Origin: Gordonibacter massiliensis (ex Traore et al. 2017) | Lineage (GTDB): Bacteria; Actinomycetota; Coriobacteriia; Coriobacteriales; Eggerthellaceae | Assembly (NCBI GenBank): GCA_900170005.1 | Contig: LT827128.1 | Coordinates: 930,001 to 994,000 of the forward strand | DNA length: 64,000 nt | Direction of reading: 5' to 3' | Shown: positions 1-64,000 of the stretch, piece by piece | How positions within the stretch are numbered: position 1 is the first letter of the stretch | How the letters are laid out: every line of letters starts with the position of its first letter | Position numbers and translations under genes: made by a program | The notes under the pieces: model-generated | What the model saw: the letters and a program-made list of their open reading frames with translations, nothing else | The model's database searches: none | Told to the model about the DNA's origin: nothing

Positions 1-737
1 TCAAGATCAAGACGCCGCTTGACGAGGCGAACGACTTTTTGTCCATGCAGGAGGTCATGGGCCGCCGCTACGCGCCCGAGCGCATGGCCGACGAGCGCTT
101 CGGCAGCAAGCCCGACCTCATCATCCTCGACGGCGGCAAGCCGCAGCTCTCCGCGGCGCTCGAGATGTTCGAGCGGATGGGCATCGACGACATCGCGCTG
201 TGCGGTCTGGCCAAGCGCGACGAGGAGCTGTTCGTGCCCTGGCAGGACACGGGCCCGGTGGTGCTGCCCTCGGGCTCGGCGTCGCTGTACCTGGTGAAGC
301 AGGTCCGCGACGAGGCGCACCGCTTCGCCATCACGTTCCACCGCGAGCTGCGCGGCAAGGGCATGACGGCCTCCATTCTGGACGACGTGACGGGCATGGG
401 CCCCGTGCGCAAGAAGGCGCTGCTCAAGCACTTCAAATCGTTCAGGAACCTGAAAGCGGCCGCGCTCGACGAGATCAAAGAGGCGCGCGTCGTGCCCGAA
501 GAGGTGGCCGAGGAGCTCTACCGGGTGCTTCAGCAGTATAATAGGGAGCGGAAAGACGAGCGCGTGGTGGGCGGCGAGGTCGACGAGGCCGAGGCGCAAG
601 CCGCCTCCGCCGCGCAGGCGGCCTGCCCGCCGCCCGGCACGGGCGCGGCGGCAGCCTTGTCGCCCGCTGCGGACGCGGCGGCAGAGGCGGCCGCGCAGGA
701 CGCGGAACCGACGAGGGAAGGACGACAGCATGACTGA
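1..737 (+). CDS. uvrC: UvrABC system protein C, C-terminal part
   Basis: This is the 3' end of the excinuclease subunit that cuts on both sides of a DNA lesion after UvrA and UvrB have loaded. The start lies before the window; the frame is open from base 3. The visible part holds the end of the RNase H-like catalytic domain (ILDGGKPQL, then a FAITFHR-type segment) and the helix-hairpin-helix DNA-binding domain around GMGPVRKKALLKHF. After it comes a tail of about 50 residues rich in Ala, Glu and Pro that is probably disordered. The TGA at 735-737 overlaps the start of rapZ, so the two are probably translationally coupled. Identity is secure from the motifs and the gene order. Confidence 0.95.
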   Translation, partial: KIKTPLDEANDFLSMQEVMGRRYAPERMADERFGSKPDLIILDGGKPQLSAALEMFERMGIDDIALCGLAKRDEELFVPWQDTGPVVLPSGSASLYLVKQVRDEAHRFAITFHRELRGKGMTASILDDVTGMGPVRKKALLKHFKSFRNLKAAALDEIKEARVVPEEVAEELYRVLQQYNRERKDERVVGGEVDEAEAQAASAAQAACPPPGTGAAAALSPAADAAAEAAAQDAEPTREGRQHD

Positions 738-1698
738 CGAAACCGCCGACTTGGCGAGCATGCCCGAGCTGGTCATCGTGAGCGGCATGAGCGGGGCCGG
801 GCGCACCGAGGCCATGCATTCGTTCGAGGACCTGGGCTACTTCTGCGTGGACAACCTGCCCTCGAGTCTCATCGGGAACCTGCTGGAGCTCACGGGCATG
901 CCGGGGCAGCCCGACGAGCACCGCCGCCTGGCCGTGGTGTGCGACGCGCGCAACCGCGACTTCTTCGCCAGCCTCTCGGCGGAGCTCGGCAAGCTGAAGG
1001 AGCAGGGCATCGACTACCGCATCCTGTTCTTGGACGCGGCCGACGGCAAGCTCGTCGCGCGCTACAAGTCCAGCCGCCGGCGCCACCCGCTGTGCGCGGA
1101 CGGCGCCTCCATCGTGCAGGGCATCGAGCGCGAGCGCGACCTCTTGTTCGAGGTGCGCGAGGCGGCCCATCACGTCCTCGACACCACCGACATGCTGCCG
1201 GCCCAGCTGCGCGCCACCATCCGCGCGCTGTTCGCGCCGGGCACCGAGCAGCAGGGCCTGGCCGTCACCGTGTACTCCTTCGGCTTCAAGCACGGCGCCC
1301 CGCTCGACGCCGACCTGGTCATGGACGTGCGCTTCCTGCCGAACCCCTACTACGAGCCCCAGCTGCGGCCCCTCACGGGGCTCGACAAGCCGGTGCGCGA
1401 CTACGTGCTCTACCGCCCCGAGACCGAGGAGTTCGAGCAGCGCTGGCGCACGCTGCTCGACTGCGTCATGCCGGGCTACGTGGCCGAGGGCAAGCAGCAG
1501 CTCGCCATAGCCGTGGGCTGCACGGGCGGCCAGCACCGCTCCGTGGCGCTGGCCGAGTCGACGGGCGACTACCTGAAGACGAAGGGCTACCGCGTGAGCA
1601 TCGCGCACCGCGACCTCGCGCTCGCCGAGGGCGCCGACGGCCGCATCGCTGGCGTGCCGCAGAAGGCGGCGCCCGAGTCGGCCGACCCCCGGGCGTAA
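730..1698 (+). CDS. rapZ: RapZ/YvcJ family nucleotide-binding protein
   Basis: 322 residues, the usual length for RapZ/YvcJ. An N-terminal P-loop GMSGAGRT (residues 19-26) has Arg in place of the usual Lys, a form I associate with actinobacterial members. The C-terminal domain carries the family signature GCTGGQHRSV. In enteric bacteria RapZ binds RNA and guides RNase E to GlmZ; in Gram-positives the exact role is less clear, but it binds nucleotides and is always found beside yvcK and whiA. The ATG overlaps the uvrC stop by 8 bp and the gene is followed 11 bp later by yvcK, so the set forms one operon. Confidence 0.95.
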   Translation: MTDETADLASMPELVIVSGMSGAGRTEAMHSFEDLGYFCVDNLPSSLIGNLLELTGMPGQPDEHRRLAVVCDARNRDFFASLSAELGKLKEQGIDYRILFLDAADGKLVARYKSSRRRHPLCADGASIVQGIERERDLLFEVREAAHHVLDTTDMLPAQLRATIRALFAPGTEQQGLAVTVYSFGFKHGAPLDADLVMDVRFLPNPYYEPQLRPLTGLDKPVRDYVLYRPETEEFEQRWRTLLDCVMPGYVAEGKQQLAIAVGCTGGQHRSVALAESTGDYLKTKGYRVSIAHRDLALAEGADGRIAGVPQKAAPESADPRA

Positions 1699-1709
1699 GG
1701 CGGCCTGCC

Positions 1710-2812
<1,103 letters not shown>

Positions 2813-2834
<22 letters not shown>

Positions 2835-3742
2835 AAGACGAGCTCGCCCGCGTCCCTCCCGTGTGCTCGCACTGCGAGAAGGCCACGCTGGCGGCGCTCG
2901 TGCGCATAGAGGGCACGCTGTTCTTCAGCGGCCAGGGCACGTACCGCATCGAGATAGCCACCGACGCTCCCAGCGTGGCGCGCCTCATCATCAAGCTGCT
3001 CCACGAGCTGTACCACCTGAAGACAGAGCTCACCGTGCGCCGCAGCGTGCTGCACAAGACGCCGAACTACCTTATCGAGGTGCCCGCGCAGCCGCATCTG
3101 GCCGACGCGCTGCGCGACATGGGGGTGCTCTCGGGCGAGGGGCTCGAGCTGGGCATCAAGGACGAGCTCGTGGCGAAGGAGTGCTGCACGGCGGCCTACC
3201 TGCGCGGCGCGTTCCTCGGCAGCGGCTTCGTGTCGGATCCGCGCGGCGACTTCCACTTCGAGATCACCGTGGAGAACGAGGACTTGGCGGAGGGGCTCGT
3301 GGAGCTGCTCGAGCGCAAGGACATCAACGCGCGCGTCATGCAGCGCCGCAGCTCGTACATGGTCTACCTCAAAAGCGGGGCCGCCATCCTGGAGTTCCTC
3401 GCGTTCACCGGCGCGCACCAAAGCGCGCTCTCCATGGAGAACGCCCGCGTCATCAAGAGCGTGCGCAACGACGTGAACCGCATGACGAACGCCGAGATAG
3501 CCAACCAGGCGAAGGCCGCCAACGCCTCGGTCGACCAGATATACGCCATACGCACGGTGCTGGAGGCCCACGGCATGGACAACCTCCCGCCCGCCCTGCA
3601 GGAGTTCATCCGCCTGCGCGTCACCTACCCCGACGCCACGCTCAAGGAGTTGGGGGAGCGCGCGACCCCGCCCCTGTCCAAATCGGCCGTCTACCACCGC
3701 GTCCGCCGCATCGAGCAGATGGCCCGCGAGGTCCGCGGCTGA
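2813..3742 (+). CDS. whiA: DNA-binding protein WhiA
   Basis: 309 residues with the WhiA layout: an N-terminal domain related to LAGLIDADG homing endonucleases, and a C-terminal helix-turn-helix (about residues 220-305, ending in SKSAVYHRVRRIEQM). It begins MSFTAEVKDEL, typical of the family. WhiA is a transcription factor for sporulation septation in Streptomyces and influences division and chromosome segregation in Bacillus. No sporulation genes are in view, so its target here is unknown. It overlaps yvcK by 22 bp and is the last gene of the uvrC-rapZ-yvcK-whiA run. Confidence 0.95.
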
Positions 3743-3761
3743 CGTCCCGGAAAGGCGACGG

Positions 3762-3780
3762 CGTCCTTGCAGGACGTTTT
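3762..3780 (+). terminator. Weak intrinsic terminator after whiA
   Basis: A short stem CGTCC/GGACG with a 5-base loop is followed by TTTT. It sits 20 bp after the whiA stop and would end the uvrC-whiA transcript before gap. The stem is short, so this is tentative. Confidence 0.4.
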
Positions 3781-3912
3781 CCGCGCGTCGAAACAGGGGA
3801 GGGCCCAGGGCTTGGAGCGGGGTCTTTCGCGGCGGCGTCCGCGCAGGGGTTTTCCGATGGATGACGGCGGAAGAACCGTTCGTCGGCTTTTTCTCGGGAG
3901 AGAACGGCAAGG

Positions 3913-3943
3913 TTGCGCCTGTTGGCAGCTTGCGTGGTATGAT
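3913..3943 (+). promoter_or_regulatory. Putative gap promoter
   Basis: A good -10 hexamer TATGAT (3938-3943) lies 49 bp before the gap ATG. The best -35, TTGCGC (3913-3918), is 19 bp away, slightly long. The gap SD is AAGGGG at 3981-3986. Confidence 0.5.
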
Positions 3944-3980
3944 CAGCGCGTTACGATGGGCAACCAAGTATCTTTTATGA

Positions 3981-4994
<1,014 letters not shown>

Positions 4995-5051
4995 AGCAAG
5001 GAACACTCGATTCGAACGCAATGGGAACGTAATCGCTCTCAGAATTGCCTT

Positions 5052-5090
5052 AGAATGCGGTGCCAGATGAATCGGCACCGCATTCTTTTG
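5052..5090 (+). terminator. Strong intrinsic terminator after gap
   Basis: Perfect 13-bp stem (AGAATGCGGTGCC paired with its complement at 5074-5086), a 9-base loop, then a T tract. It isolates gap from the following Abi_2 gene. Confidence 0.9.
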
Positions 5091-5358
5091 TTCTGGAATA
5101 CGGTGGAACCGTGCAACCTGTGCAAGGCTAGAGTGCTGAAGCAAATGCTCGGACCGTGTGCCATCTGAGACAATTTCAGGGGTGTTTGCTATCCGTGGCA
5201 GGTGGATTGGTATAGTAGTTTACTTTTCCGCACCAAATAAAGTAGGCAATCTGCCCTCGCCGCACGAGAAGTCCCAACCCGTCGACTGGTCGGTAGCCTG
5301 GAAAGTAAGCGAAATAGGCTGCGTTAGGGAGATTCTGCGCTTAGAGTGCTTGTTATCC

Positions 5359-5387
5359 TTGTTGTATGAGATGAATCATGATAAAAT
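5359..5387 (+). promoter_or_regulatory. Putative promoter of the Abi_2 gene
   Basis: TTGTTG (5359-5364), a 17-bp spacer and TAAAAT (5382-5387). Transcription would begin near 5394, just before a perfect inverted repeat, giving a leader of about 70 nt. The segment is much richer in A and T than its surroundings. Confidence 0.5.
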
Positions 5388-5399
5388 TCTTTCCAGTAA

Positions 5400-5437
5400 A
5401 GCCGCCATGCCTCTCGTTGAAGCACACTTTGGCGGCT
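5400..5437 (+). other. Hairpin in the Abi_2 leader, possible structured RNA
   Basis: AGCCGCCA (5400-5407) pairs perfectly with TGGCGGCT (5430-5437) around a 22-base loop. It lies between the putative promoter and the SD (AGGTGG, 5452-5457) and is followed by a pyrimidine-rich stretch. It could be a regulatory leader hairpin or part of a small RNA made with the gene. The rest of the gap-Abi_2 interval (4995-5358) holds only the gap terminator and no gene that I can support. Confidence 0.4.
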
Positions 5438-5463
5438 CTTTCGTTCCTGCTAGGTGGCACTTC

Positions 5464-6354
5464 ATGGAATACGGTAAGGTTGCCTTAGCTTATACGCAGC
5501 AGGCGAGGCTCCTGATAAGCAGGGGCTTGGTTGCCGACGAGCAGCAGCTTGTCGGACGCTTGCAGAGCGTGAATTACTATCGCCTAAGCGGGTATTGGTA
5601 CCCGTATCTCCGTGACGGCAGGTTTATACCTGGGACATGCTTCAAGGAGATCTGGCAGCACTATACCTTCGACCGCAGGTTCCGCTTGCAGGTGCTTGAT
5701 GCAATTGAGCGCATCGAGGTTTACGTGCGTTCTGCATTGGCTTACGAGCTTGCGCATTTGCAGGGTCCGTTTGGGTATGAGAGAAGCTGGAACCTACCCG
5801 GGTTGGGCGAAGGTGAGTACGCTGATTTCATCAGTCGCGTACAATCGTGCTGCGTACGGTCGAGCGAGCAGTTTATCAAGCATCATGAGAGCACGTACGG
5901 CGATAAACATGCCTTGCCGCCTTATTGGGTGATCGTAGAGGTGTTTGACTTTGGAATGACGGCCAAACTGTACAAGGGCGCCCCAAAGCAGGTGCAGGCA
6001 CGCATCGCCAGCACGTTGGGCGTAAAGGTTCCTGTTCTGAAGAGTTGGCTACATACGCTGAATACTGTACGCAACTCTTGCGCGCACCATGCGCGGTTGT
6101 GGAATAGAACCCTTGGTTTTAAACCCAAGGTTCCCGCAAAAGACGAACGCTGGGATTGCGTCAGAAAACACAACGACAAATTGTATGCGGTGCTGACTAT
6201 TCTTCACTTCCTGCTTGGGACCATTGCCCCGCAATCGCGATGGAATGCCCGGTTGTTCGATCTGATAGAGGAATATCCGGTGGTCAATCTTGCTCGAATG
6301 GGCTTTCCCGATGGCTGGAAGGACAGCGATTTGTGGTGTGATGCGGCGACGTGA
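5464..6354 (+). CDS. Abi_2 (AbiD/AbiF-like) HEPN family protein
   Basis: 296 residues from ATG 5464, chosen because it has SD AGGTGG 6 bp upstream and gives the usual Abi_2 N-terminus (tyrosine-rich VNYYRLSGYWYPYL near residues 36-49). The frame is open further upstream, but that part lacks family character. The C-terminal half holds the HEPN ribonuclease motif R-x4-H as RNSCAH (R203, H208). Abi_2 proteins are linked to abortive infection and are probably RNA-cleaving toxins. Base composition and codon use (many TTT, GAT, AAG/TTG) differ from its GC-rich neighbours, which points to acquisition. It sits between gap and pgk, splitting the glycolytic run. Family is confident; phage defence is inference. 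Confidence 0.85.
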   Translation: MEYGKVALAYTQQARLLISRGLVADEQQLVGRLQSVNYYRLSGYWYPYLRDGRFIPGTCFKEIWQHYTFDRRFRLQVLDAIERIEVYVRSALAYELAHLQGPFGYERSWNLPGLGEGEYADFISRVQSCCVRSSEQFIKHHESTYGDKHALPPYWVIVEVFDFGMTAKLYKGAPKQVQARIASTLGVKVPVLKSWLHTLNTVRNSCAHHARLWNRTLGFKPKVPAKDERWDCVRKHNDKLYAVLTILHFLLGTIAPQSRWNARLFDLIEEYPVVNLARMGFPDGWKDSDLWCDAAT

Positions 6355-6492
6355 TTCCATTAACCGGACGCAGTTCGCATAGGACTTCAGAATCGACGCG
6401 GCACCATTGCCAATAGGCTACAATATGCGCGTACCTGGATCGGTTTAGGTATTGTTTGATATAGGTATCATTAGTCTGTGGAAGAGGGTTGT

Positions 6493-7677
<1,185 letters not shown>

Positions 7678-7880
7678 ACAACGGCGAGAAACAGGGGGAA
7701 GCAATCCTTCTTAATGAGGCATCGCTTCCCGTTAACGCAGCGAAGGGCGAGGGACGGTGTCCGCCAAGCGAGTTCCGCACGAGTCGGACGGCCCGGTGGG
7801 CTGTCCGAGCGAGCAGGACTGCTTGAGCGACTGGATACCGTCTTGCGCTTGAAGCGAAGGACACGGAAAGGAAGTGCGGA

Positions 7881-8651
7881 ATGGCACGCAAACCCATGAT
7901 GGCGGGCAACTGGAAGATGAACAACACCGTCGGCGAGGCGGTGGTGTTCACGCAAGAGATATCGAACCAGTACGAGAAGGAGTGGCCCGAGTCCCTGGAC
8001 ATCGTCATCTGCCCGCCCTACGTGGACCTCAAGCCCGCCAAGACGGTGCTCGACTTCGACAAGACGAAGATCGCCGTAGGCGCGCAGAACGTGTACTGGG
8101 AGGCGTCGGGCGCCTACACGGGCGAGATCTCCGTGCCCATGATCAAGGAGATCGGCTGCGCGTGCTCCATCGTGGGCCACTCCGAGCGCCGCGAGCTGTT
8201 CGGCGAGACGAACGAGGACGTGAACCGCAAGGTGAAGGCGCTCGTCGAGGCGGGCCTGTACGCCATCGTGTGCGTGGGCGAGTCGCTGGCCGTGCGCGAC
8301 GAGGGCACCACCGAAGAGTACGTGTGCGCCCAGGTGCGCGCCGCCTTCGCCGGCGTCGACGCGCGCGATGCGGAGACGTGCGTCGTGGCCTACGAGCCCA
8401 TCTGGGCCATCGGCACGGGCCGCACGGCCACGCCCGAGCAGGCCGAGGCCGTGTGCGCCGCCATCCGCGCGACGCTGGCCGAGCTCTTCGGCGACGAGAC
8501 GGCCGAGGCGATGCGCGTGCTGTACGGCGGCTCCATGAACCCGGGCAACGTGGACGGCCTCATGGCCCAGCCGAACATCGACGGCGGCCTGGTGGGCGGT
8601 GCAAGCCTCAAGTGCGAATCGTTCGTGCAGCTCATCGAGGCGTGCCTGTAA
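7881..8651 (+). CDS. tpi: Triosephosphate isomerase
   Basis: 256 residues. It interconverts dihydroxyacetone phosphate and glyceraldehyde 3-phosphate. All catalytic residues are seen: K12 in NWKMN, H100 in VGHSERR and E172 in YEPIWAIGTG, plus the phosphate-binding YGGS loop near the C-terminus. A clear SD (AAGGAAG) precedes the ATG. The 203-bp gap after pgk holds no obvious terminator, so pgk-tpi read-through is likely. It is followed by a block of family A repeats and gpmI. Confidence 0.98.
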   Translation: MARKPMMAGNWKMNNTVGEAVVFTQEISNQYEKEWPESLDIVICPPYVDLKPAKTVLDFDKTKIAVGAQNVYWEASGAYTGEISVPMIKEIGCACSIVGHSERRELFGETNEDVNRKVKALVEAGLYAIVCVGESLAVRDEGTTEEYVCAQVRAAFAGVDARDAETCVVAYEPIWAIGTGRTATPEQAEAVCAAIRATLAELFGDETAEAMRVLYGGSMNPGNVDGLMAQPNIDGGLVGGASLKCESFVQLIEACL

Positions 8652-8662
8652 ACGCCCTTTTC

Positions 8663-8882
8663 GTCATCCTGAGCGAGCGAGGCATCCTTTTGTCATCCTG
8701 GGCGAGCGAAGCGAGTCGAAGGATCTTCCCGCAAGCGTAGATCCTTCGACTTCGGCCTCCGGCCTGCGCTCAGGATGACAACCTGCAACCCCCCCTGTCA
8801 TCCTGAGCGGAGCGCGCAAAGCGAGTAACCCCTCCCTGTCATCCTGAGCGGAGTGAACGAAGTGAACGTAGTCGAAGGATCC
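8663..8882 (+). repeat. Family A palindromic repeat block
   Basis: Four copies of the core GTCATCCTGAGCG or a close variant begin at 8663, 8692, 8797 and 8838. The 8692-8779 copy is complete: left arm GTCATCCTGGGCG, the submotif AGTCGAAGGATC, its inverted form GATCCTTCGACT and a closing CAGGATGAC, so the whole unit folds as one long hairpin. The last copy runs into the 5' end of gpmI. Related blocks lie at 47151-47379, 50627-50849 and 62075-62117. Confidence 0.85.
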
Positions 8883-10433
8883 CGTGCGGCATCAGCCGAA
8901 AGCCTCACCCTGCCCGCATGCCTCATCATCATGGACGGGTTCGGCCTGGCCGAGCCGGGGCCGGGCAACGCCATCTCGCAAGCGCGAACGCCGTGCTTGG
9001 ACGAGCTGTTCGCCACCCGTCCGTGGACGAAGCTCGAGGCATCGGGCGAGGCCGTGGGCCTGCCCGCAGGGCAGATGGGCAACTCCGAGGTGGGCCACCT
9101 CAACATCGGCGCCGGTCGCGTGGTGTACCAGGAGCTCACCCGCATCAACCGCGCCTGCGCCGACGGCTCGCTGGCGGCGAACCCCGTGCTGAACGAGGCG
9201 TTCGCGGCTGCCGCGCGGCCGGGTGCGGCGCTGCATCTCATGGGGCTCGTGTCCGACGGCGGCGTCCATTCCTCCAACGAGCACCTCTACGCGCTCGCGC
9301 GCGCCGCGAAGGCGGCCGGCGTGGCGCATATCGCAGTGCACTGCTTCATGGACGGTCGCGACGTGCCGCCGAAGAGCGGCGCAGGCTATCTGGAAGAACT
9401 CGAAGGCGTCCTGGCCGAGCTGACGGACGAGGGCTGCACGGCCGAGGTGGGCAGCATCTCGGGGCGCTACTACGCCATGGACCGCGACAACCGCTGGGAG
9501 CGCGTCGAGCAGGCGTGGCGGGCCGTCGTGCGCGCCGAGCCGCACAAAGACGCGACGCCCGCCGAGGTCATGGCCGCCTCCTACGCCGCGGACGTCACCG
9601 ACGAGTTCGTCGTGCCTGTGGCGCTCGCCGACCGCGGCGTGCGCGACGGCGACGCGGTCGTGTTCTTCAACTTCCGCCCCGACCGCGCCCGCGAGATCAC
9701 GCGCGCGCTGGTTGACCCGGCGTTCGCCGGCTTCGAGCGCGGAGCGTGGCCGCAGGTGGGCTTCGCGTGCCTGACCGAGTACGACCCCGAGATCCCCGCA
9801 CCGGTGGCCTTCCCCAAGGAGTTCCCCAGCGACGTGCTGGCCGACGTGCTGGCCGAGGCGGGCCTGCGCCAGTACCACATCGCCGAAACCGAGAAGTACG
9901 CCCATGTGACGTTCTTCCTGAACGGCGGGCGCGAGGAGCCGAAGGAGGGGGAGGAGCGCGCGCTCATCCCCAGCCCCAAGGTGGCCACCTACGACCTGAA
10001 ACCCGAGATGAGCGAGCCCGACGTGGCCGCCACGCTGGCCGCGGCCATCGATGCTGACGAGGCCGACGTGTACATCGTGAACTTCGCGAACCCCGACATG
10101 GTGGGCCACACGGGCGTCATCCCGGCCGCCGTGGCCGCCGTCGAGGCCGTGGACGCGGGCGTGGGCCGTGTGCTCGGCGCGCTCGAGCGCAAGGGCGGCG
10201 TCGCGCTCGTCACCGCCGACCACGGCAACGCCGACAAGATGCTCGCCGAGGACGGCAGCCCCTTCACGGCCCACACCACGGCCCCCGTGCCGCTCGTCCT
10301 CGCGGACTTCGCGGGTACGGGCCGCACGCTCGACGGCCGTTCGGGCGCGCTCTGCGACATCGCCCCCACGCTGCTGGAGCTCATGGGCGTTCCCGCTCCC
10401 GCCGCCATGACGGGCGCGAGCCTGCTGGCATAG
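8862..10433 (+). CDS. gpmI: 2,3-bisphosphoglycerate-independent phosphoglycerate mutase
   Basis: 523 residues from GTG 8862. It converts 3-phosphoglycerate to 2-phosphoglycerate through a phosphoserine. The catalytic Ser is S75 in QMGNSEVGH, metal-binding D25 is in IIMDGFG, and ADHGNADKM and AHTT near the C-terminus complete the two-metal site. No ATG lies near the expected start. Two in-frame GTGs (8853, 8862) both fall inside the last family A repeat; CGGAG at 8849-8853 is well placed for 8862. The first 18 or so residues are therefore repeat-derived or near it, replacing the usual short N-terminus. Confidence 0.95.
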   Translation: MNVVEGSRAASAESLTLPACLIIMDGFGLAEPGPGNAISQARTPCLDELFATRPWTKLEASGEAVGLPAGQMGNSEVGHLNIGAGRVVYQELTRINRACADGSLAANPVLNEAFAAAARPGAALHLMGLVSDGGVHSSNEHLYALARAAKAAGVAHIAVHCFMDGRDVPPKSGAGYLEELEGVLAELTDEGCTAEVGSISGRYYAMDRDNRWERVEQAWRAVVRAEPHKDATPAEVMAASYAADVTDEFVVPVALADRGVRDGDAVVFFNFRPDRAREITRALVDPAFAGFERGAWPQVGFACLTEYDPEIPAPVAFPKEFPSDVLADVLAEAGLRQYHIAETEKYAHVTFFLNGGREEPKEGEERALIPSPKVATYDLKPEMSEPDVAATLAAAIDADEADVYIVNFANPDMVGHTGVIPAAVAAVEAVDAGVGRVLGALERKGGVALVTADHGNADKMLAEDGSPFTAHTTAPVPLVLADFAGTGRTLDGRSGALCDIAPTLLELMGVPAPAAMTGASLLA

Positions 10434-10446
10434 GCGTCCCGCCCCG

Positions 10447-10486
10447 AAATGTCCCAATGGGGGACTGTCCCCAATTGGGACATTTT
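10447..10486. terminator. Bidirectional terminator between gpmI and azlD
   Basis: A perfect 12-bp stem (AAATGTCCCAAT at 10447-10458 and its complement at 10474-10485) encloses a second palindrome made of GGGGAC and GTCCCC. A-runs on the left and T-runs on the right make it usable from both converging genes. Confidence 0.8.
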
Positions 10487-10821
10487 CATGCCAGCGGGAA
10501 CACCGTGCGGATGAGCAGCATGTACACCAGGGTGCCGCCTATCATGGACAGCGACATGTTCCGCTTCCACAGGTGCAGGCCCACCACCACGGCGGCGGCC
10601 AGCAGCTCGGGCGCCATGTGGTAGCCCGACAGGGGGTCGCTCGTGCGGAAGCAGTACACGATGAGCAGCCCCCACATGGTGGCGGGCAGCACCGTGCCCA
10701 GGTACGTGACCGCCTTCGGCGTCTTCTCGGCGGTGGGGAAGGCCAGAAACGACGCCCAGCGCGTGATCTGCGTGGCCAGCGCGCCGGCGGCTATCATGAC
10801 CAGCATCTCGAGCGCGCTCAT
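10486..10821 (-). CDS. azlD: AzlD-type branched-chain amino acid transport subunit
   Basis: 111 residues, the usual AzlD size, with about four hydrophobic helices. It pairs with AzlC to form an exporter of branched-chain amino acids or related compounds in the inner membrane. The ATG (10819-10821) overlaps the azlC stop as ATGA, so the two subunits are translationally coupled. The start MSALEML was chosen for that coupling; the longer open frame upstream is azlC read out of frame. Confidence 0.88.
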   Translation of the reverse strand: MSALEMLVMIAAGALATQITRWASFLAFPTAEKTPKAVTYLGTVLPATMWGLLIVYCFRTSDPLSGYHMAPELLAAAVVVGLHLWKRNMSLSMIGGTLVYMLLIRTVFPLA

Positions 10822-11633
10822 AGCGCCTGCTCCGCTTCCGCCTCGGTGGGCGAGCTCGCGTTCGCGCCGCCCTCTCCGCCTTCGCGGTCGAGCTGCTTGC
10901 GCAGCAGGAGCAGAAGCGCCACGATGGACAGCAGCGCCGGCACGAGGAACCCGTCGCTTCCGAACGCGACCAGGCACGCGAGCGCGGCTCCCAGGCCGAT
11001 GAGCGACGCGCGGTGGTCGTCCTCGCCCATCCAGCAGTCCAGGAAGATGACGATGAACAGCGCCTTCATGATGAAGTCGATACCCGTGAGGTCCACCGGC
11101 AGCCCCGAGGCCACGTACGACCCTACGGCGGCGAACCCGGCCCAATACACGAGGTTGAGCCCGGTGATCCACGCGTACACCCAGAAGCGGTCCACCCCGC
11201 GCGGCGCCTCGAGCGGCTGGCACAGCGCGAACGTCTCGTCGATGAGGCCGTAGCGGAGAAAGGCCGTCTTGCGCCCGGCGCCGCGGTACTTCTCCAGCAT
11301 GCTGATGCCGTAGAACAGGTGGCGTGCGTTGACCATGAGCACCACGAGGAACAGCGAGAGCGGCGTGAACGACGCCGTCAGCATGTCGGCGGCCACGAAC
11401 TCGGCCGAGCCGGCGAAGATGGACACGGCCATGAGCGGCGCCGCCCAGGGGGGCAGCCCGATGGACGTGGCGTACACGCCGTAGGACAGCCCGCAGAACG
11501 CGAAGCCCGCCATAAGCGGCAGCGTTTGCCTGAAGGCGAAGGGGAAGGCCCTCGCGGCCCGTGCCCGCCGTGTGTCCGCGGCGCCGCCCGGCGGCGCGGC
11601 GTCGGCCTCGATGCGGTCTCTCGGTTCGTCCAT
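10818..11633 (-). CDS. azlC: AzlC-type branched-chain amino acid transporter subunit
   Basis: 271 residues. The AzlC core is clear: PLMAGFAFCGLSYGV at the first membrane segment, then FAGSAEFVAADML and NARHLFYGISM. A charged N-terminus of about 30 residues and an acidic C-tail flank five or six membrane helices. It is the large subunit of the AzlCD efflux system. It is transcribed away from secG with a 239-bp shared upstream region. The substrate is inferred from the family only. Confidence 0.92.
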   Translation of the reverse strand: MDEPRDRIEADAAPPGGAADTRRARAARAFPFAFRQTLPLMAGFAFCGLSYGVYATSIGLPPWAAPLMAVSIFAGSAEFVAADMLTASFTPLSLFLVVLMVNARHLFYGISMLEKYRGAGRKTAFLRYGLIDETFALCQPLEAPRGVDRFWVYAWITGLNLVYWAGFAAVGSYVASGLPVDLTGIDFIMKALFIVIFLDCWMGEDDHRASLIGLGAALACLVAFGSDGFLVPALLSIVALLLLLRKQLDREGGEGGANASSPTEAEAEQAL

Positions 11634-11793
11634 GATGCTCCTCGTCGTGTTCGTTCGGTGGTCGTTATGCTATGCCAGCCGCGAAAACCATGCAATATCG
11701 AAATTGCCCGCAATGCAAACGCGCATCTCGCGCCGACTCTCGCGCGGGGGTCTGGTCGTTTTGCGACGCTTGCGACGCCGCTTGGCGTCGTGC

Positions 11794-11823
11794 TTGCCAT
11801 GACGGGCTCCTTTCGGGTATACT
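11794..11823 (+). promoter_or_regulatory. secG promoter
   Basis: TTGCCA (11794-11799), an 18-bp spacer and TATACT (11818-11823), about 50 bp before the secG start. This is among the best sigma-70-type promoters in the window. Confidence 0.75.
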
Positions 11824-11872
11824 TCATAACTTGTGTAAACGATTGTCCTCACGTGGAAAGAAGAGAGACGCC

Positions 11873-12127
11873 TTGAACCCGTTCCTTATCATCATGCTCA
11901 TCCTGCTCGTCGTTTCGGGCCTGGGCCTTATCGTGTTCATCCTGCTGCATTCCGGCAAGGGCACGGGCATATCCGACATGATCGCCAGCTCGGTGTACTC
12001 CACGCAAACCGGCACGAGCATCGTGGAGAAGAACCTCGATCGCATCACCATCATCTTCGCGGTGGTGTTCTTGCTCTCGCTCATCGTGCTCATGATCATC
12101 TATCCGCAAGGCACGATCGCAAAATAG
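11873..12127 (+). CDS. secG: Protein-export membrane protein SecG
   Basis: 84 residues. It is the small non-essential subunit of the SecYEG translocon. Two membrane helices are visible (about 4-25 and 55-78), joined by the conserved loop around LLHSGKGTGISDM. The TTG start at 11873 gives MNPFLIIML and follows an AGAAGAGAG purine-rich SD; the frame is open upstream but without character. It is preceded by a strong promoter and followed by tRNA-Leu after 74 bp. Confidence 0.9.
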   Translation: MNPFLIIMLILLVVSGLGLIVFILLHSGKGTGISDMIASSVYSTQTGTSIVEKNLDRITIIFAVVFLLSLIVLMIIYPQGTIAK

Positions 12128-12201
12128 AGGAAATTCGCTCTTCACAAGCGGCAACGGTTCGGGTAGAATAACCACCGTTGCTTGCAAGGCAGCAAACATA
12201 C

Positions 12202-12290
12202 GTCGGAGTGGTGGAACGGCAGACACGCTAGCTTGAGGTGCTAGTGCCCACACAACGGGTGTGCGGGTTCAAATCCCGCCTCCGACACCA
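12202..12290 (+). tRNA. tRNA-Leu (anticodon GAG)
   Basis: 89 nt including an encoded CCA. The acceptor stem is GTCGGAG/CTCCGAC, the anticodon loop TTGAGGT gives GAG, a long class II variable arm is present, and the T-arm has GGTTCAAATCC. Confidence 0.97.
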
Positions 12291-12300
12291 GAAAAGCTAG

Positions 12301-12327
12301 AAGGAGAGTCCGAGTGGCTCTCCTTTT
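12301..12327 (+). terminator. Terminator after tRNA-Leu
   Basis: AAGGAGAG pairs with CTCTCCTT across a 9-base loop, followed by TT. It lies 10 bp after the tRNA CCA and 33 bp before the next gene. Confidence 0.7.
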
Positions 12328-12360
12328 CGTATATCGGCCCGGTTCGAACGGAGGGACGCC

Positions 12361-13266
12361 ATGTCCAAAACGCTTGCGACGAAAGGCCCCGTGTCCGAAC
12401 GCATGGGCTCGATCCGCCGCGTGCTGTGGATCGTCCTGTTCCTCAACCTGGGCGTGGCTGCGGCCAAGTACTTCTACGGCGTTGCCAGCGGGTCGGCGTC
12501 CATGCAGGCGGACGGCATCCATTCCGTGTTCGATTCCGCCGGCAACGTCGTGGGCCTCGTCGGCATCGCGTTGGCCGCCCGCCCCGCCGACGAGGGGCAC
12601 CCGTACGGTCATGCGAAGTTCGAGACGTACGCCAGCCTCGTCATCGGCGTGCTGCTGCTCCTTGCGGCCTTCGAGGTGGGCTCGAGCGCCGTGGGCAAGC
12701 TCGCGTCGGGTGTGTACACGGCCGAGGTGACCCCCGTCTCGTTCGTGGTCATGGCGGGCACGCTGGCCGTGAACCTGGGCGTGACCACCTACGAGCGCCG
12801 TTGCGCCAAGCGCCTCAAGAGCGAGGTGCTGGGCGCCGACGCGAACCACACGCTGTCCGACGCGCTCGTGTCCATCGGCGTCATCATCGGCCTGGTCGCC
12901 GTGGCCTTGGGCTTCCCCATGGCCGATCCCGTCATGGCCTTGGTGGTGACCGTCGCCATTCTGGCGACCGCCTACGACGTGTTCAAGCATGCGCTCGCCA
13001 CGTTGTCGGACCGCGCCCGCATACCCGAAGAGGACGTGCGCGCCGCAGCGGTCGCGGTTCCCGGCGTGCGCGACGCGCATCGCATCCGCACGCGCGGCAC
13101 GGAAGGGGAGGTGTACGCCGACCTGCACGTGCTCGTGGACCCCTCGATGACCGTGGGGAAGGCCCACGCCCTTGCGGACGAGGTGGAAGACGCCGTGCGG
13201 GCGCGCTTTCCGAACGTGGCGGACACGCTCGTGCACATCGAGCCCGACGACGGGCACACGGAATAG
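12361..13266 (+). CDS. Cation diffusion facilitator (CDF) transporter
   Basis: 301 residues. It exports divalent cations such as zinc, iron or manganese in exchange for protons. Family features: six membrane helices in the first 210 residues, the helix-II metal site (ADGIHSVFDSAGN, with D, H and D spaced as in FieF), the helix-V site (NHTLSDALVS), and a cytoplasmic C-terminal metal-binding domain with conserved His residues. The order of ligands resembles FieF/MamB-type members, but the metal cannot be read from sequence. It begins after the tRNA-Leu terminator and stands alone, 119 bp before the HAD gene. Confidence 0.93.
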   Translation: MSKTLATKGPVSERMGSIRRVLWIVLFLNLGVAAAKYFYGVASGSASMQADGIHSVFDSAGNVVGLVGIALAARPADEGHPYGHAKFETYASLVIGVLLLLAAFEVGSSAVGKLASGVYTAEVTPVSFVVMAGTLAVNLGVTTYERRCAKRLKSEVLGADANHTLSDALVSIGVIIGLVAVALGFPMADPVMALVVTVAILATAYDVFKHALATLSDRARIPEEDVRAAAVAVPGVRDAHRIRTRGTEGEVYADLHVLVDPSMTVGKAHALADEVEDAVRARFPNVADTLVHIEPDDGHTE

Positions 13267-13385
13267 GAGGTTGCGCCGAAAGCCGCCGAACGCGCGCCCT
13301 GGGCAGCCCTGTCCCTGCGAAGGGCGTTTCGGTGGCGCTTGCGGCGCGGTCTATCGATCGAGAACCGACAGGAGGGAGGTGCGAC

Positions 13386-14084
13386 ATGGTGGAAGCCGTT
13401 TTGTTCGACGTGGGATCGACGCTCGTCTATCCGAGCCCTTCCGTGGCCGAGACGTTCGCGCGCGTGGCGCGGGAGCGCGGCCACGCCCTCACCGTGCGCG
13501 ACATCGAGCCCCACATGCCGGCGATGGACGCCTTCTACGAGGCCGAGTACCTGCGCGACGGCGACTTCTGGTGCTCGCACGAGGGCTCGGTGGCCATCTG
13601 GCTCGACCAGTACCGCTACGTGTGCCACCTGGCGGGCATCGCCCACGACGCCGAAGGCATGGCGGCCGCCGTGCACGAGGCGTACCGTAAGGGGGACCAC
13701 TGGGCGCTCTATCCCGACGTGGCGGGCTGCCTGAGAACCCTCAAGCGGCAGGGCCTCATGCTGGGTGTGGTGTCGAACTGGGACGCGGGGCTCGAGGGGC
13801 TCCTGCGTGATCTGAGGCTGCTGCCGTACTTCGACGCGGTCGTCTCGTCGGTCGTCGTCGGCTACCGCAAGCCCGATCCCGTCATATTCGACCTGGCGTG
13901 CGAGGAGCTGGGCGTGGCGGCGTCGCGCGTCGTGCACGTGGGGGACCGCCCCGACGCTGACGGGGACGGGGCGCATGCGGCGGGCATCCGGCCCGTCATC
14001 GTCGACCGCCACGGCGCCGAGGCGGGGTGCGGGTACGAGGTCGTGGAAACGCTCACCGACGTGCCGAAGCTGTTGGAAGAATAG
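13386..14084 (+). CDS. HAD-superfamily hydrolase, DxG variant
   Basis: 232 residues with a very strong SD (AGGAGGGAGG) before ATG. It has the HAD motifs: I (FDVGSTL, nucleophile D8), II (VVSNWD), III (YRKPDP) and IV (HVGDRPDADGDGA), plus an alpha-helical cap between I and II. Motif I carries Gly at the +2 position, where phosphatases normally have the general acid/base Asp; that resembles some HDHD3/REG-2-like members. The substrate is unknown. It could be a phosphatase with an altered mechanism or a dehalogenase-like hydrolase. It converges on the radical SAM gene. Confidence 0.85.
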   Translation: MVEAVLFDVGSTLVYPSPSVAETFARVARERGHALTVRDIEPHMPAMDAFYEAEYLRDGDFWCSHEGSVAIWLDQYRYVCHLAGIAHDAEGMAAAVHEAYRKGDHWALYPDVAGCLRTLKRQGLMLGVVSNWDAGLEGLLRDLRLLPYFDAVVSSVVVGYRKPDPVIFDLACEELGVAASRVVHVGDRPDADGDGAHAAGIRPVIVDRHGAEAGCGYEVVETLTDVPKLLEE

Positions 14085-14120
14085 GCGCGCGTCACGCGGC
14101 ACAGGGTCGCTAGCAGGGCC

Positions 14121-14161
14121 GGTGTGCGAACAGAGTCCGCGTCGGCCCCTGTTCGCACACC
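14121..14161. terminator. Hairpin between convergent genes
   Basis: A 13-bp perfect stem (GGTGTGCGAACAG and its complement at 14149-14161) with a 15-base loop. There is no clear T tract on either side, so termination is likely but not certain. Confidence 0.55.
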
Positions 14162-14215
14162 CTGCCACGCGGCATGGTCCCGACCTCTTAAACGGCCCTC
14201 CGGTACTCGTCGGGC

Positions 14216-15604
14216 TTACTTGCGCCGGCCCTTGTTCGGACCGGTCGTCCAGTGGCCGCCCTCCCATATCTCTTGCGCCACGGGAGCCCAGCGATCGGCG
14301 GTGTCGTGCGTTTTCGCGCAGAGCGCCGCCGCGTCCTCGGGCTGCGCGAGGTCGGTGGAGCGCGCGCCGGAGGAGGCCACCATCTGGGCCAGCATGTCCT
14401 TGTTGTCGAGCACGGGGCAGGGGCGCAGGTGGTTGTCGTTGAACGGCTGGTTGTCGTGGTAGGCCATGAACAAGGGGCGACGGAGCGCCTCGAGGACGGT
14501 GGTGTCGCGGATGTTCGAGTCGGAGTAGTGGATGAAGGCGCACGGCTCTATGTCGCCGTTCGCGTTGACGTGCAGGTAGCGGCGCCCGCCCGCGATGCAG
14601 CCTTGCGTGAACTCGCCGTCGTTCCAGAAGTCCATGGTGAACAGCGGCTTCGTCTCGCGGAACTTCCTTACTTGCCGGTACATGAACGCACGGTCTTCCG
14701 CCGTGGCCAACAGGTCGACGGGCGCCGAGCGCCCTACGGGCATGTAGGTGAAGAACCAGGCGAACTTGGCCCCGCGTGCCACGAGGGCGTCGACGAACTC
14801 CTCGCTGCCGACGGAGCGCGCGTTGGCGTGCGTGTAGCAGCACGACACGCCGAAGGGCAGACGGTGCGCCTTCAGCACGCCCATGGCGCGCAGGACGGCC
14901 CGGTACGTGCCGTCGCCGCGGCGGGCGTCGGTCGCCTCTTCGAAGCCCTCGACCGATATGGCGGGGATGAAGTTCTTGACGCGCAGCAGGTCCTCGGCGA
15001 ACGCGTTGTCGATGAGCGTGGCGTTCGTGAACGCGGTGAACGCGCAATCGTCGTGCTTCTCGCACAGGCGGACGATGTCCTTCTTGCGCACGAGCGGCTC
15101 GCCGCCCGAGAACAGGTAGAAGAACACGCCCAGCTCCTTGCCCTGCTCGATGATGCCGTCCAGCTCCTCGAACGAGAGGTTCAGCTTGTCGCCGTACTCG
15201 GCGGCCCAACAGCCGTTGCAGTGCAGGTTGCAGGCGCTCGTCGGGTCGACGAGCATGGCCCACGGCACGTTGCAGCCGTATTCGGCCGCCGCGTTGTCCT
15301 GGCGTTTGAGGCCGATGAGGCAGGCGTTCACAAGGAAGTTCTCCACGACCTTCGCGCGCACGCCGTCGTCGACGTCGGTCCACAGGCTTTTCAGCAGCAC
15401 CATCCAGTTGTTGTCGGGGTTGTCGACTACCTGGTGGAACAAGGCGCGTTGCTCCACCAGGTAGTCGCTGGGAAGCAGCGCGTCCACGGCCTTGAGCATT
15501 CTAGGCAGCTGGACGGCCGGATCGCCTCCCTGCGCGTAGTCGAGGATCTTGCGCGCCACGGTCGATTGCGCGCTTTCCGCGATGGTCTTCTTCGTGTCCG
15601 CCAT
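14216..15604 (-). CDS. Radical SAM protein, SPASM-like
   Basis: 462 residues. The radical SAM cluster motif C-x3-C-x2-C is CNLHCNGC (C125, C129, C132), followed by the SAM-binding SGGEP segment. An N-terminal domain of about 110 residues precedes the TIM barrel. A later Cys set (GCIAGG, EPCAF, and the downstream RPCPV) suggests an auxiliary iron-sulfur cluster. Such proteins modify peptides, cofactors or lipids. No precursor peptide or obvious substrate gene lies beside it. It is transcribed alone, toward the HAD gene. I recognise the family but not the reaction. Confidence 0.88.
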   Translation of the reverse strand: MADTKKTIAESAQSTVARKILDYAQGGDPAVQLPRMLKAVDALLPSDYLVEQRALFHQVVDNPDNNWMVLLKSLWTDVDDGVRAKVVENFLVNACLIGLKRQDNAAAEYGCNVPWAMLVDPTSACNLHCNGCWAAEYGDKLNLSFEELDGIIEQGKELGVFFYLFSGGEPLVRKKDIVRLCEKHDDCAFTAFTNATLIDNAFAEDLLRVKNFIPAISVEGFEEATDARRGDGTYRAVLRAMGVLKAHRLPFGVSCCYTHANARSVGSEEFVDALVARGAKFAWFFTYMPVGRSAPVDLLATAEDRAFMYRQVRKFRETKPLFTMDFWNDGEFTQGCIAGGRRYLHVNANGDIEPCAFIHYSDSNIRDTTVLEALRRPLFMAYHDNQPFNDNHLRPCPVLDNKDMLAQMVASSGARSTDLAQPEDAAALCAKTHDTADRWAPVAQEIWEGGHWTTGPNKGRRK

Positions 15605-15852
15605 AGAAGTTCCTTCCCCTCGGTGCGCTTCCGCCGTGCCGGGAGGGAGCCGTCGCGTCCGTCGAAGCGAAAGCGCCGTTCTCGCACGGCTGCCCTAAAC
15701 CGCAGTATATGGATAATGGTTCGGACGAACGGAGCGGGCGGCGAAAGTTCACCGAACCGTAAATTTAGGCGGGAAGGGCCCAAGGAGGGCCGCGCGCTCG
15801 CGACTTCGCGCACGGGGCTGTAACCTGCGGCGGGCGCTCGAAGGTCTGGGCG

Positions 15853-15886
15853 AAAAAAACCGGCCGAACGTTTCCGTTCGGCCGGT
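15853..15886 (-). terminator. Terminator of the tRNA cluster
   Basis: On the minus strand the stem ACCGGCCGAACG/CGTTCGGCCGGT (12 bp, TTTC-type loop) is followed by a run of seven T. It ends transcription coming from the tRNA-Gly gene at 15897. Confidence 0.88.
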
Positions 15887-15896
15887 CGGCGTGTTA

Positions 15897-15972
<76 letters not shown>

Positions 15973-16018
15973 ATGAAAGCGTTGCAGTGCTTGGGCATTC
16001 GTCCCCAAGGGGAGCGAA

Positions 16019-16092
16019 TGGAGGCGACGCCCGGATTCGAACCGGGGGTGAAGGCTTTGCAGGCCTCTGCCTTACCACTTGGCCACGTCGCC
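16019..16092 (-). tRNA. tRNA-Cys (anticodon GCA)
   Basis: 74 nt with encoded CCA. The acceptor is GGCGACG/CGTCGCC, the anticodon loop CTGCAAA gives GCA, and the T-loop is normal. Confidence 0.97.
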
Positions 16093-16115
16093 GTGTTGCG
16101 GCAATACCGTCAAGG

Positions 16116-16151
16116 AAAAGGCCGGCCAAAACTGTTGAGTATGACCGGCCT
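16116..16151 (-). terminator. Hairpin between tRNA-Gly copy 2 and tRNA-Cys
   Basis: AGGCCGG/CCGGCCT stem with a 19-base loop. On the minus strand it is followed by TTTTCC. It may attenuate read-through from tRNA-Gly copy 2. Confidence 0.5.
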
Positions 16152-16162
16152 CGTACTGACGA

Positions 16163-16238
<76 letters not shown>

Positions 16239-16540
16239 GTCGCGAGGAAATATGATACTGGAACGCGCCTGCGCGCGCAAGGGTTAATTTAAGAAATTTG
16301 CACCTCTTCGCAGGTATCGAGGCCCGAGCGACCGGCCGCAACGCGAATGCCGCGCTGCCGGGGCGGGAGGGCGGCCGCATGGGCGGCGCCACCCTGCGCC
16401 ATGATCCGGCGCGGAGCGCAGGGATTTCCGGGCGTCGAAGGGCGGGCAACGCAAAACGGGGCAGAATAAGTGCAAATCGTTTGCGCTTTCGCATTCGAAC
16501 GGTTCATTTTCGAAGAGGGCCAAGCCTTGGGACCGAAAAC
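16239..16540. other. Intergenic stretch without recognisable features
   Basis: About 300 bp between tRNA-Gly copy 2 and the tRNA-Val terminator. It should hold the promoter of the minus-strand tRNAs, but no convincing hexamer pair, gene or repeat is seen. Short open frames here lack an SD and codon bias. Confidence 0.5.
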
Positions 16541-16569
16541 AAAAAAGCCTCTGACTAGCAGAGGCTTTT
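16541..16569 (-). terminator. Terminator after tRNA-Val
   Basis: AAAAGCCTCTG/CAGAGGCTTTT (11 bp, 5-base loop). On the minus strand the stem is followed by a T run (16541-16546), directly after the tRNA-Val 3' end. Confidence 0.88.
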
Positions 16570-16580
16570 AAGAATTTCAG

Positions 16581-16655
16581 TGGTGCGCGATGCAAGATTT
16601 GAACTTGCGACCCCCACCGTGTCAAGGTGATGCTCTCCCCCTGAGCTAATCGCGC
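16581..16655 (-). tRNA. tRNA-Val (anticodon GAC)
   Basis: 75 nt with encoded CCA. The acceptor is GCGCGAT/ATCGCGC, the anticodon loop TTGACAC gives GAC, and the T-arm has AGTTCAAATC. Confidence 0.96.
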
Positions 16656-16816
16656 ACGCTTTCAAGCTGCGGGAACGTTTCGGTTCCAGCAAGCAGATAG
16701 TCTACCAGATCGAGCGCGTCTGTCAAAGCACAATTTTGCAGAAATAGGGGTCTTCCCGCGAGCAAGGGCCGGGCGCCCGGCGTCGCCGGCCGTTCGAGCC
16801 CGCGGGAGGCGGCGCG

Positions 16817-16969
16817 TCAGTCCTCGTCCTCGAGCTTCTCGAAGTCGTGGTGGCCGCAACTGGGGCAAGCGGGGAGCTTCTCGGTGTCGCTCGTTATCCT
16901 CACCACGTAGCCGCAGTTCTTGCACCGGTAGCGTCCTTCGCCCGGTTGGTCTCCCGTATGGAATTCCAT
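16817..16969 (-). CDS. Small zinc-ribbon protein
   Basis: 50 residues, with an SD (AAGGAGC) about 7 bp before ATG 16969. Two knuckles, CKNCG and CPSCG, form a rubredoxin-like or zinc-ribbon fold that should bind one zinc or iron. The acidic C-terminus ends EKLEDED. Proteins of this kind are conserved in anaerobes but lack an assigned role; with only two short knuckles, rubredoxin is possible but the spacing fits zinc ribbons better. It stands alone between the tRNA cluster and the two-component genes. Confidence 0.8.
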   Translation of the reverse strand: MEFHTGDQPGEGRYRCKNCGYVVRITSDTEKLPACPSCGHHDFEKLEDED

Positions 16970-17271
16970 AGCCAGCTCCTTTCTTAGCAGCGGTTGTCGA
17001 TCGGACGATCCTACCACGGCCCCTTCCGGCGAGGGTGGCGGGCGGTCAACGGCGCGTCGAGCGTTCGGCGACGTCGCGCGCTGGGCTTCGCCGCGGCGCT
17101 CCGGCCCCCCGATTCCCCGGCGGGCCTCCCTTGCCGCTCGGTCGGCGACGACCAGGCGCGCGGGCGGCTTTCTCGTGCATTCCGCCGAAGAATGGGGGAT
17201 AATGGCACCTCGAAGAATGGGACGACACGACGGCGGGGTTCGAAGCCGCACAAGACGGGGGCGATGGGGCT

Positions 17272-18471
17272 ATGGGCGCATCCAACTTCACCGACGACAC
17301 GCTCGCAGGAGGCTGCGCCGCGTACCGCGACGCCGTGGAGGACCTCAAGGCCCGCCACGGGTTCGACTTCGTGTCCATCGGGCTCACGGCGTTCATCGGC
17401 GCGCCGCTCAAATGGGTGTACAGCGCCGGTGCCACCGGCGAGCGGCACCGGCGCATCGTGCTGGCTCCCGGCCACGGCATCGGCGGCATCACCCTCAAGT
17501 CGGGCAAGCCCATGATGTTCGTCGACATCGACGAGGAGATCGATCCGCGCGAGTACTCGTCGTATCCCATCGTGTTCGCCGAGGACCTGCGCAGCTTCTG
17601 CGCGCTGCCGCTCAAGAAGGGCGGGCGCGTGGTGGCGGTGCTGCTGTGCGCGTACCGCTCGGTGAGCGACCGGCACGAGGAAAGCTACCGGCGGCTCATC
17701 GAGGATTTGGATGGCAGGCTGCTCGATTTCGACGTGGTGTCGGACGATTTCATGGACTTCGAGAGCATCGCCGCCGAGAAACGCGCCGACTCGGCTACGA
17801 ACCCCATTTTCGTCCGCTCGGAGCTCTCTCGCGTCATCGCTGCGCAGGAGGACGAGCGCAAGCGCATCTCGCGCGAGCTGCACGACGGCGTGGCGCAGGA
17901 GCTGCTGAGTATCTCGTTTCTGTTCAACCAGATGGCGGGCCATCTTGACGACGTGGGCACGGGTCTTTTAGGGCAGGCGCGCAACACCGTCGACCGCATC
18001 TTGGACGAGCTCCACAACATTTCGGTCGAGCTGCGCCCCTCGGCGCTGGACCATCTGGGCTTCCTGCCGGCCCTGCGCTCGCAGGCCGCCGTGTTCGAGA
18101 AGACGTACGGTGCCGAGATCGTGTTCGAGGGAAGCCTGTCGTGCGACCGCTTCGACCAGGCGCTCGAGACGCAGGCGTACCGCATATGCCAGGAGGCCAT
18201 CTTGAACGCCTGCAAATACGCCGACACCGAGCGGGTGTTCGTGACGCTGGAAGACGCCGACGGCTGGCTGCATGTGAGCGTGGTCGACCACGGCCGCGGG
18301 TTCAACACCGCGAACCCCGAGATCAAGGGCAGCGGCTGCGGCCTGTACGGCATGCAGGAGCGCGCCAACCTCATTGGCGCGAGGCTCACCACCTCGTCGG
18401 GGCCGGGTGGCACCACGGTGACGCTCGTGGCGCCCATGCACGTGGTCGAGGGCAAGGAGGCCTCCCGATGA
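17272..18471 (+). CDS. Sensor histidine kinase, GAF plus HisKA_3 (NarL-type partner)
   Basis: 399 residues with no membrane segment, so it is cytoplasmic. A GAF-like sensor domain (about 20-150) comes first. The dimerisation/phosphoacceptor segment DERKRISRELHDGVAQE follows, with phospho-acceptor H204, and then a GHKL ATPase domain with N- and G-box elements (NACKYAD, DHGRGF, GLYGMQERA). This layout resembles NreB and other HisKA_3 kinases. It overlaps the response regulator by 4 bp (ATGA). Convergence on the nap operon suggests that it senses nitrate, redox state or a related signal, but nothing in the GAF domain proves the ligand. The ATG start yields the full GAF domain. Confidence 0.9.
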   Translation: MGASNFTDDTLAGGCAAYRDAVEDLKARHGFDFVSIGLTAFIGAPLKWVYSAGATGERHRRIVLAPGHGIGGITLKSGKPMMFVDIDEEIDPREYSSYPIVFAEDLRSFCALPLKKGGRVVAVLLCAYRSVSDRHEESYRRLIEDLDGRLLDFDVVSDDFMDFESIAAEKRADSATNPIFVRSELSRVIAAQEDERKRISRELHDGVAQELLSISFLFNQMAGHLDDVGTGLLGQARNTVDRILDELHNISVELRPSALDHLGFLPALRSQAAVFEKTYGAEIVFEGSLSCDRFDQALETQAYRICQEAILNACKYADTERVFVTLEDADGWLHVSVVDHGRGFNTANPEIKGSGCGLYGMQERANLIGARLTTSSGPGGTTVTLVAPMHVVEGKEASR

Positions 18472-19109
18472 TCCGCATCGTGCTGGCCGACGACCACGAG
18501 GTCGTGCGCGCCGGGTTCAAGATGATACTGGAGCAGGACCCCGAGATGAAGGTGGTGGCGGAGGCGGCCGACGGCGCGCAGGCGTACTCGATCGTCGCGC
18601 GCGAGAAGCCCGACGTGCTGCTCATGGACATTTCCATGCCGCCGGGGCAGAGCGGGCTCGTGGCGTGCGAGAAGATAGCGGGCGACTTCCCCTCCACGAG
18701 GATCGTGATACTCACGATGTTCGCCGAGCCCGAGTACTTGTTCTACACGCTGCGCGGGGGCGCTGCGGGCTACATGCTGAAGAACTCCACCTCGGAGGAG
18801 CTGATCGCCGCCGTGCGGGCCGTGGCCGGGGGCGGCAGCTACATCCATCCGAAGATGGCCGCCCTGCTCACCAAGCAGCTGGTGGGCGGCGAGGGGGAGG
18901 ACCGTTCCTACCAGAGCCTTTCGAACCGCGAGCTGGAGATCCTGCAGCTTCTGGCCAAGGGGTACACGAACAAGGAGATATCCGAGCGCATCTTCCTGTC
19001 GGTCAAGACCGTTGAGGCCCATCGCTCGAAGATATACCGGAAGCTGGGCTTCAAAACACGCGCGGACCTGGTCTCCTACGCCCTGAACCACAAGCTTCTG
19101 GACGTGTGA
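18468..19109 (+). CDS. NarL/FixJ-family response regulator
   Basis: 213 residues. The receiver domain (1-120) has acidic residues DD at 8-9, phospho-acceptor D54 (LLMDISMP) and the switch/Lys region (MLKN). The LuxR-type helix-turn-helix is at about 150-200 (LSNRELEILQLL, then NKEISERI and SVKTVEAH). The ATG overlaps the kinase stop, so the pair is coupled. Its stop lies 10 bp from the end of napH on the other strand. Control of nap is a likely but unproven job. Confidence 0.94.
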   Translation: MIRIVLADDHEVVRAGFKMILEQDPEMKVVAEAADGAQAYSIVAREKPDVLLMDISMPPGQSGLVACEKIAGDFPSTRIVILTMFAEPEYLFYTLRGGAAGYMLKNSTSEELIAAVRAVAGGGSYIHPKMAALLTKQLVGGEGEDRSYQSLSNRELEILQLLAKGYTNKEISERIFLSVKTVEAHRSKIYRKLGFKTRADLVSYALNHKLLDV

Positions 19110-19119
19110 GGGTCCGTTC

Positions 19120-20013
19120 TTACGAAGGCCCTTGCTCGGTCTGTTTCGCGCCCTTTCCCAATCCCATGGACAGGGCGTGGGTGGGGCAGGCGTCCACGCA
19201 GGAGCCGCAGGCCATGCAGTCGCCCGCGCGCACGACCGCGTCGCGCTCGGTGAGCACGGGATCGAGTATGGAGGGGTCGGCCAGGCAGGCCTTGCGGCAG
19301 GCGTCGCAGTGGATGCAAGCCGTGCGGTCGTACTTCACGTTCACCAAGCCGGCGCGCCCGATGGCCTCGTAGAAGCCGCCGAGCGGGCAGAGCGAGCGGC
19401 ACCACACCCGATGCCCCCAGAACAGCTCGGCCGCCACGACGGCCCCGAGGGTCCAGAGGCCCGCCACGCTGCCGAACAGGATGCCCTTGTTCACGGCTCC
19501 GATGGGGGAGAACGCCTCGAACACGGGAACGCTCGCCACGGCGGACAGCGCGAGCACCGCGAGGGCCGTCCAGAGCTTCGCATGGCGCGGCACGGGGGCT
19601 TCGCTCACCTTGATGCCCAGCTTGCGTCGCAGCGCGTCGACCAGCTCCAGCAGCAGGTTCGTCGGGCACACCCAGCCGCAGAACGCGCGGGCGCGCACGA
19701 GGCCGTAGAACACCACGATCGGCAGCGCGAACAGCAGCCAGTCGAGTTCGAACGTTTTGGAGGCGGCGACGACCTGAAGGACCCCGAACGGGTCCAGGAG
19801 GGAAAGCCCCCCGATAGATGAAGAGGAAAGGCTGCCGAAAAAGGGGAGGTCGGCAGGAGTGGGAACAGGATCGTCGCCGCCGACGGACACCCCGAACAGG
19901 CCCCAGCCGGCAAGCAGCAGCGGCGCCGCGAACAGCAGCAGGACCGCTACCTGCACCGCGTGCCGCAGCCAGGACCATTTGAACGCATGCGAGGTGTTCG
20001 GGGTGCGCTTCAT
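19120..20013 (-). CDS. napH: NapH-type quinol dehydrogenase membrane subunit
   Basis: 297 residues. It passes electrons from menaquinol toward the periplasmic nitrate reductase. Four membrane helices are seen, with the conserved CGWVCP and CRSLCPLG motifs that mark NapH/NosR-like proteins. Two C-terminal 4Fe-4S motifs follow (CIHCDACRKAC and CMACGSCVDACP). The start overlaps the napD stop by 4 bp. It is last in the operon napG-napA-lipoprotein-napD-napH, and ends next to the response regulator. Confidence 0.92.
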   Translation of the reverse strand: MKRTPNTSHAFKWSWLRHAVQVAVLLLFAAPLLLAGWGLFGVSVGGDDPVPTPADLPFFGSLSSSSIGGLSLLDPFGVLQVVAASKTFELDWLLFALPIVVFYGLVRARAFCGWVCPTNLLLELVDALRRKLGIKVSEAPVPRHAKLWTALAVLALSAVASVPVFEAFSPIGAVNKGILFGSVAGLWTLGAVVAAELFWGHRVWCRSLCPLGGFYEAIGRAGLVNVKYDRTACIHCDACRKACLADPSILDPVLTERDAVVRAGDCMACGSCVDACPTHALSMGLGKGAKQTEQGPS

Positions 20014-20267
20014 TTCACGGCTGCCCTTCGCAGCGTGGGGTCGTCCTCGAAGTTGGCGTACACCAGGTTGATGCCGGTGACGCCCTCGATGCCCACGAAC
20101 GTGCTCGCGACGGCGTGCGAGTCGTCGAGGGTCTCGGCCTCGACGGTCACCACGACCTTGCAGCCGTTCGTCTCGTGCACTTCGACGCCTTCGATGCGGC
20201 CGAGCTCTCCGGCCGCGCGCGCCGTGGCTTCGGGCGTCGTCTCCACGACGAGGCTTGATATGACCAT
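20010..20267 (-). CDS. napD: NapD-like chaperone
   Basis: 85 residues with SD AAGGAGAG before ATG 20267. NapD binds the twin-arginine signal of NapA and delays export until the cofactor is inserted. The fold signature is visible: MVISSLVVET at the N-terminus, EVHETNGCKVVVTVE in the middle and GVTGINLVYANFED near the end. A longer open frame upstream lacks an SD. It overlaps napH. Confidence 0.85.
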   Translation of the reverse strand: MVISSLVVETTPEATARAAGELGRIEGVEVHETNGCKVVVTVEAETLDDSHAVASTFVGIEGVTGINLVYANFEDDPTLRRAAVK

Positions 20268-20320
20268 GATGCTCTCCTTACTGCACGTACATGGCAGGTT
20301 GATACGTTGCAAGTCGGTTT

Positions 20321-20428
20321 CCGTAGGGGCGCTCTCCAGAGCGCCCGCTCGCGCGCAGCGCGAGAACGCGGGCCTTGGTTGCTTTTTCGGCTTTGCCGGA
20401 ACGGGCGCTCTGGAGAGCGCCCCTACGG
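20321..20428. repeat. Family B palindromic repeat, copy 1
   Basis: About 108 bp. It begins CCGTAGGGGCGCTCTCC and ends with the inverse CGCCCCTACGG. Each end forms its own hairpin (GGGCGCTCT/AGAGCGCCC), and there is a central GC-rich palindrome around CGCGCAGCGCG. It sits between the lipoprotein gene and napD inside the nap operon. Other full copies are at 27310, 29626 (reversed) and 32882. Confidence 0.88.
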
Positions 20429-20540
20429 TTCGACTCGGGGCAGGGACGAGGTGCGGTTCGAGGCGTTCGACGCAGCCGAAGTGCTCGTGCGGGGCGGCGG
20501 AGGGGGGCCGCCCCGCACGGAGGGAAGGGCTTTTCGAGCG

Positions 20541-20873
20541 CTAGCTTTGCACGTGGCACGTGTTGCACTGCTCGTGCGTGGGGTCGAGCTCGAGCGTTTG
20601 GGACGAGCCGTCCACGTAATGGTCCTCGGGCAGGGCCACCGTGCCGTTCAGCATGGGGTTCGAGCGCTCGCTTGCGCCGTGGCAGCCGTAGCAGCCGGGG
20701 GCGCCCAGGCTCTCGAAGCGGCCGTCGTGGTTCGCGGGCATGAGCGGCGGCGCGCCGGCGGGCACGTCGGGACGCGCGTCGCTCGTCGGCGCGGTGCTCG
20801 CGCACCCCGCCGCCGCCACCGTTCCGGCCAGCATCGCGAGCGCGAGGGCGCCGGCAACCAATTGCTTCTTCAT
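20541..20873 (-). CDS. Diheme c-type cytochrome lipoprotein (NapB-like)
   Basis: 110 residues. A lipoprotein signal peptide ends at a lipobox (VAAAGC, Cys about 24). Two heme-binding motifs are present, CYGCH and CNTCH, as in the diheme cytochrome NapB, though the protein is shorter and is lipid-anchored. It lies between napA and napD and probably passes electrons to NapA on the outer face of the membrane. Distal axial His ligands could be H49 and H86, by position only. Calling it NapB is inference from context and the heme count. Confidence 0.82.
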   Translation of the reverse strand: MKKQLVAGALALAMLAGTVAAAGCASTAPTSDARPDVPAGAPPLMPANHDGRFESLGAPGCYGCHGASERSNPMLNGTVALPEDHYVDGSSQTLELDPTHEQCNTCHVQS

Positions 20874-20878
20874 GGCTA

Positions 20879-23443
20879 TCACCCCTCGACCTTCGTGATA
20901 GAGACGCAGGTCTTCTTGTAGTCCGGCTCCTTCGAAAGCGGGCAGTAGGTGTCCTGCACCGCCAGGTTCACGAGCGTCTCCTCGGCGAAGAAGGGCGCGA
21001 ACACGATGCCCTCCTGCGGCTCGGTGCGGCCGGCCGTGGACGCCTTGATGTCGAACTCGCCGAAGCGCGACTTCACGTGCACGAGGTCGCCGTCGGCCAC
21101 GCCCAGCTTGGACGCGTCGTTCGGATGGATGTTCAGCAGCGCCTCGGGCAGCGCACGGTCGAGCTCGGGCACGCGGCGCGTCATGGTGCCGGTGTGCCAG
21201 TGCTCCAGCAAGCGCCCGGTGCAGAAGTAGAACGGGTACTCCTCGTCGGGCGTCTCCGCCGGCGGCTCGTAGGGACGGAACACCACGGAGGGCTTCATGT
21301 TGCCCGACTTGTAGAACGACAGGTTGTTCGCCAGGCCCGGCTTGCCGTACTTCGCCACGCCGATCTCGTCGAAGCCGTCTTCCTGCTTGCCGTCGGCGAA
21401 GCGCCAGTGCGTCTCGAGCCACTTGCCGTCGACGTTGCGCACGGGCCAGGTCATGCCGTGGTGGGCCAGGTACTCCTCGTAGGGGGCCAGCTGCTTGGCT
21501 TCCATCTTCAACTTCGCGTTGAACGTTCCGTCGGCGTCGTCGTTGATGGCCTTGGCGCGCTCGTTCATCTCGGGGTTCGAGAAGATGCGGTACTCCTCCC
21601 ACAAAAGGCGGTTCGTCTCGCGGGAGTCGTTTTTGAAGTCGTGCGCGCCCTTGTCGTAGATGAAGCCGAACAGGTGGTCGAAGGAGTCCTTGCCGTCGAT
21701 CTGCTCGCCGTCGAGCACGCGGTGCGCCACCTCCATGAACGCCCACAGGTCCCACTTGGCCTCGCCCGGCGGGTCCACGGCTTTCTCGAACACCGCGCTT
21801 CGGCGCTCGGCGTTGCCGAACTGGCCCTCGCGCTCCACCCACAGGGCCACGGGCAGCACGACGTCGGCGTACTGGGTGGACAGGGTGGGGTACACCTCGT
21901 TCACCACGATGAACGTGTCGAAGATGCCCTTCTTGTCCTCGCCGCGACCCAGGAAGCGCTGCAGGTTCGGCATGGACTGGGCCCAGTTGTTGTGCGCGGT
22001 CCACAGAAAGTCGATGTTGCCCTTCGACATCTCGCGGAATATCTTCACCGTGTGCATGCCGGGCTTCTGGATGGCGTCGAGGTAGCCTTCGGGCAGGTCC
22101 CAGATGGCCTCGGTGTAGCGGCGGTGCTGGGCGTTGGCGACCAGCAGGTCGGCCGGCAGGCGGTGCGAGAACGTGCCCACCTCGCGAGCCGTGCCGCAGG
22201 CCGTGGGCTGGCCGGTGAGCGAGAAGGGGCCGCAGCCGGGACGGGCGATCTTGCCCGACAGCAGGTGGATGTTGTACAGGTTGTGGTTCATCCACGTGCC
22301 GCGGTTGTGCTGGTTCACGCCCATGGTCCACAGCGACATGATGTTCTTGTCGGGATCGGCGAACTCGAAGGCGAGCGCCTTCAGGTCCTCAACCGGCACG
22401 CCGGAGAGCTCGGACGTGTACTCGAACGTGTAGGGTGCCAGGCGCGCGGCGTACTCCTCGAACGTGATGTTGCTCACCGCGTCGACCTTCTGGCCGATCT
22501 CGCTGGCGTCGTAGCCGTCGTCGGTGGCGTTGCCGATGTCCTCGGTGCCCTGCTTGAACTGCAGATGGTCGTTCACAAACGCCTCGTCGTACTTCTTGTT
22601 CTGCACGAGGTAGTTCGCGATGCAGTTGGCGATGGCCAGGTCGGTGTTCGGCTTGAACAGCATGACGGTGTCGGCGCTCGCCGACGTGCGCGTGCGCAGC
22701 GTGCCCAGATCGTAGTGCTTCACGTTCTTGCCCGAGAGCTTGCGGGCCGTGAGGCGCGAGTACAGCATGGGGTGCGCCTCGGCCATGTTGGCGCCCCAGG
22801 TGACGAACACGTCGGCGTTGTCGAGGTCGGCGTAGCAGCCGGCCGGCTCGTCGGTCTGGAACACGTTCATGAAGCCCACCACGGCGCTGGCCATGCACAG
22901 GCGCGCGTTCGGGTCGACGTTGTTCGACAGAAGTCCGGCCTTGATGAACTTGGCGCAGGCGTAGCCCTCGGTGATGGGCTGCTGGCCGGAGAGCCAGAAC
23001 GCCAGGCGCGACTTGTCGGCCTTCCACGTTTCCTTGAGCTTCGACGACACGAGGTCGAGCGCCTCGTCCCACGTGGCCTCGCGCAGGCCCTCGTCGGTGC
23101 CCTTCGTGGACTTGTCCTCGCGGATGAGCGGCTTGGTCAGGCGGTCGTCGCCGTAGAGGATCTTGCCCAGGAAGTAGCCCTTCACGCAGTTGAGGCCCTT
23201 GTTCGAAAGGTTCTCCGGGTCGCCCGTGACGCTTACGAGCTTGCCGTCCTTCGCCTCGCAGATCACGCCGCAGCCGCAGCCGCAGAAACGGCACACGGCC
23301 GTGTACTTCTGGCCGCCGCCGTCCGCCGCCGCGCCCTGGCCGCCGCTTGCGCAGCCGGTCATCGACGCAAGGCTGCCAGCCGCTGCGGCGCTTGCCAGCG
23401 CCACGGCCGTCGCCTTAACGAACGCTCGTCTTGAGATGTCCAT
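20879..23443 (-). CDS. napA: Periplasmic nitrate reductase catalytic subunit (NapA-type)
   Basis: 854 residues. A twin-arginine signal (SRRAFVKA at 5-12) directs export. The N-terminal 4Fe-4S cluster uses C51, C54, C58 and C86. The molybdenum ligand is probably C183 in NARLCMASAVVGF, the NapA-type position. Mo-bisMGD domains follow to the C-terminus. It reduces nitrate to nitrite outside the cytoplasm; related enzymes act on other oxyanions, so nitrate is the best but not the only reading. The napD, napH and napG neighbours support Nap. It starts 80 bp after napG, and only 5 bp separate it from the cytochrome gene. Confidence 0.93.
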   Translation of the reverse strand: MDISRRAFVKATAVALASAAAAGSLASMTGCASGGQGAAADGGGQKYTAVCRFCGCGCGVICEAKDGKLVSVTGDPENLSNKGLNCVKGYFLGKILYGDDRLTKPLIREDKSTKGTDEGLREATWDEALDLVSSKLKETWKADKSRLAFWLSGQQPITEGYACAKFIKAGLLSNNVDPNARLCMASAVVGFMNVFQTDEPAGCYADLDNADVFVTWGANMAEAHPMLYSRLTARKLSGKNVKHYDLGTLRTRTSASADTVMLFKPNTDLAIANCIANYLVQNKKYDEAFVNDHLQFKQGTEDIGNATDDGYDASEIGQKVDAVSNITFEEYAARLAPYTFEYTSELSGVPVEDLKALAFEFADPDKNIMSLWTMGVNQHNRGTWMNHNLYNIHLLSGKIARPGCGPFSLTGQPTACGTAREVGTFSHRLPADLLVANAQHRRYTEAIWDLPEGYLDAIQKPGMHTVKIFREMSKGNIDFLWTAHNNWAQSMPNLQRFLGRGEDKKGIFDTFIVVNEVYPTLSTQYADVVLPVALWVEREGQFGNAERRSAVFEKAVDPPGEAKWDLWAFMEVAHRVLDGEQIDGKDSFDHLFGFIYDKGAHDFKNDSRETNRLLWEEYRIFSNPEMNERAKAINDDADGTFNAKLKMEAKQLAPYEEYLAHHGMTWPVRNVDGKWLETHWRFADGKQEDGFDEIGVAKYGKPGLANNLSFYKSGNMKPSVVFRPYEPPAETPDEEYPFYFCTGRLLEHWHTGTMTRRVPELDRALPEALLNIHPNDASKLGVADGDLVHVKSRFGEFDIKASTAGRTEPQEGIVFAPFFAEETLVNLAVQDTYCPLSKEPDYKKTCVSITKVEG

Positions 23444-23523
23444 GACACCCCTCCTTCTCTCCCTTTTCGCTCTTCACTCTCTATCCCACCGTTTCCTCGA
23501 ACGGATTGATGGCGTCGAAGCCG

Positions 23524-24129
23524 TCAGGCGCCGCCTCGGGCGCGTTCGGCGTGCGTTTCGATGCGGATGGCCACGTTCGGCTCGTCGACGACGCAGCGCT
23601 CGACGCACAGGCCGCATCCGGCGCACCGTTCCTCGTCTATGACGGGGGCGAACACGGAATGGATGGCGTCGCCTTCGCGCATGCGGTAGTCGATGGTGAT
23701 GGCCTGGTCGATGAGCGGGCACGTGCGGTAGCACACTTCGCAGCGCATGCCCTGGAACGCGATGCACAGATCCTCGTCGATGACGGCCGTTCCCATGCGC
23801 ACGTCCGAACGCTGCTCCACGTCGCGCAAAGCCCCGGTAGGGCAGGCGTCGACGCAGGGGAAGTCCTCGCACAGGCGGCACGCTTGGGAGCGGGCGTCGA
23901 CCATGGGCGTTCCCGTGGCGAGACCCTGGTCGCCGGGGGCGGGGAAAAGGGCCAGGTACGGGCAGGCCTCGATGCATTTGCCGCACTTGACGCATCGGGC
24001 GGAGAAGTCCTTCTCGCCCTGCGCGCCGGGGGGCCTCAGAAGGCTCGCCTCGCCTTGGGCGGCGTAGGCCACGCCCTGGAAGGCCACGACGGCTGCGGAC
24101 AAGCCGGCTACGACGCTGGACAGTTTCAT
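23524..24129 (-). CDS. napG: NapG-like ferredoxin-type protein
   Basis: 201 residues. Four 4Fe-4S motifs can be seen (CVKCGKCIEACP, CRLCEDFPCVDACP, the CEVCYRTCP region and CAGCGLCVERC), as in NapG, which with NapH oxidises quinol. ATG 24129 is preferred: AAAGGGG lies 7 bp upstream; the frame extends further but without an SD. The N-terminal MKLSSVVAGLSAAVVAF looks like a Sec or anchor segment and has no twin-arginine, unlike E. coli NapG. It heads the nap operon. Confidence 0.85.
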   Translation of the reverse strand: MKLSSVVAGLSAAVVAFQGVAYAAQGEASLLRPPGAQGEKDFSARCVKCGKCIEACPYLALFPAPGDQGLATGTPMVDARSQACRLCEDFPCVDACPTGALRDVEQRSDVRMGTAVIDEDLCIAFQGMRCEVCYRTCPLIDQAITIDYRMREGDAIHSVFAPVIDEERCAGCGLCVERCVVDEPNVAIRIETHAERARGGA

Positions 24130-24275
24130 TGATCCCCTTTCTTCACACCATATATGATGCGCTTGCATCGAGGGTGTGCCAATCGGGGTAGCCCCGAAGC
24201 GGCAAGGGGGAAGCCCCTTTGAAGGGGGAGGGTTTTATACTATTGTTTTCCGAGGATGATTAAGGAGAACGCGCC

Positions 24276-25052
24276 CTACGCGTACAGGCGGATGCCCACG
24301 TACACCGCGGTTTCCGGCAGGCCCTTCACGTCGTAGACGCTCGAAAGCCCGATGGCCGAAACGCGCCAGTGGTACGTGTCGTCGCCCACCGCGACGGTGC
24401 CCTCCAGAAACGTGTTGCCGGATTCGTCGACGCCCACCTCGCCGGCCGTTGCCGGGTCGAAGCCCTCGGAGGCGATGGCCGTCTGCACGGCGGCTTCCAC
24501 GCTGCCCGACGAGAAGTCGGCGTACTTCACGCGCATGTCCGTGTAGTCGCCGGGTTCGGCCGTGAACTGCCACGAGCCGTTCAGCAGCAAGGTGGCATCC
24601 GCCGCCGACAGGCCGGACACGTTGCTGTACATGACGAGCGCCTGCGCCTCGCTGACGTCGGCGGGTAGCTTTATAAGGTCGATCTTCCCGCTCGTGTCGC
24701 CGGAGAGGGTGCCTTTGTCCGCGATGCTCCAACCCGCTTCCGCGAACGCCGCCTTGATGCCTTCGACGTCCAACCCGACGAGCGACGCGAGGTTCGGCAG
24801 GCTCTCCATAGAGGCGGGGCGGGCGAGGTTCTGCTCCATCGTGGCCTGCGCGCGCTCGGCCGAATGCGACACGTTGTCGATGACGTTGAACAGGAAGACG
24901 CCACCGATGATGGCCGCGACCAGGACGAACGCAGCCATGATGACCATCTGGGGGCGCGGTGCGTTCAGCGGCCGGGCAAGCGAGCTGCCGTCCAGGTAGC
25001 GAACGGGTCCGTCGCCGGCGTCGTAACCGTTTTTTCGCGCGTTAAAAAACAT
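24276..25052 (-). CDS. Hypothetical membrane-anchored protein
   Basis: 258 residues from ATG 25052, chosen for AGGAG 8 bp upstream; the frame stays open 150 bp further without a better start. A short cytoplasmic N-terminus (1-35) is followed by one membrane helix (36-58) and a large extracytoplasmic domain (60-258) with no Cys, rich in Ala, Gly, Asp and Thr. I recognise no domain. The repeated pattern of short beta-like segments suggests a soluble domain of the ligand-binding or anti-sigma type, but that is a guess. It ends 146 bp before napG. Confidence 0.65.
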   Translation of the reverse strand: MFFNARKNGYDAGDGPVRYLDGSSLARPLNAPRPQMVIMAAFVLVAAIIGGVFLFNVIDNVSHSAERAQATMEQNLARPASMESLPNLASLVGLDVEGIKAAFAEAGWSIADKGTLSGDTSGKIDLIKLPADVSEAQALVMYSNVSGLSAADATLLLNGSWQFTAEPGDYTDMRVKYADFSSGSVEAAVQTAIASEGFDPATAGEVGVDESGNTFLEGTVAVGDDTYHWRVSAIGLSSVYDVKGLPETAVYVGIRLYA

Positions 25053-25326
25053 GAGCGTACTCCTGAGGGGTTTGTGTGCTTTGGGCATTATAACATTGCC
25101 CGTCTCGACCTGCCCGCAAGCGGCTACATCAACCTTATTTGCAGAGATGCGGATGATTCGAATCTTCGTCTTGATCGCATACTGCCCCGACGCCGCATCT
25201 GCCACTCTAAGCGAACGGGGCGAGTCAAGGGGCCTTGCCGCTTACGGCATGAGCCTTCGACTTTGCTTGGCGCCCGTGTTCGGGATGACGGGCGCGGTCA
25301 TGCGCGGTTCGATAGCCGATCTCGGC

Positions 25327-25782
25327 TCATCCTAGTTCGAGCTCTCCGACGACCGTCGTGCCGTCCTGTTCGTATACGGTCACGATGGTCTTACCTTTCG
25401 CTTTTCGAGCTTCCATCATCTTGACGGCTTCGTCCGGGTTGGCGGGAGGCGGAGGGTCGATTTCGTCCTTCCATACGTATCCGGTGTCGCCGTTGGTCGC
25501 TACGGCCGACACGAGGTCTGGATACAGTGCATGCATGTCCTCATACGAGCCGGTGACGTCTTGCGGCACGTCGGCGGCCGATCCGTAGGTGTTGCCATGC
25601 TCGTTGACCGGGTAAGGCACGGTGACGTCCTTGGCATCGCGCAAGGGCGCGCTCGTTTCGCTTGGGGAAGGCGCTGTCTTTTCTTGGTTTTCCGGAGAAT
25701 CCGCGCAAGAAGGCAACAGCAGGGCGCAAAAGACGGCGAATGAAAGCGCGATGGCGATCATGCGACCGATACCGTTTCGCAT
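25327..25782 (-). CDS. Hypothetical lipoprotein
   Basis: 151 residues from ATG 25782. The N-terminus has two Arg, a hydrophobic stretch and a lipobox-like LLPSC, after which the chain is hydrophilic and rich in Pro, Asp and Ser. No domain is recognised. The upstream open part of the frame reads into the intergenic region and is not expected to be translated. It is transcribed away from the terC riboswitch and lies 274 bp before the start of the membrane-anchored protein gene; no promoter was identified. Confidence 0.6.
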   Translation of the reverse strand: MRNGIGRMIAIALSFAVFCALLLPSCADSPENQEKTAPSPSETSAPLRDAKDVTVPYPVNEHGNTYGSAADVPQDVTGSYEDMHALYPDLVSAVATNGDTGYVWKDEIDPPPPANPDEAVKMMEARKAKGKTIVTVYEQDGTTVVGELELG

Positions 25783-25954
25783 ACGCGTCACGTCCTTCGG
25801 GCAAATGGCGTTTTCCTCACTATAGTCCCAGCACGATGTCGGGCGCAATGCCGACTGGCCTAACAGCATGAAAACGGAGGATTAGGCTGGTTTGTACACG
25901 TTGCGTTGAATTGTGCTTTTAGCAATTGCCGACTCGAGGGCGTCGTGTTAGGAT

Positions 25955-26100
25955 ACCAAACGCCCGTGGGGGAGTAGTTGGCTTGCGCATGCAGTGCAAG
26001 CGGCACGTTCAACATCATGGCTTGACAGCCTGGCGTGTCTGAAATAACGAGACTCATGGCGCAGTTGGCATCGATGCGGCTGCGCCATGAGTCTTTTTTT
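25955..26100 (+). promoter_or_regulatory. yybP-ykoY-type (manganese) riboswitch with terminator, upstream of terC
   Basis: The aptamer has the conserved GGGGAGTAG (25969-25977), the GTTCAACATCATGG element (26007-26020) and a closing P1 helix, ACGCC (25960-25964) with GGCGT (26032-26036). An expression platform follows: a perfect 14-bp stem (GACTCATGGCGCAG, 26051-26064, paired with 26080-26093) and seven T. yybP-ykoY RNAs bind Mn2+ and commonly precede terC/alx and other Mn exporters. With a terminator this close, metal binding should favour read-through into terC. The upstream part of the gap, 25783-25954, holds nothing else that I can name. Confidence 0.82.
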
Positions 26101-26156
26101 ATGGACTCTGCCGACCTACGGAAAAGACGAGTATACGAAGAAGGAGCTAACAACCT

Positions 26157-27257
26157 GTGGACCTATCAATCTTCACCTCGCCCGAGGCTTGGATCAGCTT
26201 GGTCAGCCTCATTTTCCTGGAAATCGTGCTCGGCGTGGACAACCTGGTGTTCATCTCCATCACCACGAACCGCCTTCCTCCCGAGAAACAGCACATAGGC
26301 CGCAAGCTGGGTCTGGCCGGGGCGCTCGTCATGCGCATCATCTTCCTGTGCTTCGCGTCGTTCCTTGTGCACATGACCGCCCCGCTGTTCACCATCGACC
26401 TGGGTGCGTACGCGCACGGCTTCTCGGTGCGCGACCTCGTGCTGCTCATCGGCGGCGGCTACCTGATATACAAGGGCATCGCCGAGCTGCGCGAGACGCT
26501 CAAGCTCACCGAGGTCAAGGCCGAGCACTGCGAGGAGCACAAGGCCCTGCACCTCATATCGCTTCCGCAGGCCGTGGGCACCATCATGATCATGGACGTG
26601 GTGTTCTCCATCGACTCGGTCATCACGGCCGTGGGCATGGCCGACCACCTCATCATCATGATCATCGCCGTCATGCTGGCCGTGTTCCTCATGATGATCT
26701 TCATCGACCCCATCTCGAACTTCATCAACGGGCACCCCGAGATGAAGATGCTCGCGCTCACGTTCATCGTGGCTATCGGCGGTTTGCTGGTCATCGACAG
26801 CGTGGGCTTCCACACGGGCATCGAGCTTCTGCACATGCCGCTCGAGAAGCTCATCGTGTACTTCGCCATGGTGTTCTGCATCGTGCTCGAGCTCATCCAG
26901 ATGCGCTACAACGCGAATTTCCTCGCCTGGCGCAAGGAGCGTTGGAAGACGGAGACGGCCGCGCAGATCGAGAACGTGCGCGCCGAGATGATGGAGCAGA
27001 TGGAGCGCGAAGCCGCCGAGGACGCCGCTTCCGGCGAAAAGGGCGGCGCGGCCAAAGAGGCTTCCGAGCGCATCCAGCCCGTCATCATCGGCAACAACGT
27101 GTACGTCATGATGCCCATGGCCGGCGAGGACGCCGCGTCGTTCAAGGAGCTCATGGCTACGTCGTCTGCGGCCAGCGCCTCGTTCGACGCTCCGCTCGAG
27201 ATAGCCGCGCAGGTGGAGGACGCCGAGCCCACGTACGAGGAGCCCGAAGGGAAGTAA
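26157..27257 (+). CDS. terC: TerC-family integral membrane protein, probable Mn exporter
   Basis: 366 residues, GTG start with AAGGAG 10 bp upstream. It has eight or so membrane helices with the TerC signatures: EIVLGVDNLVFI at the N-terminal end and its repeat VFSIDSVITAVG near residue 155, each with conserved acidic residues in the membrane. A cytoplasmic C-terminal tail (about 260-366) is Ala/Glu-rich and predicted helical. TerC/Alx proteins export manganese or supply metal to exported proteins. The Mn riboswitch ahead of the gene supports the manganese role. Confidence 0.92.
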   Translation: MDLSIFTSPEAWISLVSLIFLEIVLGVDNLVFISITTNRLPPEKQHIGRKLGLAGALVMRIIFLCFASFLVHMTAPLFTIDLGAYAHGFSVRDLVLLIGGGYLIYKGIAELRETLKLTEVKAEHCEEHKALHLISLPQAVGTIMIMDVVFSIDSVITAVGMADHLIIMIIAVMLAVFLMMIFIDPISNFINGHPEMKMLALTFIVAIGGLLVIDSVGFHTGIELLHMPLEKLIVYFAMVFCIVLELIQMRYNANFLAWRKERWKTETAAQIENVRAEMMEQMEREAAEDAASGEKGGAAKEASERIQPVIIGNNVYVMMPMAGEDAASFKELMATSSAASASFDAPLEIAAQVEDAEPTYEEPEGK

Positions 27258-27309
27258 GGGGAACCCGTAGTGGAACGGCGCTTGGAGCAGCGCCGTTCCC
27301 GCAGGTCTT

Positions 27310-27416
27310 CCGTAGGGGCGCTCTCCTGAGCGCCCGCTCGCGCGCAGCGCGAGAACGCGAGCCTCGGTTGCTTTTCCGGCTGCGCCGGAACGGGCGCTCT
27401 GGAAAGCGCCCCTACA
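27310..27416. repeat. Family B palindromic repeat, copy 2
   Basis: About 107 bp with the same ends and central palindrome as copy 1. The closing arm has slight decay (GGAAAGCGCCCCTACA). It is followed by a degenerate family A end (GCTCAGAATGAC at 27427-27438) and sits between convergent genes. Confidence 0.85.
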
Positions 27417-27452
27417 GAGGGCTTCCGCTCAGAATGACAATTATAGAAGCCT

Positions 27453-28364
27453 CTACGCCTCGGCGAAGAGGTCCCAGCCCTCTTCCGAGATGAAGAAGCG
27501 CGCGGCGCGGCGCATGATGTGGGCGGTGAACGGCGTGGTGAGGCGGGTGGCCTCGCCGTCGTATTGCACCTCCATGGGCGGGTCGGCCTCCACGCGCACC
27601 TCGCGGGCGCGGTGCAGCTCGAGCGAGTCCGTGCGGTCGGGGAAGTCGCCTCCCCGGTCGAGCAGCCCGGCGAGCACGGCGGGGATGAGCTCGAAGGCGT
27701 TCTGCGCCTTGAGCACCACCACGTCGAACACGCCGTCGCGCGGCTCGTTGCCGTGCGTGACCGAGATGTCGAACTGGATCTTCGAGAAGTTCACCAGCAG
27801 GATGCCCAGCCCCTCGCTCTCCACCGTCTCGCCGTCGAGCGTCAGCTTGAACTTCGACGTTTGCGGCAGGGGGTTCGCGATGGCGGCGGACAGGTAGGCC
27901 ATGGGGCCCAGCAGGCGCTTCGCGGGTGCCGCGCCATGCATGATGGCCGCGTCGTAACCGGCGCCCGCCATGATGCCGAAACCGAAGCGGCGCCCGGCCA
28001 CCTCGATCTCGCCCAGGTCGAAGTCGAGCGTGCGCTCCTCGCGCACGAGCTTCGCCAGCGCGTGGGGCTCCAGGGGCGAGGCCAGGTTCGCGGCCAGCAG
28101 GTTCGCCGTGCCGGCGGGAAACGGCAGGATGGGGATGCCCGTGTTCGCCAGCCGGTAGCTCACCGTGGCCACCGTGCCGTCGCCGCCGCTCGCCACCACG
28201 GCGTCGAACGCCTCCGCGTCGTCCAGCAGGTCGCGCACGTCGGTCGTGCCGTCGGTGGAGCGCAGGCACACCTCGTCGCCGTCGCGCGCGAACGATCGGA
28301 CGAAGTCGTAGACGGACCCCTCTCCGAAGCCCGATGCCAGGTTGTTGATGACGAGCAGTTTCAC
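27453..28364 (-). CDS. Diacylglycerol/lipid kinase family protein
   Basis: 303 residues from GTG 28364, with AAGGG about 6 bp upstream; the longer frame to 28424 has no SD. It carries the DAGK catalytic motif SGGDGTV and the following PFPAGTANLLA loop, and a C-terminal all-beta domain. YegS/BmrU-type enzymes phosphorylate diacylglycerol or related lipids with ATP; this one could also be a sphingosine kinase-like enzyme. Its 5' end faces rnd across a 77-bp shared promoter region. Substrate is not readable. Confidence 0.88.
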   Translation of the reverse strand: MKLLVINNLASGFGEGSVYDFVRSFARDGDEVCLRSTDGTTDVRDLLDDAEAFDAVVASGGDGTVATVSYRLANTGIPILPFPAGTANLLAANLASPLEPHALAKLVREERTLDFDLGEIEVAGRRFGFGIMAGAGYDAAIMHGAAPAKRLLGPMAYLSAAIANPLPQTSKFKLTLDGETVESEGLGILLVNFSKIQFDISVTHGNEPRDGVFDVVVLKAQNAFELIPAVLAGLLDRGGDFPDRTDSLELHRAREVRVEADPPMEVQYDGEATRLTTPFTAHIMRRAARFFISEEGWDLFAEA

Positions 28365-28441
28365 CGGTTCCCTTTCGCTCTCTTTGCTATGATGGCATAG
28401 TACAACATGAAACGCGGATGACAAGGCAAGGAATCTCGTAC

Positions 28442-29587
28442 ATGTATATTGCTACCCAAGAAAACCTCGCGGCGTTCGTCGAGCGCGCGCGCACCTCCAG
28501 CGTGCTCGCCATCGACACGGAGTTCCTGCGCGAGAAGACGTACTACGCGCGGCTGTGCCTTCTGCAGATGGCCACCGACGACGAGGTGGTGATCGTCGAC
28601 CCCTTCGAGATAGACGACCTTTCCGTGCTGGAGCCTTTGCTCACGGACGAGGGCATCGTGAAGCTGTTCCACGCGGCCGGGCAGGATCTGGAGATCATCC
28701 TGCGCGAGGTTGGCGTGCTGCCGCGCCCCGTGTTCGACACGCAGATCGCCGCAGCGCTTTTGGGCCACACCCAGCAGATCGGCTATGCGGCGCTCGTGCA
28801 CGCGGAATGCGGCGTGTCGCTCAAGAAGATCGACTCGTTCACCGACTGGTCGCGCCGGCCGCTGTCGGCCTCGCAGCGCGACTACGCGGCCGACGACGTG
28901 GTGTACCTGCCGCGCCTGTACGAGAGCATGCGGGCGGCGCTCGAGGAGAAGGGCCGCCTGCATTGGCTCGACCACGACTTCGCCGAGCTCTCGGACCCGG
29001 TGCGCTTCGAGACGAACGAGCGCGAGCGCTTCCGCCGCCTCAAGCGGGTGTCCCAGCTCTCGCGCCGCCAGCTCTCGGCCGCGCGCGAGGTGGCGGCCTG
29101 GCGCGAGCTGGAGGCGCAACGTCGCGACATCCCGCGCAAGTGGGTGATCACCGACGAGCAGGTCGTGGAGGCCTGCAAGCGCGAGGCGCGCTCGATCGAC
29201 GAGCTGTTCATGGTGCGCGGCCTGTCGGACCGCCTGTCCACGAAGGACGCGCGCGCCGTCGTGTCGCTCATCTCCTCGGCGCTCGACGCGCCCCCCGACA
29301 CCTGGCCGGAGCTCGACCGCTGTTCGAAGAGCGAGCCGAACGTCGACGCCCAGCTCGACCTCATGAGCGCCTTGGTGCGCCTGCGCGCCAAGGAGAACGG
29401 CATCGCGTTTCCCACGCTGGCCAGCCACGACGACCTCGCCCGCGTCGCGCGGGGCTACCGCGAGGGCGTGGATCTGCTGCGCGGGTGGCGGCGCGCCATC
29501 GTGGGCGAGGAGCTTCTGGAGCTTTTGGAGGGGCGCTTGGCGCTGAGCCTGGACGGCGACGGGCTCGTGGTGGAGCGGCGCGATTGA
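28442..29587 (+). CDS. rnd: Ribonuclease D
   Basis: 381 residues. The DEDD exonuclease motifs are present: AIDTEF, HAAGQDLEI and YAADDVVYL. One or two HRDC domains fill the C-terminal half. RNase D trims the 3' ends of tRNAs and other stable RNAs. The start at ATG 28442 was chosen for AAGGAA 10 bp upstream; an ATG at 28418 is in frame but has no SD. It is divergent from the lipid kinase. A family B repeat follows 38 bp after the stop. Confidence 0.93.
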   Translation: MYIATQENLAAFVERARTSSVLAIDTEFLREKTYYARLCLLQMATDDEVVIVDPFEIDDLSVLEPLLTDEGIVKLFHAAGQDLEIILREVGVLPRPVFDTQIAAALLGHTQQIGYAALVHAECGVSLKKIDSFTDWSRRPLSASQRDYAADDVVYLPRLYESMRAALEEKGRLHWLDHDFAELSDPVRFETNERERFRRLKRVSQLSRRQLSAAREVAAWRELEAQRRDIPRKWVITDEQVVEACKREARSIDELFMVRGLSDRLSTKDARAVVSLISSALDAPPDTWPELDRCSKSEPNVDAQLDLMSALVRLRAKENGIAFPTLASHDDLARVARGYREGVDLLRGWRRAIVGEELLELLEGRLALSLDGDGLVVERRD

Positions 29588-29625
29588 ACGTCCCGCATCA
29601 CGGAACCCCCGACTCTCTAGGAACC

Positions 29626-29733
29626 CCGTAGGGGCGCTCTCCAGAGCGCCCGTTCCGGCGAAGCCGGAAAACCAACCGAGGCTCGCGTCCTCGCGCTGCG
29701 CGCGAGCGGGCGCTCTGGAGAGCGCCCCTACGG
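29626..29733. repeat. Family B palindromic repeat, copy 3 (reversed interior)
   Basis: The same ends as copies 1, 2 and 4, but the interior runs in the opposite order: GTTCCGGCGAAGCCGG first and CGCGCTGCGCGCG last. About 108 bp. The rest of the 337-bp gap between rnd and the peptidase (29734-29924) holds only a likely promoter. Confidence 0.88.
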
Positions 29734-29849
29734 AGTCTTGCGGGAAGCGGGGAGGGCTCCCCTGCGGAGGGCGGTTGGCGAAACGATGACGGGCGTTTGA
29801 TGATTCGGCGCTGTTTGCCCGGCGCTCATCGTCGGATTTGGCGCTTTTG

Positions 29850-29855
29850 TATAAT
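29850..29855 (+). promoter_or_regulatory. Consensus -10 for the zinc peptidase gene
   Basis: A perfect TATAAT lies 70 bp before the start codon of the peptidase. No -35 is well placed (the best region at 29826-29833 has little match), so another factor may help, or the spacing is unusual. Confidence 0.5.
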
Positions 29856-29924
29856 ACAGGTGTACGGTAAAAGCGGCCGAAAGCGGCCGCGGACGCAACC
29901 TCTTCGAAGGAGTGGTTTCATCCT

Positions 29925-30599
29925 ATGTTTTTCGGATTGAGCAACGGATACCTGCTGCTGATCGTGGTCACGCTCATCATCGGCGGCTTCGCCACCTGGT
30001 ACGTGAACTCGCAGCTTAAAAAATACACGAGGGTGCCCATCTCCAACGGGCTCACCGGTGCCGAGGCGGCGCGTCACATGCTCGCCTACTACGGCGTGAC
30101 GAACGTGGCGGTGAACCGCGGCGGCGCGGGCCAGGATTTCTTCGACCCGCGCACGAACTCGGTCACGCTCTCGCCCGACGCGTTCGACGGACGGTCGATC
30201 ACGGCCACGGCCACCGCGTGCCACGAGGTTGGCCATGCCTGCCAGTACGCGCAGGACTACGCGCCCATGAAGATCCGCGGCGCCATCGTGCCGGTGGTGA
30301 ACCTGGCGTCGAACGCCTGGATATTTTTGCTCATGATCGGCATATTCGCCAACATCACGCCGCTCACCACGCTCGCCATCGTCATGTACGCCGTGGTGGT
30401 GCTGTTCCAGCTGGTCACACTGCCCGTGGAGTTCAACGCCTCGCGCCGCGCCATGACGTACATGGACACCATCTCCCTGCCGCAGTCCGAGCAGAGCGGC
30501 GCGTTCAACGTGCTGCGCGCCTGCGCGCTCACGTACGTGGCGGCGGCCCTCACGTCCATCCTGCAGCTGCTGTGGCTGCTGGGCCAGCGCCGGGACTAG
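29925..30599 (+). CDS. Zinc metallopeptidase (YugP family, membrane)
   Basis: 224 residues. The N-terminal membrane helix (8-28) is followed by a cytoplasmic or membrane-embedded domain with HEVGH at 100-104, the zinc-binding and catalytic motif, and three further helices in the C-terminal half. This matches the YugP/Zn_peptidase_2 family, whose role is not well defined. It has a clear SD (GAAGGAG) and is followed 42 bp later by xseA, probably in the same transcript. Confidence 0.88.
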   Translation: MFFGLSNGYLLLIVVTLIIGGFATWYVNSQLKKYTRVPISNGLTGAEAARHMLAYYGVTNVAVNRGGAGQDFFDPRTNSVTLSPDAFDGRSITATATACHEVGHACQYAQDYAPMKIRGAIVPVVNLASNAWIFLLMIGIFANITPLTTLAIVMYAVVVLFQLVTLPVEFNASRRAMTYMDTISLPQSEQSGAFNVLRACALTYVAAALTSILQLLWLLGQRRD

Positions 30600-30641
30600 C
30601 GGGGTCGCATGGGGGTTCAGGGAGAAGGAGAGCGCGCGGCC

Positions 30642-32183
30642 ATGGTCGACGCGCTTGAGCGGGCGCGCGCGGCGACGGCTGGGTCGTGCGCCAGCGCACC
30701 GGCGGGCGGCAGCTCCGCACACGCAGCGGGAGCGACGGAACCCGAAGGCGCGTCTTCGGCGCTTTCCGTCTCCGCGGCCATGGCCCTTGCGAAGGGCGCG
30801 CTCGAGGGCGTGGTCGTGCGCTTGGTGGGCGAGGTGTCCGAGACGAGCAGCAAGCGCGGCTACAAGGCCATGTACTTCACGGTGAAAGACGCCGACGCCG
30901 CGCTGCCCTGCATGATGTGGATGGGTCGCTACAAGGCCTCGGGCGTCGACTTGGCCGTGGGACAGCTGGTCGAGTTGACCGGCAGGTTCACGCTGTACGC
31001 GGCGAAGGGCCGCATGAACTTCGACGTGTTCTCGATCGAGCTGGCGGGCGAGGGGCGGCTGCGCGCGCAGGTGGCGGCCCTCGCCCGCAAGCTGGAGGCC
31101 GAGGGGCTCATGGATCCGGCGCGCAAGCTTCCCATCCCGCAGTTCCCGCTGACCATCGGCATCGTCACCTCGCCGCGCGGCGACGCCGTGCACGACATGC
31201 TGCGCACGCTGCGCAACCGCTTCCCTGTGGCGCGCGTGTATGTGGCGGGCGTGCAGGTGGAGGGCGCCCAGGCCGCCGCCAACATCGTGGAGGGCATGCG
31301 CTGCATGTACCGCGCCGGCGTGGAGGTCATGCTGGTCGGGCGCGGCGGCGGGTCCTACGAGGACATGATGCCCTTCAACGACGAGGCTCTGGCGCGCGCC
31401 ATCGCGGCATGCCCCATTCCCGTGGTCACCGGCATCGGGCACGAGCCCGACACGTTCATCGCCGACATGGTGGCCGACCGGCGGGCCTCCACGCCCACGT
31501 ACGCGGCCATGGCCGTCACGCCCACGCGCGAGAACTTGGAGGAGCTGTTCTGCGCGCACGCCCGCTCGTTGTCCATGAGCGCCGGGCGCGCCGTGGAGCG
31601 GGCGGCCGCCGAGGTGCGTCGCTGCGCCGAGCGGCCCGTTATCCGGGACCCGAACTCGCTGCTCGCCGCCCCGATGCAGGGCGTCGATCTGGCCTCGGAG
31701 CGGCTGTTCCGCGCCATCCCCGCCAGCCTGGAGCGCGACCGCGCCACGCTCGACCGCCAGCGCGAGCGCCTGTCGCGCCTTCTGCCCGAGGGCGTGGCGC
31801 GCGAGCTCGCCGCGCTCGAGCGATGCCGGGAGCGTTTGCTGCCGGCCCTGCCCGCCAGCCTGGAGCGCGACCGCGTGCGGGTGGGGCACGCGCTGCAGCG
31901 CCTCGCTTCGCAGGGGCCCGGGCTCGTGCCGCGGTTCGGCCAGCAGGCGGCGCTCGCGGCAGCGCGTTTGGAGGACCTGTCGCCCCTGTCCGTCATCGGG
32001 CGCGGCTACGCCATCGCGCGCACCCAAGAAGGCGTTGTGGCGAAGAGCGTCGAAGACGCGCCGCCGGGCTCGGCGCTCGAGGTGACGGTGTCGGACGGCG
32101 TGCTGGCGTGCCGCGTGGAGTCGGCGCGGCGCGAGGATATCGAGATGATACTATGGGAGGATGAGGGCAATGGAGACAGGTGA
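30642..32183 (+). CDS. xseA: Exodeoxyribonuclease VII large subunit
   Basis: 513 residues from ATG 30642, which has AGGAG 11 bp upstream; ATG 30609 is an alternative with only a G-run. An Ala-rich N-terminus of about 40 residues precedes the OB-fold DNA-binding domain (LVGEVSETS and GRFTLYAAKGRMNF). The catalytic core shows GIVTSPRGDAVHDML, VGRGGGSYEDMMPFND and GIGHEPDTFIADMVADRRASTPT. A coiled-coil region and a short C-tail follow (LSPLSVIGRGYAI). It degrades single-stranded DNA from both ends. xseB overlaps its 3' end. Confidence 0.95.
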   Translation: MVDALERARAATAGSCASAPAGGSSAHAAGATEPEGASSALSVSAAMALAKGALEGVVVRLVGEVSETSSKRGYKAMYFTVKDADAALPCMMWMGRYKASGVDLAVGQLVELTGRFTLYAAKGRMNFDVFSIELAGEGRLRAQVAALARKLEAEGLMDPARKLPIPQFPLTIGIVTSPRGDAVHDMLRTLRNRFPVARVYVAGVQVEGAQAAANIVEGMRCMYRAGVEVMLVGRGGGSYEDMMPFNDEALARAIAACPIPVVTGIGHEPDTFIADMVADRRASTPTYAAMAVTPTRENLEELFCAHARSLSMSAGRAVERAAAEVRRCAERPVIRDPNSLLAAPMQGVDLASERLFRAIPASLERDRATLDRQRERLSRLLPEGVARELAALERCRERLLPALPASLERDRVRVGHALQRLASQGPGLVPRFGQQAALAAARLEDLSPLSVIGRGYAIARTQEGVVAKSVEDAPPGSALEVTVSDGVLACRVESARREDIEMILWEDEGNGDR

Positions 32184-32424
32184 TCGCAAGCCCATCGAGG
32201 AGCTGACGTTCCGCGAGGCCATGGGCGAGCTCGACGGCATCGTGCGGGTTCTGGAGAGCAACACGCTGGAGCTCGAGGACAGCTTGGTGAGCTACGAGCG
32301 CGGCGTGGCGCTGCTGCGCGCGCTGCAAGGCCGCCTGAACGAAGCGCAGCAGAAGGTGGAGGTGCTGATGGGCGAGCTCGAGGGCGAGGTGGACGACGCC
32401 ACGCGCGACGCCACGCTGTCGTAG
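32170..32424 (+). CDS. xseB: Exodeoxyribonuclease VII small subunit
   Basis: 84 residues. Two long helices characteristic of XseB (LTFREAMGELDGIVRVLES and LELEDSLVSYERGVALLR) wrap around XseA. ATG 32170 was chosen because GGGAGG (32155-32160) is 9 bp upstream; the ATG at 32161 directly follows this SD and cannot use it. It overlaps xseA by 14 bp. The two subunits form the nuclease. Confidence 0.93.
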   Translation: METGDRKPIEELTFREAMGELDGIVRVLESNTLELEDSLVSYERGVALLRALQGRLNEAQQKVEVLMGELEGEVDDATRDATLS

Positions 32425-32483
32425 GCCGATGCCGCCCCGGCGGGCGGCGCGCGAAAGAGAAGGATAGAGAAGGAGAGGGCGCT

Positions 32484-32837
32484 ATGCGCAAGGACGACTG
32501 CCTGTTCTGCAAGATCGTGGCGGGGGAGATCCCGTCCACCAAGGTGTACGAGGACGATCGCGTGCTCGCGTTTCGCGACGTGAACCCGCAGATGCCCACC
32601 CATGTGCTCATCGTGCCGAAGAACCACTACGACAACATCGGCGACGACATCCCCGACGAGGAGATGGGCTACCTGTTCAACACCGTGCGCAAGGTGGCCG
32701 AGCTCGAGGGCATCGCCGAGAGCGGCTACCGCGTGATCGTGAACACGAACGATGACGCGCAGCAGTCCGTGCACCACATCCACGTGCACGTGCTGGGCGG
32801 CGCCCCCATGAACTCGGGCGACCCTTCGCAGAAGTAA
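32484..32837 (+). CDS. HIT-family nucleotide-binding hydrolase
   Basis: 117 residues. It has the histidine-triad HHIHVHVLGG near residue 97 and the N-terminal CLFCKIVAGEIPS zinc and phosphate-binding segment, placing it in the HINT/PKCI branch. Such enzymes cleave AMP-linked nucleotides (purine nucleoside phosphoramidates). SD AGGAGAGGG precedes the ATG. It stands 60 bp after xseB, possibly co-transcribed. Confidence 0.93.
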   Translation: MRKDDCLFCKIVAGEIPSTKVYEDDRVLAFRDVNPQMPTHVLIVPKNHYDNIGDDIPDEEMGYLFNTVRKVAELEGIAESGYRVIVNTNDDAQQSVHHIHVHVLGGAPMNSGDPSQK

Positions 32838-32881
32838 CCCGCGGGCGCAGGGGAGGCGGGCACCGGCCGCAGCCGGGTCCT

Positions 32882-32988
32882 CCGTAGGGGCGCTCTCCAG
32901 GGCGCCCGCTCGCGCGGAGCGCGAGAACGCGAGCCTCGGTTGTTTTCCGGCTTCGCCGGAACGGGCGCTCTGGAGAGCGCCCCTACGG
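32882..32988. repeat. Family B palindromic repeat, copy 4
   Basis: About 107 bp, in the orientation of copies 1 and 2. It lies in a 328-bp gap between the HIT gene and ackA. Downstream, up to ackA, only a possible weak promoter (TAAAAT at 33122-33127) and the ackA SD are seen. Confidence 0.88.
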
Positions 32989-33165
32989 GGCTTGCCGTCG
33001 CAGGAGGCGGCAAGCCCCTTCGCTTGTCTCGCTCGAACCGCCTGTCCGAACCTTTTCGGTGAGCGGCGCGCCGTTTGCCGAAACAAGGGCTTGCAATCAT
33101 TCAACGACCACCTTGCTTCCCTAAAATCAATGATTTAGGAATTGAACCTAAAAGGAGGCAGGTCG

Positions 33166-34407
33166 TTGAACGTACTCGTTATCAATGCAGGATCATCTTC
33201 CTTGAAGTACCAGCTGGTGAACGTGGAGCAGCATGAGCTGCTGGCCAAGGGCATCTGCGAGCGGGTGGGCTCGGCCGAGGCGTTCCACAAGCACGGCCTT
33301 GACAAGAACGAAGAGGTCATCGACGCGAAGATGGCCGATCACGACGACGCGATGGCGCTCGTGCTGGAATCGCTGACAAGCGGCCCGACGAAGGCCATCG
33401 ACTCGCTCGACGAGATCGACGCGGTGGGGCACCGCATCGTGCAGGGCGGCAAGTACTTCGACCGCTCGGTGCTCATCGACGACGGCGTCATCGAGAAGAT
33501 CGACGAGCTGGCGGAGCTCGCTCCGCTGCACAACAAAGCAGCGCTCATGGGCATCAACGCATGCCTCAAGCACATGCCGGGAACGCCCATGGTGGCCGTG
33601 TTCGACACGTCGTTCTTCCAGACGCTGCCGCCCAAGGCCTACATGTACCCCTTGCCCTACGAGCTGTACGAGAAATACGCCATCCGCAAGTACGGCGCGC
33701 ATGGAACCTCGCACCGCTACATCTCCGAGCGCGCGGCCGTCGTGCTGGACGAGCCGCTCGAGGACCTCAAGCTCATCACGTGCCACCTGGGCAACGGCTG
33801 CTCCATGTCGGCCATCGACCACGGCGTTGCCGTGGACACCTCCATGGGGCTCACGCCGCTCGACGGTCTCATGATGGGCACGCGCTGCGGCGCCATCGAC
33901 CCCGCCATCGTGCCGTTCGTCATGGAGCACGAGGGCCTCTCGGCCGCCGAGATGAACGACCTCATGAACAAGAAGTCGGGCCTGTTGGGCATCTCGGGCA
34001 TCTCGAACGACCTGCGCAGCGTGCGCGACGCCTCCGAGAAGGGCGACGAGCGCGCCATGCTCGCCTACGACATGTACTCGAACTCGGTGAAGAAGTACAT
34101 CGGCCAGTACATCGCCGTCATGGGCGGCGTAGACGCCATCGTGCTCACGGCCGGCGTGGGCGAGAACTGCGAGAAGATGCGCCGCATGATCTTCACGGGC
34201 CTGCAGCCGCTCGGCATCATCCTCGACGAGGAGAAGAACCGCCAGCGCGGCTTCGAGCGCGAGATTTCGGCCGATTCCTCGCAGGTGAAGATCATCATCA
34301 TCCCCACGAACGAGGAGTACATGATCGCGCGCGACACCTACGAGATCGTCCACGAGCAGATGCGCGTGGAAGGCGACGTGTTCGACGAGGAGCCGGCGCT
34401 GGTGTAA
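33166..34407 (+). CDS. ackA: Acetate kinase
   Basis: 413 residues from TTG 33166, with AAAGGAGG 7 bp upstream. The enzyme makes ATP from acetyl phosphate and ADP, or the reverse. Signature regions: VLVINAGSSSLKYQL at the N-terminus, GNGCSMSAID and TAGVGEN. The ATP-binding DTSMGLTPLDG region is intact. It is the last step of acetate fermentation. Its partner pta lies on the opposite strand, pointing toward it, so the two are not one operon. Confidence 0.96.
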   Translation: MNVLVINAGSSSLKYQLVNVEQHELLAKGICERVGSAEAFHKHGLDKNEEVIDAKMADHDDAMALVLESLTSGPTKAIDSLDEIDAVGHRIVQGGKYFDRSVLIDDGVIEKIDELAELAPLHNKAALMGINACLKHMPGTPMVAVFDTSFFQTLPPKAYMYPLPYELYEKYAIRKYGAHGTSHRYISERAAVVLDEPLEDLKLITCHLGNGCSMSAIDHGVAVDTSMGLTPLDGLMMGTRCGAIDPAIVPFVMEHEGLSAAEMNDLMNKKSGLLGISGISNDLRSVRDASEKGDERAMLAYDMYSNSVKKYIGQYIAVMGGVDAIVLTAGVGENCEKMRRMIFTGLQPLGIILDEEKNRQRGFEREISADSSQVKIIIIPTNEEYMIARDTYEIVHEQMRVEGDVFDEEPALV

Positions 34408-34517
34408 GAAGACGTCTTCAAGGGCGAGAGCGGATTATCGATGCGTTTCCGTAGGGCAAGGGCTCTGCCCTTGCCGCCCGGTAAGGAACGTTTTCACAGG
34501 TTGACGGCATTGCCCTA

Positions 34518-34554
34518 CGAGGACCCCGCAGCTGCCTTCGCTGAGGGGTCCTCG
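34518..34554. terminator. Terminator between ackA and pta
   Basis: CGAGGACCCC pairs with GGGGTCCTCG (10 bp, 17-base loop). It lies between two converging genes and can serve both; on the plus strand it is followed by CGCTTTCT. Confidence 0.7.
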
Positions 34555-34560
34555 CGCTTT

Positions 34561-35562
34561 CTATTCAGCGGCCTTGTTCGCCTGCGCCTGCACGCAGGTG
34601 ATGGCGATGACGCCCACGATGTCGTCGGCCACGCAGCCGCGCGACAGATCGTTCACGGGGGCGGCGATGCCCTGGGTCACGGGGCCGTAGGCCTCGGCCT
34701 TGGCCAGGCGCTGCACGAGCTTGTAGCCGATGTTGCCCGCGTCGAGGTCGGGGAAGATCAGCACGTTCGCGCGGCCGGCCACGGGGGAGCCGGGCGCCTT
34801 CGAGGCGCCGACGGACCCCACGATGGCCGCATCGAGCTGCAGCTCCCCGTCGAGCGCGAGCTCGGGCGCGAGCGCGCGGGCTATCTCAGTTGCCTCCACG
34901 ACCTTGGCGGCGTCGGCGTTCTTGGCCGACCCGTGGCTCGAGTGCGACAGCAGCGCCACGCGGGGCTCCTCGCCCATGAGCGCTTTCCACGACTTCGCGG
35001 AGTTCACGGCGATGTGCGCGAGCTTCTCGGCGTCGGGCTGCACCTCCAAGCCGCAGTCGGAGAACAAGAACGTGCCGTTGCACCCCAGGTCGCAGTCGGG
35101 CACGCACATGACGAAGAACGAGCTCACCAGCTTCACGCCGGGGGCGGTCTTGAGTATCTGCAAGCTCGGACGCAGCACGTCGCCCGTGGCGTGGCAGGCG
35201 CCGGCCACCATGCCGTCGGCCAGGCCCTGCTTCACCATCATCACGCCGAAGTACAGCACGTCGTCCATAAGGGCCAGGGCCTGTTCGGGCGTCATCCCCT
35301 TGTGCTTGCGCAGCTCGTAGAGGGCGTCGGCGAACCCGTCGCGCTCAGGCGCCGTGCGCACGTCGACGACGCGGGCGCCGTCGAGCGCGTAAGGGCTCGC
35401 CTCGATGGCCGCAGCGTCGCCCAGGATGACGAGGTTCGCCACCCCTTCGGCCAAGATGCGCTCGGCCGCTTGGAGCGTGCGCTCGTCGTCGCCCTCGGGC
35501 AGCACGATCGTGCGCTTGTCGGCCTTCGCGCGGGCCAGCATGGATTCCAAAAATGCACTCAT
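34561..35562 (-). CDS. pta: Phosphate acetyltransferase
   Basis: 333 residues, the short form without the N-terminal DRTGG domain. It converts acetyl-CoA and phosphate to acetyl phosphate and CoA. Motifs: IVLPEGDDERTLQAAERI at the N-terminus, GMVAGACHATGDVLRPSLQI, and PVNDLSRGC near the C-terminus. ATG 35562 is preferred to GTG 35568 because AAAGGA is 10 bp upstream. Its 3' end faces ackA; in most bacteria the pair is co-directional. Confidence 0.94.
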   Translation of the reverse strand: MSAFLESMLARAKADKRTIVLPEGDDERTLQAAERILAEGVANLVILGDAAAIEASPYALDGARVVDVRTAPERDGFADALYELRKHKGMTPEQALALMDDVLYFGVMMVKQGLADGMVAGACHATGDVLRPSLQILKTAPGVKLVSSFFVMCVPDCDLGCNGTFLFSDCGLEVQPDAEKLAHIAVNSAKSWKALMGEEPRVALLSHSSHGSAKNADAAKVVEATEIARALAPELALDGELQLDAAIVGSVGASKAPGSPVAGRANVLIFPDLDAGNIGYKLVQRLAKAEAYGPVTQGIAAPVNDLSRGCVADDIVGVIAITCVQAQANKAAE

Positions 35563-35747
35563 CGGCACCTATCCTTTCACGTTCAAATGGAGCTCGCACG
35601 GCAGCAGGCATGCGAAAAATAACGATACTTATATGATAGCGTGCATGCCGCTTTCATTTTTCGGTAAACTAGCTTCTCGGTGCAATATGCGCATACTTCG
35701 GGCCGCAGCGGCCCTATCGCTCGTATAAGACAAGAGGAAGGTGCCCC

Positions 35748-36962
35748 ATGGGTGTGCAGTACTGCGATTTCAAAGACGTCGACATGGACGAGATCGACGC
35801 GGTGGTGGTGGGCAGCGGCTTCGCGGGCGGCGTTATGGCGCGCGAGCTGGCCGAGCGCGGAGGTGCGCGCGTGCTCGTCATCGAGAAGCGCCCCCACATC
35901 GGCGGAAACATGTACGACGAGGCCGACGAGGCCGGCATACTCGTGCACCGCTACGGGCCGCACATCTTCCACACCAACGACAAGCGCGCCTTCGACTACG
36001 TGCGCCGCTTCACCGAATGGCGCGACTACCAGCACGAGGTGCTGGCCGACTGGTACGGCACCTACCTGCCCGTGCCCTTCAACAAGAACTCCATGGAGAT
36101 CGCCTTCGGCGAGGAGAAGGCCGCGCGCCTGACCGAGAAGCTCATCGACACGTTCGGCGACGAGCGCAAGGTGACCATCACGGAGCTGCGCGAGCAGGAC
36201 GACCCGGAGCTGTCCGAGATCGCCGACTTCGTCTACAAGAACGTGTTCCTGTACTACACGCAGAAGCAGTGGGGCCTCACGCCCGAAGAGGTGGACCCCT
36301 CCGTCACCGCGCGCGTGCCCGTGTTCGTGTCGCGCGACAACCGCTACTTCCAAGACGCCTACCAGGGCATGCCCCTGCACGGCTACACGCCGCTGTTCGA
36401 GCGCATGCTGGACCACGAGAACATCCAGGTGTGCCTGGGCGTGGAGGCCGAAAGCGTGTTCGACCTGGAGTTCGAAAGCGACGAGGAGGACGCCCCCCTC
36501 ACGGTCATCAACATCAAGGACCGCCCCTTCGAGGGCCCGATCGTGTACACCGGCCCGCTCGACGAGCTGTTCCTGTCGCGTTTCGGGCGCCTGCCGTACC
36601 GCAGCCTGGACTTCGCGTACGAGACGCACGACGCCGAGCATGTGCTGCCCTGCGGCACGGTGAACTTCACGGTGACGGAGGACTACACCCGCATCACCGA
36701 GTTCAAGTACCTCACCGGCCAGAAGAGCGACAAGACCACCATCATGAAGGAGTACAGCCACTCCTACGACGACCCGAAGAAGCAGATCCCGTACTACGCC
36801 ATCATCAACGCCGAGAACGAAGCCCACTACGGGCGCTACCGGGCGCTGACCTCCGCGCTTCCGAACTTCCATCCGCTGGGCCGCTTGGCCGAGTACCGCT
36901 ACTACAACATGGACGTCATCATCGGGCGCGCGCTTGCGCTGGCCGACGAGCTGGTGGGGTAG
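35748..36962 (+). CDS. glf: UDP-galactopyranose mutase
   Basis: 404 residues. The FAD-binding GSGFAGGVMARELA motif is near residues 22-35, then the substrate site HRYGPHIFHTND and NKNSMEIAF. It makes UDP-galactofuranose for cell-surface glycans. It has SD GAGGAAGG and overlaps almost nothing: the next gene starts 4 bp after its stop, so glf and the glycosyltransferase form a unit for galactofuranose-containing polymer. Confidence 0.95.
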   Translation: MGVQYCDFKDVDMDEIDAVVVGSGFAGGVMARELAERGGARVLVIEKRPHIGGNMYDEADEAGILVHRYGPHIFHTNDKRAFDYVRRFTEWRDYQHEVLADWYGTYLPVPFNKNSMEIAFGEEKAARLTEKLIDTFGDERKVTITELREQDDPELSEIADFVYKNVFLYYTQKQWGLTPEEVDPSVTARVPVFVSRDNRYFQDAYQGMPLHGYTPLFERMLDHENIQVCLGVEAESVFDLEFESDEEDAPLTVINIKDRPFEGPIVYTGPLDELFLSRFGRLPYRSLDFAYETHDAEHVLPCGTVNFTVTEDYTRITEFKYLTGQKSDKTTIMKEYSHSYDDPKKQIPYYAIINAENEAHYGRYRALTSALPNFHPLGRLAEYRYYNMDVIIGRALALADELVG

Positions 36963-36966
36963 AGCC

Positions 36967-37989
36967 GTGAAGACCATCTCGTTCGCCGTTCCCTGCTACA
37001 ACTCGGCCGAGTACATGGACGCGTGCATCGAGTCCATCCTGAAGTGCGGCGACGACATCGAGATCATCATCGTCGACGACGGCTCCACGAAGGACGACAC
37101 GCCCGCGAAGGCCGACGAGTGGGCCGAGCGGCATCCGGACATCATCCGCGCCGTGCACCAGGAGAACGGCGGGCACGGGCAGGCCGTGAACACGGGGCTC
37201 GCGCACGCCACGGGGCGCTACTTCAAGGTGGTGGACTCCGACGACTGGCTCGACGAGCACGCGATGGGCGAGATCATGGCCTACCTGCGCCGCCAGAACG
37301 AGCTGGCGTGCGCCACCGACCTCGTCATCGGCAACTACGTGTACGAGAAGGTGCACGAGGGCGCGCGGGCCGTCATGCACTACCGCAACGTGTTCCCCGA
37401 AGGGCGCGAGTTCGGTTGGAGCGAGGTGGGCCACTTCGGGCAGAGCCAGTACCTGCTCATGCACTCGGCCATCTACCGCACCGAGCTTCTGCGCGACATG
37501 GGCCTCGTGCTGCCGAAGCACACGTTCTACGTGGACAACCTCTTCGTGTACGTGCCGCTGCCCCACGTGAAGACCCTGTACTACCGCGACGTGGACATGT
37601 ACCGCTACTACATCGGCCGCGAGGACCAGAGCGTGAACGAGAACGTCATGATGGGCCGCATCGACCAGCAGCTGCGCGTGACGCGCCTCATGATCGACGC
37701 CGTGCGCCTGCCCGACGACGTGCCGGAGAAGCGCCTGGAGCGCTACATGGAGAACTACCTGTCCATGATGATGTGCATCTGCTCCATCTTTCTGCGCATG
37801 ATCGGCACCGACGAGGCGGAGGACAAGCGCGACGACATCTGGGCCTATCTCAAAGAAGGCAATCCCGACGTCTACCGGCGCATCCGCCGCAGCGCCCTCA
37901 ACATGGGCACGAACCTGCCCACGGAGCTCGGCCGCAAGATCGGCATCACCGGCTACCGCATGGCCCAGAAGATATTCAAGTTCAACTAG
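36967..37989 (+). CDS. Family 2 glycosyltransferase
   Basis: 340 residues from GTG 36967, four bases after the glf stop. GT-A fold of GT2: VPCYNSAEYMDACIESIL, the DXD-like EIIIVDDGSTKDDT, and the acceptor-side VVDSDDWLDEHAM. It has no membrane helix, so it acts at the cytoplasmic face. Adjacency to glf suggests a galactofuranosyl or other cell-wall glycan transfer, but the donor is not proved by sequence. A family C hairpin follows. Confidence 0.9.
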   Translation: MKTISFAVPCYNSAEYMDACIESILKCGDDIEIIIVDDGSTKDDTPAKADEWAERHPDIIRAVHQENGGHGQAVNTGLAHATGRYFKVVDSDDWLDEHAMGEIMAYLRRQNELACATDLVIGNYVYEKVHEGARAVMHYRNVFPEGREFGWSEVGHFGQSQYLLMHSAIYRTELLRDMGLVLPKHTFYVDNLFVYVPLPHVKTLYYRDVDMYRYYIGREDQSVNENVMMGRIDQQLRVTRLMIDAVRLPDDVPEKRLERYMENYLSMMMCICSIFLRMIGTDEAEDKRDDIWAYLKEGNPDVYRRIRRSALNMGTNLPTELGRKIGITGYRMAQKIFKFN

Positions 37990-38044
37990 GACGCATGCGG
38001 GGCGTGGACGCTCGCGTCCCGCTCCGCATGCGTTCGCTGGTATG

Positions 38045-38102
38045 CATTGTCGCCCGAAAGCCGCGGTTTTCCGAGAAAAACCGCGGCTTTCGGGCGACAA
38101 TG
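38045..38102. repeat. Family C hairpin, copy 1
   Basis: A perfect 26-bp palindrome: outer arm CATTGTCGCCCGAAA, inner arm GCCGCGGTTTT, 6-base loop, then the exact complement. It lies between the glycosyltransferase and the AbiEi-like gene and may terminate transcription in both directions. Confidence 0.88.
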
Positions 38103-38193
38103 GTTATTGCACGCGGGATTGTCATGCTTTTTCGGGCTGCTCGTCTTTCGTGGGATAATGGAGAGAGGCGAGACGGGCGGACGGTGGTGATGC

Positions 38194-39261
38194 ATGACGA
38201 AATCCAACGATATCGAAATGGCTCGACTCTTTTTGAGGGCCGAACGCATGGGAATGTGCCTCGTTGCGCCATCTCGGCGCATTCGCGATGCTCTGCGTCG
38301 TCGGATCGATCGTGGAGAAGCGATCAAACCTGTCCGGGGCATGTACGTGCGCGCTCCGTATTGGAATTCCCTTTCGAAGCCGCAGCGCATGCTGCATGTC
38401 ATGCGCACCCTGCAGAGCCTGCATCCCAATTGGACGTTCTGCCTCGAATCGGCTGCGGTGGTGTTTGGCTTGCCTGTCTCGTATGGGGAAATGGACGTCG
38501 TCCACGTTGCGACGACGCGCGGTAACCGCAACGCGAAATCAAGGGATATCCAATGGCATGTCATCGATGACGAAGAGTTCGCTGTCGTACGCGGTTTTCG
38601 CGTGACGCCTTTGGCAAGGACGGTTTTCGACTGCATGCGCACGACTGATTTCCCGCAAGCCTTGGCAATCGCGGACGGGGCGCTGCGCGTGAGCAGGACG
38701 TCGTCAAGCTCGTTCGTCCGTCGTTTCGAGCGCATCGGCGGTAGTTGTCCGGGCAAGGCCCATGCTATCAGGACGATGCGTTACGCCGACGCCCGTAGCG
38801 AAAGCGGCGGCGAATCCATTGCACGAGCGGCTATGATCCGAGAGGGCTTCGCGCTCCCGGAACTCCAGGTCGTTTTACCTCAGCCGCTGAACCCGCAGCG
38901 CTTCTTCCGCGTCGACTTTCTTTGGACCCGGTTGGACGGCACTATGGTGCTTGGTGAATTCGACGGCATGCAGAAGTACGAGGATGGGGCTTTGCTGGGT
39001 GGACGCTCCTCGCTGCGGGCGCTTGCCGACGAACGGCATCGAGAGGCCCAGCTCACCTTGTACGGCATGCCGATAGTGAGGTTCACGTATCAGGATGTGA
39101 CGAATGCGAGTCGCTTCGTCGAGCTTCTGGACCGGTACGGTGTTCCTCGAAGCGAGGAAGACGCCCGTATCGAAAGGCGTTTGGCACGTTCTCGTTCGGT
39201 CTCGGCCCATATTTTCACCGTGTGCTCGTTGTCCGATGAGCCCATTCGCGCAACCGGCTAG
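38194..39261 (+). CDS. AbiEi-like/DUF559-like protein
   Basis: 355 residues. The N-terminal part (about 10-160) resembles type IV antitoxin AbiEi winged-helix proteins: AIKPVRGMYVRAP, then SAAVVFGLPVS and a TPLARTVFDCMR segment. The C-terminal part (about 205-320) has a PD-(D/E)xK/Vsr-like pattern: GGESIARA, RVDFLW, LGEFDGMQKY and a late VRFTYQDV. The likely metal/catalytic residues are the E, D, E and K of these motifs. Composition is lower in GC than the neighbours. It is flanked by two family C hairpins. No AbiEii nucleotidyltransferase is next to it, so it may be an orphan regulator or a nuclease. Function is inference. Confidence 0.65.
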   Translation: MTKSNDIEMARLFLRAERMGMCLVAPSRRIRDALRRRIDRGEAIKPVRGMYVRAPYWNSLSKPQRMLHVMRTLQSLHPNWTFCLESAAVVFGLPVSYGEMDVVHVATTRGNRNAKSRDIQWHVIDDEEFAVVRGFRVTPLARTVFDCMRTTDFPQALAIADGALRVSRTSSSSFVRRFERIGGSCPGKAHAIRTMRYADARSESGGESIARAAMIREGFALPELQVVLPQPLNPQRFFRVDFLWTRLDGTMVLGEFDGMQKYEDGALLGGRSSLRALADERHREAQLTLYGMPIVRFTYQDVTNASRFVELLDRYGVPRSEEDARIERRLARSRSVSAHIFTVCSLSDEPIRATG

Positions 39262-39265
39262 CAAT

Positions 39266-39317
39266 TGTCGCCCGAAAGCCTCGTTTTTTATTGGGAAACC
39301 GAGGCTTTCGGGCGACA
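39266..39317. repeat. Family C hairpin, copy 2
   Basis: Stem of 18 bp (TGTCGCCCGAAAGCCTCG and its complement at 39300-39317), starting 4 bp after the AbiEi-like gene stop. The outer arm is that of copy 1 (38045); the inner arm differs. Confidence 0.86.
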
Positions 39318-39353
39318 GATTAGCAATCTAGTCTGACAGAGCGAACGCTCGCG

Positions 39354-39692
39354 CTATTTACGGCGCACGAACTCGTAGAAGGCGAATATGATGGAGACGA
39401 CGGTGAGCACGCCCACGATGAGCTCCGACATGTTGTTCGCGTAGTCGGCCTGGTCGGGGTAGAGCGCTCCGATGACTAGGAAGCCCGCGCACCAGATGAG
39501 GCCGAGCGCGAGAACCGTTCCCGTAACGAAGCGCATGACGACGGACCCCGTCTTCCACAGCTTTCGATACGCGGTTACTTTTTCCTCGGGGTAGTCGCGG
39601 TTCCTGTTCAGATGGTACTTGATGCCTCCGCAGCCGACGCCGCATGCGATGCCCGCGGACAGCGCGGCGCACAGGATGATGATCTGCTCCAT
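39354..39692 (-). CDS. Small hypothetical membrane protein
   Basis: 112 residues from ATG 39692, with GGAGG 6 bp upstream. Three hydrophobic segments are predicted: 2-20, 49-70 and 83-105. A basic loop with CGGIKYHLNRNRDYPEEK separates the first two. No known domain is recognised. It stands alone between a repeat-flanked gene and the OPT transporter, on the same strand as the latter but 178 bp after it. Confidence 0.6.
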   Translation of the reverse strand: MEQIIILCAALSAGIACGVGCGGIKYHLNRNRDYPEEKVTAYRKLWKTGSVVMRFVTGTVLALGLIWCAGFLVIGALYPDQADYANNMSELIVGVLTVVSIIFAFYEFVRRK

Positions 39693-39870
39693 GGATCCTC
39701 CGTGACGGTGTCGGTCGCTTCGGACGACGGCACGGCGGAGGTGCTTTGTCCCGTCCAGCATAGTACCACGAAACGCGCGTAACCGGGCGTTTGCCGGCGG
39801 GGAAACGCGGCGTGGGACAAGAGCGGGGGCGCGCGATGCGGGCGCCGGCACGCCCGCATCGCGCCGGAAT

Positions 39871-41598
39871 TCACGCTCCCATGCCCATGAACACGGCGGC
39901 CAGCGCCACCAGCACGCCGACGATGGACTCGCCGCCCAAGAGGCCGCTCGACACGACGAGGCCGGTCTCGCCCTGCGCCTTCGCCTTGGATGCGGCCTCC
40001 TCGGTTGCGAGGCCGCGGCGGCGCAGCTTGCACACGGCGTCGTAGGCGACCTTCGCCATCGCGCCCAGAAACGCGGTCAGCGACATGTAGAAGGGCAGGT
40101 AGATGCCCAAGCCCAGCATCATCGCCGGGAAACCGACCAGGTACAGGACGAAGCCCGCCGCGAGCCCGATGCCAAACGCTGGCACCGAGGGGATGCCCGA
40201 CACCATGGTTGCCACGACGGACGCCTGCGCCGACACGAACGATGCCGTGGGGCCGAACGACTCGGGGCCGTAGGCGCTCACGAGCACGGCCATGACGGCC
40301 ACGGCCACGAACGCGCCCAGCACGGCGCCGATGGCCTGGCCGATCCACTGGGCCTTCGGGTTCGTTCCCAGCACGTGCCCGGCGTGGAAGTCGTTCATCA
40401 CGTCGCCGGCCAAACCGCAGGCCACGGCTACGATCCCCGCCACGAAGAACAGCTGCACCTGCGGCACGCTTGAGGTGGCGGCCACGGCCAGAAGCACGAT
40501 GAGCCCGAAGATCTCCATGGGGTCGATGCCCGTCTGGCCGACGCTCTGCGCGCTCATGGCCGTGGCGACGAAGGCCAGCAGCACCACGATGACGGCTGGG
40601 ACGGGGCCCAGCTGCAGGCCGAAGCAGGCGATGAGCGCGACCGCGGCCACGGCCAGCGCGGCGAGCCCGGCGGTGACGCGGAAACTGCCGAAGCGCAGGC
40701 ATCCGTCCTTCGCGCCGCTCGCGGGCGTGCCCAGGGTGCTGGCGGCGGTGAGGCCGAACGCGTTCGAGCTGCGGGCGTCGCGCAGCATGCGCCACGCCTT
40801 GGGCAGGATGTTCTTGAAGATGACGCCCAGTCCTGCGCCCATCATTACGCCCATGCCGAGGCTCGACACGATGCCCTGCGCGGACGCCACGTCCCAGAGG
40901 CCCGCGGCCGAGCCGCCCACGACGATGCCGAAGTTCGCGAACAGCGCGCCGGCGAACCATACGACCACGGCGCCCGTGCCCACGAGGAAGCCCACGGCCA
41001 GGAGCATGGGGGAGAGGTAGACGCCGAACGCCACGCCGGGGATGGCGGCGTTGCCGAAGAGCATGGCCGGTATCACGCCGAAGAAGTCGCGCAGCGCCGT
41101 GAACACGCCGGCGAAGCCCATCGACCCGAACAGCTTCCATCCGGTTTTGCCGCCGGAGTTGCCCGCGATGAGGGTCTGCGCAGCCGCCTCTCCGATGGGG
41201 TACTCCAATTCGGCGTCCTCGATGAAGTGGCGGCGCAGAAGCGCGGTGCACACGAGGCCCAGGATGACGCCCGAGACGGCCACGAGGAGCATCTCGAACC
41301 AGCCGATCTCGTCGGCGTAGCCCAGCATCCAAATGCCGGGTATGGTGAACGCCAGGCCGCCCGCCACCATGGCGCCCGCGCTCATGACGGTGTGCGTGAC
41401 GTTCGCCTCGTTGAGGTTGGCCTTGCCGTGGCCGAGCGCTTTCAGGAAGAACAGGGAGATGATGGCGGCGAACACGATGGGCCAGGGAAGCGCCCCCATC
41501 TTGAGGGCCGTGTAAACCGATGCCGCGGTGATGATCGCACAGCCGACGCACCCGATGGCGACGCCGCGCAGGGTCAATTGCCCTTTCAAGGCTTGCAT
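39871..41598 (-). CDS. OPT-family oligopeptide/metal-peptide transporter
   Basis: 575 residues from ATG 41598, with AAGGAG upstream. About 14 membrane helices. Family signatures include LTLRGVAIGCVGCAIITAAS at the start, the NEANVTHTVMSAG segment, and EYPIGEAAAQTLIAG. OPT proteins take up oligopeptides or metal-chelator complexes with protons. Substrate cannot be read; the short bacterial type often moves peptides. It is divergent from coaX; a TATAAT at 41669-41674 lies in the shared region. Confidence 0.9.
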   Translation of the reverse strand: MQALKGQLTLRGVAIGCVGCAIITAASVYTALKMGALPWPIVFAAIISLFFLKALGHGKANLNEANVTHTVMSAGAMVAGGLAFTIPGIWMLGYADEIGWFEMLLVAVSGVILGLVCTALLRRHFIEDAELEYPIGEAAAQTLIAGNSGGKTGWKLFGSMGFAGVFTALRDFFGVIPAMLFGNAAIPGVAFGVYLSPMLLAVGFLVGTGAVVVWFAGALFANFGIVVGGSAAGLWDVASAQGIVSSLGMGVMMGAGLGVIFKNILPKAWRMLRDARSSNAFGLTAASTLGTPASGAKDGCLRFGSFRVTAGLAALAVAAVALIACFGLQLGPVPAVIVVLLAFVATAMSAQSVGQTGIDPMEIFGLIVLLAVAATSSVPQVQLFFVAGIVAVACGLAGDVMNDFHAGHVLGTNPKAQWIGQAIGAVLGAFVAVAVMAVLVSAYGPESFGPTASFVSAQASVVATMVSGIPSVPAFGIGLAAGFVLYLVGFPAMMLGLGIYLPFYMSLTAFLGAMAKVAYDAVCKLRRRGLATEEAASKAKAQGETGLVVSSGLLGGESIVGVLVALAAVFMGMGA

Positions 41599-41775
41599 GG
41601 TCTGCTCCTTCTCGTATATCCGCTTCCCCCCTCTTCGGGAAGTCGGGTTACTGGTGAGACGGGTACAGTATAATCGGGTCGAACGTCGGAGAACATCGTT
41701 AATTTCACAGTATTGGGTAAAAAAGGGCGTTTCGCACCGGTTCGACGGCGCGCGACGTGGAAGGCGGGAGGCGGT

Positions 41776-42594
41776 ATGGAGGCTGAAGCGCGGGAAGCGG
41801 TCGGAATGCTGGCGGTTGACGTGGGCAACACCGTCACGCGGCTGGGACTGTTCGCGGACGACGGGCTCGCGGCCACCTGGGAGGTCACCACGCCCGAGCA
41901 TCTGACGATCGACGAGGCGCGCCTTGTGGTCGCGGGCTTCCACGACGCGCTCGAGCGGCGGGCTGCGGGCGGGGAGCCCCCGCTTCGAGCGGGCGACTCC
42001 ATCGTATCGTGCGTGGTGCCCGACCTCACGGGCGTATGGGCGTCGGCCTTGCTGGCGGAATGCGGACGGCGGCCGCTCGTGGTGGGCCCCGGCCTCAAGA
42101 CCGGCATCAAGATGCGCTATCGCGATCCCGCCGAGGTGGGGCCCGACCGGGTGGCCGACTTGGCGGCGGCGCTCGCGGACTACGGCGGGCCGCTCGTGGT
42201 GGTGGACTTGGGCACAACGACGAACTTCGAGGTGATCGACGCCGAAGGCACGTTCAGGGGCGGCATCATCGCGCCGGGGCTGGCGCTGGGCGCGAAGGCG
42301 CTCGCGCAGGCCGCCGCGCGCCTGCCGCACGTGGAGCTGAAGGCGCCGATGTCGGTTATCGGCACGTCCACGCGCGAGGCCGTGCAGGCCGGCGTGGTGA
42401 TGGGCGAGGTGGCGCGCATCGACGGGCTCGTGGACAAGGTGGAGGCGGAGCTGGGATGCGAGGCCGAGGTGGTGGTGACGGGCGCCGACGCGGCCGCCAT
42501 GGCGGCGCTGCTCGCCCACGAGGCGCGCGCCGACGACACGCTCACCCTGCGCGGCCTGTACCGCCTGTACGAGCTGAACCGCAAGAAGCCGTAG
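41776..42594 (+). CDS. coaX: Type III pantothenate kinase
   Basis: 272 residues from ATG 41776, which follows GGGAGG. It phosphorylates pantothenate in the first step of coenzyme A synthesis. The ASKHA-type motif MLAVDVGNTVTRLGLF lies near residues 11-26, followed by VVDLGTTTNFEVI (the Asp expected to be catalytic) and a GGIIAPGLALGAKAL region. An ATG at 41806 would remove ten residues that have no homology features and could also be used. It is followed by murB after 150 bp. Confidence 0.93.
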   Translation: MEAEAREAVGMLAVDVGNTVTRLGLFADDGLAATWEVTTPEHLTIDEARLVVAGFHDALERRAAGGEPPLRAGDSIVSCVVPDLTGVWASALLAECGRRPLVVGPGLKTGIKMRYRDPAEVGPDRVADLAAALADYGGPLVVVDLGTTTNFEVIDAEGTFRGGIIAPGLALGAKALAQAAARLPHVELKAPMSVIGTSTREAVQAGVVMGEVARIDGLVDKVEAELGCEAEVVVTGADAAAMAALLAHEARADDTLTLRGLYRLYELNRKKP

Positions 42595-42619
42595 GAGGAG
42601 GGCGACCCGCCGACCGCAA

Positions 42620-42646
42620 CCGTAGGGGCGGCCAGCAGGCCGCCCG
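42620..42646. repeat. Short relative of family B
   Basis: CCGTAGGGGCGGCC, AGCA, then GGCCGCCCG: the family B outer end (CCGTAGGGGCG) with a different inner stem (GGCC/GGCC instead of CTCT/AGAG). The compensating change keeps the hairpin. A similar end occurs in reverse at 62121-62145. Confidence 0.65.
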
Positions 42647-42744
42647 GCGCGGTGATGCGTAATCGCTTTTCCCGCGCGGCAAACGCATGGATGCCTCCCG
42701 GCCATATCTTCGAACGAAAGCCGCTACCTGAAAGGACGAACCCC

Positions 42745-43674
42745 ATGGACGCCGAACTTCTCCAAGAGCTGCGAGCCATCGTGGGCGATGACGCCGTGCG
42801 CTGCGGCGTGCCGCTGGCGGAGCTCACCACGTTCCGCATCGGCGGGCCGGCCGCGTGCTGCGTGGAGCCGCGCAGCGAGGACGAGGTGCGCGCCGTCGCG
42901 GCCGCCTGTCGCCGTACGGGTGCAGGCTTCCGCGTGCTGGGCCTGGGGAGCGACGTGCTTGCGGCCGACGGCGGCGTGGACGGCGTGGTGGTGCGCCTGG
43001 CGGAGAACCTCTCGGCGCTCGAGGTGGACGGCACCGTCGTGCGGGCGCAGGCCGGATGCTCGAACGCCAAGGTCGCCCGCGCCGCCTGCGCAGCGGGGCT
43101 CTCCGGCTACGAGTTCGCCTGCGGCATCCCGGGAACCGTGGGCGGCGCCGCCATCATGAACGCGGGCGCCTACGGCGGCGAGTTCAAGGACGTGTGCGTG
43201 TCGGCCCGCTGCCTCACGCCCGAGGGCGAGACGGTGGACGTGGACGCCGAGCGCGCCGCGTGGTCGTACCGGCATTCCATGATGGACGAGGCGGGCTACG
43301 TCGTGTTGGCGGTCACGCTGTCCCTCCGACGAGACGATCCGCGTGCCGTTCAGGAACGCATGGACGACTTCGCGCGCCGTCGCGAGGAGAAGCAACCGCT
43401 CGACCTGCCCAGCGCCGGCAGCACGTTCAAGCGCCCCGAGGGACGCTTCGTGGGCCAGCTCGTGCAGGAGGCGGGTCTGCGCGGCTACCGCGTGGGCGGC
43501 GCGCAGGTGTCGGAAAAGCACACGGGATTCGTGGTGAACGCAGGCGGCGCCACGGCCGCCGACGTGCGCCGCCTTATCGCCGACGTGCAGGAGCGCGTGC
43601 GCGAGCACGCGGGCGTGAGCCTGGAACCCGAGGTGCGCCTGTGGGGCTTCGAGGAGGACGAAGAACTCGTCTGA
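42745..43674 (+). CDS. murB: UDP-N-acetylenolpyruvoylglucosamine reductase
   Basis: 309 residues. It reduces the enolpyruvyl group in peptidoglycan precursor synthesis using NADPH and FAD. Motifs: TTFRIGGPAACCVEP, GSDVLAADGG (FAD), the CGIPGTVGGAAIMNAGAYG loop, YRHSMM and PSAGSTFKRPEG (general acid Ser), and the C-terminal Glu in LEPEVRLWG. Start ATG 42745 has AAAGGA upstream. This is the type I (long loop) form. Confidence 0.95.
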   Translation: MDAELLQELRAIVGDDAVRCGVPLAELTTFRIGGPAACCVEPRSEDEVRAVAAACRRTGAGFRVLGLGSDVLAADGGVDGVVVRLAENLSALEVDGTVVRAQAGCSNAKVARAACAAGLSGYEFACGIPGTVGGAAIMNAGAYGGEFKDVCVSARCLTPEGETVDVDAERAAWSYRHSMMDEAGYVVLAVTLSLRRDDPRAVQERMDDFARRREEKQPLDLPSAGSTFKRPEGRFVGQLVQEAGLRGYRVGGAQVSEKHTGFVVNAGGATAADVRRLIADVQERVREHAGVSLEPEVRLWGFEEDEELV

Positions 43675-43884
43675 ATGCGCGCCGGGCCTGCTGTCGCAGG
43701 GGCTCGCTGCCGCGGCAGGCCCGCTTTCCGCGCGATACGGGCGGTTCCCGTAAGGGCGCGGCGAGGCGGGCGGCATCGGGAGACGCGTCTGGGGATTCTC
43801 CGATCTTCGCGGCGATGCGCGCCCTCTTCCGGTATCCTGATCATTCTCAATCGTTCCCCGACAACCGAACAGCGGAGATGCTTC

Positions 43885-44943
43885 ATGAAAATAAACCACG
43901 CGATCCTGCACGTGTTCGACTTCGTGTCGTGCGTCAACGTGTACGCCCAGGAAGAGCTCGACCTTTCGAGCAAGAACGCGAAACGCTACGTGACGAGCCA
44001 TGCGAAGAAGGCGCTCGGCAACATCGACAGCAAGCGCGGCGAGTTCGCCGAGAACAGCATGTTCGCCGAGGAGCTGCGAAGCTATTTCCGCGGGCAGCGC
44101 GAGTTCGTGGACCTGTCCGTCCAGGTGGCCGAGTTCATCGTCGGCGAGCTGGGACGCATGGAGAAGACCGAGTCGGCCGACCTGCTGGTGGTGGACTTCG
44201 AGGACGATCCCGACAACACGGTGCGGGAGATGGACGACGGGGAAGCCGAGGCGGCGTATCGCGGCGAGGGCAAGCGCTACTTCGCGTTCATGCTGCTGGA
44301 GGCCAAGCAGGCCTACATGCACGAGGTCGGCTACGGCGAGAGCGGCGCGCAGCGCGTGGACATCGCGCGCCACCACGCCATCCTGCCGAACCCGTCGCAG
44401 AAGGTGGCGTCGTTCGCGGTCATCGAGTCGAAGACCCTCGCGGTGTCGTTTAGCGACAAGGAGCGCGCCATCGCGGGCGAGAACCGTTGGCTCATCCCCG
44501 ACGGGTTGCTGCAATGCTCGATGGAGGCGTCCAGCAAAGAGGTGTTCGACACGGTCGCGCGCCTGGTGGAGGAAGTGGCCGAGGAGTACGGCGCGAACAC
44601 GGCCGTGGCGGTGTCGAAGGCGAAGGCCTACGTGGCCGAGAACGCCGACGAGTCCGACGAGCTGGCCCCGTGGGACCTGGGCGAGGAGGTGTTCGAGGAC
44701 GAGCCGTTGCAGAAGCGCTTCGAGCAGGCGCTCGCCGACGAGGCGCTGCCCGAGCGCGTGGTCGTGGAGAAGAACGTGGCCAAGCGCGTGGCGAAGAGCC
44801 ACAAGATCCGCACCGACACGGGCATCGACATCACGTTTCCGGCCGAGTACGGCGAGAACCCCGACTTCATCGAGTTCGTCAGCGGCCCGAACGGCCTCAT
44901 CAACATCGAGCTGAAGAATATCGGGCACATCGAGAACCGCTGA
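43885..44943 (+). CDS. NdpA-like nucleoid-associated protein
   Basis: 352 residues from ATG 43885 (CGGAG 8 bp upstream). The N-terminal domain starts MKINHAILHVFDFV, typical of the YejK/NdpA family, which has affinity for DNA in Gram-negatives. The middle includes ERAIAGENRWLIPDGLLQCS. The open frame further upstream reads into intergenic sequence. It ends before a strong hairpin, and the convergent Zn/Cd ATPase gene lies beyond. The exact role is unknown. Confidence 0.78.
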   Translation: MKINHAILHVFDFVSCVNVYAQEELDLSSKNAKRYVTSHAKKALGNIDSKRGEFAENSMFAEELRSYFRGQREFVDLSVQVAEFIVGELGRMEKTESADLLVVDFEDDPDNTVREMDDGEAEAAYRGEGKRYFAFMLLEAKQAYMHEVGYGESGAQRVDIARHHAILPNPSQKVASFAVIESKTLAVSFSDKERAIAGENRWLIPDGLLQCSMEASSKEVFDTVARLVEEVAEEYGANTAVAVSKAKAYVAENADESDELAPWDLGEEVFEDEPLQKRFEQALADEALPERVVVEKNVAKRVAKSHKIRTDTGIDITFPAEYGENPDFIEFVSGPNGLINIELKNIGHIENR

Positions 44944-44969
44944 TATCGGCACCATCCGCCGATTGTCGC

Positions 44970-45007
44970 GCGCCCGCGCCTCGTTCACTAGGGCGAGGCG
45001 CGGGCGC
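44970..45007. terminator. Hairpin after the NdpA-like gene
   Basis: A perfect 14-bp stem (GCGCCCGCGCCTCG, paired 44994-45007) with a 10-base loop. There is no T tract, so termination is likely but may need a factor. A family C hairpin follows. Confidence 0.55.
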
Positions 45008-45020
45008 TGCGCTTCATAAA

Positions 45021-45078
45021 CATTGTCGCCCGAAACGGTCGTTTTCACCGCGAAAAACGACCGTTTCGGGCGACAATG
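45021..45078. repeat. Family C hairpin, copy 3
   Basis: Outer arm CATTGTCGCCCGAAA as in copy 1, inner arm CGGTCGTTTT, 7-base loop and exact complement. It lies between convergent genes (NdpA-like and the Zn/Cd ATPase). Confidence 0.88.
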
Positions 45079-45153
45079 CACTGCTGCGGGCCGGGAATGC
45101 GCCGTGCCGCCCCTCGGGGGCGGCACGGGAGTCCGCTTGTTTGCGGATGGCGT

Positions 45154-47076
45154 TTACTTCCTCACGTTCATCGCCCTCATGGCGTTCAGGATGGCGATCA
45201 CGGCAACGCCCACGTCGGCGAACACGGCCAGCCACATGTTGGCGATGCCCACGGCCGCCAGGACCAGCACGAGGAGCTTGATGCCGAGGGCGAACACGAT
45301 GTTCTGCCACACGATGCCCATGGTCTTACGCGCGATGCCGATAGCGCGGGCGATGTTGGACGGCTTGTCGTCCATGAGCACCACGTCGGCCGCCTCGATG
45401 GCCGCGTCCGAGCCCATCGCGCCCATGGCGATGCCGATGTCGGCGCGCGTCAGCACGGGCGCATCGTTGATGCCGTCGCCCACGAACGCGAGCTTGCCCT
45501 TGCCGGAGCCGTGGGCGTGCGTCTCCTCCAGCAGCTTCTCCACCTCGGCCACCTTGTCCTGCGGCAGCAGCTGCGCGCGGAACTCGTCGATGCCCAGCTC
45601 CTTCGCCACGGCGGCCGCCACGTCGGCGCGGTCGCCGGTGAGCATGACGGTCTTCTTCACACCCGCGGCCCGCAGCGCGGCGACGGCCTCGGCCGCGTCG
45701 GGCTTGACGACGTCGGCGATGACGATGTGCCCGATGTACGCGCCGTCAAGCGACACGTGCAGGATGGTGCCGGTCAGCTCGCACTCGTGGCAGCCCACGC
45801 CGCACGCGTTCATGAGCTTGTCGTTGCCCACGAGCACCACGTGCTCGTCGATCTTCGCGCGCACGCCGTGGCCGCTCTGCTCCTCGACCTCGTCGATGCG
45901 TTGCTGGTCGATGGGCCCCGAGTACGCCTGCTTTACCGACAGCGCGATAGGATGGTTCGAGTACGCCTCGGCGTGCGCGGCGATGGACAGCAGGCGGTCG
46001 GGGTCGATGTCGGCCTGCGGGTGGACGGCCACCACGTTGAACGAGCCGTCGGTGAGCGTGCCGGTCTTGTCGAACACGACGGTTTCCGTGCCGGCCAGCG
46101 TCTCCAGGTAGTTGCTGCCCTTCACGAGGATGCCCAGGCGCGAGGCGCCGCCGATGCCGCCGAAGAACGACAGCGGCACGCTGATGACGAGCGCGCACGG
46201 GCACGATACCACGAGGAAGATGAGCCCGCGCTGCACCCATTCCGACCAGCTCTGGCCCAGCAGCAGCGGCGGCACGACGGCCAAGAGCACCGCGATGCCC
46301 ACCACGGCCGGGGTGTAGTAGCGCGCGAAGCGGGTGATGAAGTTCTCGGTCTTGGCCTTCTTCTCGGCCGCGTTCTCCACGAGCTCGAGGATGCGGCTCA
46401 CGGTGGACTCGCCGAAGGGCTTGGTCACGCGCACGGTGATGAGGCCGGTCATGTTGACGCAGCCCGAGATGATCTCGTCGCCCTCGCGCACTTCGCGCGG
46501 CACCGACTCGCCGGTGAGAGCCGCGGTGTCCAGCTGGGACGTGCCGTTCACCACCACGCCGTCGAGCGGCACGCGCTCGCCGGCCAAGACGCGGATCTCG
46601 TCGCCCACGGCCACCTCGTAGGGGTCCACCTGCACGAGCTGCCCGTCGCGCTCCACGTTGGCGAAGTCGGGCGCGATGTCCATCATGTCGGCGATGGATT
46701 TGCGGCTCTTGCCCACGGCGTAGCTCTGGAACAGCTCGCCCACCTGGTAGAACAGCATGACGGCCGCGCCTTCGGCCATATGCGGGTCGCTGTCGGGGAA
46801 CAGCACGAGCGCGAACGCGCCGATGGTGGCCACGCTCATGAGGAAATTCTCGTCGAACACCTGGCCGTGGCCGATGTTCTTCGCCGCGCGCAGCAGCACG
46901 TCGTAGCCGGCGATGAGGTAGGGGACGAGGAACAGCGCGAACTCTGCCCACAGCGCCGTCGTCTCGCTGCCGAGCCACGTCGACAGCGGAAGCAGCTCCG
47001 CCACGACGTACACGACGACGAACAGCGCGATGGCGAGGATAATACGGTTCCTCGTGCGTTTCTGTTTCTTGTTCAT
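45154..47076 (-). CDS. P1B-type heavy-metal ATPase (Zn/Cd/Pb type)
   Basis: 640 residues from ATG 47076. It has no N-terminal HMA domain; that domain is a separate gene just upstream. Motifs: TGES at 188-191, the ion site SCPCALVISVPL (C292, P293, C294) and phosphorylation D336 in DKTGT, then the HP-type NHPIAL and a GDGINDAP segment. The CPC with this following sequence is typical of CadA/ZntA pumps. It probably removes zinc, cadmium or lead. The ArsR-type regulator and HMA gene precede it on the same strand; a family A repeat separates the HMA gene. Confidence 0.93.
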   Translation of the reverse strand: MNKKQKRTRNRIILAIALFVVVYVVAELLPLSTWLGSETTALWAEFALFLVPYLIAGYDVLLRAAKNIGHGQVFDENFLMSVATIGAFALVLFPDSDPHMAEGAAVMLFYQVGELFQSYAVGKSRKSIADMMDIAPDFANVERDGQLVQVDPYEVAVGDEIRVLAGERVPLDGVVVNGTSQLDTAALTGESVPREVREGDEIISGCVNMTGLITVRVTKPFGESTVSRILELVENAAEKKAKTENFITRFARYYTPAVVGIAVLLAVVPPLLLGQSWSEWVQRGLIFLVVSCPCALVISVPLSFFGGIGGASRLGILVKGSNYLETLAGTETVVFDKTGTLTDGSFNVVAVHPQADIDPDRLLSIAAHAEAYSNHPIALSVKQAYSGPIDQQRIDEVEEQSGHGVRAKIDEHVVLVGNDKLMNACGVGCHECELTGTILHVSLDGAYIGHIVIADVVKPDAAEAVAALRAAGVKKTVMLTGDRADVAAAVAKELGIDEFRAQLLPQDKVAEVEKLLEETHAHGSGKGKLAFVGDGINDAPVLTRADIGIAMGAMGSDAAIEAADVVLMDDKPSNIARAIGIARKTMGIVWQNIVFALGIKLLVLVLAAVGIANMWLAVFADVGVAVIAILNAMRAMNVRK

Positions 47077-47150
47077 AGGTTTCAACCTTGCTTGTTTTCG
47101 GGGTTTGTACAGTGCGCCAGGCAGTCATCCTAGGGAGAACGCTCCGGTTT

Positions 47151-47379
47151 GTCATCCTGAGCGGAGCGCGAAGCGCGGAGTCGAAGGATCTTCGGCTACG
47201 GGAGGCCTCCTTTTATCGAAGCCCCTTCGTCCCTGCTTCGCGGGGATCTTCCTGCGCTCTCTCCGCGTGCTCGAGAGCTCGACAGTCCACCGGACTGTCG
47301 AATGCTACGCTCGCTTGGGATGACAACGGCGGGCTTCCGGCTTCCTTCGCACCCGCTTCGCGCTCTGCCCAGGATGACA
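47151..47379. repeat. Family A palindromic repeat block
   Basis: It begins GTCATCCTGAGCGGAGCGCG, has the GTCGAAGGATC submotif, and ends with AGGATGAC at 47371-47378. Inside is another palindrome, CGACAGTCC-ACC-GGACTGTCG (47279-47299). It lies between the HMA gene and the Zn/Cd ATPase. The rest of 47086-47457 holds no gene. Confidence 0.82.
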
Positions 47380-47457
47380 ATCTGGAGCAGCGCTCGCCCG
47401 AAGCGGCAACCTCGTGCGTTCGCTCGAACGAAGGGGCGCTACGGGGTTGTGCTGGAT

Positions 47458-47676
47458 TTAGCGGATGATGACGCAATCGGGCTCGTACTTCGCGCAGATG
47501 CGCTGCGCCTCGTCGAGCACGGCGTCGAAGCGCTCGTCGTCGGCCTCGAGCACCAGCTTCTGCGTCATAAAGCTGATAGAAGCGCTCTTTACGCCGTCGA
47601 TGCCGTTGATGCCGCTCTCCATTTTGGCGGCGCAGTTCGCGCAATCGAGGTCTTGAAGTTTGAAGGACTTGCGCAT
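47458..47676 (-). CDS. HMA-type metal-binding protein
   Basis: 72 residues with SD AAGGAAG. The heavy-metal-associated fold carries the metal-binding pair in DCANCAAK (C12, C15). It is the free version of the domain that many Zn/Cd ATPases carry at their N-terminus, and its gene is just upstream of the ATPase gene, so it probably delivers metal to it. A second Cys pair at the C-terminal end (C61, C68) could also bind metal. Confidence 0.88.
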   Translation of the reverse strand: MRKSFKLQDLDCANCAAKMESGINGIDGVKSASISFMTQKLVLEADDERFDAVLDEAQRICAKYEPDCVIIR

Positions 47677-47780
47677 GATTCTTCCTTTCAACGTAAGGTT
47701 CGTAAGCTGTCGGGCACCGCATCGGCAGCGGCGGTTGTGGTGTCTTGCCCGGTTTCGTGTTCCCGGGCAACGGAGAGGGG

Positions 47781-48179
47781 CTACTCGCAGATGTGGGTGA
47801 GGCCCTGGGCGAGCATGGTGTACACATGGTCGTCCGACAGCGAGTAGATGACGTTCTTGCCGTCGCGCTGGAACTTCACGAGGCGCGCCTGCTTGAGGGT
47901 GCGCAGCTGATGCGACACGGCGCTTTGGGTGGCGCCGATGAGCTCGGCGATGTCGGCCACGCACCGCTCCGTGCCCATGAGGGCGTAGAGGATCTTGATG
48001 CGCGTGGTGTCGCCGAACACTTTGAACAGGTCGGCCAAGTCGTAGAGCAGCTCCTCGTCGGGCAGGGCCTCGGGCGGCTGGTCGGGCGAGAGGTGCTCCG
48101 CGCTGCCGCATGCGCAACCGTGGTCGTGCGCGGCTTGCTCGGTCGTCTGCTCGCTTCGATTCGTTTTCTTCGATCCCAT
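47781..48179 (-). CDS. ArsR/SmtB-family metal-sensing repressor (CadC/CzrA-like)
   Basis: 132 residues with a winged helix. A Cys/His-rich N-terminus (HDHGCACG) and C73 in ERCVAD match the alpha-3N site of CadC. The alpha-5 site D-x-H-x10-H-x2-E is complete: D116, H118, H129, E132, as in CzrA/SmtB zinc sensors. So it may sense both Cd/Pb and Zn. It heads the unit arsR-HMA-ATPase, and a 7-4-7 operator overlaps its promoter. Confidence 0.92.
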   Translation of the reverse strand: MGSKKTNRSEQTTEQAAHDHGCACGSAEHLSPDQPPEALPDEELLYDLADLFKVFGDTTRIKILYALMGTERCVADIAELIGATQSAVSHQLRTLKQARLVKFQRDGKNVIYSLSDDHVYTMLAQGLTHICE

Positions 48180-48197
48180 TTTTGCATCCTCTTATCA

Positions 48198-48243
48198 TAT
48201 GAACAACTGTTCATAAGTATAGGGAGAGCGACCGGACTGTCAA
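48198..48243 (-). promoter_or_regulatory. Promoter and ArsR-type operator of the Zn/Cd unit
   Basis: On the minus strand, TTGACA (48243-48238) with a 16-bp spacer and TATACT (48221-48216). Directly downstream is the palindrome TATGAAC-AACT-GTTCATA (48198-48215), which fits the SmtB/CadC operator class (ATGAACA/TGTTCAT). Repressor bound there would cover the transcription start. Confidence 0.85.
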
Positions 48244-48390
48244 GAGGGGAGGGGCATGTTTTCGCACGCTTTCACATGATTTTTTCTGCCGTTCCCGAAA
48301 TTCGTTTTTTCGAACACGGGAAAACGATTCGTGAAGTAACGACTTCGCGCTTTTGAAAGCGCTCTTCCCAAAGTACTCGTAACGAACAAA

Positions 48391-48406
48391 TGTTTCACGT
48401 GAAACA
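48391..48406. other. parS-like ParB binding site
   Basis: TGTTTCACGTGAAACA, an exact match to the 16-bp palindrome bound by chromosomal ParB. It lies in a 465-bp AT-richer gap (48180-48644) with no secure gene. Nothing else in the window resembles it. A nearby perfect site suggests closeness to the replication origin region. Confidence 0.8.
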
Positions 48407-48470
48407 ACGGCGATTAAGGTTTGCAGTTGCAAGCGTCTGGCAATCCCGAACCGATAATACAAAAAGGAGC

Positions 48471-48563
48471 ATGAATTTTGATTTGCGGGAGGACGAGCGT
48501 GAGAAAGAAGAAGTTGATGATTCTGTTGTAAATGCAACAGAAAGGGAACTGCCTCCCTGTTAG
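48471..48563 (+). CDS. Possible 30-residue acidic peptide
   Basis: ATG to TAG, encoding MNFDLREDEREKEEV and a short remainder ending LPPC. AAGGAG lies only 1 bp before the ATG, which is too near for normal initiation. There is no conserved feature I can name. It sits beside parS in the AT-richer gap. Probably not translated, but worth checking. Confidence 0.2.
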   Translation: MNFDLREDEREKEEVDDSVVNATERELPPC

Positions 48564-48644
48564 GCTTTCTTCGATACGCTGGGTGAAGGTGCCGGGCGGC
48601 AACGTTGGCGCTGGATGAACGAGAGCACTGCGAAGGGAGCGGTT

Positions 48645-49373
48645 ATGATCCGCACGATTATAAGGATAGACGCCGCGGCGTGCGACGGGTGCGGCCTCTG
48701 CGTGAGCGCGTGCCATGAGGGAGCCATCGGGCTGGTGGACGGAAAGGCGCGGCTTCTACGCGACGACTACTGCGACGGGCTCGGCGATTGCCTGCCCGCG
48801 TGCCCGGCTGGAGCCATCTCGTTCGTGGAGCGCGAGGCGGCCGCCTACGACGAAGAGGCGGTGCTCGCGGCAAAGCGCGCGCAGGGGGATCGGCTGGCGG
48901 GCGGGTGCCCGGGATCGCTTTCGCGCTTCTTCGCCGAAGAGGATGCGGCGGCGAAAACCACAACAGTGCCAAAGATCGAGACAACGGTCGAAAACGAATG
49001 CGGTCCTTCCGCGTCGGAGTTGGCCCAATGGCCGGTGGAGATCAAGCTCGTGCCGGTGCAGGCGCCGTACTTCGCGGGAGCCCACGTGCTCGTGGCGGCC
49101 GACTGCACCGCGTTCGCCTGCGCCGACTTCCACCGCAGCTTTATGCATGGGAGGACCACCGTGATCGGGTGCCCCAAGCTCGACGGCGTCGACTACGCGG
49201 ACAAGCTGGCCGAGGTGTTCGCGCGCAACGACGTGGCGTCGGTCGCCGTCGCGCGCATGGAGGTGCCGTGCTGCGGCGGCCTCGAGCAGGCGGCCCGCAC
49301 CGCGCTCGCCCGCAGCGGGAAGGACGTGCCCTTCGAGGTCGCCGTCATCTCGACGCGCGGCGAGATGCTCTAG
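48645..49373 (+). CDS. Ferredoxin-type 4Fe-4S protein
   Basis: 242 residues from ATG 48645 (AGGGAG 7 bp upstream); ATG 48615 is in frame but lacks an SD. Two clusters: CDGCGLCVSAC and CDGLGDCLPAC. The C-terminal domain has further conserved Cys residues (DCTAFAC, IGCP and VPCCGG). Such proteins occur in strict anaerobes, often near hybrid-cluster protein genes, and may bind an extra cluster. No partner is adjacent here. The function is redox, otherwise unknown. Confidence 0.82.
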   Translation: MIRTIIRIDAAACDGCGLCVSACHEGAIGLVDGKARLLRDDYCDGLGDCLPACPAGAISFVEREAAAYDEEAVLAAKRAQGDRLAGGCPGSLSRFFAEEDAAAKTTTVPKIETTVENECGPSASELAQWPVEIKLVPVQAPYFAGAHVLVAADCTAFACADFHRSFMHGRTTVIGCPKLDGVDYADKLAEVFARNDVASVAVARMEVPCCGGLEQAARTALARSGKDVPFEVAVISTRGEML

Positions 49374-49497
49374 CCGCGGACGGGCAAGCCCTGCTCCGGC
49401 CGGCTATGCGCTTGCCGAGCGACGTCAAGGGGCGAAGCGGTGCGCGCCCTTTCGCAATCGCCTCGCGAAAGGGCGCGGCCGATAGTGCCGACGATTG

Positions 49498-50058
49498 CTA
49501 CGCCTCGGCCTCTATCCTCAGTTTGCCGTGCTTGCGGTGCAGCTTGAAGGGGTACACGATGAGCTCGATGCCCAGCAGGATAAGGTGATGCTCCAAGTTC
49601 GCGAACGGGTTCACGACGAGCAGCACGGCCAGCACGAGCTGGAACACGCAGAAGGCGAGCGCGACGACAAAGGGCTTCCGGTGCTTGATGTCGGAGAATA
49701 TGTCGTCGAATTCCCGCGCCGCCTTGAACAGCCCGAGCAGGCCCCACACGATGCCGATGAACATGGTGGAGTTCGCCCCGTGCACGATGATGACCAGGCC
49801 GAGCACGCACAGCACGATGGCCGACCCCATGCTCGACCGGCCCGCGTCGGCGTCGCGCTCGCGCACCACCGCCACGATGCTGCCCACGGACGAGAGCACC
49901 ATGGGCACGCCCAGGTACCACGGAAGCGCCTCCTCCGCGAATTCCGGGAACAGCAGGCAGCACACGCCCACGAGGGGCAGCAGGAGCATCGAGATCACGG
50001 CCACCTGCACGCTGGGCTTGCTCTCTTTGACGTCCTTCACTGATTCGACGGTGGTCAC
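49498..50058 (-). CDS. DUF308-like membrane protein
   Basis: 186 residues from GTG 50058 with AAGGGA 7 bp upstream. Four to six hydrophobic segments separated by short charged loops, as in HdeD/DUF308 proteins of unknown role. The longer open frame upstream crosses the CsoR promoter and is not expected to be read. It is divergent from csoR; the shared gap is 223 bp. The C-terminal tail is basic (LHRKHGKLRIEAEA). Confidence 0.72.
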   Translation of the reverse strand: MTTVESVKDVKESKPSVQVAVISMLLLPLVGVCCLLFPEFAEEALPWYLGVPMVLSSVGSIVAVVRERDADAGRSSMGSAIVLCVLGLVIIVHGANSTMFIGIVWGLLGLFKAAREFDDIFSDIKHRKPFVVALAFCVFQLVLAVLLVVNPFANLEHHLILLGIELIVYPFKLHRKHGKLRIEAEA

Positions 50059-50201
50059 GACGTTTCCCTTCGATCGGTTGGCGGGCAATTCTACCATTCG
50101 TCCGCGCCGAATCGGCGTCCCTGCCCCAAAGGGCGGCAGAATTCCGCATGCTGCGGCGCGCCTTTCGCGTGACGTCGTCTCAACGTTCTGGCAAAGAGTG
50201 C

Positions 50202-50257
50202 TTGACAATACCCCCAAGGGGTATATACTGGCAGCCGTTGATACCCTCTAGGGGTAT
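50202..50257 (+). promoter_or_regulatory. csoR-copA promoter with two CsoR-type operators
   Basis: TTGACA (50202-50207), 16-bp spacer, TATACT (50224-50229). Two palindromes: ATACCCCCAAGGGGTAT (50208-50224, filling the spacer) and ATACCCTCTAGGGGTAT (50241-50257, just after the start). These resemble the G-tract operators of copper-sensing CsoR (TACCC and GGGTA half-sites). SD AAGGAGG follows at 50270. Confidence 0.88.
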
Positions 50258-50281
50258 AGGTGGATACCGAAGGAGGCGACC

Positions 50282-50605
50282 ATGACGGAGACGGGCGAGT
50301 GCACGGGCGCATCATGCGCGTGCCGACACAAGGAAACGCCGCGCGACCAAGCGCTCCAGGCCGATCTGCAAAAGCGACTCAATCGCGTGATCGGCCAGCT
50401 CAACGGGGTGAAGGCCATGCTCGACGACAACCGCTACTGCGGCGACGTGCTCACGCAGCTGGCCGCGGCGGAGAGCGCCGTCCACAGCGTGTCGAGCAAG
50501 CTTCTGCAGAACCATCTGGAAACGTGCGTGGTCGAGCAGATCCAACGCGGCAACGTGGAGGTCGTGGACGAGGTCATGCAGCTGATGAAGAAGTTCTCGC
50601 GCTAG
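50282..50605 (+). CDS. csoR: Copper-sensing repressor, CsoR family
   Basis: 107 residues, all helical. The Cu(I) ligands C53, H78 and C82 (RYCGDV, LLQNHLETCVV) follow the Cys-His-Cys pattern of CsoR. An N-terminal Cys-rich stretch (GECTGASCACRH) is unusual and may also bind metal. The two palindromes upstream fit its own operator, so it represses itself and probably copA. It is separated from copA by a family A repeat block (287 bp). Confidence 0.93.
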   Translation: MTETGECTGASCACRHKETPRDQALQADLQKRLNRVIGQLNGVKAMLDDNRYCGDVLTQLAAAESAVHSVSSKLLQNHLETCVVEQIQRGNVEVVDEVMQLMKKFSR

Positions 50606-50626
50606 CCAACGCCGCAGCACCCGAAT

Positions 50627-50849
50627 GTCATCCTGGGCGGAGCACCGAAGGTGCGGTGTCGAAGGATCCTGTGCGGCGACAGCTGTGATGCCTCCTGCCG
50701 GCGCCGCACGGGATCCTTCGACTGCGGCGGCTTCGCCGCTCATCGCTTCGCGATGCCTCCCTGCGCCCGCTCCGCGTGCTCGGGAGTGCAACAGTCCACT
50801 GGACTGTTGCATGCTCAGGATGACAAGGGGCCATACCGCTCAGGATGAC
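50627..50849. repeat. Family A palindromic repeat block
   Basis: It starts GTCATCCTGGGCGGAGC and shows GTCGAAGGATCC, a mirrored GGATCCTTCGAC, and ends CAGGATGAC (50841-50849). An inner palindrome, GCAACAGTCC-ACT-GGACTGTTGC, occupies 50792-50814. Its arms differ from the 47279 copy but the changes are compensated. It is between csoR and copA. Confidence 0.83.
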
Positions 50850-50892
50850 AAACCAGGCATTGTGCTTGTTTAGGCCGCTGGAAAGGACAACG

Positions 50893-53517
50893 ATGAAGCA
50901 GACGTTCGATGTGACGGGCATGACGTGCGCGGCGTGCTCGGCGCGCGTCGAGAAGACGGCGGGGGCGGTGCCCGGCGTGAACCATGCCGCGGTGAACCTG
51001 CTGAAGAACAGCATGGAGATCGACTACGACGGCGCGCCTGGCACGCTCGACGCCGTGAGCGCGGCCGTGGACAAGGCCGGCTACGGTGCCGTTCCGCGCG
51101 CGGCGAAAGGCGCGGCGTCAGGCGGGACCGCGCCGCGGGCCGCAGGCGCGGCGTCTCCGGTGAGCGCGGCGGCTGCCGAGGCCAAGCAGGTGAAGATGCG
51201 GCTCATCGTGTCGTTCGTCTTCACCGTTCCCTTGTTCTACATCTCCATGGGCCACATGTTCGGTTGGCCGCTGCCGGCGTTCCTCGCGGACGAGCGCAAC
51301 ATCATGGCGTTCGCGCTCACGCAGCTGCTGCTGCTTGCGCCGGTGGTGTTCGTGAACTTCAAGTTCTTCCGCGTGGGCTTCAAGACGCTCTTCCACGGCT
51401 CGCCCAATATGGACTCGCTCATCGCGCTGGGGTCGACCGCCGCTACGGTGTACGGCGTGTACGCGATGTACCGCATCGCCTTCGCGCTCGGCGCGGGCGA
51501 CGTGCACGCGGCGCATATGGCGGGCATGGATCTGTACTTCGAGAGCGCCGCCATGATCCTCACGCTCATCACCTTGGGCAAGTACTTCGAGGCGCGCGCG
51601 AAGGGTCGTACGACCGACGCCATCGCCTCGCTCATGGACCTGGCGCCCAAGACGGCCGTGCGCGTGGGCGAGGACGGCTCCGAGGAGCGGATCCTGGCCG
51701 ACGACGTGCGCGAGGGCGACGTGCTGGCCGTGCGCGCCGGCGAGGGCGTGCCGGTCGACGGCGTGGTGGTGGAGGGCTCCGGCTCGGTGGACGAGTCGGC
51801 CATCACCGGCGAGTCGGTGCCGGTGGACAAGGCGGCGGGCGATCCGGTCACGGGCGCCACGGTGAACCGCACGGGGTACTTCACCATGCGGGCCACGCGC
51901 GTGGGCGACGACACCACGTTGGCGAGCATCATCCGCCTTGTGGACGACGCCACCAGCTCCAAGGCCCCCATCGAAAAGATTGCCGACCGCATAAGCGGCG
52001 TGTTCGTGCCCATCGTCATCGTCATCGCGCTGGCCACGTTCGCCATCTGGATGGTGCTGGGCACGGGTTTGGAAACGGCCCTTTCCCACGCCATCTCGGT
52101 GCTCGTGATCTCGTGCCCGTGCGCGCTCGGGCTGGCCACGCCCACGGCCATCATGGTGGGTACCGGGCGCGGCGCGAAGAACGGCATCCTGGTGAAGTCG
52201 GCCGAGGCGCTGGAGGGCGCGCACAACGTGAAAACCGTCGTGCTCGACAAGACCGGCACCGTGACCGAGGGCGCGCCGAGCGTGACCGACGTGGCGCCGG
52301 CGCCGGGCGTGGCGGAGGAGCGCTTGCTGGAGGCGGCGGTGTCCGTCGAGGGCCGCTCGGAGCATCCGCTGGCGCGCGCGGTGTGCGCCTACGCCCGCGA
52401 GCGAGGGGCGTACCCCTTGCTGGTCGAGGACTTCAAGCAGGTTCCGGGCGAGGGCATCGCGGCGCTCGTCGACGACGTTCCCGTGCTCGCCGGCAACCTG
52501 CGCATGATGGAGTCGCGCGGCATCGACGCGGGCGACCTTGCGGCAACCGCCCGCGAGCTGGCGGCCGACGGCAAGACGCCGCTGTTCTTCGCCGCCGACG
52601 GCAGGCTGCTCGGCGTGATCGCCGTGGCCGACACGGTGAAGCCCACGAGCCGCGCCGCCGTCTGCGAGCTGCGCGCCATGGGCGTGCGCACGGTCATGCT
52701 CACGGGCGACAACGAGCTCACCGCCGCCGCCATCCAGCGCGAGGTGGGCGTGGACGAGGTCATCGCCGGCGTGCTGCCGGAGGGCAAGGAGCGCGAGATC
52801 CGCCGCCTGGCGCAGGCCGGGCGCGTGGCCATGGTGGGCGACGGCATCAACGACGCGCCGGCCCTCGCCCGCGCCGACATCGGCATCGCCATCGGCGCCG
52901 GCACCGACGTGGCCATTGAAAGCGCCGACGTCGTGCTCATGAGAAGCGACCTCATGGACGTGCCGGCGGCCATCCAGCTGTCGCGCGCCACCATGCGCAA
53001 CATCAAGCAGAACCTGTTCTGGGCGCTGTTCTACAACGCCGTGTGCATTCCCGTGGCCGCCGGCGCGCTGGCGTTCGCGGGCGTGAACCTGAACCCCATG
53101 ATAGCCGCGGCCGCCATGTCCCTGAGCTCGGTGTGCGTGGTGAGCAACGCGCTGCGCCTGCGCGGCTGGAAGCCCAGGTTCTCGGCTGTCGGCGCCAGCG
53201 TCGAGCCTGCGGCTGCGAAGGCGCTCGACGCCGCCCCGGACGCGGCAGAGCCCCGCACGGAATCGGAACCGATCGGCGCGAAGGCGCCGGAAGGAAAGGA
53301 GATCGTCATGGAGAAGACCCTGCACGTGGAGGGCATGATGTGCGAGCACTGCGTCAAGCGCGTGAAGAAGGCCCTCGAGGGCGTGGAAGGCGTGGAGGAG
53401 GCCGTGGTCGACCTCGACGCGGGCACCGCCACCGCGAAGCTGTCGCTCGACGTGCCCGACGAGGCGCTGAAGGCGGCCGTCGTGGACGCCGACTACGAGG
53501 TCACGGGCATCGAGTAG
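50893..53517 (+). CDS. copA: Copper-exporting P1B-type ATPase with a C-terminal HMA domain
   Basis: 874 residues from ATG 50893 (GAAAGGAC SD); the longer frame begins inside the repeat. An N-terminal HMA domain has GMTCAACS (C12, C15). After an Ala-rich linker come eight membrane helices, the ion site SCPCALGLATP (C408, P409, C410), phosphorylation D452 (DKTGTVTEG), and GDGINDAPALA. The chain then continues through an Ala/Pro/Glu-rich linker into a second HMA domain (MMCEHCVK, C817, C820), which is unusual. It probably exports Cu(I) under CsoR control. Confidence 0.94.
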   Translation: MKQTFDVTGMTCAACSARVEKTAGAVPGVNHAAVNLLKNSMEIDYDGAPGTLDAVSAAVDKAGYGAVPRAAKGAASGGTAPRAAGAASPVSAAAAEAKQVKMRLIVSFVFTVPLFYISMGHMFGWPLPAFLADERNIMAFALTQLLLLAPVVFVNFKFFRVGFKTLFHGSPNMDSLIALGSTAATVYGVYAMYRIAFALGAGDVHAAHMAGMDLYFESAAMILTLITLGKYFEARAKGRTTDAIASLMDLAPKTAVRVGEDGSEERILADDVREGDVLAVRAGEGVPVDGVVVEGSGSVDESAITGESVPVDKAAGDPVTGATVNRTGYFTMRATRVGDDTTLASIIRLVDDATSSKAPIEKIADRISGVFVPIVIVIALATFAIWMVLGTGLETALSHAISVLVISCPCALGLATPTAIMVGTGRGAKNGILVKSAEALEGAHNVKTVVLDKTGTVTEGAPSVTDVAPAPGVAEERLLEAAVSVEGRSEHPLARAVCAYARERGAYPLLVEDFKQVPGEGIAALVDDVPVLAGNLRMMESRGIDAGDLAATARELAADGKTPLFFAADGRLLGVIAVADTVKPTSRAAVCELRAMGVRTVMLTGDNELTAAAIQREVGVDEVIAGVLPEGKEREIRRLAQAGRVAMVGDGINDAPALARADIGIAIGAGTDVAIESADVVLMRSDLMDVPAAIQLSRATMRNIKQNLFWALFYNAVCIPVAAGALAFAGVNLNPMIAAAAMSLSSVCVVSNALRLRGWKPRFSAVGASVEPAAAKALDAAPDAAEPRTESEPIGAKAPEGKEIVMEKTLHVEGMMCEHCVKRVKKALEGVEGVEEAVVDLDAGTATAKLSLDVPDEALKAAVVDADYEVTGIE
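53308..53517 (+). CDS. Possible internal start: free CopZ-like chaperone
   Basis: The second HMA domain of CopA begins at ATG 53308, preceded by AAAGGAG with a 6-bp spacer, an ideal SD. In-frame internal initiation would give a 69-residue copper chaperone identical to the CopA tail. Alternatively the codons are only part of the fused protein and this SD is a remnant of an old separate copZ gene. Confidence 0.4.
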   Translation: MEKTLHVEGMMCEHCVKRVKKALEGVEGVEEAVVDLDAGTATAKLSLDVPDEALKAAVVDADYEVTGIE

Positions 53518-53521
53518 GCCC

Positions 53522-54649
53522 CTAGCACCCCACGATGATCTCGCGCAGGGCGGCGATGAGCTTCTCGTTGTCCTCGCGCGTGCGCACGGCAACGCAGAAG
53601 TACTTCCCGTTGGAGAGGCCCGGCGTGCCCTGCAGCTTGCGGATGAGGAACCCGGCCAGTTGCAGGCGCGCGGCCAGCTCCTCGGTGCTCTCCACGCCCA
53701 GGTTCAGATCGGGCCCGTGGTCGAACGCGCACATGACGTAGTTGGCCTCGGCGGGGAATATGTCGATGCCCGGCACCAGGCTGAGCATGCACTGCATCCA
53801 CGGTATCTCGGAGTCCAGGAACTCGCGCGTGCGCTCCAGGTGCTCGGCTTCCGCCAAGGCGAGCTCGCCCAGCACCTCGGCGAACATCGGAACGCCCGAG
53901 CTGTCGTAGAAGCGCGCGATCTGCGCGATGGTGTCGGGGTGCGCCACGCAGTAGCTGATGGGTATGCCCGGCATGGCGTACGGCTCGCAGAACGAGCGCA
54001 CGACCACGAGGTTGCGATGCTCCTTCACCAGCGGCGCCACGCTCTCGCCGCCCAGCGTGAGCTCGATGGACCGCTCGTCTACGACGACCCACGTGCACGC
54101 GTCCAGATAGGCCAGCAACGTGGGGAGCGGCAGCAGGCGGCTCGTGGGATAGCCCGGGTTGGCCAAGACCGCCGCATCGAAGAGGACGCCGTGGCGGGCC
54201 GCCGACGCGGGGTCGGGCATGACGAAGCCCGCGGGGCTCGTGATCTCCACGACGCGGTGCCCGGCGTTGCCGGCTGCCAGCGCGTACTCGACCGGCCCCG
54301 GCACGGCCACGCCCACGGTGCAGGGCTGGTAGGTTTGCGCCACGGCGCGCACCATGTCGCCCACGGTGGATCCCACCAGGAACGACTCCACGGGCATGCC
54401 GTGCTGTCGCGCCAGCGCGCTGCGCAGCGTGTGCGCCTCGCGGTCGGGGGAGTAGTTCAGCTCGCCGGCGGCGAGCGCGGCCTCCATGGCGCGGATGAAC
54501 GAGGGCGGGGTGCCCAGCGGGTTGGCGGTTCCCGAGAAGTCTATCCAGTTCATCTCGGTGCGAAGCTCGTAAGGCGGGGAGAGCAGCTGCTCAGGCAGCG
54601 CGGTGACCGCGGCGCGCACGCCGGGCGCCGCATCGCATCCGTTCGACAT
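53522..54649 (-). CDS. Aminotransferase-fold (class I/II, CobD-like) protein lacking the PLP lysine
   Basis: 375 residues. Its layout follows histidinol-phosphate aminotransferase/CobD: GTANPLGTPPSF, NPGYPTS (residue N164), VVVDERSIEL (D191), a VVVRSFCEPYAMPGI segment and a C-terminal FCVAVRTREDNEKLI. In active enzymes the segment reads about SFxK, with the lysine that binds PLP. Here E222 stands there and P230 replaces the nearby Arg. The frame is intact, so it is not simply broken. It may be a pseudoenzyme or use a different chemistry. It ends 5 bp from copA on the other strand. Confidence 0.75.
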   Translation of the reverse strand: MSNGCDAAPGVRAAVTALPEQLLSPPYELRTEMNWIDFSGTANPLGTPPSFIRAMEAALAAGELNYSPDREAHTLRSALARQHGMPVESFLVGSTVGDMVRAVAQTYQPCTVGVAVPGPVEYALAAGNAGHRVVEITSPAGFVMPDPASAARHGVLFDAAVLANPGYPTSRLLPLPTLLAYLDACTWVVVDERSIELTLGGESVAPLVKEHRNLVVVRSFCEPYAMPGIPISYCVAHPDTIAQIARFYDSSGVPMFAEVLGELALAEAEHLERTREFLDSEIPWMQCMLSLVPGIDIFPAEANYVMCAFDHGPDLNLGVESTEELAARLQLAGFLIRKLQGTPGLSNGKYFCVAVRTREDNEKLIAALREIIVGC

Positions 54650-54857
54650 CCTCGTCTCTCCTTCCCGTCTCTTCCCTTATGCGGACCGCCGTGGGCTTGA
54701 GGGGAATCTGGGGGGACGTTTCAGCAGGTGGCAGATTCAAGCGCGGCCGTATATGTCAGCTCCCCGTCCGCAGCGGACGCGCGGAGATAGCGGGGAAATG
54801 ATTATCCTAGCACAAGTTTCCAACGGCCGTGCCCGGCATGGTAGACTAATTCGCGCA

Positions 54858-56231
54858 ATGAAAGAAGAATTCCCGCAGACCGACGCGCCCGTTCCAGGCG
54901 CTTTGCCGTCCGGCGCAGCCGCCGGAGGCCCTAGCGCGCGCGGAGCCGCCTCGGACGACCTCCTTCCGCTCGAGGCGTGGGAGGGCCCGGCCATCCTGCT
55001 GGTGGATCTGGACGCGTTCTTCGCTTCGGTGGAGCAGCTGGACCATCCGGCCTGGCGCGGCAAGCCCGTGATCGTGGGCGGCGACGCGGACAAACACGGC
55101 GTGGTCTCCACCGCGTCCTACGAGGCGCGGCGCTTCGGGGTGCACAGCGCCATGCCCGCCTCCACGGCCGAGCGCCTGTGCCCGGAGGGCATTTGGACGC
55201 GCGGGCATTTCGACCGCTACCGCGAGATGTCGAACGCCATCATGGACATCCTGCGCTCGGAGACGCCCCACGTGCAGCAGGTGAGCATCGACGAGGCGTT
55301 CTGCGACGTGAGCCCCACGCCGGTGAACCGCGAGCATCCCGTCCAGGTGGCGCGCCGCATCCAGCAGCGCGTCGAGAAGCTGGGCGTGACGTGCTCCATC
55401 GGCGTGGGCACGTCGAAAACGATCGCGAAGATAGCCTCGGACATGGACAAGCCGCGCGGCTTGACGGTGGTGTACCCGGGGCGCGAGCGCAGCTTCCTGG
55501 CTCCCTTGCCCGTGCGCACGATGAGCGGCATAGGAGCGGCGGCCGAGCAGAAGCTCAAAAGCCGCGGCATCGAGACGCTGGGGGATCTGGCCTCCGCCGA
55601 CGAAGCCCTGTTGCTGCGCCTGTTCGGGAAAAACGGGCACGTCATGCACGTGCGGGCGAACGGGGGCGACGACGCGCCCGTCGTCACGGACGATCCGGTG
55701 AAGTCGGTGTCGAACGAGACGACGTTCGCTGTGGACCTCACCGAGCGCGACGAAGTGGAGGCCGCCATCGCCACCATGGCCGCGAAGGTCGGCCGGCGGC
55801 TGCGCCGCAAAGGGCTCGCCGGACGCACGCTAGGCCTGAAGGTGCGCTTCGACGATCGCACCGTGCGCTCGGTGCAGCGGCGCCTCGAGCATCCGAGCGA
55901 CGACGAGCTGGCCTACACGCCGCTGCTGTACCGCATGGTGGACGAGGTGTGGCACCCCGGCGTTCCCGTGCGGCTCATCGGCGTGAGCATGTCCGGTTTC
56001 GCCGCGGAGGAGGGCGTGCAGGAGAGCCTGTTCGACCTGGGCGAAGTGGCTCCCAACGACATCGATGTGGAACCCGTGATAAAGGACGAGGGGAAGCGCC
56101 GCGGCCTCATCGAGGCCACCGACCTGGTGAAGAACCGCTTCGGCGAGGACGCCGTGCGCTTCGGCCGCGAACTGCGCGCCGACGACAACACCACCGGCTC
56201 CGCCAGCAAGAACCCAGCGGACTACAAGTGA
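54858..56231 (+). CDS. dinB: DNA polymerase IV (Y family)
   Basis: 457 residues from ATG 54858. Catalytic residues: D50 in LLVDLDAFFASVE and D145-E146 in SIDEAF. Palm, fingers, thumb and little-finger regions follow in order, with a 55-residue C-tail that includes QESLFDL, a probable beta-clamp motif. An extra 40-residue Ala-rich N-terminus precedes the palm. No SD is seen; a TAGACT lies 11 bp before the ATG, so the mRNA may be leaderless or very short. An ATG at 54798 is an alternative. It performs translesion synthesis. Confidence 0.9.
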   Translation: MKEEFPQTDAPVPGALPSGAAAGGPSARGAASDDLLPLEAWEGPAILLVDLDAFFASVEQLDHPAWRGKPVIVGGDADKHGVVSTASYEARRFGVHSAMPASTAERLCPEGIWTRGHFDRYREMSNAIMDILRSETPHVQQVSIDEAFCDVSPTPVNREHPVQVARRIQQRVEKLGVTCSIGVGTSKTIAKIASDMDKPRGLTVVYPGRERSFLAPLPVRTMSGIGAAAEQKLKSRGIETLGDLASADEALLLRLFGKNGHVMHVRANGGDDAPVVTDDPVKSVSNETTFAVDLTERDEVEAAIATMAAKVGRRLRRKGLAGRTLGLKVRFDDRTVRSVQRRLEHPSDDELAYTPLLYRMVDEVWHPGVPVRLIGVSMSGFAAEEGVQESLFDLGEVAPNDIDVEPVIKDEGKRRGLIEATDLVKNRFGEDAVRFGRELRADDNTTGSASKNPADYK

Positions 56232-56249
56232 TGCTTCGCCCGTAGGGGG

Positions 56250-56426
56250 TTAGTGCACGCCGAGCAGGTACAGAACTCCGAAGAACAGCGCGACCACGGT
56301 GCCTGCGACAAGCAGGAATCCCAACAGGAACCAGCGGGCGTCCACTTCGCCGTTTCGGTTTCTCCAGCGAAGGGGAATCAGAGCGTCGAACAGGACGTCC
56401 GCGAGCAGATCGAACAGGATTCCCAC
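56250..56426 (-). CDS. 58-residue small membrane protein
   Basis: The chain reads MGILFDLLADVLFDALIPLR, followed by a charged WRNRNGEVDAR loop, then a membrane helix (about 31-56) ending LLGVH. GTG 56426 sits 1 bp after the degV stop, so translation is probably coupled. It was too short for simple ORF finding, yet codon use and the helix are convincing. No family is recognised. It may be a small accessory membrane protein. Confidence 0.65.
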   Translation of the reverse strand: MGILFDLLADVLFDALIPLRWRNRNGEVDARWFLLGFLLVAGTVVALFFGVLYLLGVH

Positions 56427-56427
56427 G

Positions 56428-57306
56428 TTACCGTTTGTCGGCCAGGAAGAACAGGGCCATGGTGCCGGGGCCGGAGTGGGCGCCGATGACGGGGTCGACG
56501 TAGTTGATGACGACCTCTTTCACGCCGAAGCGCGACTTCACCTGCTCGGCCACGTACTCGGCCTCTTCTAGGCAGTCGCCGTGCGTGATGAACACCATCT
56601 GCTCGTCGATGGGCGCGATGGCCGATTTCTCCATGTGGTCCACCAGCGCGTTCAGCGACTTCTTGCGCCCGCGCACCTTCTCCAGAGGCACGAGGTGCCC
56701 TTCGTCGTCCACGTGCATGACGGGCTTGATGTTGAGCATGGTGCCCGCCCAGGCGCTCGTCTTCGACACGCGCCCGCCGCGGAACAGGAACATGAGGTCG
56801 TCCACGGTGAACCAGTGCGCCAGGTTGAGCTTGTTGTCCTCCACCCAGTCGCGCACCTCGTCGATGCCCGCACCGGCGCGGGCGCGCTGCACGGCGTGCC
56901 ACACGAGCAGTCCCTCGCCGCCGGACGCGGCCAGCGTGTCCACGGCGTACAGCTTGCGCTCGGGGAAATCTTTCGCCAAGTCGCGCATGAGCAGCTCGGT
57001 GGCCTCGTAGGTGCCCGACAGGCCGCTCGAGAAGCCCAGGTACAAGATGTCGCGCCCCTGCTCAAGCAAGCCGCGCATAAGCGCCTCGGATTCCGCAAGG
57101 TTCGGCAGCGACGTGGTGATGACCTTGCCGTCGCGCATCATGGTGTAGAACTGCGCCAGGTCGGTGTGCTCGCCTTTGAGGTAGCTTTGATACACGGTGT
57201 CCTCTCCGTCCACCATGAAGGTGAGGGGCAGGATGTGCAGGCCGAACTCGTCGATCATGTCCTCGATCAGGTTGCTGCTCGAGTCGGTGACGATCTCAAA
57301 TTCCAT
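56428..57306 (-). CDS. DegV-family fatty-acid-binding protein
   Basis: 292 residues. It begins EFEIVTDSSSNL and contains the TTSLPN loop, GFSSGLSGTYEA and VIGAHSGPGTMALFF, all DegV signatures. Proteins of this family (FakB in Firmicutes) bind a fatty acid and hand it to FakA kinase for phosphorylation. No fakA lies in this window. It is followed by the 58-residue membrane protein and is divergent from ileS across 225 bp. Confidence 0.92.
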   Translation of the reverse strand: MEFEIVTDSSSNLIEDMIDEFGLHILPLTFMVDGEDTVYQSYLKGEHTDLAQFYTMMRDGKVITTSLPNLAESEALMRGLLEQGRDILYLGFSSGLSGTYEATELLMRDLAKDFPERKLYAVDTLAASGGEGLLVWHAVQRARAGAGIDEVRDWVEDNKLNLAHWFTVDDLMFLFRGGRVSKTSAWAGTMLNIKPVMHVDDEGHLVPLEKVRGRKKSLNALVDHMEKSAIAPIDEQMVFITHGDCLEEAEYVAEQVKSRFGVKEVVINYVDPVIGAHSGPGTMALFFLADKR

Positions 57307-57464
57307 GTCGTTCCTCCGATGTGCGGGGCCGCTGCGAACGGGCGCTGTGGTTACCTTCTAAAGTATACCTATGTTCTCCGCGATTTCTTGTGTCGCATTT
57401 CTGAAAAGTGGACGAGACGCGGTGAATATGCGTGCGGTGCGCGTGCATTCCGGGTGCGATCGCC

Positions 57465-57470
57465 TATACT
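57465..57470 (+). promoter_or_regulatory. Putative -10 for ileS
   Basis: TATACT lies 61 bp before the ileS GTG, with no clear -35. The short leader after it leaves no space for a T-box riboswitch. Confidence 0.35.
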
Positions 57471-57531
57471 ATACAGGTTTGAATCTGAAACGCCTTGACA
57501 CGCATGCACAGGATGAAAGGTACGGCACCCC

Positions 57532-60381
57532 GTGGCGAACAGTTACAAAGAGACGATGAACCTGCCGAAGACCGACTTCGCGATGCGGGCGAACCTGCCC
57601 GAGAGCGAGCCGAAGCGTCTGGCGAAATGGGAAGAAGAGCGCATCTACGAGCGCGTGATCGAAAAGAACAAGGACGGCAAGCCGTTCATCCTGCACGACG
57701 GCCCTCCATACGCCAACGGCCCCATCCACATCGGCCACGCCTTCAACAAGATCCTCAAGGACTTCGTGAACAAGTCCCACGCGCAGCGTGGCTTCTTCAC
57801 GCCCTACATCCCCGGTTGGGACTGCCACGGCCAGCCCATCGAGCACATGGTGGAGAAGACCCTCGGGCCCGACAAGATGGCGAAGATCGACCAGCCCACG
57901 CTGCGCCGCCTGTGCCGCGAGTGGGCCGAGAAGTACGTGGGCGTGCAGCGCGAGGGCTTCAAGCGCCTGGGCGTGAACGCCGACTGGGAGCATCCGTACC
58001 TCACGTTCACCCCGAGCTACGAGGCGGGCAACGTCGAGGTGTTCAAGAAGATGTACCTGGACGGCTCGGTGTACCGCGGCCGCAAGCCCATCCACTGGTG
58101 CAAGCGCTGCCACACCGCGCTGGCCGAGGCGGAGATCGAGTACTCCGACGAGACGTCGCCGTCCATCTTCGTGAAGTTCAAGATGGACCTCATGCCCGGC
58201 GTGTTCGAGGCCGCCGGCGCTGCCGGCGACGCCAACGTGCTCATCTGGACCACGACGCCCTGGACGCTGCCGGCGAACACGGCCGTGTCGCTGGCGCCCG
58301 ACGCCGACTACGTGATGGTCGTGGCCGACGGCTCCAACATGATCATGGCGCGCGAGCTGGTGGAGCAGGTGGCCGAGATCGCGGGCTGGGAGTCCTACGA
58401 CCTCGTGCGCGGAGAGGACGGCGAGCCCGTCGCGCTCAAGGGCCGCGAGTTCACCGGCCTCACCTACACGTGCCCCATCCGCCAGGACCTCAAGGGCACC
58501 ATCATCTACGGCGACCACGTCACGCTGGACTCGGGCACGGGCGCGGTGCACACGGCTCCCGGCCACGGCCAGGACGACTACCTGGTGGCGCTGGAATTCG
58601 ACGTGCCGCTGCTCATGCCGGTGGACGACAACGGCGTGCTCACCGACGAGGCGGGCCCCTTCGCGGGCCTCGACGTGGACGAGGCGAACCCGGTCATCAT
58701 CGAGTGGCTGCGCGAGCGCGGAACGCTCGTTGCCGAGAAGAAGATCCTGCACAGCTACCCGCACTGCTGGCGCTGCCACGAGCCGGTCATCTTCCGCGCC
58801 ACCGACCAGTGGTTCGTGTCCATGGACAAGAACAGCCTGCGCGAGAACGCGCTCAAGGCCATCGAGAACGACGTGGAGTGGATTCCCGCGTGGGCGTCGA
58901 ACCGCATCGGGTCCATGGTGGCCGACCGCCCCGACTGGTGCATCTCGCGCCAGAGGTCGTGGGGCGTGCCCATCCCCGTGTTCAAGTGCGCGAAGTGCGG
59001 CTCTACCGTGGCGAACGAGCAGACGTTCGATGCGGTGATCGACCTGTTCTACCGCGAGGGCGCCGACGCATGGTTCACGCGCGAGCCGTCCGAGTACCTG
59101 CCGCGCGGCGTGAAGTGCGAGACGTGCGGCTGCACCGAGCTCGTGCCGGAGAAGGACATCCTCGACGTGTGGTGGGAGAGCGGCGTGTCGCACACCAGCG
59201 TGCTGAAGCACCGCGAGGCCGAGGGCCTGCGCTTCCCGGCCGATATGTACCTGGAAGGCTCCGACCAGCACCGTGGTTGGTTCCAGTCCTCCCTGCTCAC
59301 CAGCATGGGCGCCTACGGCGTGCCGCCGTACAAGAGCGTCATGCACTGCGGCTTCACGGTGGACGGCGAGGGCCGCAAGATGTCGAAGTCGCTGGGCAAC
59401 GGCGTTGACCCGGCCGACGTCATGGCGAAGAGCGGCGCCGACGTGCTGCGCCTGTGGGTGGCCAGCGTCGACTACTCGCAGGACGTGAGCATCTCCGACG
59501 AGATCCTGCAGCGCACCTCCGAGGCGTACCGCCGCATCCGCAACACGTTCCGCTTCCTGCTGGGCAGCCTGGATGACTTCTCCAACGAGCGCGCCGTCAC
59601 GGACTGGAACGCGCTCGAACCGGTCGACCAGTGGGCCATGGTGCGTTTGCATCATCTGCTGTGCGACGTGGAGCGCGCGTATGACGAATACAAGTTCCAC
59701 CTGGTCTACCGCGCGGTGTACGACTACATCGTGAACGACCTCTCGGCCGTGTACATGGACGCGACGAAAGACCGCCTGTACTCCGAGGCGCCCGACTCGC
59801 CGTGCCGCCGTGCCGTGCAGACCGTGCTCATGAACATCCTCGAGGTGCTCGTGCGCGTGCTGGCGCCGGTGCTCTCGTTCACCACCGACGAGGTGTGGGA
59901 GCACTATCCCGAAGCCATTCGCTCAAGCTACGGGGACATCTCGAACGTGCAGCTGGCAGGCTGGCCCGAGCGATCCGACTTCGCGCCCGCGCTGCCCGAC
60001 GACGCCGTCGCCGAGCGCATCGCCGAGGACTTCGGCGTGGTGCTGGGCGTGCGCGAGGTCGTGACGAAGGCCCTTGAGGACGCGCGCGGCGAGAAGGTCG
60101 TGAACAAGAGCCAGGAGGCGGCCGTCACCGTGACCGCGCCGAAGAGCGTGCTTGACGCGGTGGAGCGCTACGACGCGGCGGTGTTCGAGGAGCTGTTCAT
60201 CGTGGCGTCCGTGGCGTTCGTCGAGGGCGACGAGCTGGCGGCGTCTGTGGCGAAGACCGAGGCCGAGAAGTGCCCGCGCTGCTGGAACTACCGCACGCTC
60301 GGCGGCAACCCGAACCATCCTGACGTGTGCGAGCGTTGCGGCGACGCGCTCGATGCCATCGGCTTCGCGGAAAGCGAGTAG
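57532..60381 (+). CDS. ileS: Isoleucyl-tRNA synthetase
   Basis: 949 residues from GTG 57532, chosen as the first in-frame start giving the usual N-terminus, with a weak AAAGG about 14 bp upstream. Class I signatures: HIGH at 66-69 and KMSKS at 616-620, separated by the editing domain and its insert. A C-terminal zinc-binding segment has CPRCWNY and VCERCGDAL. It charges tRNA-Ile. The stop lies only 1 bp before lspA, so ileS-lspA-rluD is a single operon. Confidence 0.97.
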   Translation: MANSYKETMNLPKTDFAMRANLPESEPKRLAKWEEERIYERVIEKNKDGKPFILHDGPPYANGPIHIGHAFNKILKDFVNKSHAQRGFFTPYIPGWDCHGQPIEHMVEKTLGPDKMAKIDQPTLRRLCREWAEKYVGVQREGFKRLGVNADWEHPYLTFTPSYEAGNVEVFKKMYLDGSVYRGRKPIHWCKRCHTALAEAEIEYSDETSPSIFVKFKMDLMPGVFEAAGAAGDANVLIWTTTPWTLPANTAVSLAPDADYVMVVADGSNMIMARELVEQVAEIAGWESYDLVRGEDGEPVALKGREFTGLTYTCPIRQDLKGTIIYGDHVTLDSGTGAVHTAPGHGQDDYLVALEFDVPLLMPVDDNGVLTDEAGPFAGLDVDEANPVIIEWLRERGTLVAEKKILHSYPHCWRCHEPVIFRATDQWFVSMDKNSLRENALKAIENDVEWIPAWASNRIGSMVADRPDWCISRQRSWGVPIPVFKCAKCGSTVANEQTFDAVIDLFYREGADAWFTREPSEYLPRGVKCETCGCTELVPEKDILDVWWESGVSHTSVLKHREAEGLRFPADMYLEGSDQHRGWFQSSLLTSMGAYGVPPYKSVMHCGFTVDGEGRKMSKSLGNGVDPADVMAKSGADVLRLWVASVDYSQDVSISDEILQRTSEAYRRIRNTFRFLLGSLDDFSNERAVTDWNALEPVDQWAMVRLHHLLCDVERAYDEYKFHLVYRAVYDYIVNDLSAVYMDATKDRLYSEAPDSPCRRAVQTVLMNILEVLVRVLAPVLSFTTDEVWEHYPEAIRSSYGDISNVQLAGWPERSDFAPALPDDAVAERIAEDFGVVLGVREVVTKALEDARGEKVVNKSQEAAVTVTAPKSVLDAVERYDAAVFEELFIVASVAFVEGDELAASVAKTEAEKCPRCWNYRTLGGNPNHPDVCERCGDALDAIGFAESE

Positions 60382-60382
60382 C

Positions 60383-61012
60383 ATGCCCGGATATCCCGAG
60401 CGCGGCGAAACGGAGCCGACGGAGCCCGCTCCTTCGAAGCGGGACGACCAGCGCCAACCGAGCGCCGAGCGCTCGCGCAACACGCTCGTGTTCGGCGTGG
60501 TGGCGCTCGCTTGGCTCGCCTTCGACACGCTCACGAAGAGCTTCTTCAACGGCCACTCCTTAGGCGAGGTGATCGCGGGGCCGTTCCTCGGCCTCGTGCG
60601 GTTCCGCCTCGTGCACAACACGGGCGCGGCCTGGGGCATGTTCGGCGACTCGACGTTTCTGCTGGGCGTGCTGTCGATCGCGGTGTGCCTCGTGCTCGTG
60701 GCGTACCTGTTCTTCCTGTCGCCCCGCCCGAGCCTGGTGGAGGTGGTGGGCGTGGCGCTGGTGGTGGCGGGCGGCCTGGGCAACGCGTTCGACCGCTTCA
60801 CGCTGGGCTACGTGGTCGACTTCATCGAGCCCGTGTTCATCGACTTTCCGGTGTTCAACGTGGCCGACATAGGCGTGACGTGCGGGTTCGTGTTGTTCGT
60901 GGCGGGTATGATCCTCGCGTACCGCCGCGCCGACCGGGAAGCGGCCGCGCTTGCCGAGACGTCCCGGGACGCCTCGGAGCCCGACGACGGGGAAGGGCCG
61001 CGAGAACGATGA
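60383..61012 (+). CDS. lspA: Lipoprotein signal peptidase (signal peptidase II)
   Basis: 209 residues, longer than usual because of a charged N-terminus of about 32 residues and an acidic C-tail. Four membrane helices. The aspartate pair is D137 (GNAFDRF) and D162 (NVADIGV), in the order typical of the family; HNTGAAWGMF lies between helices I and II. It removes signal peptides from diacylated lipoproteins such as the cytochrome and lipoprotein described above. Its stop overlaps rluD by 4 bp (ATGA). Confidence 0.94.
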   Translation: MPGYPERGETEPTEPAPSKRDDQRQPSAERSRNTLVFGVVALAWLAFDTLTKSFFNGHSLGEVIAGPFLGLVRFRLVHNTGAAWGMFGDSTFLLGVLSIAVCLVLVAYLFFLSPRPSLVEVVGVALVVAGGLGNAFDRFTLGYVVDFIEPVFIDFPVFNVADIGVTCGFVLFVAGMILAYRRADREAAALAETSRDASEPDDGEGPRER

Positions 61013-62043
61013 CGCGGTCGCTCTGTCACATCGTGGGCGCCGGCGACGCCGGGGCTCGCCTCGACGCGCTCATGGCCGAGCGCGGCCTCTATCCCAGCCG
61101 CAGCGCCGCCGCGCGCGCCATCGAAGAGGGTGCGGTGTTCGTGAACGGCGCCACCGTGCCCAAGAAGCACGCCGTGGCGGCCGGCGACACCGTGGTGTAC
61201 GAGGCACCCGAGGAGGCTCCCGTCCACGCGCTCGAGGGCGAGCCCATCGACTTGGACATCCGGTTCGAAGACGAGCACCTCATCGTGCTGTCGAAGCAGG
61301 TGGGCCTGGTGTGCCACCCCTCCGTCGACCATTACGACGGCACGCTGGTGAACGCGCTCGTGCACCATTGCGGGGCCGGGAACCTGTGCAACGTGCAGGG
61401 CGAGGACGATCGTTTGGGCATCGTGCACCGCCTCGATCGCGACACGAGCGGCCTCATGCTGGCTGCGAAGGACGACGAAACGGGCTACGCGCTCATGGAG
61501 GATATACGCGCCCGTGCCGTCGACCGCCGCTACCTGGCGCTCGTGCACGGCGTGATCGCCCACGACACCGGCATGGTGGACGCCCCCATCGCCCGTGCGG
61601 AGAAGGAGCGCACGCGCATGGCCGTGCGCGACACGCCTTCCGCGCGCGACGCCGTGACCACGTTCCGCGTGCTGGAGCGCTTCGAGCACGCCTCGCGCGA
61701 CGACGGCTACACGCTCGTCGACTGCAAGCTGTTCACGGGGCGCACCCACCAGATACGCGTGCACCTGGAGTACGCGAAGCACCCGCTGGTCGGCGAGCCG
61801 GTCTACCGCTCGCGCGCGCCCAAGGACCCCGGCGCCGACCTCGGGCTGGACCGCCAGTTCCTGCACTCGTTCCGCCTGGACTTCACGCATCCCGCGACGG
61901 GGGAGGAGCTGTCGTTCGCCGACGGCCTCCCCGCCGACCTGCAGGCCGCCCTCGACGGCCTGGCGGATCGCAGCATGGGCCGCACCGAAGCCGGCGAAGA
62001 GGTGTTCGCTTTGCTGGCGGATGCCCCGCACCCAACATCGTAG
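61009..62043 (+). CDS. rluD: RluD-type 23S rRNA pseudouridine synthase
   Basis: 344 residues. An N-terminal S4 RNA-binding domain (about 13-75) precedes the catalytic domain with HRLDRDTSGL, whose D143 is the catalytic aspartate, and the C-terminal FTGRTHQIRVHLEY motif. It modifies uridines in 23S rRNA. ATG overlaps the lspA stop. RluD versus RluC type is not fully settled; the ileS-lspA-rlu order fits the RluD group. Confidence 0.92.
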   Translation: MTRSLCHIVGAGDAGARLDALMAERGLYPSRSAAARAIEEGAVFVNGATVPKKHAVAAGDTVVYEAPEEAPVHALEGEPIDLDIRFEDEHLIVLSKQVGLVCHPSVDHYDGTLVNALVHHCGAGNLCNVQGEDDRLGIVHRLDRDTSGLMLAAKDDETGYALMEDIRARAVDRRYLALVHGVIAHDTGMVDAPIARAEKERTRMAVRDTPSARDAVTTFRVLERFEHASRDDGYTLVDCKLFTGRTHQIRVHLEYAKHPLVGEPVYRSRAPKDPGADLGLDRQFLHSFRLDFTHPATGEELSFADGLPADLQAALDGLADRSMGRTEAGEEVFALLADAPHPTS

Positions 62044-62074
62044 GTCGTACTCTGTTCGGTCCGCCCGCCAAGTT

Positions 62075-62145
62075 GTCATCCTGAGCGGAGGCCGAAGGCC
62101 GGAGTCGAAGGATCCCGCGCGGCGCCAGCAGGCCGCCCCTACGAG
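62075..62145. repeat. Chimeric repeat: family A start joined to family B-type end
   Basis: It opens with the family A start (GTCATCCTGAGCGGAGGCC) and the GTCGAAGGATCCCG submotif. It then closes with GCAGGCCGCCCCTACG, the B-type end also seen at 42620. The two families appear joined here. Confidence 0.6.
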
Positions 62146-62154
62146 GGCGCACCG

Positions 62155-62958
62155 TCACTTCTTCCCGTACACGCTCATGTTCTGCATGCGCGATTGCAGG
62201 AAGCTGTCGGGGAAGTGCTCGTCGAAGAACCGCTGCTCCCAGGTGGTCGCGGGGATGCCCACGGCGCGCTGGCCCTCGCGGTCGAGCGCCAGCACCGTCA
62301 CCACCACGTCGATCGCCAAGAGAACGGTCATGACCGCCGTGACGGCGCGAACGAGCGTGTTCTTGGCGTTCACGTGCGAGAACACTTGTTTCACGAAGGG
62401 CAGGATGACGCGCACCCACACCAGTCCCAGAAGGCCCCACATCATGCCGAACGCGAAGTTCGTGCGCCCGTTGATGGAGCCGAACGTGCCCGTGTAGTCC
62501 CAGGCGATGGCGCCCCAGAAGAACTCCATGCCCCAGCTGGTCACGTACTCCAGCGCCGAGCCCACCACCATGGCCCCCAGGAATATCACCAGGTTGTGCG
62601 AATGGTAGAAGCGGTTCAAGAACAACGTCAGCGCCACGGCTCCCACGCCGTAGATGGGGGAGAAGGGGCCCCACACGAGCCCCGCCCGGCTCTCCAAGCC
62701 GCCGTAGACGATGGCGTGGAACGCGGTCTCCACCACGAGGCCGAACACGCTGCCTCCCAGAAACAGCCAGAACAAGGTGAAGAAATCGAGGCGCAGGTAG
62801 CCGGCGTTGTGGAACACCTGGGCTTTGACCTCCTGCTTCACCTCGCGAAGCAGGCCGTATCCCTCGGCGTCGCCCGGGCGCGCGGACGCCGCCCCGCTGG
62901 GGGCGGAAGAGTCGCCCTCCGCTTCGAGCGAACCCGGGTTTTTCGATTCTTTCTCCAT
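62155..62958 (-). CDS. CmpB-type putative ABC transporter permease
   Basis: 267 residues from ATG 62958 (GAGG 8 bp upstream); an upstream in-frame TTG lies in the SD. A 50-residue hydrophilic N-terminus is followed by about six membrane helices. Segments such as GPFSPIYGVGAVAL and YVTSWGMEFFWGAIAWDYTG mark the ABC_trans_CmpB family, members of which have no ATPase partner and unknown role. It is divergent from hemH. Confidence 0.8.
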   Translation of the reverse strand: MEKESKNPGSLEAEGDSSAPSGAASARPGDAEGYGLLREVKQEVKAQVFHNAGYLRLDFFTLFWLFLGGSVFGLVVETAFHAIVYGGLESRAGLVWGPFSPIYGVGAVALTLFLNRFYHSHNLVIFLGAMVVGSALEYVTSWGMEFFWGAIAWDYTGTFGSINGRTNFAFGMMWGLLGLVWVRVILPFVKQVFSHVNAKNTLVRAVTAVMTVLLAIDVVVTVLALDREGQRAVGIPATTWEQRFFDEHFPDSFLQSRMQNMSVYGKK

Positions 62959-63069
62959 TCGTCCGTTCCTCAAAGGGCCGATAGGGATAAACTATAGCAG
63001 ATTTACCACGTATGACTGGAACCGTTTCGCTTCGGCGACCTGCCCGGAGCCGGGAAGGGGATCGATATC

Positions 63070-64000
63070 GTGCAAGCTGGGGACCGCACCGGAATCCTCC
63101 TGGTGAACACCGGCACGCCGGCCGAGCCGCGGCCGCGCGCCGTGCGGAAGTACCTCGCCCGGTTCCTCATGGATCCGCGCATCGCGCCCATGAACCGTCT
63201 GGGCTGGTGGTTCGTCCTCCACCTGTTCATCCTGCCCAAGCGCGGCCGGGCGTCGGCCGAGAAGTACGGCAAGATCTGGACGGAGGAGGGCTCGCCCTTC
63301 ACGGTGGCCCACGACAAGCTCGCGCGCGGTTTGGACGCGCAGCTCGCCGACGAGGGCCACGACGCCGTCGTGCGCTGCGCCATGAGCTACAGCGCTCCGT
63401 TCGTGGACGATGTCGTGCGCGAGCTGAGGGATGCGGGCTGCACGCGCCTGGTCGTGCTGCCGCTCTACCCGCAGAGCGCCCATTCCACCACGGGATCGGT
63501 GTCGGACAGCGTGGAGCGCGCGCTGAAGAAAGCGCGCTGGGACGCGCCGTGCGACTTCGTGTACAACTACCACGACGACCCCACCTACGTGCGCGCCATC
63601 GCCGCGTCCATCAAGCACGCCGGGTTCGACCCCGACGCGGACGACAAGGTGCTGTTCTCGTTCCATTCCATCCCGCTCGTCGACATCGAGGCGGGCGACA
63701 CCTACGAGCTGCAGACGGGCGCGTCGAGCCTCCAGATAGCCGGCGAGCTGGGCATCGAGCGCAACCGCTGGACCATCGGCTACCAGTGCCGCTTCGACAA
63801 GGGTCGCGAGTGGCTTTCGCCGTTCACGCGCGACGTGCTGGCGCGCTGGGCCGAGGCCGACGTCGGCCGCGTGTTCTTCGTGTGCCCGAACTTCGCCGTG
63901 GACTGCCTCGAGACGCTCTACGACATCGAGCACGAGCTGAAGCCGTATTATTTCGACCAGGTCAGGAAGGCCGGCCGCGAGCCGCGCGAAGACGATTTCG
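63070..64000 (+). CDS. hemH: Ferrochelatase, 5' part
   Basis: 310 codons visible; the 3' end lies past the window. It begins with GTG 63070 after AAGGGG, giving LLVNTGTPAEPR, the normal ferrochelatase start. The catalytic His is H199 in SFHSIPL, and FAVDCLETLYD holds E281. It inserts iron into the porphyrin (protoporphyrin or coproporphyrin). That would serve heme for the NapB-like cytochrome. No other heme gene is in view. Confidence 0.93.
   Translation, partial: MQAGDRTGILLVNTGTPAEPRPRAVRKYLARFLMDPRIAPMNRLGWWFVLHLFILPKRGRASAEKYGKIWTEEGSPFTVAHDKLARGLDAQLADEGHDAVVRCAMSYSAPFVDDVVRELRDAGCTRLVVLPLYPQSAHSTTGSVSDSVERALKKARWDAPCDFVYNYHDDPTYVRAIAASIKHAGFDPDADDKVLFSFHSIPLVDIEAGDTYELQTGASSLQIAGELGIERNRWTIGYQCRFDKGREWLSPFTRDVLARWAEADVGRVFFVCPNFAVDCLETLYDIEHELKPYYFDQVRKAGREPREDDF

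Follow-up and report, generated by a model that had tools for sequence, protein, structure and literature searches.

A parS site far from dnaA in Gordonibacter massiliensis is overlapped on one side by a LexA-type SOS box

A complete copy of the ParB target parS in a short gap between a metal-responsive type of regulator and an iron-sulfur protein gene raises the question of what a centromere-like sequence is doing there, and whether the bases around it matter. The locus lies in the window, by which we mean the whole 64-kb stretch analysed (G000:C1:930001-994000) of the G. massiliensis chromosome, which is a single contig of 3,948,172 bp (genome G000). The palindrome TGTTTCACGTGAAACA is an exact 16-bp match at 48391..48406 (unstranded), precisely where the original prediction had placed a perfect parS-like site. 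Its left neighbour is an ArsR-family regulator gene (47781..48179, minus strand, Pfam HTH_5), and its right neighbour is a 4Fe-4S protein gene (48645..49373, plus strand, by domain search). The gap between them (48180-48644, 465 bp) has a GC content of 47.5% against 66.2% for the window, and had rightly been described as AT-richer. Genes encoding an E1-E2 ATPase and an HMA protein are found behind the regulator, and a CsoR-type metal-sensing repressor and a CopA-like ATPase are encoded farther on; with the ArsR and 4Fe-4S genes, these make up the metal-resistance and redox surroundings that had been predicted.

Two other elements were detected in the gap. Directly upstream of the ArsR gene stands TGAACAACTGTTCA (48200-48213), identical in the congener G003, which is likely the ArsR operator and is separate from parS; it also scores as LexA-like with the lexA matrix described below. 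Upstream of the 4Fe-4S gene, an inverted repeat TTCTGTTG-N6-CAACAGAA (48521-48542), recognisable in G003, G001 and G002 too, is possibly the operator of a regulator.

The site at 48391-48406 is the sole one with at most three mismatches in the window. Shuffled windows contained on average 0.04 such sites (at least one in 4 of 100 shuffles), in agreement with the earlier view that a chance match was unlikely. The genome-wide count that had been proposed as a check came to 25 perfect sites in G000 and 38 with at most two mismatches, which leaves 13 copies with one or two mismatches, fewer than the perfect ones, while a reversed-motif control gave 0 matches. Among 60 genomes (the own genome and relatives from the genus, family and order), 43 have a perfect parS. 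The number of perfect sites ranges from 25 to 79 in the five genus genomes (51 in G001), from 0 to 126 in the own family, and from 0 to 3 in 24 genomes of other families; four sampled family relatives have more than 100 each, with totals of 108 in G007, 109 in G035 and 126 in G008. Side by side with these counts, we noted nine close pairs of parS among the 66 listed sites of G007:C1, with a spacing of 34-36 bp in eight (for example L028 2052 and 2086) and of 48 bp in one.

Thirteen of the 25 perfect sites in G000 are located within 20 kb of dnaA, and among them one ParB is encoded, adjoining a parA-like gene (called by eye). The original prediction had depended on the organism having a ParB, and this protein carries the ParB_N and HTH_ParB domains (Pfam). 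Two of its four specificity positions, which we take to be the equivalents of Caulobacter 173 and 201, hold R and G, and the other two (presumably 179 and 184) hold A and E, compared with T and A in Caulobacter. The presence of a cognate ParB and the clustering of the same 16-mer at parB and dnaA support the parS-type identity of 48391-48406. Another ParB_N protein, shorter than that ParB at about 291 aa, is encoded beside a phosphatase-like gene (by eye; G000:C1:2579787-2579969). In G004, G007, G020 and G027 (26-108 parS sites), a single ParB_N match each was obtained.

The origin-proximal position that had been claimed for the window did not hold. Its parS is 1.63 Mb from dnaA in the 3.95-Mb chromosome, near a switch in GC skew, and so lacks the origin-region location that is typical, though not defining, of parS. 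The GC-skew plot, another of the proposed checks, shows weakly positive values over most of the window and negative ones from about 1.05-1.2 Mb, with mixed stretches, and this sign switch argues against an origin. Taken together, the distance from dnaA and the adjacent skew switch indicate that the window is close to the terminus. A loose-pattern search for a dif-like site gave no usable match. Because the opposite skew switch is placed only between about 2.6 and 2.88 Mb, distance from dnaA was used as a proxy for distance from the origin. The density of parS declines away from dnaA in G000 and G001.

To what extent distal copies resemble those at the origin was read from 132 dispersed sites (12 in G000, 12 in G003, 33 in G001, 45 in G007, 15 in G035 and 15 in G008) and 86 origin-cluster or parB-adjacent sites. 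All sites were covered in G000 and G003 and 48 of 51 in G001, while the coverage of G007, G035 and G008 was partial, in listing order and thus non-random. An extension CGNACRRA (called when at least 6 of the 7 defined bases agree) accompanies 105 of the 132 dispersed sites in the six genomes, usually on one side of parS, with seven dispersed sites having it on both. It was found at 0 of 42 sites in the three origin clusters of G000, G003 and G001 and at 1 of 44 parB-proximal sites in 11 other genomes (a twelfth locus, in G016, lay outside the scan), and random flanks yield it at 0.0095 per site. In G008, just 7 of 15 dispersed sites carry it. Beyond the core, the oriented logo holds eight bases on one side, one to three weaker ones on the other, and little information otherwise. 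This one-sided extension, which separates most distal from origin sites, had been overlooked in the original prediction. A scan of 84,980 genomes for the two-sided extension gave 2 records, from Gordonibacter pamelaeae and Eggerthella sinensis, with the own genome and its near relatives possibly omitted; it carries little information on the one-sided form. The one-sided composite motif was also seen on one viral contig (IMG/VR; L218 7168-7191).

CGNACRRA was defined on these same sites, and the sole independent test is a matrix from lexA promoters, built on 22 distinct boxes with 200 kb of sampled own DNA as background. The promoters come from 21 genomes (19 of the own family and two of another family), in which two or three SOS-type boxes, many with CGAACAAATGTTTT, stand near the start of lexA; in L170 (1405-1475) three boxes are about 28 bp apart, a layout kept in most of the 21. 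G000 encodes a single LexA, a near full-length match to LexA structures, with the autocleavage and serine motifs (AAG and ESM) present when read by eye. Its lexA promoter has the boxes AGAACCTTTGTTCG, CGAACAAAGGTTCA and AAAACATTTGTTCG, the last of which reads CGAACAAATGTTTT on the opposite strand and has its window counterpart in CGAACAAATGTTTC. This 14-bp LexA-type SOS box at 48383..48396 (plus strand), the right half of which is inside parS, is of the CGAAC-N4-GTTC type and matches the own lexA operators: it scores 19.5 with the lexA-promoter-only matrix, a value reached by about 1 in 200,000 background positions, and the operators of G000 itself score 18.2-20.7. The box stands in the divergent ArsR/4Fe-4S gap, neither gene being a known damage gene. 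Elsewhere in the window, a DinB-type polymerase gene (IMS domains) is located at 54903-56231, and directly upstream of it no match above 11 to the lexA matrix was found.

Applied to all sites read, the matrix gave scores above the 99.99th percentile, in one main register that places the second half-site within parS, for 106 of 132 dispersed sites compared with 6 of 86 proximal ones; 26 dispersed sites fall below this threshold. With the 12 symmetric strong boxes only as matrix the numbers are 78 of 132 vs 0 of 86, and at the 99.9th percentile 116 of 132 vs 20 of 86. A minor second peak lies 16-17 bases farther out (8 sites, then 2 at the next offset). The pattern CGNACRRANGTTY had 0 occurrences in the 200-kb sample of own DNA. 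In 962 kb of DNA around parS, parB, lexA and the 4Fe-4S gene, it has 70 occurrences at parS, 7 near parS and 45 elsewhere (43 of these in lexA promoters), and four permuted controls gave 2-6 matches. The third base of CGNAC is A in 43, T in 24 and C in 3 of the boxes at perfect parS (4 A, 2 T and 1 C at near-parS), as against A in 45 of 45 boxes without parS (the same 43 in lexA promoters included); the T form of this half is found in two lexA promoters, those of G009 and G027. In 402 kb of own DNA, 12 more places that are neither parS, near-parS nor lexA exceed 11 with the matrix, one of them at 20.7, so that a LexA-like score alone is not proof. One non-parS box, at L204 7952 (near 1.266 Mb in G000), equals the best lexA operator score.

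The box is missing from most parS sites lying no more than tens of kb from the origin in Gordonibacter and some related genera of its family, and is present at most of the more distant ones. At the 99.99th percentile, the box was detected at 11 of 11 G000 sites more than 100 kb from dnaA and at 1 of 14 within that distance (P-value = 2.7e-6, Fisher test). The corresponding numbers in G001, with 48 of 51 sites covered, are 23 of 24 and 4 of 24 (P-value = 2.3e-8). In G007 (49 of 108 sites covered), the 39 sites more than 250 kb away include 28 above the 99.99th percentile and 36 above the 99.9th, while among the four sites nearest dnaA none passes the former and one passes the latter. Between 20 and 100 kb from dnaA, boxes occur at 4 of 9 sites in G001 and 5 of 6 in G007, and the boundary between the two classes therefore differs between genomes.

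The composite arrangement is conserved among congeners. A 28-bp block TAACGAACAAATGTTTCACGTGAAACAA (48380..48407, unstranded) is identical in G003, where the surroundings have diverged, and in G001 and G002 the core and the extension are kept upstream of the same 4Fe-4S gene with one base of eight changed. A perfect parS is thus found upstream of this gene in four of the five genus genomes (G000, G001, G002 and G003); these four are the ones with a near full-length 4Fe-4S orthologue, and G004 gave short ferredoxin-type matches only. Ten distant relatives have a good 4Fe-4S match. In four of them (G007, G027, G031 and G035) there are sites in the locus but none within 570 bp upstream, and in the 4Fe-4S loci of the other six (G009, G010, G011, G021, G025 and G033) no site with at most two mismatches was found. 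For 9 of the 12 dispersed G000 sites, a perfect site occurs in G003 and/or G001 no more than about 110 bp from where it is predicted; for a tenth (3,902,775) the congener site is about 400 bp off, and for the remaining two there is none. This comparison was restricted to site-bearing loci, in which losses are not countable. Thirteen same-place comparisons (against G003, G001 or G002) show 7.4 of the 8 bases retained on the side of the extension and 3.1 of 8 on the opposite side, the former being the better kept in all 13; sites recur among them, so they are not independent. They remain from 17 after exclusion of 2,616,128 (twice) and 2,529,151, which have no extension, and of 2,410,713 against L148 (weak synteny).

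By our own gene calls, 107 of 117 dispersed sites in five genomes are intergenic, one is at the locus edge and 9 are within genes; in G008, which has short contigs and is outside this count, 6 of 15 were called within genes. At sites between tandem genes, the extension points with transcription in 39 cases and against it in 28 (12 have no extension), and 52 of the 79 are closer to the 3' end of the upstream gene. As a set, the dispersed boxes do not appear to be positioned like operators. The dispersed sites of G000 have diverse neighbours, among them xerC-like and mraZ genes at 3.90 Mb. Many origin and dispersed parS lie inside perfect palindromes whose sequence varies by site, with arms of up to 13 bp at the origin clusters of G000, G003 and G001 (L008, L142 and L143) and of 17 bp at one dispersed site; L041 and L156 are among the palindromic dispersed sites, and some of these structures resemble terminator hairpins with parS at the tip. 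Flanks pair more often than re-paired flanks in all nine site sets (P-value = 0.0005 to 0.015), dispersed sets included, and the mean arm in G001 is 3.4 for dispersed and 3.2 for origin sites; palindromic flanks were thus rejected as a mark of the origin class. An intrinsic terminator fits some sites by eye, with long palindromic flanks and T runs, but was rejected since the orientation of the extension ignores transcription. A DnaA box was also rejected: A never follows GTNC in 48 oriented Gordonibacter sites, where the selection score favoured G at that position.

Among the closest known systems is the chromosomal parS of ParABS (Spo0J/ParB), with which the sites share the 16-bp core, the cluster at parB and dnaA and the usual domain make-up of ParB; they differ from it in lying far from the origin, in exceeding 100 copies in some relatives and in the SOS-box extension on most distal copies. 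Published numbers are 1 to 20 parS for bacteria (PMC10197239) and 11-65 predicted parS for streptomycetes, most near oriC (PMC8743542). The SOS box of S. venezuelae has the motif tCGAAC-N4-GNNCGa and the lexA box TCGAACGTGTGTTT; it has the half-site and the 4-bp spacing in common with the box described here, and a GTTT-type second half occurs there too (PMC9380542). In Gordonibacter, by contrast, the second half is inside parS and the placement relative to genes appears unlike that of operators. Half-parS binding in P. aeruginosa likewise involves many ParB sites off the origin, there with heptamer half-sites (PMC7022226), as opposed to a complete 16-bp parS with an overlapping motif here. Among the matches listed by literature searches, as far as titles and the beginnings of abstracts tell, those for LexA with ParB or parS include none on LexA at parS, and nor do those for parS or ParB in Coriobacteri (by title) and in Eggerthella.

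The anatomy of the window site, where a LexA-type box reaches into a complete parS from one side, suggests that LexA gates the site under SOS control, a reading to which we give an even chance. The LexA half-site and the ParB half-site share the same bases (GTTTC), so LexA would exclude ParB, and from the sequences mutual exclusion of the two proteins at the composite is likely. Box-free parS near the origin would be permanently accessible to ParB, whereas in an undamaged cell LexA on the box would block ParB loading far from the origin. Upon DNA damage, self-cleavage of LexA would open many parS gates along the chromosome, and ParB clamps could load at the distal sites, possibly with SMC. Loaded clamps may then compact the chromosome or hold sisters together, pull ParB off the origin and delay segregation until repair; that compaction, sister cohesion or a segregation delay is the purpose of unlocking is a guess. 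The wider proposal, that dozens of LexA-locked distal parS form a damage-gated centromere network through which SOS makes the ParB system chromosome-wide in one gut-bacterial family, is put forward tentatively, and we lean slightly against it.

A different reading of the same two classes is that ParB itself, or another nucleoid protein, reads the extension, and that distal copies are a second class of parS in constant use, for Noc-like folding or occlusion, with the likeness to LexA boxes incidental. The looser third base of CGNAC compared with lexA promoters would suit it, as would the mostly intergenic placement regardless of transcription, which is expected of architectural sites, and the drop in site density away from dnaA in G000 and G001. 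On the other hand, a matrix made from lexA promoters only selects one main register with a spacer that fits SOS boxes too, and parB-adjacent parS have no extension although the same ParB should use them. Noc sites are likewise many and dispersed and belong to a ParB-family protein, but the Noc-binding core differs from parS, which is the core at the window site, and several relatives here gave a single ParB_N match. Noc sites also avoid the terminus as a rule, whereas in G000 at least the window site is near the skew switch. We consider this reading possible, if rather unlikely.

If parS were simply dispersed, as is common in Actinomycetota, distal copies would be tolerated leftovers with functionless flanks; some of the predicted streptomycete parS (11-65 in number) do lie far from oriC (PMC8743542). 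Such leftovers agree poorly with the excess of perfect over one- or two-mismatch copies (25 vs 13) and with a perfect core and one flank kept in place between species while the other flank diverged; this one-sided conservation makes ordinary dispersal hard to hold, and we regard it as improbable. A mobile or REP-like repeat that contains parS by chance might account for counts from 0 to 126 within the sampled family and for the nine close pairs among the 66 listed G007 sites. Sites of this kind would share a unit beyond the binding site at unconserved positions; there is little information outside the core and extension, and sites occur at matching places between species, which leaves this origin very improbable. 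It is hardly more credible that a conventional LexA operator, or a promoter element of the ArsR or ferredoxin gene, resembles parS by chance: divergent promoters are to be expected in this gap and the box is SOS-like, but all 16 bp of parS are retained, TGAACAACTGTTCA stands apart from it, and the same kind of composite is found beside unrelated genes elsewhere.

What a lock by LexA would achieve can be considered from the cost of extra parS in other bacteria. In Caulobacter, a second parS cluster is reported to be tolerated best if no more than about 500 kb separates it from the native cluster, and to be disfavoured mid-arm; for parS near the terminus, the same study describes strong discouragement in P. 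aeruginosa and B. subtilis and tolerance in Caulobacter (PMC5815017). Since Caulobacter tolerates terminus parS, some bacteria may do without a lock on terminus sites such as that of the window; where extra distal parS are costly, a LexA lock would answer the cost, and SOS would lift the lock. These bacteria retain complete parS far from the origin, most of them with a potentially locking box. If true, the LexA-gating reading would account for the wide spread of parS on a chromosome, and SOS would be tied to the segregation machinery at the level of DNA sequence instead of gene expression.
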